Of a stretch of DNA of 64,000 nt, positions 1-64,000 are shown piece by piece. The DNA comes from Heloderma charlesbogerti (Eukaryota > Chordata > Lepidosauria > Squamata > Helodermatidae). Positions within the stretch are counted from its first letter, which is position 1; every line of letters starts with the position of its first letter. The stretch lies in contig JANEZZ010001873.1 of the NCBI GenBank assembly GCA_026122225.1, positions 1 to 64,000 on the forward strand, given 5' to 3'. The notes below the pieces were generated by a model. That model was not told the origin of the DNA and made no database searches. It saw only the letters and a list, made by a program, of their open reading frames with translations. The position numbers and the translations under genes were made by a program.

Positions 1-117
1 AGTGGACTCTACTCCATGAAAGCTTATATGTCATAATAAATCTGTTACTCTTTAAAGTGCCACAAAACTCTTGGTTGTTTTTGCTGCAACAGACTAACAT
101 GGCTACCCCTTTGGAAG
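1..117 (+). repeat. Truncated half of a palindromic repeat also found at 43.64-43.85 kb
   Basis: The window opens inside a repeat whose end reads like the right half of 43640..43850: a stretch ending in AAGCTTAT, then CTTTAAAGTGCCACAA, then TTTTTGCTGCAACAGACTAACA. It is non-coding and cut by the window edge, so its left half cannot be seen. I do not assign it to a named superfamily. Confidence 0.6.
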
Positions 118-930
118 TTGGTATCTTGATTCTATTTATTGAAGAGCATTGTCTTTGGATCTGTCATCAGTTAAATGACACCTGCAATGAGAATGCTACT
201 AGAATTCTGCTGATGCCATTGTATCTTTCAACCCTATATTGTTGGTTGCATATTTGGATGTCTTGCTACTTAAGTATATTCTTTCTGCATGATTGTTGTG
301 GCTTTTCATGATAATCTGCTATTCAGTTCTATTTTACTTTTGCTTTATTCCAAAGAATATACAGTATATTCTACAAATTCCATCTATTATGCAGCTAATA
401 TATTATTATATGTCCTGGTGTGTGTGTTTTCCTATGAATTGTCATGGGATATTCTTGCGCATGCTCTCTCTCTCTCTCTCTCTCATTCTCTCGCTCGCTC
501 TCTCCTATCCAAAGTGCAACTCAATCAAAAATACAGACATATTTAATGGTCTGCTGTTCTTTTTTTCCTGTCCAAATGATTATGTCTTTTAGAATCTTTC
601 TTTTTTGCACTTCTTGAAAGATTTAGTCATAGTTCAAAATCTGGACCTTAGAATTTGTAGATAAATTGCCGTGCTACTTCATTCTGTATATGCAAGATCT
701 AAATCTACATTTTGATGTCTGTCTTTTAATGCCTAACTCATGTCTCATTTGTCAGTAGTATATTATAACAACCATGCAACACTGATGAGATGTTGTTCTC
801 TGTGATGGTACTGTGTGTAGCAGACAGGTAACAGACATTCAGCGTTCCTTGTCAGGATGGCCTCCTGTGCAGGTATAGTGGGGGCATTCACCTTCAATCA
901 TAAACAGGAGTCTAAGGAAGCAGTTTTGTG
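118..930. other. Intergenic DNA, no gene seen
   Basis: AT-rich sequence with no open frame resembling a known protein. It contains a CT-rich microsatellite at about 460-503. The three overlapping frames of 84-99 codons at 57-592 look like chance frames. Confidence 0.6.
460..503. repeat. (CT)n microsatellite
   Basis: A run of CT dinucleotides interrupted by CATT and CGCTCG units. It generates low-complexity Leu/Ser-rich frames on the + strand that should not be called genes. Confidence 0.9.
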
Positions 931-931
931 C

Positions 932-1012
932 ACACATACCTGGGAGTAAGCTCCACTGAACAGAGTGAGACTTGCTTCTGAATAAACATACATAGGAGTC
1001 CTCTATATCATG
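932..1012. repeat. Short palindromic MITE-like repeat (85-bp family)
   Basis: Contains the core CCTGGGAGTAAGCTCCACTGAA followed by an inverted arm with CTTGCTTCTGAATAAACATACATAGGA. Similar cores occur at 15805, 16768, 35207, 35698, 37628 and 63676. The arms are complementary, as in a fold-back non-autonomous DNA transposon. No coding capacity. Confidence 0.65.
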
Positions 1013-2714
1013 AGTTTAACAAGACAGGCAAGGAGAGTTTTCACCAAACCCAACTTTAAACAGAACATTCATGTTTGGGGAACATCTGTTCTTTTGGAGC
1101 TTTTGTCCTCAGCAATGTTCATTCTCAGGAAGATCCCATTCTGGGAACAAAAGCTGATTGTAAAAGTGAATTGTCATCCTTAGCCAAAAGGGGAAGCTGA
1201 ATACTAGATTAGAGAATGGCATTCTATGAAATGGAATATTAACATGTACGGGGATTGGTCCGTCATGTTAATTTTATTGGTGCTTAAACTAGACTAACCA
1301 TGCAATCTTACCTGTGGCAGGGGGGAGCTTGGATGTCAGAGGTGTCCAATGAATCCAAAGCCCAGCTGGGCTCATGCCAGCAGGGCAGAAGTGAGTGAGG
1401 AGTGGCATTTTTGCTTTTCCTCCCTGGCCATATTTTGTTTTGTTTTGTGCTGTGTGCTTTTTCTAAATCCCTCCCATTGAAACCAATGGGAATGAATTTA
1501 TCTACACCATCTCCAGGGCTGGTGCACATCAGCCACTGCATACCTCCTTTTCCCCCACTACCATGTTGGAGTTCCAGTGTCAGACAAGAACTAGTCGCAC
1601 AGAGGTTTCCATGGCAGCATCTCCCCCTCTGAGTGTGGACCTCTCTCTCTGCCCTAGGAGGGGGAGATACAATATATCCTAGGGCCTCTGGGATGCCCCC
1701 CTGGGGACCATAGGGTTGCACTGTAAATTTTGTTAGCTATTGGCCAAGTGGAATCCTATCCTTCTCCTGCAATTATCCCTTTTGTGACCTTGCCTGGCCA
1801 GTAATGCTACAGATGTATAATAAGCCTATTTTAATGCTCTTACTACTGTGGGTGTGCTGTCTCTTAATGCCGAGAAGAACTCTGGGCTCATGTCATCTGA
1901 GAGCTAGAAATGGGACAAATGGATGCCTTGCAGTCACTAGAGCTTCCTGTTTCTGTGGAGGAAACACACAGGGATCTCTGATATTCCTCATCCTCCCCTG
2001 CCCCATGCTTAGTATATGTACATTTCTGCAACAGGTGTTATGTATGAAAAGCTGGAGTCAATGTACATCTTCAGAAAACAGCACATGGCATTGCCTTTTA
2101 AGGACTATACCACTTCAGAGAGCAGATTGGAGGGGTTTTTTTAAGTTCTGAATCATCTGCACAGTGTTTTTAATATACTTGTATAAATGTACCTGTGACA
2201 TGTACTATATCTTCAGAGGGTATGCAAAGATACAAGAGCTGACTGAGACATTTTCTGGTGTAATAATACTAAATGCATGGTGGGACATAGGTTCATTATT
2301 TCCAACTCTGCTAGACTGGTTTAATGTACTTTTATCATCTGCTTGTGTGTGCATAGGTCAGAAGGCAGTCACAATATATGTCATTCTGCAGGACAGTCTT
2401 TTTGGGCCCAAGATGCACCTAGCATTGGTTTTCTAACTTATCCAAATACGTAAGAGGAATGTCCTCTTCAAGCTGGCCACAGAACGCAAAGCCCATGCTA
2501 TTTTGCTTCAAAACCTCCTCGTAAGATCTAATACTTGGCTTACTGGCTTCCAAGGGCCTGAAACAAAGTTCAGCCAAGATAAGGCTGCAGCAATAAAATT
2601 CCACTGAAAACAAGTTCTGAACAGAAGAAAAACATGCATACAAGCAAAATTTATGTATGTACATAAAAGCATGTTTCACTTTATATTTGACATCTCTGAT
2701 GTACATGTGCCGTA
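1013..2714. other. Intergenic DNA, no gene seen
   Basis: No recognisable domain in any frame. The longest frame, 137 codons on the - strand at 1308-1721, is low in informative motifs and has no splice or neighbour support. Confidence 0.5.
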
Positions 2715-3520
2715 AAGAGGGTGGCCAGAGGACAAGACTTTACAGAGGACAGTCTTCTACTTGAAGAGCTGTAAGGACAGTCCTCTATTTGAAAGTGTGC
2801 TTTGTTTGAGGGACTGTCCAGTCCAAGTCTGGTTCAAAGTCAAAGATCCATAAGGAGGGAGAGCACGGGCAGGCTGAAGATGCCAATCAGCACTTAGCAC
2901 CTAGATGGCAGACTGAGAAGGCACACAGGTCACTTAGTCGATCTTCCCCACTACTGTTATGCTCCCATCAGGAAGTTCATCATCTGTCCTGGACAGCAGC
3001 TCAGACAAGGAAGCACAATGCAGGGAAGAGGTTGTGTCACATCTAGAACTAGGGCTAGTTTCAGCACCTTGGCCAGCAATCCTGGAGCTAGAGACCTAGC
3101 AAAACACTCCAGCAGTGTCTGGGAGCAACTGGCAAGCTTTTATAGTCAGACCAGGAGAGTCTTTCTGGAAACTCCGCCCACTCAGGTGCTGCATCTGGCT
3201 GTTAAAGGAACAGTGGCCTTTTCCTGCAGGTGTTGGCTTCTCCTGGGGAATAAAGGAGCCAATTAGGGACTGTTCCTCAGGGTCTACCTGTTCACTAGAG
3301 GAGTCTGGTCTCTTCAGACTCCTCTAGTCCACTCTTCAGAGTCAGGGGACAGGGCACCTCCTGGGGATCATGTGGATCATGCAGGGAGCCCCACTTCAGA
3401 AGGACCAGAGACTGATTCTGGTCACTCCCCAGAGTCCCAGTCACTGGAGGAGGCTTCAGTCTCTGAGGGCTCCCAGTCATGAACATCCATGGAGCCATGA
3501 ACATCTATGGAGAAATGCAT
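2715..3520. repeat. Unassigned interspersed repeat, related to 52165..52550
   Basis: Opens with GGGTGGCCAGAGGACAAGAC and repeats of a 'seen as AGAGGACAGTCTTCTACTTGAAGAGCTGT' type block, which reappears in inverse order near 52440-52545 (AGGACACCTTCAAG, GCTGTCCTCTGACAGCTCTT). A local hairpin (CTAGAGGAGTCT / AGACTCCTCTAG) lies at about 3294-3328. No open frame of interest. Superfamily and right boundary are unclear. Confidence 0.4.
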
Positions 3521-4873
3521 TCTATTTCTATTTAAATTACAGTAATTATTTCTAAAAGTATATCTACATGTATATATACAATGAACATATGCAAATGGTA
3601 TGGAAATTAGTGTCTTTTGGGGGAGGTGATACATTTCCTCTTTTTTAGTGATGCATAAGTGGCCACCTTAGCCCCCAAACAAGTCATAGGTTAATGAGTT
3701 AACATTGCACCTTTTTTATGTGTAACATAAAAGTGGTGCCCCTGGTGGAAGGGCAGAAGAAATGTGAAGGAATTCATATAGAAGATCCTGCAGCAGGCCA
3801 AGGCAGCGGGCCTTTTGTCTCAGCAGCAGAAGCTAAGCATTATAGCCATCAAAGCTATTGTATAGCTATGGAAGCTGCAGAGATGCAGGAGGGAACATAT
3901 GACAGCTTCTAGAAAGAGCAATTTATTTCCAGTGTTATCCTCTTTCCCTGGTTGACCAGTTCTGGAGGTAAGTCTCAGATACTTTTCTGCTAATGCCCGT
4001 GTTGGATTAGTGCCCCAGTCCACCCATCCTTATGTATGTACAGAGACCAGTGGGCTGCATACGTGTGTGAAGTTTCTGCACATGTTCCAGAAACTGTGTG
4101 TAAAGATTCTTTGGTTCATGTCAAAGAATATGGCCACCAATATATTGGGAGAGCAAAGAGATACAATATGGTTGAAATGGTGTCCAAGTTCAAAAGGGTT
4201 GGGCAACATTACTCTGAGTAATTGTTTCTCATCCTGAAATTTTATACCATCTTAAGTAACCTATAGATACAAGGTTTGACAAACACTGCTCAGGATACTT
4301 ATCTAGGTTTATTATCATGCCATAATGTATCTTCAGGCAAAGAATCTAGCAGTGTTCATGATCTACTTTCTTGATGTGTTATGTTATCCAGATGTTGGTT
4401 TGCAAAATTATTCTGATTACTCTGAAGCAGGACTTACCAAGCACTTTTCTAAAATGATTTGTATTTGAACCATGAGGAAAAGCACAACAGATGCAAACAG
4501 TCTTATGCATATACAGGCATTTAAATCACTTGCAGTACAGTTATTTCTTGGTAGAATTGCCATTTATATCTAGATGAGAAACAGATGGTGGGAGTCTTGG
4601 GTTAATGGGTTTTGCCCATTAAGATGAGTTTGTGTATGCTGTTAAAGGAGACATGTTAAAAAGAAGAGATTTTCTCTCTCTTTTGTAGACCTCAAAAGCA
4701 AAATGGATGTCACTGTGTCAGAAAACTCCATAGTCTTCACTGCAATTAGAAAAATATGTTGTGCTAATCATTTAACCAAGCAAAACTTTCTGTCCCCAAT
4801 AGAATATAGTCGCCTAAAAAGGGTCCCTCATTTTGATGGGTGAGCTGTGTGTGATGGTAAGCTTGTCCATTTT
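3521..4873. other. Intergenic DNA, no gene seen
   Basis: AT-rich sequence without recognisable coding, RNA or repeat structure on either strand. Confidence 0.5.
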
Positions 4874-5028
4874 AGAGCCTGCGTGACACAGTGGGTAGAG
4901 TGCTTGACTAGAGAGCCAGAGATCCCCAGTTAAGATCCCCACTTAGCCATGAAGCTAACCGAGGGGTCTTGGACCAGTCAATATCTCCCAGCCTAATCTT
5001 CTTCATAGGATTGTTGTGAGGATAAAAG
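4874..5028 (+). mobile_element. tRNA-derived SINE, left part (split by hAT insertion)
   Basis: The head resembles a pol III A-box region (GTGGGTAGAGTGCTTGACTAG). It is followed by a body ending in CAGCCTAATCTTCTTCATAG and GATTGTTGTGAGGATAAAAG, a body type frequent in reptile SINEs. The sequence is interrupted after GATAAAAG at 5028 and resumes at 6632. A related copy lies on the - strand at 29424-29640. Confidence 0.65.
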
Positions 5029-6631
5029 TAGGGCTGTGCACAGACCCCCCCGCCTCACTTTGGATGCTGATTCGGACCTCTCAGAACAGCTCCACTTCAT
5101 TTTGGACCAATTTGGATCCAATCCACTTTGCTTTGGATTTGGATCCAAAGTGAAATTATACGTATTTGACATTTTCCCATTGACTTGCATTGGAAAACAG
5201 AAATGGACATAACTTTTTCAGTTTCCATGATAAATACATGATATTTGGGGATCTGGCAGCTGCCATGGAGATGATTCCATCTGCTAAGTATCAGACAGTT
5301 TGGCCCAGTAGTTTTTGAGGTTGGCGCAGGTAAAACTTGATTTTTTTTTACAAAAACTCTCAAAGCAAAGAGCTATAACTTTTTGCTGGTTGCACAGAAG
5401 TACATGAAATATGAGCAATAGGCAAGACCCCAAAGATGCCTCGTATTGGGCTTGCTTTGCCACACCATGTAGTATTAAGTTTAAATAATATATGGTGATG
5501 CGTGTTGTGCTTTGCCCACTGTGTTTTGAAATGTGGACTTGTGTGTAGTGCTTTGCCACACACTGTTTGCTTGACCACAACACAAGCACATGCATGCACA
5601 CACACAAGAGAAAAGGAAAAACAAATACAGAACTACCTGAAAGCAAAGACAAGGGTTGTTTTTTTTTAGGGAAAAGATACAGAATTCAACAATGGGAAGG
5701 GATACAGGAATTGAGAAGTGCAAGGTGGAGGAGGAGCCAAGAACAAGGAAAGGAAAGTACTTATTTTTCATATATTTATATATATTATTTTAAAACTAAA
5801 GGATCTAGGAAGAAAGGGAAAACTACTAAGAAATAGTTGAATTGAGAAGGGTGACGGCGGGGGGGCAAAGAACAAGGCAAGGCAGGAAGTTAAAGCACTT
5901 TTTAAACTTTTTTTTAAAATAAAGAATCTAGAGAAAGAAAGTGAAAAGTAATAAGAATGGTTGAATTGAGAAGGCCGGGGGGGGGGCAGTCAAAGAACAA
6001 GGCAAGGAAAAGAGGAAGCTAAAGTATTTTCTAAAAGTTTTTGGTTTTTTAAATAAAGACTCTAGAAAAGAAAGAAAGGGAATACATGAATTGAAAAGGG
6101 CTGGGTGGGAAAGACGAACAATGACAAAGCTACAGTACAACACACAGACACACACACAGACACACCCCAGATCTAGCCAACTAACCAACTCTAATCAGCT
6201 CTCTCGCACACAGTGAAATGAACACAGGCTGATCTCAAATACATACAGTATTCCCCCCCTCCACCACCACTGTCACTGATTGGAGATTGCTGGGTTACGT
6301 GCAGCCCTAATTTGGCAACTAGAGTTGCCATTCACCAAAGCTCACTCACTCCTCATCCTCTCCCCTCCCCTCCCCGCCTCTGTCCTCCTTCTCGCCCTCC
6401 CCCTGATCTTTCACAGGCTGATACATTTAGAGTCAGGCAGTCTGGGCTTTAGAAGGCATCAGAATAGCTCTGAATCTCCACGGCAGACTGAGGCACTTCG
6501 GCGGGGACCCACTTCGGCTTTGGACCACCTCAATGCTGGTCTGATCTGCTTTGGATCTCACTGAGGCATCCTCAAAGCAGCCCGATTTGCTTTGGTATTT
6601 GGATTCAGCACCAAAGCAATGCACAGCCCTA
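5029..6631. mobile_element. Non-autonomous hAT-type element, TAGGGCTGTGCA family
   Basis: The left end is TAGGGCTGTGCA and the right end is the inverted copy, ending TGCACAGCCCTA. Both sides are flanked by the identical 8-bp sequence GATAAAAG (5021-5028 and 6632-6639), the target-site duplication length of hAT transposons. The 1,603 bp interior has no transposase-like frame; it holds A/G-rich tracts and subterminal arms with repeated TTTGGAT/TTCGGAC-type words. Insertion was into a SINE, whose tail resumes on the far side. It would need a transposase supplied in trans. Confidence 0.85.
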
Positions 6632-6705
6632 GATAAAAGAATAGGGAAGAACAATGTACACTGCCTTGAGCCTTTGAAAGGACAGTATAAAATGTAATAA
6701 ACACA
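6632..6705 (+). mobile_element. tRNA-derived SINE, right part
   Basis: Continues the SINE body from 5028 with the duplicated GATAAAAG, then AATGTACACTGCCTTGAGCC and a tail with TATAAAATGTAATAAAC, typical of LINE-mobilised SINE 3' ends. Joining 4874-5028 to this segment minus one GATAAAAG gives one continuous SINE. Confidence 0.65.
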
Positions 6706-7822
6706 TAATATGGGACCTGTAACAAAATGTTGCAGTGGGGAGTTCCTGTTCAGGGTTCCAGCCATGCCCTTTTCTAGGATATTCTATTCCATCCCCTGCC
6801 CGTGCCCCATTAGCCAGCAAGCAGGCCATTGAGCATGCTTGGGCCTCCTTTGGCTGTTTTAGGGTTCCTCCCTTTAGGATTTTTCCCCTTAAATATTTTT
6901 TGTACTACTGCAGGCCTTGTGGTTCTCCAAGCCTTCTGACATTTCCATCTTGTGGATGGATGGTGCTATTTTGGCTACATCATGATCCACACTTGGAGAA
7001 TGAGTTCATTATTGATATATAGGATTGCAAGGACTCCTGGGTCAGGGAGATACACATTCATACCACCACTGGGTCATTCAGAGGAGGGGACAGGTTCTTC
7101 CATTATTGCAACAGTATCCACAAGTGCAGTATAAGATGGAATGGTGACCATTAACTTATATGGGAGAAAGTAAAAGGGGAAGTTTAGCACCACTGGAGTG
7201 AATGCTAAACCTGTTCCTTATGGCCAGTGAGGATCAACATATGCCAGTCTTCATAGCCCTGTCATTCCCCTGCATAGCCTCATCTTGGGTTCTGTGTCTT
7301 GGTCATGCTATGTGATGGAATGTTAGAAGCTGGCTTATAAACTGATCAGATACTTGAATGCCTTGAAGTCTACATATTTGAAATACCCCTTTGTACAAAC
7401 AGTTTAACAAAGAAAAAATGAAAATAAATGCTGCATCTTAAATCTTGCCACGTAAAATAGAAAATGTTTCCCCTCTCTTTTGATTCACAATTCCTTTCCC
7501 CTTTCCATCTGCAATATCACCACTACAGATCAGGTGCTCCTAAGGGTAACCATGATATGATTGCTACATCAAGCTGTGGAATTATATAGATTTTTAGCAT
7601 GTGAAAATTGGACCTACTATTTGTCAGACACAATAAGCAAAATATACTATCCAGAAGCTAAAATAAAACCAGAAACAGTCATTCAGAACAATGATGACAT
7701 TCAGTTTTTTGGTCACTCTTTGAAAAACAGGCAGGCATGCACATGTTAGCAATCTGACAGCATAAAAAGGGGGAGGAGATTTTATAACATTATTCCCTAT
7801 ACTAACATTAACTCCATGTATG
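6706..7822. other. Intergenic DNA, no gene seen
   Basis: No domain-bearing frame and no repeat that I recognise. Confidence 0.5.
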
Positions 7823-8857
7823 TAGGGATGTATGAGCAATTTGTTTCAGTTCATTTTTGACCAGAATTTACCCAGTTCACACATGCTGGAGCCAGACAGG
7901 GCCTGAACAAAGACTGCAGTCCAGGTCTATACATTTTAGGGCTGTGTGGGGACCCCCAACCCACTCTGGAGGCTGATTCAGAGCTTCCAAATCAGCCCCA
8001 ACCTATCTTGGCCCTACTTGGAGTTGGGCTAACCTGCTTCAGCCCCCAGGTCCAAACCAAGATCCAGACAGCTGAAGTGGGCCATCCCGCCCTGCCGCAC
8101 AAGCCCTGCACCCATCCCCCACCCAGCCATGCAAGCCCCCTGCTCTCCCTTCTCTGGACCCATGGGGAACACCAGCAGCCATTGCTGTCTTGGAGGGAGT
8201 CGCCATTTTCTTTTAAAATGGCTACTTTTCTTCCATTAAGTAAATGGTGCATAGATTCCATCCACAAAGGGACCATCTATGCAGTATTACAGCCCATTTA
8301 AACCTGTAATATTGCGTAGATGTTGGGCGCTCCCCATGGGTCTAGGGAAGGAGCAGAGGGCTTGTGCAGCTGTCCAGATCAGACCAAAGCAGCCTGAAGT
8401 GCTTCAGAGTGGTCAAACCCACTTTGGGTCACTCTCAACCCACTCCAGAACTTCACCACTTCAGCCTGAATCACCCTGACCCACTTCAGGATTCGGGCCA
8501 AAGTGGTGCACAGCCCTAGTACATTTCCAAGCTTGCAATGTGATTCGAGGAACAAAATCAATGTATTCAAAACATGCATATATTTGAAATATGTGCATGA
8601 AAATGTGTACTTTGTGTACTTGGAAAAAATGCACATGAACATGCTTTAGTCAATGGGAGAAAAATGTGTACGTTTTTTTAAAATGTGCACAATTGATGCA
8701 TCCATTTGGGAACATGTGCATGAAAATATGCACAATTTTTTGTGCATAAGGGGTTGGGGAAGCACGTAATCTGATATGGACATAAGTTGGAACAGGTTTT
8801 GTGGTGGAATTCATAGAACCTTGATGAGCTCAGGTTTGTTTAATTCACACATGCCTA
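7823..8857. mobile_element. Possible older hAT-like element containing the 7937 insertion
   Basis: Left edge TAGGGATGTATGAGC and right edge CACACATGCCTA are roughly inverted. The flanks CATGTATG and CATCCAAG match at only 5 of 8 positions, so this is a weak call. The interior includes the clearer nested element 7937..8518 and a block rich in ATGTGCATGAAAATGTG words at 8580-8740. Confidence 0.35.
7937..8518. mobile_element. Non-autonomous hAT-type element, TAGGGCTGTG family
   Basis: Starts TAGGGCTGTGTGG and ends GTGCACAGCCCTA, the same ends as 5029..6631. Flanks are ATACATTT (7929-7936) and GTACATTT (8519-8526), an 8-bp duplication with one mismatch. The 582 bp interior is non-coding and has subterminal words such as TTCGGGCCAAAGTGG. 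Same family as 46451..46886 and 62611..63580. Confidence 0.8.
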
Positions 8858-9339
8858 CATCCAAGTATTCTGATCTGAAATAGTACCGTGAGGGCTATAG
8901 GTACCCTCTCCATCCCCCACCTTCCCATGTCAAATGGGAAAGTCTGATAGAAGATAATAAGGGAATTCAACAGAATGCAGTTACCGTCCTCTGAAAGATG
9001 TGGAATCCTGATCATCTTCCCCCTTCCCATGGATACAATTTCAGAATGCCTGAACAGGCCTACTATATACCTTTGTGAGAAGGTATGTAAACCTGCATAC
9101 CCTAGCTCATCAGCCCCACTCAAGCAAGCAAGCTCCAGCTGACCCAAACTATTATCAAGTCAGCTGGAAACAACAGTCACAACTGTATTGTCTGCAGAAA
9201 TTTCATGCTGTGGAAATAACCACAGCATGAAAATGCTGCTGGTTCACACACATGAAAGTGAGGACACCATCAAGTGATAGCTTGTATGCATGAATAAGCC
9301 ATCTCACATTTAATACACAAGAGACAAAACTTTCATACA

Positions 9340-9446
<107 letters not shown>

Positions 9447-9451
9447 GTTTT

Positions 9452-9600
9452 TATACTGCTCAATAGTTGAGGCTCTCTGGGCAGTTCATAATTAAAACCA
9501 TTAACTACAACATGACAAGACCCAATGTAAAACTTTTTAAAAGTTTAAAAGTACCATGTAAAATTAAAATAAACACCAAGTATCCATCTTGTATTTCACA
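9452..9600 (-). mobile_element. L2-like LINE 3' tail fragment
   Basis: Reverse of the tail seen on + at 14930: TATACTGCTCAATAGTTGAGGC then CTCTGGGCAGTTCA, corresponding to the 'aaactgcccagagagc' signature. 5'-truncated and non-coding. Confidence 0.55.
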
Positions 9601-9978
9601 TATTGTGATAGGACCTGTCTCCAACATGGCACCTGTGGGCGCCACTGCTTCCTTCAGGCCAGGCTGAGGCACCTTCCAAGCTATTTCCCTTCTCTGCAAG
9701 TGAATGGAGCAATGCTTCTATTCACTTGCATGGGGGGGGGGCAGGGGAAGCAACAGGATCCTTGGTGGAGGGTGACCTTCACCCCACCTTCAGGCAATTT
9801 TTGGCAGGGGACTGTTCCCCTCGCTATTAAAACAAATGGAGTGATGGTCCATTGGGTTGAACAGGGAAGAAAAAGTCCCCCTGCTGAAAAATGGCTTGCA
9901 CTTTGCACTGCCGCCCTCCCCCAGACCCTGTTACCCCAAGAGGAGGAGAGAGGGGAATGGAACACAGGAAGGGCCAGA

Positions 9979-9981
9979 GGA

Positions 9982-10037
<56 letters not shown>

Positions 10038-10165
10038 GCATCCAGAGAGAGAGAGAGAGAGACCACAGAGAAAGAGCCAGAGAGATGGAAGGAAGGAAGG
10101 AAGGAAGGAAGGAAGGAAGGAAGGAAGGAAGATCCAGATGAAGAGAAGGAAAGAAAGAAAGACCG
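9979..10165. repeat. (GAAA)n, (GA)n and (GGAA)n microsatellite cluster
   Basis: Three purine-rich simple repeats in a row with short spacers. They produce long Lys/Glu-rich frames on + and Ser/Phe/Leu-rich frames on - (up to 226 codons at 9681-10361) that are artefacts of the repeat. Confidence 0.92.
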
Positions 10166-10235
10166 GGGGGGCAGAGTAAGTAGCACACACACAGGGTGCA
10201 CATTCATGCGCGCACACAAACACAGATAAGGGGGA

Positions 10236-10341
10236 GGTGCTCCCAACCTTTTTGTGATTGGCAGCTAATTTATGGTGGTACCCAGGGCACTTTTTCAAAA
10301 TGCCAAATGTGCCCATGAGCCCAAAAAGGTTGGAGAGCCCT
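10236..10341. mobile_element. Small hAT-like MITE
   Basis: About 105 bp with inverted ends: GTGCTCCCAACCTTTTTG at the left and CAAAAAGGTTGGAGAGCCC at the right. Non-coding. The arm length and palindromic layout suit a MITE; the target duplication is not obvious. Confidence 0.55.
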
Positions 10342-10439
10342 TTACTAAATGCTATCAGCATTCTCCTTCTCCTCCTACTAATTATTAATCATAACTTATA
10401 TAGTACCATGATCTGCAAACTTCTTAGGACCATCACAAT

Positions 10440-11436
10440 CTAGACCTGCATGTCAAAATGAGAGGAAAACATTAAACAGTTTCCAGTATTGCTAATTTTT
10501 AATTAGCAACCCTAAACTTGAGGTGGTTTTTTTCAATACTCTTCTAAATCCCAGGGGCAAAGTCTATTATCCCAAATGGATTTTTCATAGTAATGCTAAA
10601 TTGAGCATCACAAATGTGTCGCACACTAATTTAGCTCAATTTGATAGGCATTTTTGATCAGCACATCTTAAGTGTTTAAATGAGAGGGATGTGGGAACAT
10701 TACGAACGTAATTAGTTCTTTAGCCTTCATACTTAGGCTGCATATTTTTAATTCTAAATTGCTTCTATAAAAAGGTTGTTCTGGTTGCAATATATTGAAT
10801 AATAGACATTTACATACAAAATGTAGCTATGTTAGCATATAACACCACCAGTTGTGGGGAAGGGACTTCTTTTACTTTGCTGTTTTATCTGATTCAGTGA
10901 GTGATATATTTTAGATACAGAATTATAGGCAGCTGTTTTTACAGAGTAGCCATTTTACAGATAGCTCCTCATCCAAAATGGCTACTGAGCAGCAATTTCA
11001 GGCTACATAACAAAGACATAAGTGCAACGACTAGGCCCTGCAACAAACTTGACCCCATACCTACTCAGGAAACATTATTTCAGGACCTAATCATGTCAGA
11101 CATAACCATCAGCGGCTCCTTTCACCCACGCATCCTCAGAAGGCTTCATCTACCATCAGTGCCCTTCCGCTGGCTACATGGGACAAACAGTTCAATCTCT
11201 ATGCATACAATGGACGCACATATGACTGCCCCCACCCAATTCAGAAAATAGTGGAAGACAATCTCACTCTCCTAGCACACCGTGGTGCTGCTTACATGAA
11301 AGTCACCATTCTTCAACAAAAGACTGTCAAAAGGAGAATCCAGCATGAAATTCCTAAACTTGTTTGTTACATCTTTACCATAAGGAGTGAGCATGATTTT
11401 CCTGTCTCAGGCACCAAAATGTCTTGGGCATGCCCT

Positions 11437-11438
<2 letters not shown>
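10440..11438. other. Intergenic DNA with two weak abutting frames
   Basis: Frames of 116 and 107 codons on + (10901-11251 and 11251-11574) abut, but I recognise no domain in either. The second runs into a CT microsatellite. The block around 11080-11330 could be a decayed retroelement fragment; I cannot name it. Confidence 0.3.
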
Positions 11439-11487
<49 letters not shown>

Positions 11488-11500
11488 CCCCCTCCCCCTT
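11439..11500. repeat. (CT)n microsatellite
   Basis: A pure CT run followed by a C-rich pyrimidine stretch. Confidence 0.9.
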
Positions 11501-13079
11501 CCCCACCACCTTATTCAGGTTCTTTTGCCAGGGAGCTGAACACCACCATGCTCAATGTTTTTGTGCACCTCTGAACCTTTCTGGAGCCACAGCCACTCCA
11601 GTAAGAAATAAATTAGAATTTCTCTGTCTGTTTTGTAAAATGAGAGGTTTGCACCGAGATGGACAAGGAGATTAACCTGTATGCTGTATTCCTGCTGTAT
11701 AAGAAAGGCAAAGACAGCAGGCCTGGAGGTAGGCAGAATCATGGTGCTGCACATTATTAACATCATGACCACCCTAATCATGGCTCCTTTTTACTGGCTT
11801 TGTCACAGCATGAGAGCTGCCTTAAACAAGATTATAGCAATGCATTTTAAAACAAGAGAACGTCTAGTTCAATTGCTCAAAGAGAAGCTACAAAAGCCAT
11901 GTTCTGTCTGGGTACGTTAGTTAGCTACAGTACATTTTAAAAACTGAGATAAAATCTAGTTGTTATCTTCTGCCATAACTAAGTCTTCTTGGAGCAGTAC
12001 ATTTTTACCTTTCTTGTCACTAATATGTCTGAAGAGAACACCCTCCAAAGCTATAACTGTAAAGAATGCCATCTGGCAAATATACTAGCCTACCTAGAGC
12101 AACATTCCTCATTTGATAGCCAACAAGGCTGATATATTTCATACATTTTACATGGCAATCACCTCTACTTGTTGGCCTTAGACATGCAGTGATAAACGGC
12201 ACTTCTGAGTGAGTGTTCCCACAATCCCGCATGTCTATTATCTGTTTCCAGCATTACTCTCAAAGGGTATGTCCAAGAGGATAGCTTTACTATGCAATTA
12301 TTTAACAGCACTATCATTTCTTTGATATTGTGCTACCTCTCTTTTCCCTAGACATATTCAGTTTATATAGCAATCATCCATATTTATCTAAACAGTATAT
12401 TGCACTGCCATTTTGCAGATTTAATGTTACCTTTCATCATTTTTAGAGTACAACAAAGGACATCTTAAGTAGTTAAAAAACAGTGTTCATAGCTTACCAA
12501 TATATCACCATGTATGCATGCTTTTTACCCACTATTCAGTCAAAGGCTTACTTCCTTATTATAAGGGAAATGGGTAGAAAGGAAATGAAGAATGATATTA
12601 TGACAGGTCTCCATCCCTGCCATAATTGTGCTGCTAAGGTGACCTTTAAGTAGATGTTCTCCAGAGCGAGACCACAGGAGCCATTCTAGATGCTTTGTGA
12701 TGTGGACATGTTTGTAACATGCTGGTAGTTATGTTATATATATGCCACTGTACAGTAGTAAGAATTACCTGATTTGTAAATGAATTTTGCTGGCTAGTAA
12801 TGCTCGGTTGATATACGAGGCAAGCTTTTCCCACCACAGTACAAACCAAATGTTCATATCAAAAATTATTCTCCCTCCCCCCACCTTGTCAGCAGCAGGG
12901 ATGTGTCCTCTTTGCCACTGGAAACCTTGGGTATATATTTCAAATGCTTCCTGGACCAATGCACTGATCCATGAAGTATTTGGAACTTAATTTCACATCA
13001 TTAAGTTGCATTTTGCACAAGGTGCAGCTTCTGAACTATCTTCAAAGGTGGTCCCATGTACAGTGCACTTCAGTAATTG
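11501..13079. other. Intergenic DNA, no gene seen
   Basis: No frame with a recognisable domain, and no clear repeat. Confidence 0.5.
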
Positions 13080-13089
13080 AACTTGGAGG

Positions 13090-13830
13090 TTACCAGAGCA
13101 CAGACAACTGAAGCCAGGTTATCCCTGTCCAGATAGGGGAGTAGTTGGGCCACCAAGCAAAGTTGGTAAAGGCCCTCCATGCCATTGAGGCTACTTGAGC
13201 CTGAAGTGATAAAGATGGCTCCAGGAGGACACCCAAATGAGGAACCTGCTCCTTCAGGGGGAGTGCAACCCCGTCCAGAACAGGTTGAGCACCCTCCATC
13301 CGGTCAGGAGAACCACCCACCAGCAGCATCTCAGTCTTGTCTGGATTGAGTTTCAGTTTATTAGCCCTCATCCAGTCCATTGTCGCAGCCAGCCACAGAT
13401 TTAGCACTTCCACACCCTCACCTGACAAAGCTAAAAGGAGAAACAGGCTGCATGTCATCAGCATACTGATGACAGTGCACCCCAAAACTCCAAAATGCGC
13501 ACTCAGCTGTTTTGTGTAGATGTGGAATAACATGGGAGACAAAACTGACCCCTGCAGAACACCATACTGGAGAATCCACAGGGCCAAGCAGTATCCCCCA
13601 CGTACCACTTTCTGGAGCGGACCCTCCAAGTAGAAGCAAAACCACTGCAATGCAGTGCCTCCCACTCTCAACTCAGACAATCGTCCCAGAAGGATACCAT
13701 GGTCAATGGTTTCGAAAGCCTCCTGGAGATCAAGGAGAATCAACAAGGTCACTCTCTCCCTGTCTCTCTCCCGACGTAGGTCATCAGACAGGGCAACCAA
13801 GGTTGTTCCCATGCTTCTGGTTAGTGCTTC
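13090..13830 (-). pseudogene. L2-like LINE reverse transcriptase fragment
   Basis: The main - strand frame of 240 codons (13812 to 13090) carries the reverse transcriptase blocks LLILLDLQEAFETIDHGIL, then a GVLQGSVLSPMLFHIYT block (fingers/palm motifs of non-LTR RTs), then RANKLKLNPDKTEMLLVGG and LGVLLEPSLSLQAQ. The catalytic YADD appears only in a neighbouring frame (13418-13645, as HQYADDMQ), so a frameshift falls in the palm. There is no endonuclease upstream and no C-terminal part downstream; the copy is truncated at both ends. Sequence style is that of the L2/CR1 superfamily, and I favour L2 because of the TIDHGIL and KLKLNPDKTE blocks. It cannot encode an active enzyme. Confidence 0.8.
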
Positions 13831-13839
13831 TGGTTAGTG

Positions 13840-14460
13840 CTTACAGTTTTCTTTGGAAAGAAAAGCAGGAGAGACATTTTTAAAACAAATAAATAATCTT
13901 TGTCAAAATCTCCAAGTGGCAAAAATTCTCTGTGGCTTCCATTACCGTGCAAGCTCTTTTTAGTAAGCTCATAGCTTTAGGATGCCAACAGAAAGGGGAG
14001 TCACTGACCCATTGTATACTCATTTGATGCAATCTAAGGAAGTTTAATCAATGGGATCTAAAGGCCTCTATAGGTGTTTTTCTTTTCTTTTGGAGGGATT
14101 GAAGGAAGTTCACGATGGAATATCCAAGATACTTACAGTCCTATCCCATATGCCTTATTAACCCTTTCCCTCCCCTTTTTATCCTTGGCCACATGAGAAT
14201 TGCAACATGATGGACAAGGGGAGGCCAGGAAACTCATTAACAATCCAGCCCTCCCTGTGTTTCCAGGGGCTTCGTCCTCAATGCCCTCCTGCCTTGCACC
14301 CAAAGGAAGATGGCTCATATTCCTACCATTTACTAAATCAGGGGTAAGGAATCTTTTTCACCAGGGGCCAGATTGCCACCTAGGAAATCTCCTGGATGCC
14401 ACATGCCAACAATGGGTGTGGCCAGAGCCCAAAGTAAGCATGGCCAGTGCCTAATGGTTG
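13840..14460. other. Intergenic DNA with a possible hAT fragment
   Basis: No gene. A short GGGGTAAGGAATCTTTTTCACCAGGGGCCAG block at 14341-14370 resembles the end of the hAT-like repeat at 60739, but only one end is visible. Confidence 0.35.
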
Positions 14461-14461
14461 A

Positions 14462-14975
14462 GTAAAACATAAAGTGCTGGTTCTTACCTTTAAAGCCTTA
14501 CATGGTCTGGGTCCAGGGTACCTTAGGGAGTGCCTTCTCCCTTATGTCCGAGTCTGCCACCTAAAGTCCTCTGAGGGCTCTCTGCTGCAGCTGCCTAATG
14601 TGAGACTGGCAGCCACACGCAAGAGGACCTTTCCTCTGCCGCACGTCAGTTGTGGAATGACTTGCCGGTTGAAATGCACCTGCTGACCTCGTTGAAGGCT
14701 TTTAACTTAAGCAGGCATGAAAGTCACTGTTATTCCAGCAGTGGCTTGTTCCTTTTGCTGAATTTTGTATACTGTTTTTAAGCTGTGTTGTTTTATTGTT
14801 GGATTTCTGAAAATTGTTTTTAGTTCAAAGTTGTTTGTAGTTATATGTTGTTTGTACATACTGTCTGTATGGTTTTATGTAAATGGTTTTTAAACTTTGA
14901 ATATTGCATTTTAATGTTTTAACTTTTGTAAACTGCCCAGAGAGCTTCAGCTATATAGTAAATAAATAATAAATA
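14462..14975 (+). mobile_element. L2-like LINE 3' end
   Basis: A + strand frame at 14474-14686 encodes the C-terminal reverse transcriptase tail (LTFKALHGLGPGYLREC, then VRLAATRKRTF). It is followed by a T-rich 3' UTR with AACTGCCCAGAGAGCTTC and a terminal AATAAATAAT repeat. It is 5'-truncated. Together with 13090..13830 it shows L2-like activity in this lineage, but the two pieces lie on opposite strands and are separate insertions. Confidence 0.75.
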
Positions 14976-15009
14976 AAATAATAATGTGGGAGTGGCCACT
15001 CCGTTCATA

Positions 15010-15125
15010 CAAGCAGAGCATTCATACACATGCACACACATATATCCCATTTATATACATACACACAATGTTCACACCCACACATCTTACACACACACAC
15101 ACTTCCCAGCACGCACACACACTCC
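15010..15125. repeat. CA-rich imperfect simple repeat
   Basis: Interrupted CACA runs mixed with CATACA words. No gene. Confidence 0.6.
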
Positions 15126-15577
15126 TTAGTTGATCCATGCAGTTCAGCTGAATGGGAGTTTTCTCTGGAAGACTCCTCCTGAAGTGATCCATGCAAATCA
15201 GCTGACAAGGGGGATATCTTCATTCCCATTGTAGTGCGGACACGTCCGTTCCTCAGCTAATCAGTGTGGATCACCTGAAGAGTGGAGGGATCCTGAATAT
15301 TTATCCCCACCATGGCATGCTAGATGGGGAGGTTTAAACCTCCCTTTCCCACATGTCATGATGGGAAAAGCTCTTATCTCCAAACAACTCCTGGTTACAG
15401 ATAAGAGCTTTTCTCTGTCTGGCAAGAGGTGGCAAGAGGTGGTGGGGTCTGAGGGAAAACTTGGTGGGCCAAAGGTTCCAGATGACTGTGCTAAACAAAA
15501 GTACTACTCATTACTTGCAGTAATGCGATCCTTTGCTATTACAGTAACATACTAGGAGCAAAATATCCTGAAATATA

Positions 15578-15770
15578 ATTTTAAAGTGTGTTTGTTTGTT
15601 TGTTTATTTGTAATATATACTGATTAATATAATAAAATCCCTAAGCGGTTCACATATAAATATTAAAAATCACATTTAAGATACACCGTTATAAACAATT
15701 CTGACTACAATCACAATACAAGTGTACCCTTAATTCACTGCTTTACTTGCTAAAATTGGCCCCCACCAAT
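15578..15770 (-). mobile_element. Decayed LINE 3' tail
   Basis: Begins with (TTTG)n/TTTATT repeats and AAGCGGTTCACA followed by A/C-rich sequence, the reverse of a LINE (L2/CR1 group) 3' tail. 5'-truncated and non-coding. Confidence 0.45.
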
Positions 15771-15804
15771 AGCTAACATTTGAATTGATCAATTACACAG
15801 AATG

Positions 15805-15898
15805 AGGCCTCAATCCTATGCACATTTACCTGGGAGTAAGCCCCACTAAACACAATGGGGCTTACTTCTCTGAAAGCATACATAGGATTGTGCTGTTA
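15805..15898. repeat. Short palindromic MITE-like repeat (85-bp family)
   Basis: Clear copy: CAATCCTATGCACATTTACC at the left and GCATACATAGGATTG at the right, with complementary GTAAGCCCCA and TGGGGCTTAC arms between them. Non-coding. Confidence 0.75.
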
Positions 15899-15899
15899 A

Positions 15900-16765
15900 G
15901 CATGCGGTCCTCATTTTAAGGAAAGGTTACAAAGGCTCACATAACAGGGGCAAAGCACATAAAAGGCAGCAGGTAATCTGTGTGGCCGGTGTGAAAATAA
16001 CTGCATATGTTTCAACTCAGCAAAGGTTGCCCATTATTGTATAATGAGGTTTGTCTGAATCCTGGAAGAAACTGTTGTCAAGGGTTGCTAGTTTGGGGGT
16101 GGGGGGTTGTTTTTGTTTTGGACACCTGGCTATTATTCCAGTATTTATGAGAGGAGGAGAGGGAGAAAGGAAAGTTTGATTGCTTCTAATTAATATGTGG
16201 GATGGAAAGGGGGGGTGGGGGTGGAGAGAGAAATGCCCTTTTAAGTTGGCCTTGTAAGTAAAGCCTGGGGTTGTGGAAGATGAAATGAAAGAATGAAAGC
16301 TGCCATGTGACATTCTGTAGAACAAAGTACCCTGTTTTGAAGAATTTGTCATCGCTCTGCAGTAAAGGGTTTAGTCTATTTGTGAATAGCATGACAAGGT
16401 CATGCCGTTTCCACAGCGAGAACTTGAAACAGTTTTCAACATGATTCATCTTTCTGCTAGTGATGGAAAGGACTCAACTCATGAGTCCTTCATTCAAAAG
16501 GAAAGAGACCAAATAGAAGGTGGGAAATCAGTATGGGCTCCAAGAAAGAAATCAAACCATTATGTGGAACAGACAATGAAACATCAAAATACAAGCAATA
16601 AAAAGTCTGAACTCAGCTGTAGGCTGAACTGGCAAGGAATTATTTTGCAGACTAATTCATCTTCTCTGCTGCACCATTCAAAAACTTTCTGTGGGTTCCA
16701 TTTTGCTCTCCCTGGTTATCTGCCAAAGAGAGAAACGAGACTCCACCAGATGTTGTTTCCCCCCA
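15900..16765. other. Intergenic DNA, no gene seen
   Basis: G-rich tract at 16096-16110 and purine-rich DNA at 16150-16240. Frames of 87-132 codons here have no recognisable domain. Confidence 0.45.
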
Positions 16766-16767
16766 GA

Positions 16768-16858
16768 AGATGTATCCTATGCACATTTACTTGGAAGTAA
16801 GCCCCATGGAACAGAGGAGGGCTTACTTCTGTGTAAACATGCATCGGATTGTTCTTTC
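16768..16858. repeat. Short palindromic MITE-like repeat (85-bp family)
   Basis: Arms TCCTATGCACATTTACTTGG and GTAAACATGCATCGGATTG are inverted. The core AAGCCCCATGGAACAGAGG matches other family members. Confidence 0.7.
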
Positions 16859-17373
16859 CAAACTACATTTGCAGCACTAATCATAATTGTGAGAAGGTGA
16901 AGAAGGACATTCCCTTGCAACTGTCCCATGCCACAAATTATATTTCCTTCATTCGTTTTCGAACATGGCTGAGCAAGGGAAATTAGCAAGGCTGAAATTA
17001 CATGCCCATTTTCAAGCGCATTAATGATCACTGAGGAATCTTCCCCACTTTATAGTTAATGCAAATTACCACAATTTACTGGGACGTTCTACTGTTCCTG
17101 CTTTGAAATGTCACCGCACTCGCTTCTGCTAGTGTAGGAAAAACATTGCAATCAGCAAGAAAGAGAGCAACACCAATTTTGGAGTGTAGCTTAGCCACAA
17201 TTTTTATTTATTTATTTACAGGAAGGATTATATTAACAGCACATATGGGGGGGGCAGAAGCAGAAAGCAATTTTCCTCGCATTTTTGTTCACTCAAGGTC
17301 CTGGCTGGATTGTCTATGCTGCATTTGCCTCCTTGGGCTGTTGGCTGAAGCTTGACCCTTCAGCTCTGACCCT
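16859..17373. other. Intergenic DNA, no gene seen
   Basis: No recognisable gene or repeat apart from a short TTTATTTATT run near 17203. Confidence 0.45.
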
Positions 17374-17728
17374 GGCTGGATCTACACTTACCACCTTTTT
17401 TTAGCTTCCAATGAGGTTTCACCACCCACCTTTCACACTATGCAGTACCCACCTCAAATCGGAACTGGAATTTCCCACTTCTGTGCTCCCGCTTTCAATA
17501 CCCTGATATTCCGGTATTTCCCCTTAATGTGCTCTGATTTTCCTCCTCACTACCATATCCGGTCATAGCCCCCTCCCCCGCCTGTCCATATATGGTGGTG
17601 TTTGTATTTCCCTCCCGTCCAATCACAGCTCTCGATGGTCCCATGTCTTCTTCCAGCTACCGATTGCATAGCTTCCTCAGCAGCCCGTTTCCTTAGTAAT
17701 AAACAAAGGACTGGATGTGCGCGCGCTT

Positions 17729-17799
17729 GTCTGATCTCAGATGCTAAGCAGGGTCGACCTTGGTCAGTAGTTGGATGGGCGACCACCTAGGAATCAGGC
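17729..17799 (+). pseudogene. 5S rRNA-like segment, left arm
   Basis: Reads GTCTGATCTCAGATGCTAAG, then CAGGGTCGACCTTGGTCAGT, then AGTTGGATGGGCGACCACCT, matching the 3' two-thirds of vertebrate 5S rRNA, including the internal control region (A box, intermediate element, C box), with substitutions. The 5' part of 5S is absent, so it cannot make normal 5S rRNA. It could in principle still bind TFIIIA. Confidence 0.8.
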
Positions 17800-18152
17800 T
17801 CCCTGCACTGAGCAGGGGGTTGTTCTATCCCTTCAAATGAGATTACGTTTTACCCCCTCCTATCCCCCGCTCCGGATGTGTGTGTTTTTAATTAAGGCGT
17901 TATCCTCTCAGAATCGGGGCTTCTCCGTGATGTTTTTTTTTCTAATTGAGGCATGATCTTCAAAGCTGTGAAGCTTCACAACTTTGAATCTTCGAAGATC
18001 ATGCCTCAATTAGAAAAAAAAACATCGCGGAGAAGCCCCGATTCTGCAAGGATAACACCTTAATTTTAAAAAAACATCCAGAGTGGGGGATAGGAGGGGG
18101 TAAAACTTAGTCTCATTTGAAGGGATAGAACAATCCCCTGCTCAGTGCAGGA

Positions 18153-18225
18153 AGCCTGATTCCCATGCGGTCGCCCATCCAACTACTGACCGGGGCCGAC
18201 CCCCGCTTAGCATCCGAGATCAGAC
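18153..18225 (-). pseudogene. 5S rRNA-like segment, right arm
   Basis: On the - strand: GTCTGATCTCGGATGCTAAG, GGGGGTCGGCCCCGGTCAGT, AGTTGGATGGGCGACCGCAT. It is slightly closer to 5S rRNA than the left arm at some positions and is the inverted partner of 17729-17799. The two control regions point toward each other across the palindrome centre. Confidence 0.8.
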
Positions 18226-18419
18226 AAGCGCGCACAGGAAAACAGCAGGAAAACAGCACAGCACTCCAATGTGAACCAACCTCACACATTCGATGAAGCA
18301 CTGCAATGGGGAAAATGGGTGAGTGTGAATAATCACGTTTTAATGTGAGAGCGTTTAACCCAACAGGACACCGAATTCATTGCAATGGCAGGCGCAATGT
18401 AGATTGGCCCCCTGTCTTA

Positions 18420-18841
18420 GGGCATCTCTACACCAGCCTAAAATCCTACATTTAAAATGGGGATTTCTGCTTCTGTTTTCAATGTAGGATCACAATGACT
18501 CCTTTTTTCACCTGCTTCCTTTCCCTCCTCCCCTTCCCTCTCCTTCTCCCTGTATCTGAGTCTTCCATTATCTTTCATTGATCTCGCTCCTCTTCTTGCC
18601 GCTCTAACTCTTTTCAGAGTTAGAGTTCAGTTTCAGAGGAAACTGAAGCAGAACACAACATACAATGGGGTAATTTGATAGCTCATTATCTGTGATCTAT
18701 TTAAAAATGGAACAAAGGGCATTTGGTGCAGGAGATGCCCTGGAGGGTCCTGGCAGGGTCACGGTGTCATGTAAAGAGCCCACAAACTTCTGTGATGGCA
18801 CAATCTCAATCGCAGGATACAAATTCCATATGAAGGAGCCC
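18420..18841. mobile_element. PIF/Harbinger-like MITE, copy 1
   Basis: Ends GGGCATCTCTACACC and GAAGGAGCCC with a 3-bp flank TTA on both sides (18417-18419 and 18842-18844), the duplication typical of PIF/Harbinger elements. The interior contains AAAATCCTACATTTAAAATG and AAATGGAACAAAGGGCATTT. A second copy, in opposite orientation, is 47429..47793. No coding capacity. Confidence 0.7.
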
Positions 18842-18999
18842 TTAAGCTTCAATTTGTGCCCTAATCACAGGCACATCCAACTTCATTTTCTCTGAGCCTT
18901 ATTTTTTCTACCTTTCTACTTTACATTCTGCTTTAATCCTCACATCCCGGTGCATGGTGGTCCTGATCTGAATTGGGGATGCATGCCCTTACTCTAGAG

Positions 19000-19856
19000 T
19001 AGGGATGTACGAAACTCACCTTTTCACAGAATTTTTCATGGTGGGGGGGAGGCACTCCTTCCCTCCCCCCGGAATCCTCGATGGGGGGGAGGCGATCCGG
19101 TCCTCCCCCCCGGAATCCTGCCCAGCCAGCTCTGCTCCATGGCAGCTCTGCGGAACAGCCGGCCAGGGCTGTCCGCAGCCGGATTTCCAGCCACAGACGG
19201 GCTGCTGCGGATGCAAACGGCGGCCACCATAGCAGCCGCCATTTGCATCCAGCCAGGCTGCCGTGATAGGCTACGTAAGTATTTATGTAGCCTATCATGG
19301 CAAACCCCCCCCAAAAAAGGGTGTATGCAAATGGCAGCGGCTACAGCAGCCGCCATTTGCGTTCCCTATTTTTCGCCGTTCTAGCCTACGTAAATATTTA
19401 CATAGGCTATTAGGGCGAAAAAAAGGGGAACACAAATAGTGTAGTGGCCGCTATTTGCATTCCTTTTTTTTCCGCCATTCTAGACTACGTAAATATTTAC
19501 ATAGGCTAGAACAGCAAAAAATAGGGAACTCAAATGGTGGCCGCTGTAGCCACCGCCATTTGCGTACACAGTTTTTTTGGGGGGGGTTAGCCATGATAGG
19601 CTATGTAAATACTTACGTAGCCTATCACAGCTGCAAGGGTGCCAATGTTGGCCGCAGCAGCCCGGCCGTGGCTGGCCAGGAGACCAGCTGCCGGAGCTGC
19701 CACCACCGCCGAATCCGCCGCATCCGTCCCAGGTAAGTTCCGTCCCAGGGGGATTCTGCAGGAGGGCGGAGGGGCAGGAGGCCATTCCACCACGGATTCC
19801 AGGGAGGGGGAATCCAGCCTCACTGGAATCTGTGGCAGAATTGTCTGCCACCCCTA
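19000..19856. mobile_element. Non-autonomous hAT element with repeated internal palindromes
   Basis: Flanked by exact 8-bp duplicates CTCTAGAG (18992-18999 and 19857-19864). Ends TAGGGATGTAC and CACCCCTA are inverted. The interior holds at least four palindromes built on CTACGTAAATATTT or GATAGGCTACGT (19259-19301, 19384-19411, 19483-19508, 19596-19629), separated by repeated blocks reading GCAAATGGCGGC-type words. It is GC-rich at both sides. The ends match the 9.4 kb element at 22386 and the palindromes match the MITE at 30192, so it is probably mobilised by that transposase. Confidence 0.85.
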
Positions 19857-19864
19857 CTCTAGAG

Positions 19865-20634
19865 TAAAATAAAAGATTATCCTTAGTTACATGCTACACA
19901 ATTAATTAAATGTGTGGTTTGACCCTCAACAACCCCTGTAACAGAAAGAACCTACAGAGAGGTTGGTCAATGGTTCCTATATAGAACTGCTTTGCTATAC
20001 CTAAAACAGTCTCTCTGATTCTTTTGCTTGCTCTGCACTGCCCTCAATCGTCTCAATTCTGCCTAGTCGTTTGCGTCAACAACCAAACAACAACCCTACC
20101 CTTAGCTTTCCCCCTAGTCCTGTGACATCACCCGTGTCCTGACTTGCCCTCCAACAGTCTGAAGCAAGGTCAGGAACTCACCCTCACCCTCTCTAAATAA
20201 TGCTCTTGCTCTACAGCAGTGAGAATTTTTATGCTGCTAACAGAAAACAAAGGTCTGATGCATTCATGAACTGCCTCACATACCCGTACTGCTTCTTCGG
20301 ATTATGGATTATAGCCTAATGGTAATTAGACTATGCGCATACATTCTGGAACATTTTTCTATTGTAAAAGAAATATGCATGAAATTTACTAAAAATAGGA
20401 ATAGTAAATACAGTCTGTTCAGTTATGTCATGTTAAGTCTGAAAAGAGTTTCAGGAAATATGGCAGAGCCATAGTTATTGCCTGATCCAGCTGGTACAAA
20501 ACAATCATCTGATGCTGCTAGATATTTTCTTTATTAAAAAAAATGACAAGGGCAATCATTTTTTTCCTCAACGCCCTCTTTTTGCTAATGTCAGCTATTT
20601 CATTGTGTATGTTTAAATCATATCCTACTGCTGC
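19865..20634. other. Intergenic DNA, no gene seen
   Basis: No recognisable gene or repeat. Confidence 0.5.
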
Positions 20635-21001
20635 CTGTGAGAGCAGTTAGGTGGGTGACCACACATGAGAGGCCTTCCCTGCAGTGGCCCCATACCATTC
20701 GAACAAGTTGCCATCGGAGGTCCGCCATGCTCCGTCAGTGCAGGCTTTTAAGAAAGCCTTGAAAACATATTATTTTGCCATGATCTTCTCTTGATATGAC
20801 TGCTGTTGCTGTTATTGCTGTTGTTGCTGATGATGATTTTATTGTCAGTTTTTATTGTTGTTTTTATTGCTATTTTATTGGGTTTATGTTTTATTCCTTT
20901 TAATACTTTAACTGTTCTTATGTATTTCATTGCTGTGAGCTGCCTTGGGAGGGGTTCTGTGCTGAAAGGTGACCAAGAGATTTTTCAAATAAAGAAATAA
21001 T
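20635..21001 (+). mobile_element. LINE 3' end (L2/CR1 group)
   Basis: Contains a decayed C-terminal reverse transcriptase tail (a frame reading roughly AFKKALKTYYF around 20738-20775). A TTG/TTTTATTG-rich 3' UTR and GCTGTGAGCTGCCTTGGGAG follow, ending in ATTTTTCAAATAAAGAAATAA. 5'-truncated. Confidence 0.6.
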
Positions 21002-21027
21002 GTTTTAAAACAGATTTTAAAGCAGAC

Positions 21028-21165
21028 TTTCCCAACCTTGTGCCCTTCAGATGTTATGGACAACAATGCCCAGCATTCTTGACCACTGGCCATGTTGGCT
21101 ATGGCTAACAGGAGCTAAAGTCCAAAACTTCTGGAAAGCATCTGGTTGGGAAAGGTTCTTCTAAA
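21028..21165. repeat. Palindromic hAT-like MITE, copy 1
   Basis: TTTCCCAACCTTGTGCCCTT at the left and CATCTGGTTGGGAAAGG at the right are inverted. The core CAATGCCCAGCATTCTTGAC is shared with 24019-24156. Non-coding. Confidence 0.6.
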
Positions 21166-21461
21166 GTTTAAATTTCCATCACATGAAAGAATGAAACTCA
21201 GCAGCAGCAATTATAAGTAGGACGGAGTGGGAAAGGCAAACACTTTGTGAAAACCCCATCCCCTAATTGTGCTTTTTAGCATTTTTCATCACATGGTTAC
21301 TAAATGCTGAAGTCAACATAAAGGGTTTATCTGGGAGGTTTTGCACAATGAACTGGTCTTGTGAGCCACCATCTTTATACATAATGGAACATCTAAAACA
21401 GTGCCAGCCACAGGTTTTTGAGTGCCCTCAGGCAAGGCATCCATAATAGGCCCCCTCTCTG

Positions 21462-21806
21462 GTCTGTTCACGCAATCACAGATGGGGAAATAAGCCACAT
21501 GTGCTAAGGGCAATTTGCATAATTACCCTCACTGGCGTAGCTCACCATGCCATACAAACACAGTGAGAGTGGCTTGCTGACATGGCTAAAAAGCCACCCC
21601 AGAATCCTAAAACAGCCCATGGGTTCTGGGTGGCTTATTAACCATGGCAACAAGCCACCCTCACCAGGTTTGCACAACATGGCAAACCGCACTGGTGAGG
21701 ATCATTATGCAAATCCCGCCAGCACATGACCAGCATGCAACCAGAGCACACAGTGGGGGAAATATGCTATTGTAGCTTATTTCCCCATCTGTGATCATGC
21801 AAACTC
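21462..21806. mobile_element. Non-autonomous DNA transposon with ATCACAGATGGGGAAATAAGC ends
   Basis: Inverted ends: AATCACAGATGGGGAAATAA at 21473 and TTATTTCCCCATCTGTGATC at 21778. The interior carries tandem GTGGCTTGTT / AACAAGCCAC words also seen at 35261-35520, 50690-50905 and 51924-52150. No coding capacity. Confidence 0.65.
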
Positions 21807-22377
21807 AGTCAGAAAGTCTACCTTCTCACTGCCATTGTCACCAGCTGCTACTGCTCCCCATCCTCTTTCTTATCATTGTTACCATTTACTTGCTTGGCAG
21901 ACCAAGAGTGAGTGATTGGCAGAATGTTTAGTTTGACCCCAAGTGTATGCGTGCACATACCACGTGTTCAGCACAGTGGACCCATAGAATGAGGTAGCAT
22001 AGCTGTGTTAGCAGCTATGTTAACATCTGTCCAGAAAGGAACACTCTGTTTCACAGGTGTAAGCCTCATCTCAAGAAGGCTGGCCTTATATTTTGAGAAT
22101 TCTTGCTCTAGAAGTTTGTTACAGTGGAGCTTCGTATGTGCTGGCTCTCCGACATGTCTATTGTGCGCTATGCATGTAATTAGTACTACCCTGACACCCT
22201 GGCTCAAGAATCCATTTTTGGTTCCGGAAGGTACAGCCTGAAAAACTGCCAGGAATATGGTTAAGGCTTTGAAATCACTGCAGAGGCATAGGAGTGATAG
22301 AACATACTTGCCTCCTCTTTGACTAGATTGCAGGGAGTTGTTCCCTGACGTGCAGAAACGTACAAATACCTGCCTGA
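21807..22377. other. Intergenic DNA, no gene seen
   Basis: Left flank of the large hAT element. No gene recognised. Confidence 0.5.
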
Positions 22378-22799
22378 TTGCTGCCTAGGGATGTCAGAGA
22401 AATCCGCTCGAAAGTCAAATGGGACCGAATTCAGACACATCCGGTCTGTGGAACCTGCCCCTGGAACGGGGCGCCCCGGTGTACTTGAACCTCACGCAGA
22501 CCTTTTTTTTTTTCTCTGCCGAAAATTTTACGAAGGTATTTACGAAGGAAACTTCGCAAATCAGGATGAAAGATGGTGAAAGGGATTTTATGAAACTATT
22601 TAAAAAATATGCAGTTTTCTGCTACGACGTGGCTTTCTTTCACTGGGAGGGACGGGGTCACGAAGTGCACGTAGCCTGCCTGAGGCTGAGTCACCAACTG
22701 CACGTAGCCTCATCTTTTTTTTATTGTCTGTGTGTGAAGGTGAGTTCAGGTTCAGGTCAGGTGAGGTCAGGTGAGCGAGATCCCTCCAGGCCACCCCCC

Positions 22800-23034
22800 T
22801 ACCCCACCAGGAAGATAACGTCATTGAGGAGAGGGAACTCATCGACCATTTATCTCGCCTTCACATAGGACGGCGGTGTGTCCAGCAGCCTCAGTTGCTC
22901 CAGTCCAGACTCCAGACTAGAGACCAGAGGCGCCGCTGCTGCAGACAGAGTGTCTATCTCCAGCAGCTGCAATGAGTGTGTTTCTGTGTCCCCCTGTTCT
23001 ACGTCACTGCAGTTCAACCTTTATTACAGTGAAG
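22800..23034 (+). other. Probable non-coding first exon of the hAT transposase gene
   Basis: GC-rich segment with CAGCAGC words ending at a plausible donor (GTGAAG then GTATAC at 23035). The next acceptor, TTCTGCCCAG ending at 23553, lies just before the first transposase ATG. The 5' limit is unknown. Inference from splice signals only. Confidence 0.35.
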
Positions 23035-23066
23035 GTATACTCTTTCATATGTTTACTTTACCTGAA

Positions 23067-23330
23067 TGTGCCCCTATGCTTAGTGATTTTGGGGTGGGTT
23101 GGGGGAGCAGGGGGAACTGGGAAGGCATCCTCCAGCAGCCTTTGTTAGGCCTGCCGGGAAGGACTCCATCCTCCATCTTCCTGGGCTTTCCAGGATTAAT
23201 CCATGTGCTTTTCAACTCCATGTGCCCCTATGTACTTAGTGTTTTTGAGTGGGTTGGGGCGGGGGGAACTGGGGAGGCATCCTCCAGCAGCTTTTGTTAG
23301 GCCTGCCAGGAAGGACTCCATCCTCCAGCA
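23067..23330. repeat. Tandem duplication, period about 154 bp
   Basis: Blocks starting TGTGCCCCTATG at 23067 and 23221 share the order GGTTGGG, GGGGGAACTGG, GGCATCCTCCAGCAGC, TTTGTTAGGCCTGCC, GGAAGGACTCCATCCTCC. A third partial unit lies near 23360-23402. Located in the presumed 5' intron of the transposase gene. Confidence 0.75.
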
Positions 23331-23557
23331 TCCTGTGTGTACTGTAGGCTTGTGTTTTTCAGGCTGCATGGATGGACTACATCCTCCATCCTGGGCTTTT
23401 CAGCCTAATCTGCTGTACAATATGCCCCTATTTAGTTAGCATTGGATGGCTGTATTGGTGGGTAACTACTTCTACACTGCACTATATCTGCGACTGTAGG
23501 CTGTTCACATGATTTCAGCTTCGCCACATGCATTTATGTCTCCTTCTGCCCAGAGAC

Positions 23558-26500
23558 ATGAACATGGAGAAAAGAGGAACCTGTGGTCAATCCAGCACTC
23601 AAAAGAGGCATGGACGCCCGGCGAGAACATACACCGCTGAGGTTGCATTTCAGCTGTATTTTAAGAATGAGATGGAAGAGGAGGAAGCCCAAGGTGTGAC
23701 CAGCAGCGACAGCAGCCCCAGCACCAGTCCACCCCACACCCGTAAGCAGTGCACACCACCAATTTCCGCTACAGAAAGTGGCACAGGCACAGCCGGCCAC
23801 AACTCCAGAGGAAGAGGAAGAAAGTTCATGGATGGTGAGCGGAAGGGCAGTGTCTCCAAAGCGGATGAAAATGTTCCCAAGGAGACTCTACAGCAGCAGA
23901 ATGAAAGTCAAGATATCTAGGACATTCCAAAGCATGAATCTGGTAAGACTCTGTCATCACAGGTGCTTGTAAATATCTGGATACAAATAAATATCTTCGA
24001 ATATTTGAATAGTCCTTACATTAGCCTTCTGCAACCTGCAGCCTTCCAGATGTTTTGGGCTACAATTCCCAGCATTCTTGACCATTGGTCATGCCGGCTG
24101 GGCCTGATGGGAGTTGAAGTCTAAAACCTTTGGAGAGGACCATTTGGGGAAGGGATCTTCTTCTTCAACACGACAAAACATACATGACTGTTTTACATTC
24201 ATTCATATTCATTGCTGTGAACATATTTCATATTATTTAAATGTTACATGGTACTCCAGTACTAAAGAAAACCCCAACTCTTTAAAAGAACTGCAATACT
24301 TTCTCAAACGATACACCTTTTCGGTGGGAAAACACTTCAGTGTTTTGGTCTTGCTTTGTTTCCAAAGCCATTAATCATAGTTTGCTGTCTTGTTTGGCTT
24401 TGATCTCTTTTAACTAGAGCTGCAATGTGAATTGATTAAGCAATTACATTTCTGAGGATGGTTTTTAAAAGAGGGCCTGACTAATCAGGCACTGCTCCCG
24501 GGGGACCACAAATGCACCCCGGAAAAAGGTGGTGGGATTTGCCAAGTATGTGCTCAGGACCAGCCCTATCATTAGGTAGCAGCGAGGTGTTGGGGCACAG
24601 AACTGTGGGTGCTCCTCAGACTGCCTTGTACCTCCTCAGCCAGCTTGTTGTCCTCTGGTGTGGTGGAAGAGGCTCTCCCATTGTCACTGTTCAATTAAGA
24701 TTCAGCTATCGCTCTATGTAGGATGGAGGGGTGCCATTTTATCCTTTGCCTCAGGTCAGAAAGCAAAATGCTTTGGGCCAGCCCTGTAGGTGTTGAGTCC
24801 CATACAGTGGTATAATAGAGCTGATGCAAAGGAGCGGACCTTGCAAGGGAGCCAGATATCTCCTCCCCCATGCTTTTCAGACTTTCACCAGTGAGGACAC
24901 GTTTAGATAACTCTCGTTGAGTTTCGAAGTCTGTACAGTACATTTTTTTTGCACCTTGTGTCATGTGTTTTCGCAGTGCTAGCTAGTGCAGTAGTAGCTT
25001 ACATCTGCACCTTGTGTCATGTTGATTGATCGCAATTCCAAGCTATGTTTCATAGATTTCCACAACTACACAGTTTTATTCTCTTGGCTATTACTCATGT
25101 GTAAAAGTTGCATTTCTCATGAAACTCTGCTTCTATCTATTTTGAATCCTTACAGAGACGCCCACAACCGTCCTCCCTGCATCAGACAGCAGAAGTGGGA
25201 CAGGTGAACCAGGTCCACAGCTGCCTGCTGATAATCACCTCGTGGGCGGCAGCTCATGTGATTTTGAAAAAAAGGCCAGAGGACTTAGTGTCATCAGTGA
25301 TCCAGACAGTGAAGATGATGAGGAGCCCTTCTATATTAATGATGTCCCTGCTGAGACTGGGTCTGACTCTGTTTTCCACTTCCAGCCTTCTGGGTTCTTT
25401 GGGAGCAATCCCAAACCTCAGGAACAAACATCCCCTGCTAAGCACTGGTCAGCGCCATCAACAACACCACCAACAACACCATCCACAGATGAGCGGAAAC
25501 GTGCAGCTCCCGATGCCACCTCATCTGGAACTGATACCCTCATTCCCCAAAGAAGAAATGGTGGTGGCAGGGTGAGCACCTATGTGTGGTGCTTCTTCAA
25601 ATATGCAGAGAACGACCGCTATGTCATGCTTTGCAATATTTGTAGAAGCCGTGTACGGCTAGGAAAAGAAGGGGGCTGTGCACGAGTGGGCACGTCTGCC
25701 ATGAGGCGACACATGGAGGTGCATCATGTGCTTCTTGTGCCCAAAGATAGCAACGGGAAGCCACAACCATCCAAAAAGAGCAGTACCGCCTTCTTTGTCT
25801 CATCTTCCAAAGACCTCACGCAAAGTGGTCTGGGTGAGAAGGGCACAGAAGGCAGCTTCGCTAAGAGGCAGGCGTCAATGGAGAAATGCCTCATGCTGAC
25901 ACAGAAATTCCCCTCTGACAGCATCCAGGCACGAAGGTTGAATTAGGACCTGACAGTGCTCATTGCAAAACGTATGCTTCCCTTCCCCCTGGTGGAAGAT
26001 GAAGCCTTTGTGCGCTTCATGAAGAGATTGTGCCCTCGGTGGGATGTCCCCTCTCGTCACTACATTAGTGGCATAGCCATTCCAGCCCTGGCTTCTGAAA
26101 TCAGAAGGGTACTCCAACAGGATTTGAAATGTGCAGTTGGAGGAAGTGTACATTTAACGAGTGACACATGGACAAGTAACCAAACAAAGTCTTATCTGTG
26201 TGTCACTGGGCAATGGGTATCCATCAGTGCGAGCAGCCGACTGACTTGTAGAACAGCGACATTGGCCCTCACAATGCTCTCAGGGACACACACAGCAGAA
26301 AACATCAGCAGTAGCATCAGTGTTGTTGTTCAGTCCTGGTTGGCCCCCTTAAATCTAACAGTGGGCTGTGTAGCAACAGATAATGCCTCCAACTACCTAA
26401 AAGCAGCCCACATCGCACGGCTAAACCACATTCAATGCGTTGCGCACTGTTTGAACCTTGTGGTGCATTCCGGATTGAGCAACGCATCTCCTAAAATAGG

Positions 26501-27816
26501 CAAGCTACTTAAGGTGGCCCAATCCATTTGCACCCACTTCAGGCAGTCCTGCTCAGCAATGGAGGCAATCGGCGCCATCCAACGTAGCCATGGCCTTCCA
26601 GAACACAAATTCATTTTGGATGTGTGCACATGCTGGAACAGCACATTGCATATGCTTCAGAGACTCTGTGAGCAGAGATCAGCTATAAACGACTACATTA
26701 CTGAGAAACAACAGTAAACAACACTCCAAATTTTTTGTCACACCACATCAGTGGCTCTGGATGCAAGACCAAGAATATTTTATACATATTCGATGAATGC
26801 ACAACGCTACTGAGTGCAGACTGTGCCACACTGGGCCAAGTTCTACCTGTGCTGAAGATTATAGAGGGGGTCCCGAGAAAACGCCATGCTGAGCTTTGTG
26901 AGCGCACCGGTGCTGTAGGCAGTCAAGTCCCCAATCCTGCAGTTAGGCTTGCTGAATTCCTTCTGCAGGAGCTGGGCACCAACAAACACATCACTTTGAT
27001 GAGGAGGGACATGAAATACATTGCTGCTGCATTCCTTGAACCACGGTTCCAGGATAGCACAACAAGGGCGGTGCTGCCAAACCAGAACCCTGACTTCCAA
27101 AGTGTAAAAACCTATTTGACACAGAAAGTCATGGAGTGCTGCCAGAGAGATGTGCTGGATGAGAAGGAGCTGGGGAAGAGTGAGGCTAGTAGGACTACTA
27201 CCTCCCCTGAAGATAATATCTGCAGCAGTAGCACCATCACCAGCAGGAGGGGTGATGATGACGCCACAGCAGCTGCACCACCAACACAACATACAGACAC
27301 AGGGGCATCTTGTCGAAAGTTCTACTTGTACTCCTCAATGGCAGTGGAGCTCGGTGTAAGTGGGAGCAGGCAGGGGGAATGTGTCAAAGCAGCCAGGAAA
27401 GGATCAGTTTATGATGTGGCTATCCAGGAACTGGAAGCTTATGCCAGAGGGAGTTTCTCGGGAATGCAGAGCAGCCCAGAGAGTGATCTTCTCCTATACT
27501 GGGAGACAAAACATGGCGTTTGGCCAAATCTGACCAAAGTCGCCATTTGGCATATATCTTGCCCTCCCTCGAGTGTGTCCTCTGAAAGGCTTTTCTCCAC
27601 CACTGGCAACATTGTCACCACCCGCCAAAGCAGAATCACACCAGAACATGTCTCCACCCTTGCCTTCATACACTCCAACAGGGATGGATTCCCGAGGAGC
27701 ACCTCCCTCCACCACCACCAGCTGTCAGCAGAGTAGAGCAGTCATCAAGTGACGAGGAGGACCCCTGGGATGATGATACTGCTGCTAATGTGAGCCAGAG
27801 TTCTGAGGGACAATGA
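23558..27816 (+). pseudogene. hAT transposase with BED zinc finger (ZBED-like), damaged
   Basis: Cuts and rejoins the element ends. Exon A starts at the ATG at 23558, after acceptor TTCTGCCCAG, and runs to a GTGAGC donor at 23834. Exon B starts at 25156 after CCTTACAG; phases match. The N-terminal part is Ser/Thr/Glu-rich. A BED finger lies at about 25578-25722 (CNIC, then RRHMEVHH). The RNase H-like core shows SDTWTS (about 26160), VATDNASNYL and CVAHCLNLVVHS. The C-terminal dimerisation block has LLLYWETKHGVW and SSERLFSTTGNIVTTRQSRI, which usually carries the third acidic catalytic residue. Breaks: an in-frame TAG at 25944, frame changes near 26715 and 26770, and one near 27675 that displaces the acidic tail ending at 27816. 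Domain order and length fit a full hAT transposase. Confidence 0.9.
24019..24156. repeat. Palindromic hAT-like MITE, copy 2, in the transposase intron
   Basis: CCAGATGTTTTGGGCTACAA at the left and GAAGTCTAAAACCTTTGG at the right are inverted around CAGCATTCTTGACCATTGGT. Same family as 21028-21165, with a half copy at 57640-57720. Confidence 0.65.
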
Positions 27817-28337
27817 GGCAGAATGATATAATTGTGAGTGTGGTCACACTGAGGTGTCCCTCAGAACTTTGTCCAAACAAGCAGTCCCTGTCTGGCCTGG
27901 GCAGAGCCCAAAGCACTGGCGATATGTGGCGGAGCTTTATAATAACTCACATGCAGAGTCCAGTTGCGCTGCCCGACTGTGTGTGGTGGACTATGCAACA
28001 GTGTACATCCCTACTACACACACACAGAGTTTTCTATGCATCCCAGTGTATTTCGCTATCGACTGTATATGTGTATCTTTACTCCTCTGAATGTTAGTAT
28101 GATTCTGATTCCCCAAATGTATGTATAGTTCTAATTCTCTTGATGTGTGCTTTTAATTCATTTTAAACTCTTTCATAAATCAAGGAATTGCTTTCAAAGA
28201 CCTTGTTGTGGTCTCTCTCTGGACTCCCTCAGCTTTTGGGTTTTCCTAAGCACCGAGAGTTCTATGTGAAACGATCCCTCTGGTATGCGTCCAGTTTACA
28301 TGTATGTGATATGCACCTCCACATAAAACAAAGCATA

Positions 28338-28465
28338 CTTCATAGAATCATAGGGTTGGAAGGGGCCTACAAGGCCATCTAGTCCAACCCCCTGCTCAAT
28401 GCAGGAATCCAAGTCAGAGCATCCCTGACAGATGGCTGTCCAGCCTCGTCTTGAATGCATTCATT
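28338..28465 (-). mobile_element. CR1 LINE 3' end fragment
   Basis: Plus-strand TCATAGAATCATAGGGTTGG and AAGGGGCCTACAAGGCCATC are the reverse complement of a CR1 3' end with its short terminal repeats. It is nearly identical to the 3' end of the long CR1 at 40422. It lies between the two convergent genes of the hAT element, so it inserted later. Confidence 0.85.
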
Positions 28466-28986
28466 CATAACATCAGGGATGCTGACTGACCATCTCCCTA
28501 TGAGGGAAGCTTACAGCAGCTGGGCTTGTTTGGCTGGGAAAGCATTCTTGTTGCAGTTAACAGTAAGCAAACACAGAGATCATTGTGTACAATGATCTAG
28601 ATTTAAAAAATTATATCTGTGGACTTGAACGAAGGAATTGTTACCTTTTTTTTAGAAAGAACTTTATATACAAACAGAACAGGTCAAAACAAAACACAGA
28701 AACAATTGTAACGTTGGGCTGGGCACTGGCTGGCTGCAGGCCTCAGTTCGTAGGAGGATGCAGTTCCCGCTCCATGGCCTCCACCCTTCTTTGAAGGTCA
28801 TCACCTGTGTGTAGAAAGAGAAGAATAAAGCACAATGGTAATATGCATCTTGCAGGCAGAGTTGTCAGCTCAGGTGCCATTCTGTAGTACTGCTTACATG
28901 TCCTGCTGAGCCTCTGGACGTCTCTCATCAGATGCATCAGGAGCACAAGAGGAGGGGCTTCTTCTGTGGAAGAAGGGTGGCCTTCC

Positions 28987-29107
28987 TCCACAGATGCTGC
29001 TCCTCTTGCTGCTGGCTCTTCGATCTCCTCCTCTTCCTCTTCCTCTTCCACCTCCTCTTCTTCCTCTTCCTCCACCTCCTCCTCCTCCTCTCTCCTCTCC
29101 CTCTCCG
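28987..29107 (-). repeat. Glu-codon (GAG/GAA) low-complexity tract in exon 2
   Basis: Imperfect CTC/TTC triplets on + encode the acidic stretch of the Myb/SANT protein on -. It produces Leu/Ser-rich false frames on the opposite strand. Confidence 0.8.
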
Positions 29108-29423
29108 CGGCCCTCAGTGCCTCCTCCGCCAGCAAGGCACAATGCGCAGCTGTGGGATGTCACAGTAACAGAATGAATGCATTTATATATGTGGTGAGTG
29201 AACAAAACCACAGTCATTGATTGATCTATCTATCACCATCCCCACTACCATAAGAACCACTGATTCTGTCCTCCCACCACAAGGTCTAATGATGAGGGGA
29301 TAATTAGGGAGGCAGATTATACAGTACTGACAGTTTTGGTGTGATGGGGACTGTTGAACTTCTGTAAACATGCACAGGGTTGCACTTCTAGTCACCCCAT
29401 TTCTACATTTGCAATGCCATGGT

Positions 29424-29640
29424 ATTTATTTATTCTATTGATGCATTGCATAAATGCCACCTTTTTTCCTAGCGCAAGGAACCCAAGGTGGCTCACATTA
29501 GCCTCTTCCTCTCCATTTAACGCTCACAACAACGACACTGAGGTAGGCTGGGGCTTTCTGACTGGGCCAAAGTCAGCCAGCAAGCTTCCATGGCTGAGTG
29601 GACTATACCCAGATCTCCAGGCTCTCAGATGAACACTTGC
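29424..29640 (-). mobile_element. tRNA-derived SINE in the Myb gene intron
   Basis: Reverse orientation copy: GCAAGGAACCCAAGGTGGCT, then CGCTCACAACAACGACACTG, AGTCAGCCAGCAAGCTTCCA and TGGCTGAGTGG. The body matches the split SINE at 4874/6632. It lies between exon 1 and exon 2, on the same strand as the gene. Confidence 0.6.
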
Positions 29641-30191
29641 TCATGAGTTGACTTGAGTGCCAATGTCTTGGTAGAAAGGTGGGGTGGGTGGGGTGCAAAA
29701 ATTCAGCAATCACTACATGAAGAAGGATGACGTGCACACACTGAGAGGCTGGTCCTGTTGCTGCTGGGCTGGTGCCAGTCCCCCTGTGTGCACTGTGCAG
29801 AGACCGGCAGCAGCAGCATTTCCCTGGAAATGGACAGCGTGTCAGTGTGTAATATGAGTTGTAGCCAGGCCCGCATAATCCTATGCATGTGGTTGTACAG
29901 GAAAAAGCAATGCAGCAGTTCCCAGCATCCCTTCAACCAGCCAAAGTGGCCAGAAGATGATGGAACCTTTTTCTGTCCAAGTTCAACAAGCATAGGATTG
30001 CAGGCTAAATGTCAGGATTTGTTTGTTTCCACATGAGACCACAAAGAGATAGCTTCATTTTTGGTACACATCCTTGTCTTCATATTTAGTTAAGCTTGAT
30101 GATGGGATGGGATAACTATAACTTACCAGGCATATACCTCTGCGAAAATGGGGGCTGGCCTGCTTTGACCCACACTCTGTGGATGTGCCAT

Positions 30192-30627
30192 TAGGGATGG
30201 GGGAGAATTTCTCCCCGAAACTTCGGGGGGCCGAGTGCCAATGCATTCGGTCCTCCAAAGGTTGTTCGGGGAGAAATTCTCCGCCCCCCGCCCCCCGCCC
30301 CCCGCCCCCCCCCCGGGATGGGACTTACCTTTCACGAATGTCCCTCCCAGCGGCGGGTCCCAGCGGCGGTTCAGCAGGTCTTCGTCAGGGGCGGGGGCGG
30401 CAGCCGGTCTTTCGACCGGCTGCCGCCGCCGCCATTACAAGAAAAGTAAAAAAACAAAAAACGCCCCTGTGATAGGCTACATAACGAGTAACGTGGCCTA
30501 TCATGGCTAGATTTGCAAAGTCAGCCGTGATAGGCTACGTTAATCGTCACGTAGCCTATCACGGGTGACTTTAAAAAAAAAAAAAAAAGCACGTACGGCT
30601 AATGGCAGCCCCCATAGGGCATCCCTA
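30192..30627. mobile_element. Nested non-autonomous hAT MITE inside Myb/SANT exon 1
   Basis: Ends TAGGGATGG and GCATCCCTA. Flanks GTGCCATT and GTGCCAGT match at 7 of 8 positions. Contains a C/G-rich tract at 30283-30316 and two palindromes: GATAGGCTACATAACG with GTGGCCTATC at 30471-30502, and GATAGGCTACGTTAATCG with GTAGCCTATC at 30529-30560. These ends and palindromes match the 857 bp element at 19000. It interrupts the coding exon of the host transposon's second gene. Confidence 0.85.
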
Positions 30628-30924
30628 GTGCCAGTAGTAGGCGGGGGGGTTGGACAGCGGTGCCCTCCTCTCAGCAGCAGCAATCCCCTCTCTGATGAAA
30701 GACAGCTTTAGTGCCTTCCATTTGGACCTCAATTGTCCAATTGTGCAATGGTGGCCCGCTCGCTCAATCCTCCTCTTTATCTGGGCCCAATAAAGTTCAT
30801 TGTGGCAGGAGCAGCTGCCAAACAGCACTGCCACCGCCTCGCTGCTCTTAATGTTGATGAGGAGGGCCTTGGTCTCCTCATGGTCCCACCTCCTGCCATG
30901 CACTGGTGCAGCCATTTTAGAGCA

Positions 30925-31080
30925 GCCACACTACTACTACACACAAACACACACACACACCAAGACAGCCACGCACAACCACCACTTAACTATACACACA
31001 CACAGACCAAACGGGACAAAAACACCACAGTGCACAACTACACACACACACACCAGACAAAACCACCACAATGCACAAAC
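30925..31080. repeat. CA-rich imperfect repeat upstream of the Myb/SANT gene
   Basis: Interrupted ACACAC and CACCACAA runs just 5' of the Myb/SANT start codon. Could form part of its promoter, but there is no clear TATA box. Confidence 0.6.
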
Positions 31081-31404
31081 AACACTGATACAAGGAAATC
31101 CACTAAGCACCATCACTAACACACCACCACCACACAACAGAACTCCACCCACAAATCACCATGCAAGCGCAAATGCAGACGACATTCAGGAAGTTAGCAG
31201 GAAGTTGACGACAGATTTTGTGGAAGTGGAGCTGCAGCCCCGTTTTTTTTATTATTTGTGAGGCGGTTAGGTTAACAAGACCAGTAAACGCGAGGATCAT
31301 CAAGCACAAATACACAGAAATTAATAAAATCACAGTCCCTGTCCCTGTCCGAGAAAACAAGACAGCGGGGGAGCACACAGAGGGCAGGAAACATTTCGGG
31401 CAGC

Positions 31405-31700
31405 AACGAAAAAAATACGTAAATAATTACAAAAATAGTGGGAAAGTTCTGGCCAAGGCAATCCCAACAATGGCGAGAGTGTGGCGGAAGCTACGGGGGG
31501 ATTCCCCCCTAGGGAGTAAATACGTAAGCAATCACAACAAGGGAGAGTGCAGCGGAAGGTACATAGGGTCAATTCCAGCTGACGGAAACTACGTAAATAT
31601 TTGCGACGAATAGTCTTTCGCAGAATGGCGGAACGGGACGGGCGGCTGTTGGGCGCGGAGGATTTTTCGACGTTTGCTGCGATTTTATTTACGTAACTTT
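31405..31700. promoter_or_regulatory. Subterminal motif array, probable transposase binding region
   Basis: Four related motifs in about 290 bp: ATACGTAAATAATTAC (31417), AATACGTAAGCAATCAC (31519), CTACGTAAATATTTGCG (31589) and TTTATTTACGTAAC (31684). CTACGTAAATATTT also occurs in the 857 bp element at 19386 and 19485. hAT transposases generally recognise repeated short subterminal motifs. The left end has the looser TTTTACGAAGGTATTTACG at 22537. Confidence 0.55.
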
Positions 31701-31822
31701 CAAGGCGGGGGGAAAAAAACAGTATTTTGGGGGTTTGCGGGCAGCGGGACGGAACAGAGGATGCCAACTGCGGAAGTCAAGTGGAATGGTATGAGCACAA
31801 TTCGTACATCCCTATTGCTGCC

Positions 31823-33203
31823 ACCACCCAGTCAACTAACCCACAAGTTTACCTGGTGGGATTCATCAAAAAAGCCCTGGTGGGATTCGTGGGAATAATG
31901 GTCCAATCTTAAAGCATCCTTTCCTCCAAGTCAGGTCAGCAACATCAATCACTACCTGAGCACCCTTGATGACACTTGTTTTGAATATTGCACTATGGCA
32001 CTAGGCCAGTGAGACGTAAAATTAATCAAGAGGCACAAAATCTCCCTGAGCCTTCTGTTCAGTCCCCAGAACTAAACTATTATTCCCTTGATTTTAAGCC
32101 ATCCTGGGTCCAGCCTCTGAGTCATCAAGCTTTTTGTACCCTTTGTTTCAAACCCTAAAATTGCCTTAAAATTTGGGCAGTTGATCATTCTTTCCACTTG
32201 GGCATCCCTCGCACTAGTGTGTCTCAGCTCTGACAACAGCCTGGGGTCTGTCTGGCTTTAATATAGGTCCTAATGACTCTTTCCTAGTACAGTTCTCTGT
32301 TCCGCTCTGGTGTCAGTCACATGTATCCAGTGCCAGAGTTTTCCCCTCACTCTTTCCTACTGAGCCACCTAATGGCTGTATTTGCCCAGAGAGCTCTGTT
32401 TGTTTTGTACACCCAGAGAGAATGTTTGTATACCCAGAGCTCACTGAGACCCAAAGCTGGGTTCCATATGTGCAGGGATGCACGTTGACCTGTGAGGCCA
32501 TGCAGGTAGTCTTTATTTATTTATTTATTTATTTATTTTATTAAATGTATTAATCGCCCATCTGGCTGGTCACCCAGCCACTCTGGGTGATGTACAATAA
32601 TGGAAACAGTTTAGAGGTCTGTGATCTTTGTGTGAGCTGTCAGCTTTGATTCTAAGGGACATGGTGAAGAAGTGACCTTCAGGTATTGGGAAGTGGCTAC
32701 CTAAGAGTCTGGAGTTTAATACACAATTTCCGAATCATATTTGGAATTTGAAGGAAGAGCCCCCTTGGCAAGGTTCTCCATCAAAATATACTTTAGACTG
32801 TAGTGGCTCTGGGGTCCCTAATAAGAGCTTAGCCTCCATTGCCCATCCAAAGGCCTTCCTTTCAGATGCCCATGGATAACATGGTGCAGCCTGTTGTCAA
32901 CAAAGCCAGAATGGCTTGAGGCTATTGCCCCATTTTTTTATTTGAAACCAAAGTTGAGAAACCTGGAGTAGACAGTTCCCCCAGCATTTTTTTCTAACTT
33001 TTGGCAACCAACCAGGAAGTGAAGTCCTTTGGGTTCCCCTTCCTCTGAACTCCAGTAATTATAGCTGATCTTGTTCTATTTCTTTTCATTTCCCCCTGAA
33101 CCTATCAATTTCTGCCCCTGCAGCCCACCATTGCTTCTGCCACCCAAGCTCCCCTGGTCACATAGCTTTGGAATCCTTTGCTCAGCTATTTCCAGACTGC
33201 TCC
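31823..33203. other. Intergenic DNA, no gene seen
   Basis: Right flank of the large element. A (TTTA)n run and a decayed LINE-like tail (CGCCCATCTGGCTGG, then CACTCTGGGTGATGTACAAT) lie at about 32511-32615. No coding domain. Confidence 0.5.
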
Positions 33204-33211
33204 CTTCACTT

Positions 33212-33422
33212 CAGTGGAGGCTGGTGGCTCCGACTTTGATGGGGCTGTGCAACCATTCTGGGTTTCAGTCAGAACTAGCCAGAACTCTAAAGGAGCTATC
33301 CAACTGCTGAACCTATCAGGGTTCAGCACTTTGAACAGTTCCATTAAAGTTCTGGCTGGTTCTGACTGAAACCCAGAATGGATTTATAGCCCCACTGAAA
33401 TCTGAGCCACCAGCCTCCACTG
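33212..33422. mobile_element. hAT-like MITE, CAGTGGAGGCTGGTGG ends
   Basis: Ends CAGTGGAGGCTGGTGGCTCC and GAGCCACCAGCCTCCACTG are inverted, and the complementarity continues inward (TCTGGGTTTCAGTCAGAACT pairs with AGTTCTGGCTGGTTCTGACT-type sequence and CTGAAACCCAGA). Flanks CTTCACTT and CTTCCCCT match at 6 of 8. A second copy at 55030-55482 is split. Confidence 0.75.
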
Positions 33423-33430
33423 CTTCCCCT

Positions 33431-35206
33431 CCTTATTTGGCAAATGCTAATCTTCATCTTTTTCTGTCTTTTAGTTAGGCCTATTAGTATACTGACCGAT
33501 GAGCTAGGGAGTGGCTATACTAACCATGCCCTTTTCCGCTTCTGTAACAAATGTGCATGCATGTGTTTTGAAAACAAAAATCTGTTTTTTAAAAATCATG
33601 TTTTTGGACCTTGAACAAGTGTTTTATCTCATTTCCTCCATTTTAGAAGTAGCTGTTCCTCATTTGTAAGAGCATACTGCATAAATCCACTGTTTGGAGA
33701 CCACACCAATGGTTAAAGCCCACTGCATTGGTTGTTACATGTGAATACGTGCAAGTTGCATGTCTGTGTGAACAAGGGTGCCCAGCAATGAGATGTAACT
33801 GCTCATGCTGCTTCTATCTTAAGATCAGGATATTAATTATATCCTACAGGGCAGGAAGCTCAGCGTAAGATGGCACAAGTATCCTCTTGCTTATATCTGC
33901 ATAAGAATGTCCAATAAAACTAAGAGCATGAACCTACCTTTCATCGAATCTACACTGAAACTTGTAATTAGTTTGATTTAACCTAGACAGTTGTCTTAAA
34001 TCATTTATTTTTCCCCTCCTGAGAATCTTCAGCAGCTTAGGGGGAAAAAATCTGCTCGGAGCAATTAGGATGTTAAACATTGCTCTGCAGGCGTGATTCA
34101 TTAACCTCTTTTATGTACCATATTTTTGGTAGGGTATAAACAGGAAAGAGATTTATAACATTGGGTGCTCGGGGTACATAAGGTATGGGTATTTAGTAGG
34201 CCCTTCACTATCTGTGGTATATAAAAACCATCTAGTTCCTCAGGATTTTTTTAAAAGGACAACATTGTAATCTGAAGAGTCCCTTAAGGAAACTCTGGAA
34301 GTAGCTGGGGAAGTTTAGAATTGATGGCGGGGGGGAGTATATGACTTGTACATATTCAGCACATCTGTGCATTTTTCTCACCCTGTGAATAATCACAGCC
34401 ACCACCCCCAACCCACTTCATATTTTACCAAATCACATGCGGCATAAGCATTATTGTGACCTTTTAGGTGAGAAAGTGCTGCTAAAACATATGCATTCCC
34501 TTCGTTACTGACTCAGTAAACCAGATGCCCTCCCCTCAATTCAGGAATCATATCTACCAAAACACAGAGTTGCATTCCTACACGGGAAGTGCAGCTGGTG
34601 CCACTGCCAACTTTGCTATCTTTTCAGCACCAGGTTAAAAATAAAATTCTGGGCATTTTAGCTGGTTAGTTTGTCTTTTTATACTTCACTGCCTTAAAAT
34701 TATTTTATGACTGTATTCTGTTTTGCTTTTATCGTATTTTAGAGTTTTAAGACCATTTTGGGGTCTTGATTTGCACACCACCCTGGTATCTTTGGATGAA
34801 GGGCAGTTCAAAAATCAAGTCGTCGTCATCATCATCATCATCATCATTTTGCTGCTCTGAATGAATTGAATAATCCACTCTTTTACCATTGCTTAACTAG
34901 CCCGAGTAGAAGTTGAAAATGATGGTTAAGTGGTAAATACCTACAGTTACTACTAAAATGGAACAGATAAAATTACATGTTGGAAGAACACCAAAAATCT
35001 ACAACGATAGGGAAACAATGCTTTTATCAGGATAAACATTCACAATGTAGTATGTCAGCTTTTGAGTTATATCGAGCTCTTGCAAGCTGGATGGAATTTA
35101 AAAAATGAGAAAATAGATGTTTCTGGGAGAGGGCATGCTGTTCAGCCCTGTCTGCAGTCTGCTTCAGGCTTAAGGCAACTGTGGACAAAGTTCGTGTAGC
35201 CTAGTT
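33431..35206. other. Intergenic DNA, no gene seen
   Basis: No recognisable gene. A (TCA)n run lies at about 34823-34848. Confidence 0.5.
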
Positions 35207-35560
35207 AAAGCTACAATTCTATGCACACTTTCCTGGGAGTAAGCTCCATTAAACACACTGACCCCGTTTGCACAGTCACTGCTGCCCAGTGGGGCAGGTG
35301 CTGGGCAACTTTTGAATATTCAAGTTGAACCCAGGGATGACGGGTTATGTAAAGGTTAAACAACCCTCATGTAACCCATAGTCTGTTGTTCAACCATTAT
35401 ATCACCCATGGTCCCCTGGTTCAGACAACATGACAAGCCACAGCTGTGGCTTGAATATTCAAAGTGGACAATGACATGCATTGCAGCCCACCTGTTTGAT
35501 TGTGCAAACCAGCACAATGTGACTTCTTGCTTCTGAGTAGATAAGCCTAGGACTGCACTT
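35207..35560. mobile_element. 85-bp MITE split by a second DNA transposon
   Basis: The left half (ATTCTATGCACACTTTCCTG, AAGCTCCATTAAAC) ends near 35260 and the right half (GACTTCTTGCTTCTGAGTAG, then TAGGACTGCACT) begins near 35521. Between them is an element with inverted ends GTTTGCACAGTCAC (35268) and GATTGTGCAAACC (35498), the family seen at 21462 and 50690. Confidence 0.65.
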
Positions 35561-35697
35561 ATGAAATAAGAAGGGTGCCTTATTTATGTAACACATTTGT
35601 ATACCACTTTTTGTCATGACAATTCTCCAAAGCTATTTACATAAGATGTAAAGCACCATCATAATAAAATGATAGATCAGTACAATATTCAGTTGTA

Positions 35698-35925
35698 CTA
35701 AGGCTTCAATCCCATACACACTTATCTGGGAGTAAGCCCCATTGACATCAATTGGACTTTCTTTTGAGTAGACATGTACAGCTTGTACTATGCAAGCCTC
35801 AAACTATTATTAGATCAAGGAATACTGAGGGAACAGAAGCAAACTTTAAGCACGATCCTATGCATGTCTCCTCAAAGGTAAGTCCCATTAATTTTTAAAA
35901 GGTTTACTCCCAGGTAAGTGGTCTG
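35698..35925. repeat. Two adjacent copies of the 85-bp MITE family
   Basis: 35698-35800 has TCTGGGAGTAAGCCCCATTG and TTTTGAGTAGACATGTACAG. 35846-35925 has GATCCTATGCATGTCTCCTC and GTTTACTCCCAGGTAAG. Both are decayed. Confidence 0.6.
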
Positions 35926-35929
35926 TGAG

Positions 35930-37137
35930 AATGAGTGTAGCAGACCTCTTACTCAGGGCCTTTTTAGAATCAACATATACCAAAAGTGGGAACCTTTTTG
36001 ACCAATAAATTATCCTTGAAATTAGGATGCTAAGCAGCCCTAATTTACACAGCTATTTTATCCATTATAAACAATTCCCATCAAACCACACCTTACTAGA
36101 TGGTATCTGGGGGTGTTTCCATTGTGATGCCAGTTGAAATTTGGCTGTAGTTCACAACAAACCATGCTAATTCATGTTGTGTTATAGGAATATTCTCTGT
36201 CACTAAGTAACCCAACAAAATGGTAAGTGGGTTCAAGGGAATGGTAAGTTCTGTAATGGAGTGTATTCTTCAGTCCCTCCTTTTCTGTTGGAATCTGAAA
36301 GAAAGATAGCACTGAAATGGGGAAGAAGTTGAAAAACACACTTTGGTTAATGTGGTGACTTAACACAAGACTCTTTCATTGCAGTGATTCTTTTTCTTTG
36401 TTGTGAGGCTAGGCAGAGCCCAGGAGCATGGGTGAATCAAATGACAGCCAAGAAACAAAAAGCATCTTCAGTTTGTACTTGGAGTCAGGTGAAGAGTTTT
36501 TGTTTTGTTTTGTTTTGTTCTTCCTTTTAAAATGAAAACTCTTCGACTGGTAGATCTCTAACAAAAAGACTTCCTTAGATAATCTTTTATTTGTTTATTA
36601 CCACTAGTTGATGATAGAGTTTCACCATGCAGCCAAGTGAGAAAAATAAACAGTGATTTGAGAGCATCTGTTAATGTTTTAAGAATTCTATGTGCAAATT
36701 AATATAGTGTATGTACATTAAGACTCATATGTTCATATGTATCTGTGTACAATCTTGATTCTGCAACTGGAACCTTTTCCAATAATCTTTAGCGGGTACA
36801 GAGCTTATGGTCCTTAAGAGCGCTGTAGCACTCCAATATTTCCAATTTTATGGGAGGTTTTTTTGTGTTTTTTTTTAGATGGTTCAATATTCAAATTCAT
36901 CAGGTTCATATAAATGTGAATATTTGAGTAACAGACTCTGCTTAATGAATTTAAGCAGCCTCAGAGCACAGATGAACTCCCCAAAAGCTGTGCAACGTTA
37001 CATGAAAGAACAGACACATTTTTGTTCTTGGACTAACAATGTGTGCAGTAAATATTTAAAACTGCAGTTATATTCCTTAAGGTTTGTGATAGCAGATGTC
37101 ATGGGTTTTGCATTAAAAAAAATGTTAATATTTTTGG
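35930..37137. other. Intergenic DNA, no gene seen
   Basis: AT-rich; a short (GTTTT)n run near 36500. No coding domain. Confidence 0.5.
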
Positions 37138-37325
37138 AAGGGGCATAGCTCAGTGGTAGAGCACCTGCTTTTCATGCAGAAGGCCCCAAGTTCAATACCT
37201 GGCATCTCCAGGTAAGACCAAAAACACCCCAGCCTGAAACCCTGGACAGCCATTTCTGTCAACAGTGCTGGGCTAGAGGGACCAATGGCCTGGCTCAGCA
37301 TAAGGCACCTTCCTATGTTCTTAAG
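37138..37325 (+). mobile_element. tRNA-derived SINE (tRNA-Ala-like head)
   Basis: The head GGGCATAGCTCAGTGGTAGA, GCACCTGCTTTTCATGCAGA and AGTTCAATACCTGGCATCTCC keeps recognisable pol III A and B boxes and resembles tRNA-Ala with a changed anticodon loop. The body ends with CTGGCTCAGCATAAGGCACC and TTCCTATGTTCTT. Other copies are 37772-37955 (-) and 57524-57612 (+). It is not a functional tRNA, because the acceptor stem is incomplete. Confidence 0.8.
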
Positions 37326-37627
37326 TTATGCAACTGCAAAAAGGTGGAATCATACCCAGTCCAACACCTGAAGAGAATCCTACAACAACTATGAGCTTGG
37401 TAAGATTGAGTGTCAATGTACCACCACGCCTGAGGACTTGTTGAAGGACAGGATATAAATCCCTAAAAACAGAATAAATAGACATGGTATAGCAATTGTC
37501 CATGTGTCTGTCCCACTACATGTAAAACAGGGCCAGTATGGAGAGTGCGAATGTTTACCAAAAAAGGAGCACATGTGAGAGGGAAATGAAACCCATTCCT
37601 TCTACCACAACCGCATGAGGCTGATTT

Positions 37628-37720
37628 AGGCTATACTGTACATAGGTATCTGAGAGCAAGCCCCACTGAACTCAGTAGTGCTTACTTTTGAGTAGATATG
37701 CATGGGATTGTGTTGTTAAA
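37628..37720. repeat. Short palindromic MITE-like repeat (85-bp family)
   Basis: CAAGCCCCACTGAACTCAGT and GCTTACTTTTGAGTAGATAT with ATGCATGGGATTGTG at the end. Confidence 0.7.
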
Positions 37721-37771
37721 TACTTTTTTCTCCCAAATCTGGCTCCAACACCAAAAGTAAGCTGGGCTAGG

Positions 37772-37955
37772 ATAAAATTGCTTCGGTACATTGGAAGCTG
37801 CCTTATACTGAGTAAGACCATTGGTCCATCTAACTCAGTCTCGCCTACACTGCCTGGCAGCAGCTCTCCAAGGTGTCAGACAGGAGTCTCTTCCAATGCT
37901 ATCTGGAGATGCCAGGAATTGAACCTGGGAGCTTTGGGAGTACTATAAGTTAAGG
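37772..37955 (-). mobile_element. tRNA-derived SINE, reverse copy
   Basis: Plus strand reads TTGGAAGCTGCCTTATACTG, AGTAAGACCATTGGTCCATC, then ATCTGGAGATGCCAGGAATTG and AACCTGGGAGC (the B-box side). Same family as 37138, more diverged. Confidence 0.75.
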
Positions 37956-38440
37956 TGGAGGAAGGGCCTGGGTTTCACTCTCCTCTTCTATGCATTACTT
38001 TTCATGTAAAGAAAAGTCTTTACCACCACCACCACCACCATTACATCACACTGACTCTCAAACAAACAAAATAACACCTCCTCAAAGGAAAAAATGTTCT
38101 ATATAATGAAAAATAATACCCTTTCCAGTGCAGTAACACCAGCCATTCCCCCTGCACTCCCTTGGCACCTATCTCTGCTTTACACTGGTTCTCTTTAAAT
38201 TCCTTGCACTACTCTAGTTTAAAATAATATTTAGTATGAGTTAGCAGAGATTATCATCCAGATTACAATATGTTACAAACAGAAAATGGGAAAAGGAAAG
38301 ATCCAGCTGCTAGGGCAGTATCCTGTTCAACACTATCCCTAACATAAATAACATTCCCAGAAAACCAGTCGTGCCAACAAATGCTATTGACATTGCACTA
38401 GAGGTCACTTATGCTTTTGTTGTAGTTGTTGTTCAGTCGT

Positions 38441-39392
38441 TCAGTCGTGTCCGACTCTTTTAAAGTTTAGTTTCAAACCAGCTTTTGCACTCTCCTCTTT
38501 CACCCTCAACAACAGCCTCTTTAGATCCTCTTCGCTTTCTGCCATTAGGGTGGTATCGTCTGCGTATCTGAGGTTGTTGATAATTCTCCCTGCAATCTTA
38601 ATTCTGACCTGTGATTCATCCAACCTGTCATTTCTCATGATGTACTCCGCATATAAGTTAAATAAGCAGGGTGACAGTATACTGCCTTGTCATACTCCTT
38701 TCCCAATTTGGAACCAATCGGTTGTTCCATGCCCGGTTCTTACTGTTGCTTCTTGACCCTCGTACAGGTTTCTCAGGAGACAGGTAAGGTGGTCTGGTAC
38801 TCTCATCTCCTTAAGAATTTGCCACAGTTTGTTGTGATCCACACAATCAAAGGCTTTAGCATAGTCAATGAAGCAGAAATAGACATTTTTCTGGAATTCT
38901 CTTGCTTTCTCTATGATCCAGCGAATGTTGGCGATTTGATCTCTAGTTCCTCTGCCTCTTCGAAACCCAGCTTGTACTTCCGGTAGTTCTCGGTTCACAT
39001 ACTGCTGAAGCCTAGCTTGTAGGATTTTGAGCATCACCTTGCTGGCATGTGAAATGAGTACGGTACTTTGAGCACTCTTTGGCATTGCCCTTCTTTGGAA
39101 TTGGAATGTAAACTGACCTTTTCCAGTCTTGTGGCCACTGCTGAGTGTTCCAAATTTGTTGGCATATTGAGTGCAGCACTTTAACAGCATCATCTTTTAG
39201 GATTTTAAATAGCTTAGCTGAAATACTGTCATCTCTGCTAGCTTTGTTGTTACTAATGCTTCCTAAGGCCCACTTGACTTCACTCTCGAGGATGTCCGGC
39301 TCAAGTTCAGTGACCGCATTATCATGGCTATCAGGGACATTAAGATCTTTCCTGTATAGTTCTTCTGTGTATTCTTTCCACCTCTTCTTCAT
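38441..39392 (-). pseudogene. BovB reverse transcriptase, several frames
   Basis: The N-terminal part (39392-39012) has KKRWKEYTEELYRKDLN, then SEVKWALGSISNNKASRDD and WPQDWKRSVYIPIPKKGNAKE. A frame change around 39070-39120 leads to LISHASKVMLKILQARLQQY, AGFRRGRGTRDQIANIRWI and FCFIDYAKAFDCVDHNKLW, and on to TVRTGHGTTDWFQIGKGV. A further frame (38638-38441) carries NNLRYADDTTLMAES, with the catalytic YADD intact. At least two frameshifts and the 3' deletion make it inactive. RT order and motifs are those of RTE-clade BovB, widely spread in squamates. Confidence 0.88.
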
Positions 39393-39440
39393 CTCATCTG
39401 CTTCTTCATCTCATTAGGTCCCTGCCTTCTTTGTCCTTTA

Positions 39441-40406
39441 TCATGCCCATCTTTGCACAAAACGTTCCCTTGGATCTCCAATTTTCTTGAAAAGTTCTCT
39501 AGTCTTTCCCATTCTATTGTTTTCCTTGATTTCTTTGCATTGTTCATTTAAGAAGGCCTTCTTGTCTGTCCTTGCTATTCTCTGGAAATCTGCATTTGGT
39601 TGGGTATATCTTCCCCTTTCTCCCTTGCTTTTCACTTCCCTTCTTTCGTCAGCCACTTGTAAAGCCTCAACAGACAGCCACTTTGCTTTCTTGCATATCT
39701 TTTTCTTCGGGATGGATTTCGTTGCTGCCTCCTGAACAATGTTACGGATCTCTGTCCATAGTTCCTCAGGCACTCTGTCTATCAGGTCTAAGCCCTGAAA
39801 TCTATTCCTCACCTCCACTGTATATTCATCAGGGATATGATTTAGGTCATACCTGAATGGTTTCGTGGTTTTCTCTACGTTCTTCAATTTAAGCCGGAAT
39901 TTTGCAACAAGAAGCTCATGATCTGAGCCACAGTCAGCTCCAGGTCTTGTTTTTACTGACTGTATAGAGCTTCTCCATCTTTGGCTGCAAAGTACATAAT
40001 CAGTCTGATTTCGATATTGACCATCTGGTGATGTCCATGTGTAGAGTCGCCTCTTGTGCTGTTGGAAAAGAGTGTTTGCTATGATCAGTGTGTTCTCTTG
40101 ACAAAACTCTATTAGCCTTTGTCCTGCTTCATTTTGTACACCAAGGCCATGCTTGCCTGTAATCCCGGTGATTTCTTGACTTCCTACTTTAGCATTCCAA
40201 TCCCCTATGATGAAGAGGACATTTTTTTTTGGTGTTAGATCTAGAAGGTGTTGTAGGTCTTCATAGAACCAATCAACCTCAGCTTCTTCAGCCTCAGTGG
40301 TTGGGGCATAGACTTGAATTACTGTGATGTTGAATAGTTTGCCTTGGATTCGTACTGAGATCATTGTATCATCTTTGAGATTGTACCCCAGTACTGCTTT
40401 TCCCAC
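39441..40406 (-). pseudogene. BovB apurinic-like endonuclease domain
   Basis: A 321-codon frame. Visible blocks: ITVIQVYAPTTEAEEAEV (strand with the conserved Tyr), IIGDWNAKVGSQEITG (Asp/Asn catalytic motif), RLYTWTSPDGQYRNQTDYVL (Thr-Trp and Asp motifs) and CGSDHELLVAKFRLKLK (SDH motif). Such frames are often auto-annotated as craniofacial development protein 2-like in vertebrate genomes; they are BovB sequence. The N-terminal Asn/Glu motifs are absent because the element is 5'-truncated. Linked downstream to the reverse transcriptase after a break near 39420. Confidence 0.88.
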
Positions 40407-40506
40407 CCTTTTATTGACTATGAATCATAGAATCATAGAATAGTAGGGTTGGAAGGGGCCTACAAGGCCATCGAGTCCAACCCCCTGCTCAATGCAGGAA
40501 TCCAAG

Positions 40507-42200
40507 TCAGAGCATCCCTGACAGATGGCTGTCCAGCCTCGTCTTGAATGCCTCCAGTGTGAGAGAGAACACCACCTCCGTAGGTAATTGGTTCCATTGT
40601 TGTATTGCTCTAACAGTCAGGAAATTTTTCCTGATGTTCAGCCGGAATCTGGCTTCCTGTAACTTGAGCCCATTATTCCGTGTCCTGCACTCTGGGATGA
40701 TTAAGAAGAGATCTTGGCTTCTTCTCTGTGACAACCTTTCAAGTACTTGAAGAGTGCTATCATATCTCCCCTCAGTCTTCTCTTCTCAAGGCTAAACATG
40801 CCCAGTTCTTTCAGTCTCTCTTCATAGGGCTTTGTTTCCAGTTCTCTGATCATCTTTGTTGCCCTCCTCTGAACCCTCTCCATTTTGTCTGCATCCTTCT
40901 TAAAGTGTGGTGCCCAGAACTGGACACAGTACTCCAGATGAGGCCTAACCAGTGCTGAGTAGAGGGGAACTGGTACTTCCTCAGATTTGGAAGCTATGCT
41001 TCTATTAATGCAGCCCAAAAGAGCATTTGCCTTTTTTGCAGCCACATCACATTGTTGGCTCATATTCAGCTTGTGATCGACAACAATTCCAAGATCTTTC
41101 TCGCTTCTAGTGTGGTTGAGCCACGTATCCCCCATCCTGTAACTGTGCATTTGGTTTCCTTTTCCTAGGTGCAGAACGTGGCATTTATCCCTATTAAATA
41201 TCATTCTGTTGTTTTCTGCCCAGCGCTCCAGTCTATCCAGATCACTTTGAATTTTGTTTCTGTCTTCCAAAGTATTAGCTATCCTGCCCAATTTGGTGTC
41301 ATCTGCAAATCTGATCAGCATTCCCTGCACCTCCTCCTCCAAGTCATTAATAAAAATGTTGAAGAGCACTGGGCCCAGAACTGAGCCCTGTGGTACCCCA
41401 CTCGTTACCTCTCCCCAGTTTGAGAAGGTCCCATTGAGAAGCACTCTTTGAGTCCGATTCTGTAGCCAACTGTGGATCCACCAGATTGTTGTTTCATCTA
41501 GCCTACTTTGAGCTAGTTTGCTCATCAGGATATCATGGGGCACTTTGTCAAAAGCTTTGCTGAAGTTGAGGTATATGATGTCTACAGCATTCCCACGGTC
41601 CACAAGGGAGGTGACTTGATCAAAAAATGAGATCAGATTTGTCTGGCAGGACTTGTTTTTGACAAATCCATGTTGGCTTCGAGTAATCATGGCATTGTTT
41701 TCAAGGTGCTTCCAGATGGATTGCTTTATCATCTGCTCCAGAATTTTCCCTGGGATTGATGTCAGACTGACTGGTCTGTAGTTCCCAGGTTCCTCCTTTT
41801 TACCCTTTTTGAAGATAGGGACAACATTAGCCCTCCTCCAGTCATCTGGCACTTCCCCCGTCCTCCATGATTTCTCAAAGAGACTAGACAGCGGTTCTGA
41901 GAGTTCTTCTGCCAGTTCCTTTATTACTCTAGATTGCAGTTCATCTGGCCCTGGAGATTTGAACTCATTCAAAGTAATTCGGTGTTCCTTGACCATATGC
42001 CTATCGATCTCAAGCTGCAATCCTGCCCCTTCAGCCTGTACTTCGCCTTTGCCAGGGGGGTCATAGACCCTCTTTTGGGAGAAGACTGAGACAAAGTAGG
42101 AATTGAGGACCTCTGCCTTTTCTTTGTCATCTGTTATCATTTTGCCATCCTTATTTAATAGCTGAACAACCATTTCTTTCCTCTGTCTTTTACTATGCAT
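40507..42200 (-). pseudogene. CR1 reverse transcriptase
   Basis: A 499-codon open frame (42200-40701) plus a C-terminal tail in another frame (40734-40507). Blocks in order: ITDDKEKAEVLNSYFVSVF; VVPIFKKGKKEEPGNYRPVS (RT motif 1); ITRSQHGFVKNKSCQTNL; IIYLNFSKAFDKVPHDIL (motif A, with the usual Asp replaced by Asn in DFSKAF); TSGVPQGSVLGPVLFNIFIND (motif B region); IRFADDTKLGRI (catalytic FADD); LGIVVDHKLNMSQQCD; RPHLEYCVQFWAPHFKKD. The tail reads RFRLNIRKNFLTVRAIQQWNQ. The long intact frame suggests recent activity, but the motif A change (YLN for YLD) and the two frame breaks would abolish it. The first part of the linker to the endonuclease, at 42200-42397, is also frameshifted. Confidence 0.92.
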
Positions 42201-42396
42201 GTAGCTGAAGAAAACCTTTTTGTTGTTTTTAGCATCCCTCGCTAACCTCAGCTCGTTCTCCGCTTTAGCCTTCCTGATGCCATCCCTGCAATTCTGTGCT
42301 ATCTGCCTGTACTATTCCTTTGTTACTTGGCCTTCTTTCCACTTCCTATATGTGTCCTTTCTTTGTTTTCAGGTCATCCCTAAGCTTTTTGTGAAG

Positions 42397-43242
42397 CTAC
42401 TTTGGCTTCTTCTGTTGTCTTCCACCTTTTCTTCTTGTTGGAATTGTTTGTGATTGTGCCTTGAGAATTTCCTTTTTTAAAAGCTCCCACCCATCTTGGA
42501 CTCCTTTTCTCGTTAGCGTCACTTGCCTTGGGACCTTACTGATCATTGTTCTGAGTTTATTAAAATCAGCTTTCCTAAAATCCAGGGTACGCGTTTGACT
42601 ACACTTGGCTTTTGTTTCCCTTAGAACCAAGAACTCAAGTGCAACATGGTCGCTTTCCCCCAGTGTTCCTGTAACTGCTACTTTATCCACTAAGTCATCT
42701 CTGTTGGTTAAGATCAAGTCAAGGATAGCCGATCCTCTAGTTCCTTCCTCTACTTTCTGTAGGAGGAAGTTATCCGCCACACAAGTCAGGAATTTCCTGG
42801 AGGGGCCAGGTTTTGCAGAATTTGTCTCCCAACAAATATTAGGGAAATTGAAGTCCCCCATTACTACTACATCATGCTTCCTTAAAACATTGGCTATTTG
42901 CTTTTCAAAAGTTTCATCCTTGTCTTCTCCTTGGTTGGGTGGCCGGTAGTAGACTCCGACCACCAGGTTCCTTTTATTCTTTGCTCCATTTATTTTGATC
43001 CAGATGCTGTTGATGGGGCTACCAAGCTCATCCTCCTGTATTTCTGTGCAGAGATAAGTATTTTTCACATACAGTGCAACCCCACCTCCCTTTCTGTTCC
43101 TCCTGTTCTTTTTGAACAAGTTATATCCTTCCTTTGCTGTATTCCAGTCATGAGAGTCATCCCACCAAGTCTCAGTTATACCTGTCAAGTCATAATTTCC
43201 CTCCTGTATTAAGAGTTCAAGTTCGTTCTGTTTGTTTCCCAT
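42397..43242 (-). pseudogene. CR1 endonuclease domain
   Basis: A 281-codon frame with the APE-type endonuclease motifs: YDLTGITETWWDDSHDW (Glu motif), GGGVALYVKNTYLC, VGVYYRPPNQGEDKDETF, HDVVVMGDFNFPNICW (GDFN catalytic motif), GSAILDLILTNRDDLV and TLGESDHVALEFLV (SDH motif). It starts at MGNKQNELELLIQE, cut close to the usual start of the domain. The frame is lost after KGGRQQKKPK before the reverse transcriptase begins. Confidence 0.9.
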
Positions 43243-43639
43243 ACATGGGCATTAGCATATAGACATCAAAGACCATGTGCTTCATAGTCTGGCTTTCTTC
43301 CTACATGTGTCTGAAGATTATTATTGAGCGCTATCAGAGCTGTTCTCTCCATTGCAGTGCATGCGCCTATGTCCATTGTTACCCCCAACATTACATCTCC
43401 CTTCCCCGTAGGATTCAGTTTAAAGCCCTCCTGATGAAGTTCTTCATTCTGTGGCTACTCCATTTCTTCTAAACAAAACGATGGAGAGCTGTCACCAGAT
43501 CTCCCATGTTGTCTTTGCATTTGAACAAATAGCAGTCACGTCAAGATGTGTGTGACCCAGATAAACCCCACAGCACTGAGGGGGGGGGAGGTAACTCCTC
43601 TGTCTTCCCAATAAATTCCCCCACCCCACCCCCATTGTT

Positions 43640-43850
43640 GCTATTTAAAGAGTCTTGTAGCACCTTAAAGACTAACACATTTAATCTGGCATAAGATTTC
43701 GTGGGGACTGTCCACTTAATCAGGTGCAGAAGTGGACAGTGTCCACAAAAGCTTATGCCACAAAAAAAATTGTTAGCCTTTAAGGTACCACAAGACTCTT
43801 TGTTGTTTTTGCTGCAACAGACTAACACCACTATCCCTGTGGAAAAGGGT
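43640..43850. mobile_element. Palindromic non-autonomous repeat
   Basis: AGAGTCTTGTAGCACCTTAA and AGACTAACACATTTAATCTG at the left are mirrored by TTGTTAGCCTTTAAGGTACC and ACAAGACTCTTTG at the right. The centre carries GTGGACAGTGTCC-type arms. It ends TTGCTGCAACAGACTAACAC. The partial copy at 1-117 belongs to the same family. Confidence 0.7.
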
Positions 43851-44204
43851 TCACATGTAACTTTACAAATAGTAGCGGGGAGGTGATTTTAATTAGGAAA
43901 ATAGGGGGGGTTACCCCCCCTTCCCCAGCACCACAGTCCCACTCTTGATCACCCCCCATTCCCAGTTCACCCGTGGCTGGTATGTGCCAGCAATTAAAGA
44001 GATGGTTGGTTTGATTACTGACTGCCATCTTCTCATCTCGTTTGGCCCATAGGGAACATGACACATGGAGACGGGCCCCTTACCCTATAACATATACCTG
44101 TCTCGTATTATGTTGAGTTCAAGCTATTATAGAAATTATAATATGTACAATATGTGGTACAATATGTACCACAACTAATAGTTCTGCCCCATATTTGGAG
44201 AAGA

Positions 44205-44645
44205 AACTCTTTAGTGGACTTTTGGCCAGTTAACTTAACCTCTGTTTCAAGTAAATTGGTGGAAAGCATAAAGATGGCGTTATCAAGCATATAGACGGGC
44301 AAGGCATCCTGAACAAGAATCAACATGATTTCTGCTAAGGTAACTCCTGTCTCAACTGGCATGTGGATAAGGGTGATCCAGTAGACATTGTTTACTTGGA
44401 CTTCCTCACCAAAGAATCCTGAGCAAATTTAGCAGTCATCAGATAAGAGGAAATATCCTCTTATGGGTCAGTAACAGGTTAAAGAACAGAAAGCAGAGAA
44501 TAGGAATAAATGGACAGTTCTCACTACAGAGGGGTTTAAACAGTGGGGTCCACCAAGAATCTATATTGGGACTGGTGCTTTTTAACATGTTTATAAATTA
44601 TCTGGAATTAGGGGTGAGCAGTAAGGAGGTCAAGTTTGCTGGTGA
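44205..44645 (+). pseudogene. Decayed CR1 reverse transcriptase fragment
   Basis: Stops and frameshifts throughout, but blocks can be followed: GTTAACTTAACCTCTGTTTC (PVNLTSV), GTAGACATTGTTTACTTGGA (DIVYLDF), then GGGTCCACCAAGAATCTATA (a G-V-x-Q-x-S-like block), TTTTTAACATGTTTATAAAT and AAGTTTGCTGGTGACACCAA (KFAGDT, from FADDTK). An older CR1 subfamily than the one at 40422. Confidence 0.7.
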
Positions 44646-45440
44646 CACCAAATCTTAACTCCTTGATCTCTCAGCAGCATTCAGTACCATCTATCATGGC
44701 ATCCTTCTGGAGCTGCTGCCCAAGTTGGGAGTTGGGGCACTGCTTTGCAGTGGTTCTGGTCCTACCTGAATGGTCATTTCCAGAGGGTGGTGCCTGGGGG
44801 TATTGTTCAGCTCCATGGATCCCCCAGTGTGGGGATCTGCAAAGGTTGATTCTGTCCCCCATGTTGTTTAACATCTACATGAAACCATTGGATGGGGTCA
44901 TCCAGAGTTTTGGGATGTGTTGTGAGTATGATGACAACACAGAACTCTACATCTTTTCATCTCAGGCAGGTATGATGGTGTTGGATGTGCTGAATCTCGG
45001 TAATGGACTGGATGAGAACCAATAAACTGAGGCTCAATCCAGACAAGTCTGAGGCTCTGCCAGTGGGTTGTTCCTCTGTCTGAATGGTGTACGTGCAATG
45101 GAGTCTGGATGGGATCACACTCGCCCTGAAGGAGCAGGTGCACAGGTTCAGGGTAGTCCTGGTCCTGGATCCATCCATGGTATGGAGGGCCTCCTAGCAG
45201 CTTCAGTTGGTAGCCCAGTTGTGACCCTATCTGGATGGATCAGTGGTCTATGCTCTGGTAACGTCTAGGTTAGATTATTGCAGTGTGTTGTACATTGCGC
45301 TGCCTTTGAAGATAGTTCATAAACTGCAGGTCGTGCAGAATTTGACAGCCAGGATGTTAACTGGGAATAGGCATTGTGAACATATAAACCCAGTTCTGGC
45401 TCATCTGCACTAGTTTCCACTTTGTTTTCAGGCAAAATTC
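44646..45440 (+). pseudogene. Decayed L2-like reverse transcriptase fragment
   Basis: Begins within LLDLSAAFSTIYHGILLELL and continues with LILSPMLFNIYMKPLDGVIQ (frame 44636-45025), then a decayed YADD region (CEYDDNTELYIF). The later part reads as the conserved C-terminal RT segment in other frames (DYCSVLYIALPLK, then LQVVQNLTARMLTG, 45262-45370). Related to the - strand fragment at 13090. Multiple stops; inactive. Confidence 0.7.
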
Positions 45441-46450
45441 AATAAGTGGATAGAGCAACATTATTCTCCATCTTTCATTCTACAAGAAGTGGGGGTCATC
45501 CAATGAAGCTGAATGGTGGGAGGCTCAGAATAGGAGGAACTCAAAAGTATGCTCACTGTTTTGTGACATTTTGGTTTGTCCTAATAAAGGTATTTTTCAG
45601 CGATGGATTTGGAGATTGTCCTCACAGCTGCAGTTCTGCCCTTGTAAACTGTACCTATAGACACTTCATTAAAAAAAACATTGTGTGCCTCACTGTTAGC
45701 TTGCTCATTCCCCTAACAAGTCCAGATCTCCCATGTCTTGATTATTGTAATTTGAACAACACAGAAGTATATGCTCTAAATGGTTGTTGGCATCTAGCAA
45801 CCTTTTGATACATTATTTTATAATTACCTTCTTGCTTCACTACCCAGAGCAATAACCAATTGTTTGGTGCATCTTCCATGTCTTAACAGATTTGATAGAT
45901 TTTATAAAAGCATGATATACCACATCAGTACTAAAGTTCATCTCGCACACCGTGTCCTGTCAACTCTTCACCACGGTGATGGAAATAATGAATGGCATCT
46001 CCTTTAAGCGATCAGAAATGAGTAAATAAGAAAAGCATATTTGTCCTTGACTGAGAACAGAACGATCACAAATACTTATTGTACTGAACGTATCTTTCAA
46101 ACTCCTAAGTCTTTCTGAAGTATTCCTTAATGACACTTCAATTCGTACACCATGAAAGCTTGTGCATCAAAATGGAACCTCTATTATTTCTGACTACAGC
46201 AAGCAACTATGGAATCACTGTGGTCTAGCTCAAAAAACCTTGGACCTGACAATTACCATAGATGCAGAAATATGGTCTTGAGAAAGCAACTTTGTGCTAT
46301 AACTCTGCTATAAATTAGCAGAAACCTTGTGTGATACAGCTGTTGCTAGGCTGTAGCATTTCAGACTGAAGTTGGAGAAACAAATGTTTAAACGCTCCCC
46401 CACCAAAAATGTTGCCTACACATACAAAACTAGCATGCCAAAGAAAAAAG
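45441..46450. other. Intergenic DNA, no gene seen
   Basis: A 120-codon frame at 45446-45808 has no recognisable domain. No clear repeat. Confidence 0.5.
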
Positions 46451-46886
46451 TAGAGCTATGCGCAAATGGTCTCTCAAAATTCTCCACCCAGTGTGTGTGT
46501 AGAGAAATTGTGTGGACCATTTCACAGAATTTTGCCAGGGGGATGAAAATTCTATGGTTTCCCAGAGGTGAGGTAGTGCTACCATTAGCAGTGGCTGTAG
46601 CACAGCTTCTTTCTTTTCTTTTCTTTTTCCTAAGGGTTTTTGCTCTACCACCGCAAGCAACAACTGCAGCAAAGGGGCTGGCAGCCTGGCCACCATTTTG
46701 CATCCTTCACAATGTGTCACACGGAGCATGGTTAGAGGCCATTGTATGTGGAAGGGGGAAGGGGGCCACCACAAAAAAATGGTGGAGAAAATTCTGCAAA
46801 GTTCTATTTCTAGAGAGGTAAGAAAAAGAAAAATCTCAAAACCTTTCTCAGAAAAATGTCTTCTGAGAAATTTTGCCTCAGCTCTA
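46451..46886. mobile_element. Diverged TAGGGCTGTGCA-family hAT element
   Basis: Ends TAGAGCTATGCGCAAATGG and TTTGCCTCAGCTCTA are inverted and look like mutated TAGGGCTGTGCA ends. Subterminal sequences AGAATTTTGCCAG and CAGAAAAATGTC are also roughly inverted. The 8-bp flanks no longer match. The 149-153-codon frames across it have no known domain. Confidence 0.5.
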
Positions 46887-47425
46887 GTCATTCTTCAGAG
46901 TTCAGCACCTTCCCCAGGTTCTTCCAAATGTTAAATTTCAGAGAGATCGGTAATTCATCTTGTCTCTAATGCAAATGCTCATAATACCATTTCATCCCTG
47001 AAAGCCCTGTAGCAGGTGACAGGGAGCAGCGTTGTGTGCAGCTCTGGGGAAGACGTGGAGCTAGTGCTTTGCCAAAATTTGTGATCCAATTTCCCCAAAG
47101 TTTTCTTCCCCTGTGAAAGAGGCTTCTGTTTTTCTGCCTCTTCTTCAGGGTGCTTCCTAATTTATTTTGAATTATTTTGCTGGTGTTTCTGAGCTTACCT
47201 AATTACTGTGAGGTGGCTGTATTTTTTTTTCTTTGTCTTAGACATCTCTCTGTTGGTTTGCAACCTCCCAGGCTGCCCACACTTCCTGATCTGAAAAAGC
47301 CCTATGGGGGGTGTTACCTCATGATATCTTCCCCTGGGCTTTAACTGAACTGTAGGAAGCAGAAGAGGTTATAAGCGACCAGAGAGATGATTGTACAATG
47401 GAAGACAGGACACTCGTGTACACTC
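46887..47425. other. Intergenic DNA, no gene seen
   Basis: No recognisable gene or repeat. Confidence 0.5.
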
Positions 47426-47428
47426 TTT

Positions 47429-47793
47429 GTGCTCCTTCACACTGGGCTTTTATCCTGCAATTGAGATTGCTCCTTCATGGAAGTTTGTGGGCTCTTTACA
47501 TGATGCTGTGACCCTGCCATGACCCTCCTGCACTAAATGCCCTTTGTTCCATTTTTAAATAGATCGCAGATAATGAGCTATCAAATTACCCCATTGTGTT
47601 CTGCTTCAGTTATCTCCATCAAAAGAGTTAAAGCGGCAAGAAGAGGAGCGAGATCAATGAAAGATAATGGAGGACTCAGCTACAGGGAGAAGGAGGGGGG
47701 TAGGGGTAGGGGAGAAGGAATGATCCTACATTTAAAGCGGAAGCAGAAAGCCCCATTTTAAATGCAGGATTTTAGGCTGGTGTAGAGACGCCC
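47429..47793. mobile_element. PIF/Harbinger-like MITE, copy 2 (inverted)
   Basis: The reverse complement of 18420..18841 with a shorter interior. Ends GTGCTCCTTCACACTGGGC and GGTGTAGAGACGCCC. Flanking TTT on both sides fits a 3-bp duplication. The internal AAATGCCCTTTGTTCCATTT and CATGATGCTGTGACCCTGCC blocks match copy 1 in reverse. Confidence 0.7.
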
Positions 47794-48002
47794 TTTGTCC
47801 ACCTCATAAATAAGGTACGCACAGGAACCCTGAACCCAACGCATAAGAATTTCTCTGCATTGTTCTCCTTTACATTTCTTTTGGAAAGCTAGTTCTTTTC
47901 TATAAAACTGAATGAGAATGGCTGAAAAATATATGGGAGAAATTTTCGGCACAGCACTACAAGAAACTTCCTTAGAATTTTCAATCTTCCGCTTGCTTTC
48001 TG

Positions 48003-48072
48003 AAATAGAATCATAGAATCATAGAATAGTAGGGTTGGAAGGGGCCTACAAGGCCATCGAGTCCAACCCCCC
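48003..48072 (-). mobile_element. Very short CR1 3' stub
   Basis: Only about 70 bp: AATAGAATCATAGAATCATA and GGGTTGGAAGGGGCCTACAA, then AGTCCAACCCCCC. The same subfamily as 40422, showing extreme 5' truncation. Confidence 0.85.
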
Positions 48073-48235
48073 AGTAGAGTAGAGACTAGTAACACACACA
48101 TGACAGGAAGCTTATGCCTGTTTGTTTCACCTCCATCTCTAGCTCCATTCCACATCTTTAACATAGGAATAATAACAATGTACCTGACATGATGCTGTGA
48201 AAATAAATACATGACTGTAAAAACATTATGCACAA

Positions 48236-48600
48236 TTGTATTTATTTATTGGTTTTATTTGTACCCTACCCTTCCACAGGTTCACAGGGAGGAGCTTACA
48301 AACAGTTAAAATTACAATAAAGCAAATTGAAACAAAAATAATAAAACACACACTATAAAAGAGCAGTATGAATACAGTCAGCAGAATTTAAATACATATA
48401 CACACACAGGCACACACCACATAGCATAAAAGCAATGTGCGGAGGATTTTAAAGTGTGGTGAAATACATAGGTCTTTGCCTGCCACCCAAATAATATCAA
48501 GGAAGGCACAGGGCGAGACTATTTGGGCAGAGCCTTCCACAGGTGGGGGGCCACTACTGAGTAGGCCCTTCCTCCTGTAGCCACCTGCTGCATGTCAGAA
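48236..48600 (-). mobile_element. LINE (L2/CR1 group) 3' UTR remnant
   Basis: TTTATTTATTGG and GTACCCTACCCTTCCAC at the 3' end. A/C-rich DNA follows, then GGGCAGAGCCTTCCACAGGT and AGTAGGCCCTTCCTCC, a decayed coding-end block common to reptile LINE tails. Confidence 0.5.
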
Positions 48601-48651
48601 ATAAATAAAATAGTGCTATGTAACTAAAATATTATCAAATACTTACAAAAT

Positions 48652-50582
48652 ATTTTTTTGAAAATACTTTTTAATCTATTTTTTAACTTTATGAATGAAA
48701 TACACAATAACAACCACCTAATCAATAACTACAATTTCCAAACAATACAGTATTCTTAAGAGGACACAGCAATAACGAAAAAGAAAGCAGAAAACGGAGA
48801 GGGAAGAAAAGAAAAAAAAACATAAAAAAGAAAAAATATAAAGAATTATTTTTTAAAAATTTAATTTAAACTCCATTACATAAAAACTTCAAACCCCATT
48901 CTGCTTAAAAATTATATCTACAACATTGGCAATATTACGATTCAATACAACATAAATAATCAACCTAACATTTCAATATCATATCATCATTCTTATAGCA
49001 AGGAAGCAGGCCTACATATATTGTCCTTCAGCTAACATAATAATGGACCTTAACAATTTAACCAATCAAAAATCTTACTAACCAGTAATAATAATAATAA
49101 TGATGATGATTATAATGATAATGATTATAATAGAGATTTCAAAGTATACATAATAATAAATCACTAATAACTTTTATAATATTGTATAATAAGCTTAAAA
49201 TCAACCTCACAACAATCACTAATATATTTTGTAATAGATATATAAATGAGTGTACACATTGTACAGTATATCATATCCATTTTAAAAAGAAAGGGTTTAA
49301 AAAAAGAGAAAAGGAGAGGGGAAAAAAGAAAAAAAATCTCTGACCTAACTTGTATCTTCCAAACTAAACATAATGAGTTAGCAAAACATGTTTGTAGATT
49401 CCAGTTCATGGTTGTGGAACAGACATCTCACGTGATTTTCCATTTAGCCACGCCTCCACCATTTCATGATTTAGAAACTTCTTCATCTGGCCTTCAGAAA
49501 AAATGCAAAATGCAGCAGAATATTTTAAATGATATTGTAAATTCATTTGTTTGGCCAAATTTTTCGCCTAAGTAAATTGCCTTCTTTTATCAGCAATTCC
49601 TTTGATGTAATCCGGAAATAGCATAACTTTGTTTCCAAAAAAGATTTCCAGCCTCTCTTGCCAAATGCAGGATATAATTTTTTGTGGAGATTCTTGCAAA
49701 TTGGGCTATAATCGTATAACCAGTCCCTTTGGCATTTAACACACAGAATGCCTGCTCAATATCAAATGAATAATCAGACGGCACAGGGAGTATCTCATGG
49801 AGGAACTTATCTACAAAAGTAGACAGATTTACATTTACATCAGTAGGTAAGTATTTAATCCCAATAATACATACATTTGCGCTGCGCGCTGACGCCTCCA
49901 GTTGAGAAATTCTGACAGAAAAATCATTGAAAAAAGCTTGTGATGTAGTTTCATTCCCTGCCAGTCGATCTTGCAACTCGTTAACCTTCACCTCCATTTT
50001 TTGCCAAGAGGTGTTAATTAAATCCACAGCCCTTCGCAGGGCAATGATGGAATTTTGGATGGTATCCAGCCTCTTCGCCTGCTCTGCAAATTGCAAGGAC
50101 AAAGTTTTTCTCAGAGCAAGTAGCTCCTCTGTATCTCTGCTTCTCGCAGCTTTTGCCAAGGGGTGTGTGAGGGGGAGTGCAGATCCTTTTTTTGTCTTAA
50201 TGTAGTCATCCCTCTCTTCAAACAGATCTTGCAGGTCCTCAGTATTCTTGATATTTCTTATTCCATTCCTCAGATGTTGTTGGCGTTTCTTAATCCATAA
50301 ACTACAATGGAGCACGGTAGCCCTAGTTTCTCCTAATTAATTAGGAGGTTCAAACAGCTTTGTGCGAAGGTTAAGCTCTGGCAGACTAGCCCTGGAGTTC
50401 AGCCCCCTTGCTATGATGCCAAGAGAGCTGTTCTTCCTTATCCAGAGCTTCTCCTGCCTCCCCTTTTCATTCCAGAGGTGAGATAAAAAGGTTTTTCAAC
50501 TTTTTAAAAAGCTGTTTGAGATAGCAGCCCGCAGAGACTCCGCAGGATGCTGCAAGGATGACATTGGCTCTGACCGGAAGTC
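48652..50582 (-). mobile_element. HAL1-like, ORF1-only L1-related retroelement
   Basis: Flanked by an exact 17-bp direct repeat TCAAATACTTACAAAAT (48635-48651 and 50583-50599), a target duplication of LINE type. Read on -, it starts with a GC-rich 5' leader (50582-50316), then an L1-type ORF1, then about 750 bp of A/T-rich 3' sequence ending in an A-rich tail at 48652-48690. There is no endonuclease or reverse transcriptase. The duplication brackets the whole unit, so it was inserted as one piece lacking ORF2 and was presumably mobilised by an L1 enzyme in trans. Confidence 0.8.
49410..50315 (-). pseudogene. L1-type ORF1 RNA-binding protein, one or more breaks
   Basis: The product would coat element RNA as a trimeric chaperone. 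The first frame (50315-49590, 241 codons) has a basic start, a long heptad-rich coiled coil (EELLALRKTLSLQFAEQAKR through VNELQDRLAGNETTSQAF), then an RRM-like segment with ARSANVCIIGIKYLPTD, FVDKFLHEILPVPSDY, IEQAFCVLNAKGTGYTII and a helix ending KNYILHLAREAGN. After a frameshift at about 49640 the C-terminal domain continues as KVMLFPDYIKGIADKRRQF, then AKNLAKQMNLQYHLKYSA, ending near 49415; one stop lies between. Domain order matches L1 ORF1p. This copy is not translatable in full. Confidence 0.8.
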
Positions 50583-50689
50583 TCAAATACTTACAAAATT
50601 AAAAAGTGCTACACAAGTGTAGAGAGGGAGATGGATGTAGAAATTATGAACAATGGAGAACGGGGGCAAGACAACAGGCTATGTGTTCT

Positions 50690-50905
50690 GGGTGGTTTGT
50701 TAACCAGCCAACAAGCCACCCTTGCTGGGTTTGGATGTCATGACAAGCAGTGCCTGGCAAGCGTAATTATGTAAATTAGCTGGCATGTGCAATGTAGTTA
50801 ACAAGCCACTGTGGCTTATTAACCACCCTGCAATCATACAAACCAGGGTATTGCGTGCACATCATGCTAAGCCACCCTGAGAATAAGCCACTGAGGGTTG
50901 ATGAT
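50690..50905. mobile_element. Non-autonomous DNA transposon, AACAAGCCAC family
   Basis: Contains GGTGGTTTGTTAACC, AACAAGCCACCC and GTGGCTTATTAACCACCC inverted blocks and ends near CAATCATACAAACCAGG. Same family as 21462 and the insert at 35261. Boundaries approximate. Confidence 0.5.
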
Positions 50906-51512
50906 TTGATCATTACTCCCAACAAATGATCAGGCACTCTCTGGCTTGCTATGGCTTGTTTCCCCCTCAGTCCTCCTGCCCACTCCCAGGCATTTTTGCA
51001 GCAGAAATCCTCATCTCCTTGTTCCTGATGTCAACATCCTTTCTTCAGTTGGTCCACTGGGGCTGTCAGTCACAAAGGAAACTCCCCCTCCTCCCGCATC
51101 AGATTGTCAAATGCATAGAATTTTCTAGACCCTTATGAATGCGGTAACACCTTCGCAAACTTTTTTTAATTTAGGGTCTTGCACAAGTGCACAGGAGTGC
51201 AAGACCACCTGTCTGCTATTCAGCCCAGCATACCAATATCCCCCTCTTGTCAATTTTCTTGTTAATTTTATCTTCCACTTTGCCACTTGACTTGCAAGCA
51301 AACATCTTTCTTTTAAAGGCTGCTTCATGTACTATCAAAATCATTCCACCTGCCTAAAAAGCACCTTCTCCTGCAGCTGCCAGTCAATTTTGGCTCCCCC
51401 GCTCCACTTCATGTTTGTTGCTTCCCTCCACTGGTCTCCATTGTTAGCTGTCAGATATGCATGTGGGTTACAGACAGCAGTGATGGGGATCAATAAAAGG
51501 GGAGGGGGAGGA

Positions 51513-51803
51513 AAGGTTCCTCCTGTGCAAGCACCGGGTCATTACTGACCCCTAGAGGGACGCCTGCTTATGCTGGCGTTTTCATGGCAGACTATAGCAG
51601 GGTGGTTTGCCATTGCCTTCCCCAGTCGTAACTACCTTTCCCCCAGCAAGCTGGGTACTCATTTTACCGACCTCGGAAGGATGGAGGGCTGAGTCAACCT
51701 GAGCCGGCTACCTGAGACCCAGCTTCTGCTGGGATTGAACTCAGGTCATGGGGAGAGTTTTGGTTGCAATACTGTTGCCTACCACTCTACTCCACATGAG
51801 GCT
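51513..51803 (-). mobile_element. Sauria-type tRNA SINE with BovB-like tail
   Basis: Full-length reverse copy. On + the tail comes first (TCCTGTGCAAGCACCGGGTC), then the body (GGTGGTTTGCCATTGCCTTC, CTCATTTTACCGACCTCGGA, AGGATGGAGGGCTGAGTCAA), then the tRNA-derived head (GGATTGAACTCAGGTCATGG, the B box, and CTACCACTCTACTCCACATG, the A-box side). This architecture is the known Sauria SINE of squamates, which uses BovB machinery. It supports the squamate assignment. Confidence 0.88.
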
Positions 51804-51923
51804 AAACATATGCAAATTTCAAACCAGAGCAGTGAGGTGGAGTGGTAAATATACGCAAATGGCAAGGCAGAACAGGGAGTGAGAGCAGTAAATATATGCA
51901 AATTTATGCAAATATATATGTTA

Positions 51924-52150
51924 TTGGATTGTTCAGGGTGGCTTGTTTGCCATATATGCAAATATATGGCAAACAAGCCACCCTGAACAATCCAACAACA
52001 AGCCATGGGTTCCCAGGGTGGCTTGTTCGTGGAAAACAACCCACAATGAAAGAACCACTCCAGGTTCGGATATCATGATGAGCTATCCTGAAACAACCCA
52101 CAGTGACAACACACTGTGGCTTATCATGTTGTCTCAGTATTCCCTTCTGA
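51924..52150. mobile_element. DNA-transposon remnant with a perfect 72-bp hairpin
   Basis: 51924-51995 is a near-perfect palindrome: TTGGATTGTTCAGGGTGGCT and AGCCACCCTGAACAATCCAA around CATATATGCAAATATATGG. Downstream GGGTGGCTTGTTCG, AACAACCCACAATG and AACACACTGTGGCTTATCAT repeat the AACAAGCCAC family words. Confidence 0.65.
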
Positions 52151-52164
52151 TGGAACAGGGAGTG

Positions 52165-52550
52165 AGGAATAGGGTGGCCACTTATGGCCAAAACTGGGGA
52201 ATAGGTGGCCAAAAAAGAGGAGAAAAGAGGATGCCAATTTGCATAACATTTGCATAAGCTAATTTTATAGAGAGATGCAAATTAACAACAACAACAGTGC
52301 ATCTCACCATAGTGGAGAAGACTGACCAGGTGACCTGTGTGCCTGCTCAGTTTGCCATTCATGTGCTTAAGTGTTGATGGGAAACTTCAAGCAGCTCTTC
52401 TTCCTTGTGGCTCTTTGACTTTAAGCCAGACTTGGCCTGGACAGCCCATCAAATACAGGACACCTTCAAGCAGAGGGCTGTCCTCTGACAGCTCTTCAAA
52501 TAGAGGACTATCACCTTGTAAAGTAGGCCACCTGGCTACCCTAATGGGGA
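52165..52550. repeat. Interspersed repeat related to 2715..3520
   Basis: Left end TAGGGTGGCCACTTATGGCC; right end GGCCACCTGGCTACCCTA is inverted. Flanks GTGAGGAA and ATGGGGAA match at 6 of 8, compatible with an old hAT insertion. Interior GCTGTCCTCTGACAGCTCTT and CAAATAGAGGACTATC match the 2715 repeat in reverse. Confidence 0.5.
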
Positions 52551-54750
52551 ACCATGAAAAAAGTCACTATATGTATTGTATCCTAATGGGCAGGGCAAGA
52601 AAATTGAGTCCTTGAACAAGATACATCATACACACCAAAATCTCTCCTCCCCTGGTCCTTTAAACTGGAGGGGGCAGACCCCTGTGCAACTTAAAGGACC
52701 CTTTTGAGATGGGATTCAAGTCAATGGATCTGCTGGAGCAGGAAGTGGGGATTTTTCCTTCCTTTCAAGAAATAGCATTTCCCCAAAACAAAATTCCTCA
52801 GCCTCTGTTTACAAATGTATGCTTATATACATATAGGATTTACTCTCCCCCTTCCAGCACAACTTCCCCCCTCTCTTGTCATTGTTTGTGTTGCAAGATT
52901 AACTGCAGAGCTCCCTGAAGAAGAGATAGAAATGTCCTGAAACCCAGATAAGCCCTCTGTAATTGCTACATTGTGTTTATAGGTTTTTGACTGTGCAAAG
53001 GGCACTCTCCAAAAAAGACTCTTTCTATTAGATCGTTAAATTGCAGACCCAAATTAACAAATATTCTTTCCAACAGAGCATGATGCAACCATGCATATCT
53101 TGGTCAATTTGCATATCTTGGCAAGTATAAGGAGGAAAAAGACTATGGGTTGCTATGATTATTACATTATATTAATATTGGCATAAGCAGTGCTGTTGCG
53201 GTGTAGCTTTTACCAGCCACAAATATGTCTTTCTAGCTTTTGCTGTCACTTCTTAGGGGAAAAAAAACCTAAAATCTTTCCAGCCCCTTTAACAAGAACT
53301 ACCCAATATCGCTCTAGCTCATTGTTGGACAGTGTGCTCAAACTGTATTCCAAAAGCACATTTTGTGGAAGCATTTAAACATGAAAATGAGGTTTCATGA
53401 AACTGCATGTCATAATCCAAAGAGGGAGTTCTGCTTCGTTATTTCAATCATATTTCAAAATCTGTTTGATCACTTCCTGTCTAAGTCTGCAGCTTAAAAA
53501 ATACCCTCCCCCCAGAAAGCAAACAGACATAACATTCCATTCATTTAAAGCACCTTGCTCTATGCTGAATGATTGTACACAGATGTTATTATCATTTTCA
53601 GGAGAAGTGCAACTTAGGGTCAAGTGGACAGAGTTATAAATGATTTGCAAGGAAACCACAAGTGCCCACTTGCTCTGTCAACTGAAACTCAATCTCTTCA
53701 CACAGAGACACTATTCCATCTTCCTGACAGTTGTCAGAAGTGACAAGTAAAACGCCTTCTGGCAGCTTCGCAAGGCTTAGGCTCCCCAGAGAACAAGAGT
53801 CAAATTCAAGAAACATGCAGTAAAAGAATATTGTATGAACGCAACACTGGAATTGACAGGTTCAAACTCTCCCTCAGTAGGCTGGGGAGGATAGACTAAA
53901 ACATGTCAGGTCCCATTAAAGCACCTCGAAGTTATTTTATTCCTGTGGGCAGAAGTGACAGAACATTAACCGTTCTCCCCCCCTCCCCCTTATATCAATA
54001 GTTCCTCTAATTTGATGGAAGCAATCACTGTGGCTCTATATATGTTGCCTCAATGATAATTACTGCTTGGGTCATGCTTAAAAAGCCCCTGTTCCAATTA
54101 TAAGATGCAATGGTATGTTGTAAAGGTGATTTCACATGTTTTAGTCAATTAAGCAGAGTGGAGTGTCAAAACATGGGTTACTTGATTAATGGTGAAAATA
54201 TATTCAGCTACCAAGTAGTTTTGTTGGCGTGTAAAGCTTTATTATTTATACAAAATGAAATCTCTGAAGAGATTATTCAAGTGCATTGTTTGCAGCAGAA
54301 TGCACCATTTCGGCTACAATCAAACATACATTAAATGGGACTTACTTCTGAGCAGACATATGTAAGATAGTGCTGTGTGTGATGCAAAAAAAGTCGACAT
54401 TTTGTATTGAACCAGCTCCTTTTACAGCCAGCTTGGAAGACTGAATACTTTATCTGTCAACCAATTCTTAATAATTTATATAAAGCCAGATTTCTTACTC
54501 AGATAAATATTTGTAGTATCTTCAGGTTCACGGTTACCTTACTCTCACCCTTAAATAGGTTAACAACTTGGATTGTACCCTAAACATTAACTAAAAAGTA
54601 GCTTACTTTTTTATCCTAGATGTTAACCTGTGTATTCCTCTATCAGTGGTTCTCTATGTATGAAGAGAGTCTCTCTGAGGTACAACTAGATTCAACTAGA
54701 GCTGAAACAAAAATTTCTGAGCACTTCACAGTCTATCCAGATTTCAGAAT
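52551..54750. other. Intergenic DNA, no gene seen
   Basis: About 2.2 kb with no recognisable gene; a fragment resembling the 85-bp MITE right arm (TTAAATGGGACTTACTTCTG) lies at 54332-54375. Confidence 0.5.
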
Positions 54751-54754
54751 TGGC

Positions 54755-54950
54755 CTTTATTTATTTAAAACCATTTTTACTCCACCTTTCAGCCAAAAAA
54801 GGCTCCCAAACCAGCTTACAAAGATAAATGACAATCCCCACTCTCAGGCTTACAATCTTAAAGACACATCACATAAGGAAAAGGGGTTGGGAGGGAGGAA
54901 GAAAAAGCAAACTCATGCACTTGTTCTCCTTCACAATTCCTTATAAGTGT
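54755..54950 (-). mobile_element. Decayed LINE 3' tail
   Basis: TTTATTTATTTAAAACCATT, then TACTCCACCTTTCAGCC and CAGGCTTACAATCTTAAAG, the reverse of a LINE-type tail. Non-coding. Confidence 0.4.
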
Positions 54951-55029
54951 TCTTTCCAACAAGGAGAAGGGAAGCAAGCTCTCTTCTGCTGCTCTTTCAT
55001 AATAGTATTCAGAACTGAGGTGAAATAAC

Positions 55030-55482
55030 AGTGCAGGCTGGTGGCTATGATGTCAGTGTGAATTTATTTATTTATTTATTTATTTATACCATTTCTAGCC
55101 TGCCCTATATCATTAAGATCTCAGGGCAGCATACAGATAAAATCAATGTAAGTATAAAAAATAAATAATTTAAACACCTAAAATCATATTAAACTATTAA
55201 ACAAGCTAAAACCAGTTTAAATCTAAAACAGTTAAAACAATGTGCTAGGGAATACATTTAGCCCTCAAAAGCTTTAGTTAAAAGCCACGTTTTTACTTGG
55301 CGCCGAAACGAGACCAATGTCTGTGCCAATCGGGCCTCCAAGGGGAGGGTATTCCACAACCCAATCCCCAAAATAGGTTCAGCACCTTGTATAGTTCCTT
55401 TAGAGGTCTAACTGGCCCTGGCTGAAACCCAGAGCAGATTCAGAACCCTATGGACATTGGAGCCACCAGCCTCCACTGCAAA
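55030..55482. mobile_element. CAGTGGAGGCTGGTGG-type MITE split by a LINE tail
   Basis: The left end (CAGTGCAGGCTGGTGGCTAT) is at 55030-55058 and the right half (CTGGCTGAAACCCAGAGCAG, GGAGCCACCAGCCTCCACTG) at 55376-55480. Both match 33212..33422. The 55060-55375 segment between them is a LINE 3' end on - beginning (TTTA)n and holding GAGACCAATGTCTG-type coding-end remnants. Confidence 0.6.
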
Positions 55483-55724
55483 ATAATGGTCAGACATCCA
55501 ATACTGTTGAATGCCAAAGACCGGTACTGGATGGACATCACAAATTTTTATCTCAAACTGAAATGAAGGATTTTGAAAGACAAATTAGTTTCAGCTACTC
55601 ACAAATCAAAGTTTGAGAGCCCCATAACTCGTAGAAGCATCAGAAAATCACCTGGTTGGAAAGGCCTTGGAGACTGGAAGACTCAATGCAGGAGCTGCAA
55701 TGCAGGATATAGCCACAGCCCACA

Positions 55725-55985
55725 GCATCCCTGACAGATGGCAGTCCAGCCACTGCTTAAAATCTCCAGCAAAGGAAAGTCCACCACTTCCCGAGGCAAT
55801 CTGCTCCACTACTCAACAGCTCTTGCCCTGAGGAAGTGCCTCCTAAACATCTGGCCAAAATCTGCTTCCCTGAGATTTCCACTCATTGGTTCAAGTCCTG
55901 CCATCTGGGGCAACAGAGAACAAGTCTCTATCTTCTGCCTCACAGCCTTTCAGATATTTGTAATCTTGGCCATTTGTAGGTCTCT
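55725..55985 (-). mobile_element. CR1 LINE C-terminal fragment, older subfamily
   Basis: Plus strand GCATCCCTGACAGATGGCAG, CACCACTTCCCGAGGCAATC and TGCTCCACTACTCAACAGCT are the reverse of the CR1 coding end seen at 40507-40734, more diverged. Confidence 0.7.
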
Positions 55986-55989
55986 TAAC

Positions 55990-56904
55990 TAGCTGAGAAA
56001 CACTGTTTTATGGTCTCATTGGGCAGAACATTGGTTATTATAGTCATAAAGACATGAGAGCTAGCGTCATGCTGTGGCCAAGAGTATGATCCAGGAAGAC
56101 TCTGGATCAAATCTCCTCAGCTATGAACTCACTAAGTAGGTAAGCCACTGCCCACCCAGCTTCAAGCTCTGCATTTTTCAGTATGAGATAATACAGACCT
56201 ATCTCAGGATTGTTGTAAGGATTACTGTGAGACAGTGCTTGGGAAATGCTTTGGACGGACACACACACAAAGTTTTATAATCAGGGTGATAGGGCATTGC
56301 AAAGAGAAACACTATATGATTTTCCCCTGCCAGTACTACCACAATACCCACAATCTGATCCAGAGTTTGGGCCTTTTTTTTCCCCCTGCATCTTCCAGCA
56401 CTTTAATGTTTGGGAGCTACAGAACACATCTTTCCAAATGAACACAAGCCATTCCCCAAGGGTAACATTCAGCAGAAAGATGTCTTTCCCCATCACTCTA
56501 AGATTTTCCCCAGGAGGATCCAAATCTTTTTCAGAGGATACAAAAGAGTCTAATAAAAACAACTGATGAAAAGCATTCACTTCCAGGAGGGGAGTCACAA
56601 AGGCTTTTTAAAAAGTTGAAAAACCACTGCCTTATTTCTATTTAAAAATAGATTCCAGAAAGGTAATTGCAAAGCTGCAGTGCATCTATTTTTCCAGGAT
56701 TGTTTGCTGCTCTGATTCTACCCTCCTTCCCCCTCCTCTCCTCCCCTCTCCTTTCAAACCATCTTTAAAGCATTACCAGTGAATAGATTATTTGCTTTCA
56801 ATTCTAGCAGGTATACTCCAGGCTCACTGCAGGCATCTCATTTTAAAACTGTCTGTGACACACCATTGCAATGTTACCTTCTACTTGAGTGACAAATTCC
56901 ACTT
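55990..56904. other. Intergenic DNA, no gene seen
   Basis: No recognisable coding domain or repeat. Confidence 0.5.
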
Positions 56905-57038
56905 GGGTGCAAGGCTATGCATGTTTAGCCAGAAAAAAGTCCTACAACTCCCAGCATTCCCCAGCCAGCATGGCTAGCTGGTGGATGCTGGGAGTTGTAG
57001 GACTTTTTTTCTGTCTAAACATGCATAGCCTTGCACCC
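56905..57038. mobile_element. 134-bp near-perfect hairpin MITE
   Basis: GGGTGCAAGGCTATGCATGT and ACATGCATAGCCTTGCACCC at the ends. AAAGTCCTACAACTCCCAGC and GCTGGGAGTTGTAGGACTTT lie inward, around CAGCATGGCTAGCTGG. The 63781 copy is a second member. Outer words resemble the ends of the 85-bp family. Confidence 0.85.
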
Positions 57039-57523
57039 TTAAACATCTTTATTGGGAGAGCATGCACACATATAACTTCACATGCAACCCCTTCCAAAGC
57101 CTGAACACAGAAGTTACCCTCCAGTTCCAGGAGGCAGTTTAAAATAGATCAGGGCCAAACAGAAACATCATGAAACAGTATCAGAGAGGTTATCTTAAAA
57201 TATACAGTATGAGGGCCCCATGTGGCAAAAGCTAAAGAGCAGAGACATTTTGTTTTTTATTTTATCTTTTTAAGAACAAGACACATGGCACGGATGGTTC
57301 AGTCTCACGACGTGAACCATAGAGAAGGAAGGAGAGTTAGAAACGGGACAAAATTGCTGTTTAGGTTTGGTGAGATGCTGACAACAGCGATTTTTTAACA
57401 GAAAGAGCAAAGGTCCTTTACTGCCCTCACCTGGAATAAATGAAACCAGCAAAGGACAGTTAGTTGGTTAGATGAAAAAATGAAGACAACTATAAAAACC
57501 CATTAACAGAGATGTATCCATGG

Positions 57524-57612
57524 GAAAGGGCTGTAGTTCAGTGGCAGAGCACATGTTTTGTATACTGATGGTCCAAGCTCAATCTGTAGCATCTCCAGGG
57601 AGAGCTGGAAAA
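57524..57612 (+). mobile_element. tRNA-derived SINE head, diverged
   Basis: GGGCTGTAGTTCAGTGGCAG, AGCACATGTTTTGTATACTG and AAGCTCAATCTGTAGCATCTC keep the layout of the 37138 SINE head. The body is cut off after GAGAGCTGGAAAAACG. Followed at 57640-57720 by half of the palindromic repeat seen at 24019. Confidence 0.65.
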
Positions 57613-57720
57613 ACGCCCCTATCTGAAGAGCAGGGGTGGGCAACAGGTGGCCCTCCAGATCTTTTGGCCTACAAGTCCCATCATCCCTCACCATTGGCTA
57701 TGCCTATACAGGCAGTCTCC

Positions 57721-58593
57721 AAGGCCACTTCACAATGCCTCGCTTTGAAGAAGGACCCCTCAAAGCATGGCATTCAGGGCGGCTCTCCAGAGAAGGCAAC
57801 CCGATCTCTCATTCAGGCAGGTGGTGGTGACTATAGTGGGGAGAGTGGTAGCGTGCCATGTCCTCCCTCCTCAAGTGGTGGGACATCTTGCACTGCCACC
57901 GTCAAGGATATAGAAATGATGGTGGTTGATACTACCAAGACAACTAGCAGTAACTAGTGATGCTGCCATAATTAGTCTGCTCAGGCAAAACCCATGCATT
58001 TATAATGCTCACCTTTGTCGTGTGCCTGGATCGCTATCTTACGGATTTGTTATTAATTTTGTAATTGACTGCAAACTTCAGGGCAGGTACAGTCTGCATC
58101 TAAACTACACCATTTCTGCGCATGCACTGACTTGGTTGGCTTAACCCTTTTCTTTCTTAAGGAAATGTGATAATGTCACTCTAATCCTTTAGTGAAAGGA
58201 CTTTTTTTTTTTAGCTTGATAAGTAAAGGTGTGCTTTAGTGGGTGCTGGTGGGTGGCACTGGAGTCTTTCTGTGAGAGGGTATGGAGAAACACCCTATCT
58301 TACTGGGGCAATCCCTCCTCGCCACCAGTTGTGGAGAATCACACCACACCACTGGGCAATCCCTCCCTTCACTTCCACTGCCATCATAAATCTACACCCA
58401 TTTATTTGATATGCCCCTGTTTCCTAAGGTACCTGGTCATTAGGCATGAGACAAACAGATCAGATGTACAAAGAAAGTAAGGAAAGATATATATAGTATT
58501 TTATTTAAAAGAAATAAAAAAGAAATATTATTTAAGATTGCTGGTACTTTATGAATAAGGTTTCTGTATTGTTACTTTGAAAAGAGGGCTTCT
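57721..58593. other. Intergenic DNA, no gene seen
   Basis: A 145-codon frame at 57520-57957 crosses the SINE and a Gly/Ser-rich stretch; no domain recognised. Confidence 0.4.
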
Positions 58594-59320
58594 CTGTTGT
58601 TACTGTTAGCACCAGCCAGGTATTAGAAGTCCCAGTTCCTAATCCTAACTAAACTTAAGCCAATTCCCCTATCAAGCTCCACCCCAGTTAATTCACAGAC
58701 TAACAATATAGGCTTGATAAGCAGTCTTCTCTCTGGTAAGTTTGACAACAGACTGGAAGCTTTAAGGTTGTTCACCAGGGTTCCCCTGAAGTCTTCAATT
58801 TGGTCCAGCAGCTGCTCTGTCTTTTCATACCACCACCACCAGCTGACACTCAGGCTTCAGCTCTTTCATCTAAAGGCTGCTCCAGGAGTCTTCCTCTCCT
58901 AAGTAATAGGCCTTCTTCAGCTTCTGCCTCACATGATTTTTAGCAGTCAGATTGGCTTCCTGGTCTTGCAGCTGCTCTTCTTCCTGGCTGATGTCTTCCT
59001 CAGGTTCCCGAGCTTCTCACAAAGCCACCTCCTGAAGAACTCTCTCTGACATGCTCTTCTTGACAGGCTCTCCAGACAAAGTCCTCCCAGATGCTTCCCA
59101 ACAGCTCCTTATATTTGCCCCTGGCAGAACCCAAGCTTTTGGGTGGCCCACATTCCACCACATTCCATCTCACCATCTCTGTTCAAATTCAGGACCAATA
59201 GGCATCTTTAGAATATTCAGTTTTCTCCAATCAGATTGTATCAATTTCAATCCAACCTTCCTATGCATAAGACAGAAGCTTGGCCTCATAGTCGCCCCTC
59301 AATAGTAACAGCAACAGCCA
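58594..59320 (-). repeat. Possible solo LTR-like block
   Basis: On - it would run from TGTTGCTGTTACTATTGAGG to GCTAACAGTAACA (TG...CA ends) with a TATA-like AAATATAAGGAGC inside. I see no matching flanking duplication and no internal retroviral genes, so this is a weak suggestion; an unidentified interspersed repeat is as likely. Confidence 0.25.
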
Positions 59321-60022
59321 CTCCACCAGCATACCATATTTACAAGGTATCTCTTCTATGGCACAAGCCTCAGGTAAAAGACATACGTTTTCCGTTTCTG
59401 CTGTCAACCCCTTCAGTCACTGAAACACAATATAATAGTTAAACTTTTACCTCAATTTTACCTCAGTTTCTTCACAGGGGGATACTGAAAAGGGAATCCA
59501 AGTACGAGGTGGTCTCCATGACATGGTGCAAGCTGGTGCGGTTGGCTGGCAAGGTGGAGTGCTGGGCTTCAGTAGATGTAGTTTGGATGTAGGGAATAAC
59601 AAATTCACTTGGGGTAAGTTCACCCATCACTAGTAGTAACTGGGCTAGGTAGTGCACTCCATGACAGAGAGTAAAAATTTTTTTCCCAAACACTCAGGTG
59701 CTCTTCAGACACTGTCCTGAATGACTTTTCTGCAAATCAAATGCTGTGACTGAGGGATCCATGTGAACAACAGGACTACATGTGCAGAGCTGATCATAGG
59801 TCCTACATGGTTGTGTCGTTCACATGCAGAGTCTTCAGCCATGTAGCTACACGTGGGAGCCCCATCTAAATGATACCTAAGACAAGCCAGCATGTTGGCT
59901 ACAGCTTTCCAACATACACACACAAATCAGCCATGCAGAACCCACTTAAAGGGTTCCAACTCCAAAGACTGGGTTATTAATAGCATGATTATTTTAGAGT
60001 CAATCACACTTCCAGTCTGATC
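59321..60022. other. Intergenic DNA, no gene seen
   Basis: No recognisable gene or repeat. Confidence 0.5.
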
Positions 60023-60024
60023 TT

Positions 60025-60640
60025 GTTGTTGTTCAGTCGTTAAGTCATGTCCGACTCTTCATGACCGCATGGACCATAGTATGCCAGGCCTTCCTGTCCT
60101 CCGCTCTCTCCCGGAGTGTGCTCAAGTTCATATTCATTGCATCAGTGATGCTATCTAGCCATCTCATCCTCTGCCGTCCCCTTCTCCTTTTGCCTTCAAT
60201 CTTTCCCAGCATCAGGGTCTTTTCCAGGGAGTTTTCTCTTCACATTAGGTGGCCAAAATATTTGAGCTTCAGCTTCAGTATCTGTCCTTCCAATGAGCAG
60301 TCAGCGTTGATTTCCTTTAGGATGGACTGATTTGACCTCCTTGCAGTCCAGGGGACTCGTAAGAGTCTTCTCCAGCACCACAGTTCAAAAGCATCAATTC
60401 TTCGGCTCTCAGCCTTCCTTATAGTCCAGCTCTCACAGCCATACGTTACTACTGGGAAAACCATAGCTTTGATTAGACGAACCTTTGTCGGCAAGGTGAT
60501 GTCTCTGCTTCTGACTATGCTGTCTAGGTTTACCATAGCTTTCCTCCCAAGGAGCAAGCGTCTTTTAATTTCATGGCTACAGTCACTGTCTGCGGTGATC
60601 TTGGAGCCCAAGAAAGTAAAAGTCTGATCTTACAAATTAG
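60025..60640 (-). mobile_element. BovB LINE 3' fragment with RT C-terminal remnant
   Basis: The 3' end (plus strand GTTGTTCAGTCGTTAAGTCA, TGTCCGACTCTTCATGACCG) is the BovB tail. The - strand frame 60611-60240 encodes the region after the RT palm: GSKITADSDCSHEIKRRLLL, VFPVVTYGCESWTIRKAESR, AFELWCWRRLLRVPWTARRS. This is the part deleted from 38425..40420. 5'-truncated; no start. Confidence 0.9.
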
Positions 60641-60738
60641 CTAAAGATGTACATGCAACTAGCATCGTGGTAATTAAAGCATGATCCAATGTTTCGAAAA
60701 ACTGAATGAACAACCTTTGACTAACATTGCTCTAGACT

Positions 60739-61059
60739 AACAGTGGGGAACCTTCTTTGGCCAAATTCAGTTTCAGAGAAGCTCTTGGAGGCTGCATTCC
60801 AGTGGTGGGCAGGGCCAAAGGCAAAAGGGGTGAGGCAAAAAATGCCAGCATATTGTAGCTTAAAGCTCTTACTGCCAGTACCTAAACCTTAGGAGAGGAA
60901 TTTCAACCTTTTAGAATGGGGAAAACTGCATAAAAGCCAGGAAATCACCAAATAATTGGTGGTTGGGGGAGGGGGTGGGTCCAGGGAAATGGGGTGTAGC
61001 CATCTGGGGAACCTGGGAGGACCGGATTTGGTTCCCAGGCCTGAGGTTCCCCACTCTGG
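60739..61059. mobile_element. hAT-like MITE, AGTGGGGAACC ends
   Basis: Ends AACAGTGGGGAACCTTC and GAGGTTCCCCACTCTGG are inverted. Flanks TCTAGACT (60731-60738) and TCTAGACA (61060-61067) match at 7 of 8, a hAT-size duplication. The 321 bp interior is non-coding. Confidence 0.7.
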
Positions 61060-61164
61060 TCTAGACATTCTGTGGAATGGGACTGAAAGGTCCCTGGCCC
61101 CAAAAGGTGCAATGTCAGCAGCTGGTGGGACAGGACATGATGAGGAGTCATTCTATTAGATATT

Positions 61165-61440
61165 CAGAACCAATTTGTTTATTATTTATTTAACTGATAA
61201 ATTAGTATCTCACCTTTCCACCAAATGATCCTCAAGGCAATTAACAGGAGTAAAATTCAAGCACAGTAAAATACAGTAAAAAAAAAAAGTAATACAATAA
61301 AAGTAAAACAACAACAACAATATAAAAACAAGGCAGGTAAAACGAATCAATGAAACCTGCTAAAAGCAACCAGGTAGACCAACAGCACCATATTTACAAG
61401 AGCCATAACAAATCAGCTTATTGGCCAAAGGCCTAAAATG
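61165..61440 (-). mobile_element. LINE 3' tail remnant
   Basis: TTTATTATTTATTTAACTG, TCACCTTTCCACCAAATGATC and AAGGCAATTAACA, then A/C-rich DNA: the reverse of a LINE 3' UTR. Non-coding. Confidence 0.45.
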
Positions 61441-62610
61441 AGAGATGGCACCAGATGGTGCTGAAGCAAACACTTCCTATACATTCTCCCTCCTACTGAT
61501 TCTCCTCTCCATTCCCTTTAGCTCTGATATAAAATAAAATGTGTTTCCCTAACCCTTTGCCTCTTCCCCTCACTTCCTCCCTCCATCATTTTTCACTTTA
61601 AAATGGAGAAAGACTTAAGAATTCTTTATTCCCATTTGCCCCATATGGTATCAAATGACTCATGGAAAGATGATTAACACGGTGAAGTAGTATCATGTAT
61701 ATGCATTCCTGACAGACATTATCCAGCCTTTCATGGACAACGTCCTCTCTAGGTGGTTGTGAACTTGGCTGAAAAACCAGACTTGTGATTAAGGAAGTAA
61801 CTTCTTTTAAATATTTTGATTCAGATCTGTGACACCATATTCAAAGGACCTCATTATATAGACACTCAGTGGAACACAAATTTATAGTGAAGGTTGCTAT
61901 GCCTTTATCCTCATCTGCACACTTTACAATAGATCTTTTCTCAATCATCCCCATTTGGAAGTGATATAGAACCTTACTTCTTACTTACTTACTTTAAGTT
62001 ACTTCTTAAAGCTCCTTGCATGAAGCTTTCAGTTCAGTGAATGAAACCTTGACTCTGAAGTATTCTTGGATGGGAAGTGAAACAGTTTTTATCTCATCTG
62101 CTACTTACACTTATTACTTAGGTCTTTTGAAGTCTCCAGCTTCTCTGGGTAGACTATAAATCTCTGAATAAACATCTATATTATTGGGGAGGTTAAACTT
62201 CTGAAGAAACAGTGTGCAGTGAAGTGATTTTTCTCCTTTCACATCAACAGAAAACATCTTTGTTAGAGATGCTGATGTAGTATTTCAAAGTCCTCGGTCC
62301 TGTATCTGTAACATTGGAAGTTTAAGTGAAAGATATAACAGAAATTAGATACAGTCATGTTGCTGCAGCAGTTCCACAGGTTTTGATTTGTTTTATCTGT
62401 TTTTAAAGCACAACAGTGTGAATGGCACTCGTAGAACTCAATATCATCATCAGATCCATTAATTCTTTGGAATCTCATGTGCAGCACCTGCAATCCACCT
62501 GCATAAACTGTTTCGAACTTCCACATTTAAAAGTACCATGAAGGTGAAACTTCTCATTCTACAACTCCCATTCCAGACAGAATCAAACTAATGAGAAAAG
62601 AAGAGGGTAT
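61441..62610. other. Intergenic DNA, no gene seen
   Basis: No recognisable gene or repeat. Confidence 0.5.
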
Positions 62611-63580
62611 TAGGGCTGTGCACCCCTTTGGCCCAAAGCCTGAGTTCCGAGTCAAAGCGGGGTGCTTCGGGCCACTTCAGGCTGCCTCTGAGTCAAGGCG
62701 GAGGGGGTATGAAGCAGCCTGAAATGAATAGGGTCACTCTGAAGCATTTCAGTGTGCTTTGGTGTGATCCAGAGACCCAGCTGCCACTCTGCCGCCCAGA
62801 CCCCAGCTGGTCTGGACAGCTGGTCTTGTCCTCTGGACAAGCGTTGGCAGCCATATTGTTGTTCTGGAGCGCAGTAGCAATTTTTAAAATGTATTGGGAG
62901 TCACCATTTTAAAAAATGGCTCCCCCCAATTCCCCAGAACAGTAAGACGGCTGCCACCACATGTCCAGAGGGCCCAGGAGCTGGTGGAGGCAGAGGCACA
63001 CCCGGTGGCACCGGCGGCGGCCCACCCTCATTGCAAGTTGCCACCACTGGCCTGACTCAAGCCTTCACAGGCTCCTCACAAGCAAGGAACTCATGAAGGC
63101 TTGAGCACAGGCAGGAGTCATCCTCCAACCGGGCGCCCTCCCCTCCTTGCAGGGAAGGGAGAGAGCACAGTTGGCGGGCGACTACTGCCTGTCGCCTGAC
63201 TCAAGCCTTCACAGGCTCCTCGCGAGCAAGGAACTAATGAAGGCTTGAGCAGAGGCAGGAGTCGTCCTCCAACTGGGTGCCCTTCCGTCCTTGCAAAGGA
63301 AAGGAGAGGGTGCAGTTGAAGGGCAGCTCCTGCCCTCGTGCCTGTCCAGTCTGCATGGTCTCCTTCTATGCAAGGAAGGAGGCTGTGCAGGCTTGACAGG
63401 TGGCTGGTGCCTCCCACCAGTCACCTGTTCTTCCTTCCTTGCAAAGAGGGCAGAACAGGTGGTTGGCGGACTGTGACAGACACACCAAGCAGCCCTGAAT
63501 CAGCCTGAGCCAAATCGGGCCCACCTCAGAAGCCCAGAAGCAGCATCTGAGTCAGATCAGGGGGTCCATGCACAGCCCTA
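62611..63580. mobile_element. Non-autonomous hAT-type element, TAGGGCTGTGCA family
   Basis: Ends TAGGGCTGTGCACCCC and CCATGCACAGCCCTA are inverted. The GC-rich interior includes a direct duplication near 63050-63100 and 63185-63260 (GACTCAAGCCTTCACAGGCT, AGCAAGGAACTAATGAAGGC). The frames of 94-99 codons are GC-rich chance frames. The 8-bp flanks do not match cleanly. Confidence 0.7.
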
Positions 63581-63675
63581 GTATTGATTCCATTAGCAAA
63601 TTGAATCCACAAATCATTTAATTTGAATTAAATTGAATCTATAAACCATTCATTTAATGCTTGGATTTAAGGCAA

Positions 63676-63760
63676 TTTAGGCTGCAATCCTATACACAGT
63701 TACCTGGGAGTAAATCCCAGTGAACCTAGTGGGGATTAAACATGTACAGGATTGCACTGC
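63676..63760. repeat. Short palindromic MITE-like repeat (85-bp family)
   Basis: CTGCAATCCTATACACAGTT, CTGGGAGTAAATCCCAGTGA and GTACAGGATTGCACTGCC, inverted arms as elsewhere. Confidence 0.75.
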
Positions 63761-63780
63761 CAGTGATATTCAGTTGTCTA

Positions 63781-63897
63781 AGGGTGCAATCCTATGCATG
63801 TTTAAGCAGAAGAAAGTCCTACCATGCCCAGCATGGCTGGCTGGGGAATGCTGGGAGTTGTAGGACTTTTTTTTTCGGTCTAAACATGCATAGATTG
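63781..63897. mobile_element. Hairpin MITE, second copy of the 56905 family
   Basis: GGGTGCAATCCTATGCATGT and ACATGCATAGATTGTG at the ends; AAAGTCCTACCATGCCCAGC and GCTGGGAGTTGTAGGACTTT inward. Confidence 0.8.
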
Positions 63898-64000
63898 TGT
63901 CTTAAATCTCATACTAGATATTTCACTAAGATACTTGTGCCAGTTCACTTTTTTTAATTGACCTGAATAGCCCAATCCTAATACAGCATAAGCTGCTTTA

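Follow-up and report, generated by a model that had tools for sequence, protein, structure and literature searches.

The hAT superfamily includes Ac, Tol2 and hobo. Transposases of this superfamily serve as gene-transfer tools and are a main source of domesticated genes. To our knowledge, classic hAT elements carry a single gene. PMC4482050 and PMC9179366 describe PIF/Harbinger, Pangu, NuwaI and NuwaII as elements with two genes, one encoding a transposase and the other a Myb/SANT DNA-binding protein. In fish Harbingers, the Myb and transposase trees are congruent according to PMC9179366, and PMC4482050 calls the function of the Myb/SANT second genes still unknown. PMC12730594 describes hAT7 elements of rust fungi that carry TET/JBP genes, with transmission that is frequent but passive. 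A limited literature search, with Repbase outside its scope, returned no hAT with a Myb/SANT partner. The new architecture proposed in the initial annotation of the locus studied here rests on that search.

We analysed the window, a 64,000-nucleotide stretch of the Heloderma charlesbogerti genome. It contains a hAT insertion of 9,429 bp (22386–31814) whose 9-bp ends are exact and whose flanks carry an exact 8-bp duplication. The left (22378–22385) and right (31815–31822) copies of this target-site duplication, TTGCTGCC, each touch an exact TAGGGATGT / ACATCCCTA end. Of three exact-end pairs at most 12 kb apart in the window, only this one has flanks that agree at 8/8 positions. When flanks were compared at 300 shifted offsets as a control, none of the three pairs gave a match. 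The element therefore has the 8-bp target-site duplication of the hAT superfamily. Its terminal inverted repeats are short, and subterminal repeats are present as well, as in that superfamily. On the left, the 9-bp terminal inverted repeat TAGGGATGT and subterminal region span 22386–22900 (+ strand), the outermost 300 bp being CpG-rich. The right end (31315–31814, − strand) combines the terminal inverted repeat with CpG-rich subterminal repeats. These comprise a repeated TTCCGCCACA-type unit and four TACGTAA motifs, where 0.06 are expected in 500 bp. Similarity between the left and right ends was reached in none of 60 shuffles, yet other pieces of the window score equally high. The data confirm the element as initially described. 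One exact duplication surrounds both a BED-finger hAT transposase gene (+ strand) and a Myb/SANT gene (− strand); the genes are convergent, share one pair of ends and have domains found by Pfam. The reading of the locus as a two-gene hAT element is supported.

The transposase gene has two exons on the + strand. Exon 1 (23558–23942) is followed by a donor GT at 23943. Exon 2 (25156–27816) encodes the BED finger (approximately 25584–25727; PF02892, 22.5 bits, cut-off 20.6) and the hAT C-terminal dimerisation domain (approximately 27434–27679; PF05699, E 3.4e-15, 56 bits, cut-off 21.4). A Pfam match to DUF659 was below its cut-off. Residues picked by eye are candidates for the RNase H-like D, D, E active site. 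This zf-BED and Dimer_Tnp_hAT gene is broken in the window copy. Stops occur at 23918, in exon 1, and at 25944 and 26715, with frame changes near 26715–26773 and 27681. None of the three stops was found in the same register in other copies covering each position (0/16, 0/12 and 0/11, respectively). Across copies, the donor GT is present in 13/17 that cover it and the acceptor AG in 15/15. The nearest of four relatives found are the gecko proteins P0001 and P0002, which are 39% identical across 82% of the part queried. P0001 bears the name zinc finger BED domain-containing protein 4-like. Unlike the window transposase, both are annotated as proteins with additional domains (1206 and 1347 residues), and neither is known to have a Myb partner. 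The domains listed for P0002 include PF02023 and PF01352 (SCAN and KRAB). A piece of the transposase had no match in the viral contigs or genome contigs collections.

The Myb/SANT gene lies on the − strand. Exon 1 starts with an ATG at 30915, encodes a Myb_DNA-bind_4 domain and is split into two parts, 30628–30915 and 30127–30184, the second running to the donor GT. Exon 2 (28898–29149) encodes an acidic region. Exon 3 (28743–28804) encodes a tail that looks coiled-coil-like by eye only, and has the stop codon at its end. The three exons proposed initially stand; the gap in exon 1 is not an intron but the insertion of a 437-bp hAT-type MITE (30191–30627), whose flanks agree at 7/8 bases. This MITE is missing from 18/18 other long copies and from 11/11 right-end stretches in which both exon-1 halves were found. 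The MITE aside, the gene is open in the window copy, and its joined coding sequence was open in 0/2000 trials when shuffled. The DNA-binding domain (PF13837, 33 bits, cut-off 27) is the sole Pfam match above cut-off in the protein. Searches of the protein collection, where candidates were restricted to proteins of similar length, gave no relatives for the whole protein (0/4483 candidates at E 0.001) or for residues 1–125 alone (0/54 at E 10). There was also no match to the protein in the viral contigs collection, and none to its exon-1 frame among solved structures at E 1.

Copies were sought in the window's own 2.3-Gb genome. We scored the 40 best of 729 first-look candidates for the left end (84–100% identity) and the 40 best of 1100 for the right end (86–100% identity). 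Other copies are colinear with the window element. Both ends were found in 13/20; nine have an 8/8 duplication, two match at 7/8 and two have no match. Nine of these 13 carry both genes, six with their own 8/8 duplication, two with 7/8 and one failing. Hence, as the initial annotation required of a real two-gene element, copies at different loci hold both genes between the same ends, with differing 8-bp duplications. Co-location within 16 kb was counted for features that share a strand and follow the expected order, using the 40 best of each list with the window included. By this measure, 19/40 left ends lead to a Myb gene, 16/40 Myb genes to a right end and 11/40 transposase genes to a right end; the count was 0 in each of six controls with a wrong strand or a wrong order. 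Myb exon 1 is near 28/36 right ends examined (window counted), and the stretch read at the remaining 8/36 lacks a complete exon. These eight, out of 20 right ends that were read for the exon, show deletions, MITEs or stretches too short to reach it, so the outcome that would have told against the two-gene reading, the same ends with no Myb gene, was not encountered. Together, the copies show that the BED-type hAT transposase gene travelled with the convergent three-exon Myb/SANT-like gene between shared ends, and that this unit inserted at several loci.

A joint unit of this kind could also arise if a Harbinger-type or other transposon, carrying the Myb gene alone, had inserted once in a hAT and the combined element had then been amplified. 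We searched around the Myb gene for Harbinger, TA, TTAA, 8-bp and 9-bp boundaries. This gave one weak TTA-flanked inverted-repeat pair (11/14; 28614–31320), which encloses the gene, as well as two pairs, also weak, flanked by different 3-bp sequences. Among 400 shuffles, 1.75% contain a pair like the TTA-flanked one, as do 7.8% of 398 window stretches of the same shape, both before correction for the 18 settings tried. The ends of the TTA-flanked pair lack the initial G. Hence, the Harbinger-type boundary that could have overturned the initial reading is not supported. The element itself has an 8-bp duplication rather than the 3-bp TWA duplication of PIF/Harbinger, apart from this inner TTA pair. 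Pfam found no Harbinger DDE transposase domain among six chosen reading frames. The 20 copies examined include no empty site; the left junction is continuous in 14/20 and the right in 18/20. We consider a nested insertion very improbable.

The two genes descend together. Trees of Myb and transposase sequences from 13 copies have 4/10 splits in common (P = 0.0014), and the distances are correlated (double-centred Mantel r = 0.63, P = 0.0002); in the test proposed by the initial annotation, the Myb/SANT phylogeny therefore tracks that of the transposase. To assess coding integrity, the Myb frame was read in the window register, with indels masked, in the 16 other copies where 85% or more of its codons could be read. 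Eleven have no stop, five have one stop, and 15/16 retain all four splice dinucleotides. Exon 1 has a 1- or 4-nt insertion relative to the window in 4/16 copies, deleted columns are not a multiple of three in two more, and one copy has no readable ATG. Judging by the stop and splice-site counts, the founder of the burst apparently had an intact frame and intact splice sites. The burst is star-like, and its copies do not prove selection within it, because substitutions shared between copies have no synonymous excess over private ones (Fisher P 0.74 and 0.76 for the two genes) and, away from CpG sites, shared dN/dS reaches 1.07 in Myb and 1.20 in the transposase. Indels in multiples of three make up 34/45 in Myb exons, compared with 29/63 in Myb introns, 22/63 in transposase exons and 5/45 in the transposase intron. 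Triplet slippage likely underlies the lengths in Myb exons, the exon being E-rich; the E-rich repeats of exon 2 could change length in frame without selection.

Approximately 200 bp beyond the transposase stop is an internal right-end-like stretch (27890–28013, − strand). It contains a TAGGGATGTAC end at 28003–28013, a pattern picked post hoc and matched in 0/300 shuffles, and 46 bp resembling one of the true right end's subterminal repeats. The 46-bp stretch scores 22 against that end (maximum 16 in 1000 shuffles) but ranks only second among 1262 real 200-bp pieces. Perhaps an ordinary one-gene hAT ending near 28013 gained the Myb gene via a second, outer right end. No such precursor was found, because 161/167 exact genome-wide matches to the stretch ending at 28013 continue with the same base, C. 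The other six have a different base, approximately what point mutation yields.

The internal end would also suit a hAT that picked up an adjacent Myb/SANT gene of host or Harbinger origin, for instance via a second hAT right end downstream. The gene would then hitchhike, with no help to transposition. Consistent with this, Myb_DNA-bind_4 is greatly expanded in the genome (837 candidates, 150 of them scored), and the star-like burst has no synonymous excess in its shared changes. The fungal hAT7 elements are a precedent, in that the TET/JBP genes they carry are described in PMC12730594 as passively, if frequently, transmitted. However, the founder's Myb gene was seemingly intact and the gene is kept at 28/36 right ends. 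It also starts approximately 0.9 kb from the right end and faces the transposase gene, as expected of an element gene. A passenger gene is possible but rather unlikely.

We favour, with moderate confidence, the interpretation that the window holds one copy of a two-gene hAT family, and that the element itself supplies its Myb/SANT protein as a dedicated partner that binds DNA. By analogy with PIF/Harbinger, this protein is probably the partner of the transposase. The transposase would cut at the TAGGGATGT ends. The putative partner may bind the CpG-rich subterminal repeats, of the TACGTAA and TTCCGCCACA types, and may recruit the transposase, import it or regulate it, which are roles reported for the PIF/Harbinger Myb-like protein. 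Overlapping with this model, the Myb protein could repress or time the transposase rather than aid cutting. A lone DNA-binding domain above the Pfam cut-off and candidate binding sites in the subterminal repeats are consistent with such regulation, but the present data do not distinguish an activator from a repressor; we judge such a regulatory role unlikely. Returning to the partner model, we tentatively propose, at somewhat short of an even chance, that a hAT lineage independently reached the two-component plan known from PIF/Harbinger. End recognition would then require, or be controlled by, a Myb/SANT protein of its own, acquired when a one-gene hAT began to use a second right end beyond a Myb gene, with a trace of the old end at 28013.

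A Myb/SANT gene travelling with a hAT transposase in many copies would suggest that a Harbinger-like pairing of enzyme and DNA-binding partner evolved in another superfamily. The role of Myb partners in transposons would become testable in a second, unrelated system. The family may also have supplied Myb/SANT genes that are dispersed in such genomes. Like the window family, PIF/Harbinger elements pair a transposase with a Myb/SANT gene and have congruent trees. They differ in that their transposase is PHIS-type DDE rather than BED/hAT and their duplications are mostly 3 bp long rather than 8 bp. The rust-fungus hAT7, as described in PMC12730594, is likewise a hAT-type element with a second gene between its ends; it differs in its 7-bp duplications, in its fungal hosts and in that the second gene encodes a dioxygenase, not a DNA-binding protein. 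With the hAT superfamily at large, the window family shares 8-bp duplications, short ends, a BED finger and the hAT dimerisation domain. Unlike classic hAT elements, it has a second, Myb/SANT gene.

An exact 8-bp duplication, TTGCTGCC (22378-22385 and 31815-31822), touches exact 9-bp ends, TAGGGATGT (22386-22394 and 31806-31814), on both sides. As the initial annotation proposed, these features bracket both genes of the two-gene element, a 9,429-bp hAT insertion. Three exact-end pairs no more than 12 kb apart occur in the window and only this one has a perfect 8-bp duplication. Shifting the flank comparison across 300 offsets gave no matches for any of the three pairs. A scan with looser ends adds two hAT-like pairs with perfect duplications. 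These are an element at 5029-6631 (duplication GATAAAAG, ends TAGGGCTGTGCA, one mismatch per end) and a foldback MITE at 19000-19856 (duplication CTCTAGAG, two mismatches at one end). About one chance pair with a duplication of at most one mismatch is expected in the window under the looser of the two settings. A shorter element (7937-8518) has similar ends and a 7/8 duplication. The 19000-19856 MITE and the right end of the two-gene element have TACGTAAATATTT repeats in common.

The + strand of the element encodes a BED finger as well as a hAT dimerisation domain. The predicted BED-finger hAT transposase is present, in a broken copy. Its frame is interrupted by three stops (23918, 25944 and 26715) and shifts at two points, around 26715-26773 and around 27681. 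None of the three stops recurs in register in the other copies covering it (0/16, 0/12 and 0/11, respectively). Where the frame shifts, the length in most of 10 compared copies is not that of the window. On the - strand, a three-exon frame of 219 residues contains a Myb_DNA-bind_4 domain, in agreement with the predicted Myb/SANT gene. This frame is without small lesions and is interrupted in exon 1 by a 437-bp hAT-type MITE (30191-30627). Wherever both halves of exon 1 were found they abut (18/18 other long copies and 11/11 right-end stretches). Hence, the MITE is a later insertion.

We searched the window's own genome, which spans 2.30 Gb in 3246 contigs, with four pieces of the element. A first look, which does not amount to a copy count, gave 729 left-end, 1100 right-end, 370 Myb exon 1 and 426 transposase candidates, the last with a piece of that gene. 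Scoring was limited to the top 40 in each case. Co-location was defined as same strand, expected order and a distance of up to 16 kb, with the window counted. Among the best 40 per feature, the left end was followed by Myb in at least 19, by the right end in at least 14 and by the transposase in at least 7. Similarly, the transposase was followed by Myb in at least 8 of 40 and by the right end in at least 11, and Myb by the right end in at least 16. Six wrong-strand or wrong-order controls on the same sets gave 0 each.

We then compared 20 other copies, a set biased towards copies with a left end and Myb because it was drawn from 18 stretches of ~10 kb where these matches coincide and 19 more, mostly extensions. 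Outside short repeats and the MITE, pieces of at least 250 bp align to the window at ~79-98% identity. Most of both genes is present in 12/20, including copies with single pieces partly missing (loci C813, C932, C1723 and C1784). Both ends were found in 13/20; the duplication is 8/8 in nine, 7/8 in two and fails in two (C2018 and C107). Nine copies have both genes and both ends, and here the duplication is 8/8 in six, 7/8 in two and fails in one. A ~130-150 bp repeat in the transposase 5' region (23066-23335) differs in copy number among copies. A 119-bp stretch (28340-28458), 97.5% identical to 40433-40551, is probably a young interspersed repeat.

A census of right ends is less biased. Among the best 40 of the 1100 candidates, window counted, 16 have a Myb exon 1 match within 1.7 kb inside. 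We read ~1.3 kb beside 20 of the other 24, and in 12/20 the main part of exon 1 is at least 90% present. (Matches at C523 and C524 nearly coincide in position and could represent a single locus duplicated in the assembly; C524 alone was read.) Hence, exon 1 is present at 28 of the 36 right ends examined. At the other eight, a deletion or MITE interrupts the Myb gene, or the gene lies outside the stretch read. We conclude that the two genes form one transposing unit.

With indels masked and the register of the window kept, at least 85% of the Myb codons are readable in 16 other copies. No stop occurs in 11 and one stop in five; all four splice dinucleotides are kept in 15. Insertions of 1 or 4 nt occur near 30646-30650 in four copies, two further copies have deleted columns not totalling a multiple of three, and the ATG is not readable in one. 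In the same register, 12 other copies yield more than 860 transposase codons, and each of them has 1 to 6 stops. With the window counted, the donor GT of transposase exon 1 is present in 13/17 copies and the acceptor AG in 15/15. The two best relatives of the transposase are annotated in geckos, which is consistent with a squamate host. Separately, the genome holds a large Myb_DNA-bind_4 expansion (e.g. C644:346613-348325; 837 candidates; 150/150 scored exceed the Pfam cut-off), and one open frame of 718 residues on C644 has at least four such domains.

The two halves of the element have descended together. Trees of the transposase half and of the Myb half in 13 copies, including the window, have 4/10 splits in common (permutation P = 0.0014), and a correlation is also seen between their distance matrices (Mantel r = 0.76, P = 0.001; double-centred r = 0.63, P = 0.0002). 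Pairwise intron divergence averages 3.5-3.7%, indicating a fairly young burst. Because the burst is star-shaped, shared changes are too few to test for selection. Over all sites they give a dN/dS of 0.72 in Myb and 0.78 in the transposase; away from CpG the values are 1.07 and 1.20. Neither gene differs here from its private changes, and non-coding controls cover the same range. The private-change value for Myb exon 1 (0.50), given no weight here, is below every non-coding private-change control (0.55 to 1.10, all sites). It is possible, if somewhat doubtful, that the Myb gene is a passenger hitchhiking in the hAT element.

Some 200 bp beyond the stop of the transposase is a right-end-like stretch (27890-28013, - strand). 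It comprises TAGGGATGTAC at 28003-28013 and an adjoining 46 bp resembling a subterminal repeat of the right end. In 10/13 other copies, TAGGGATGTACG stands in place of TAGGGATGTAC, giving 12 bp that resemble the true right end. The 46-bp similarity scores 22 (maximum 16 in 1000 shuffles) and ranks only second among 1262 real pieces, behind a T-rich one. Unlike the true ends, 27890-28013 is not CpG-rich and has no ACGTA motifs. Of 14 copies showing the internal end, 13 are flanked by GTGTGTAG and one by ATGTGTAG; genome-wide, its exact 18-mer is followed by C at 161 places and another base at 6. No element terminating at 28013 was found among the copies compared or the 18-mer matches. The stretch may be the fossil remnant of a former right end; such an origin would account for how the Myb gene entered the element.

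The transposase would act at the element ends, and the Myb protein would bind the subterminal repeats and assist or regulate the transposase. That its role is regulation of the transposase is unlikely, and this account overlaps with one of partnership. We favour, with some reserve, the Myb protein as a DNA-binding partner of the hAT transposase. Our literature search covered hAT elements with further genes and macrotransposons, with top papers taken from larger result sets and Repbase and most subscription papers outside its scope; by title and abstract opening, it found no hAT with a Myb/SANT gene. The function of Myb/SANT second genes is still called unknown in a passage of PMC4482050. In PIF/Harbinger, passages of PMC9179366 report that the Myb-like protein binds the ends and allows nuclear import together with the transposase. 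The Myb protein of the hAT element may be likened to this end-binding protein.
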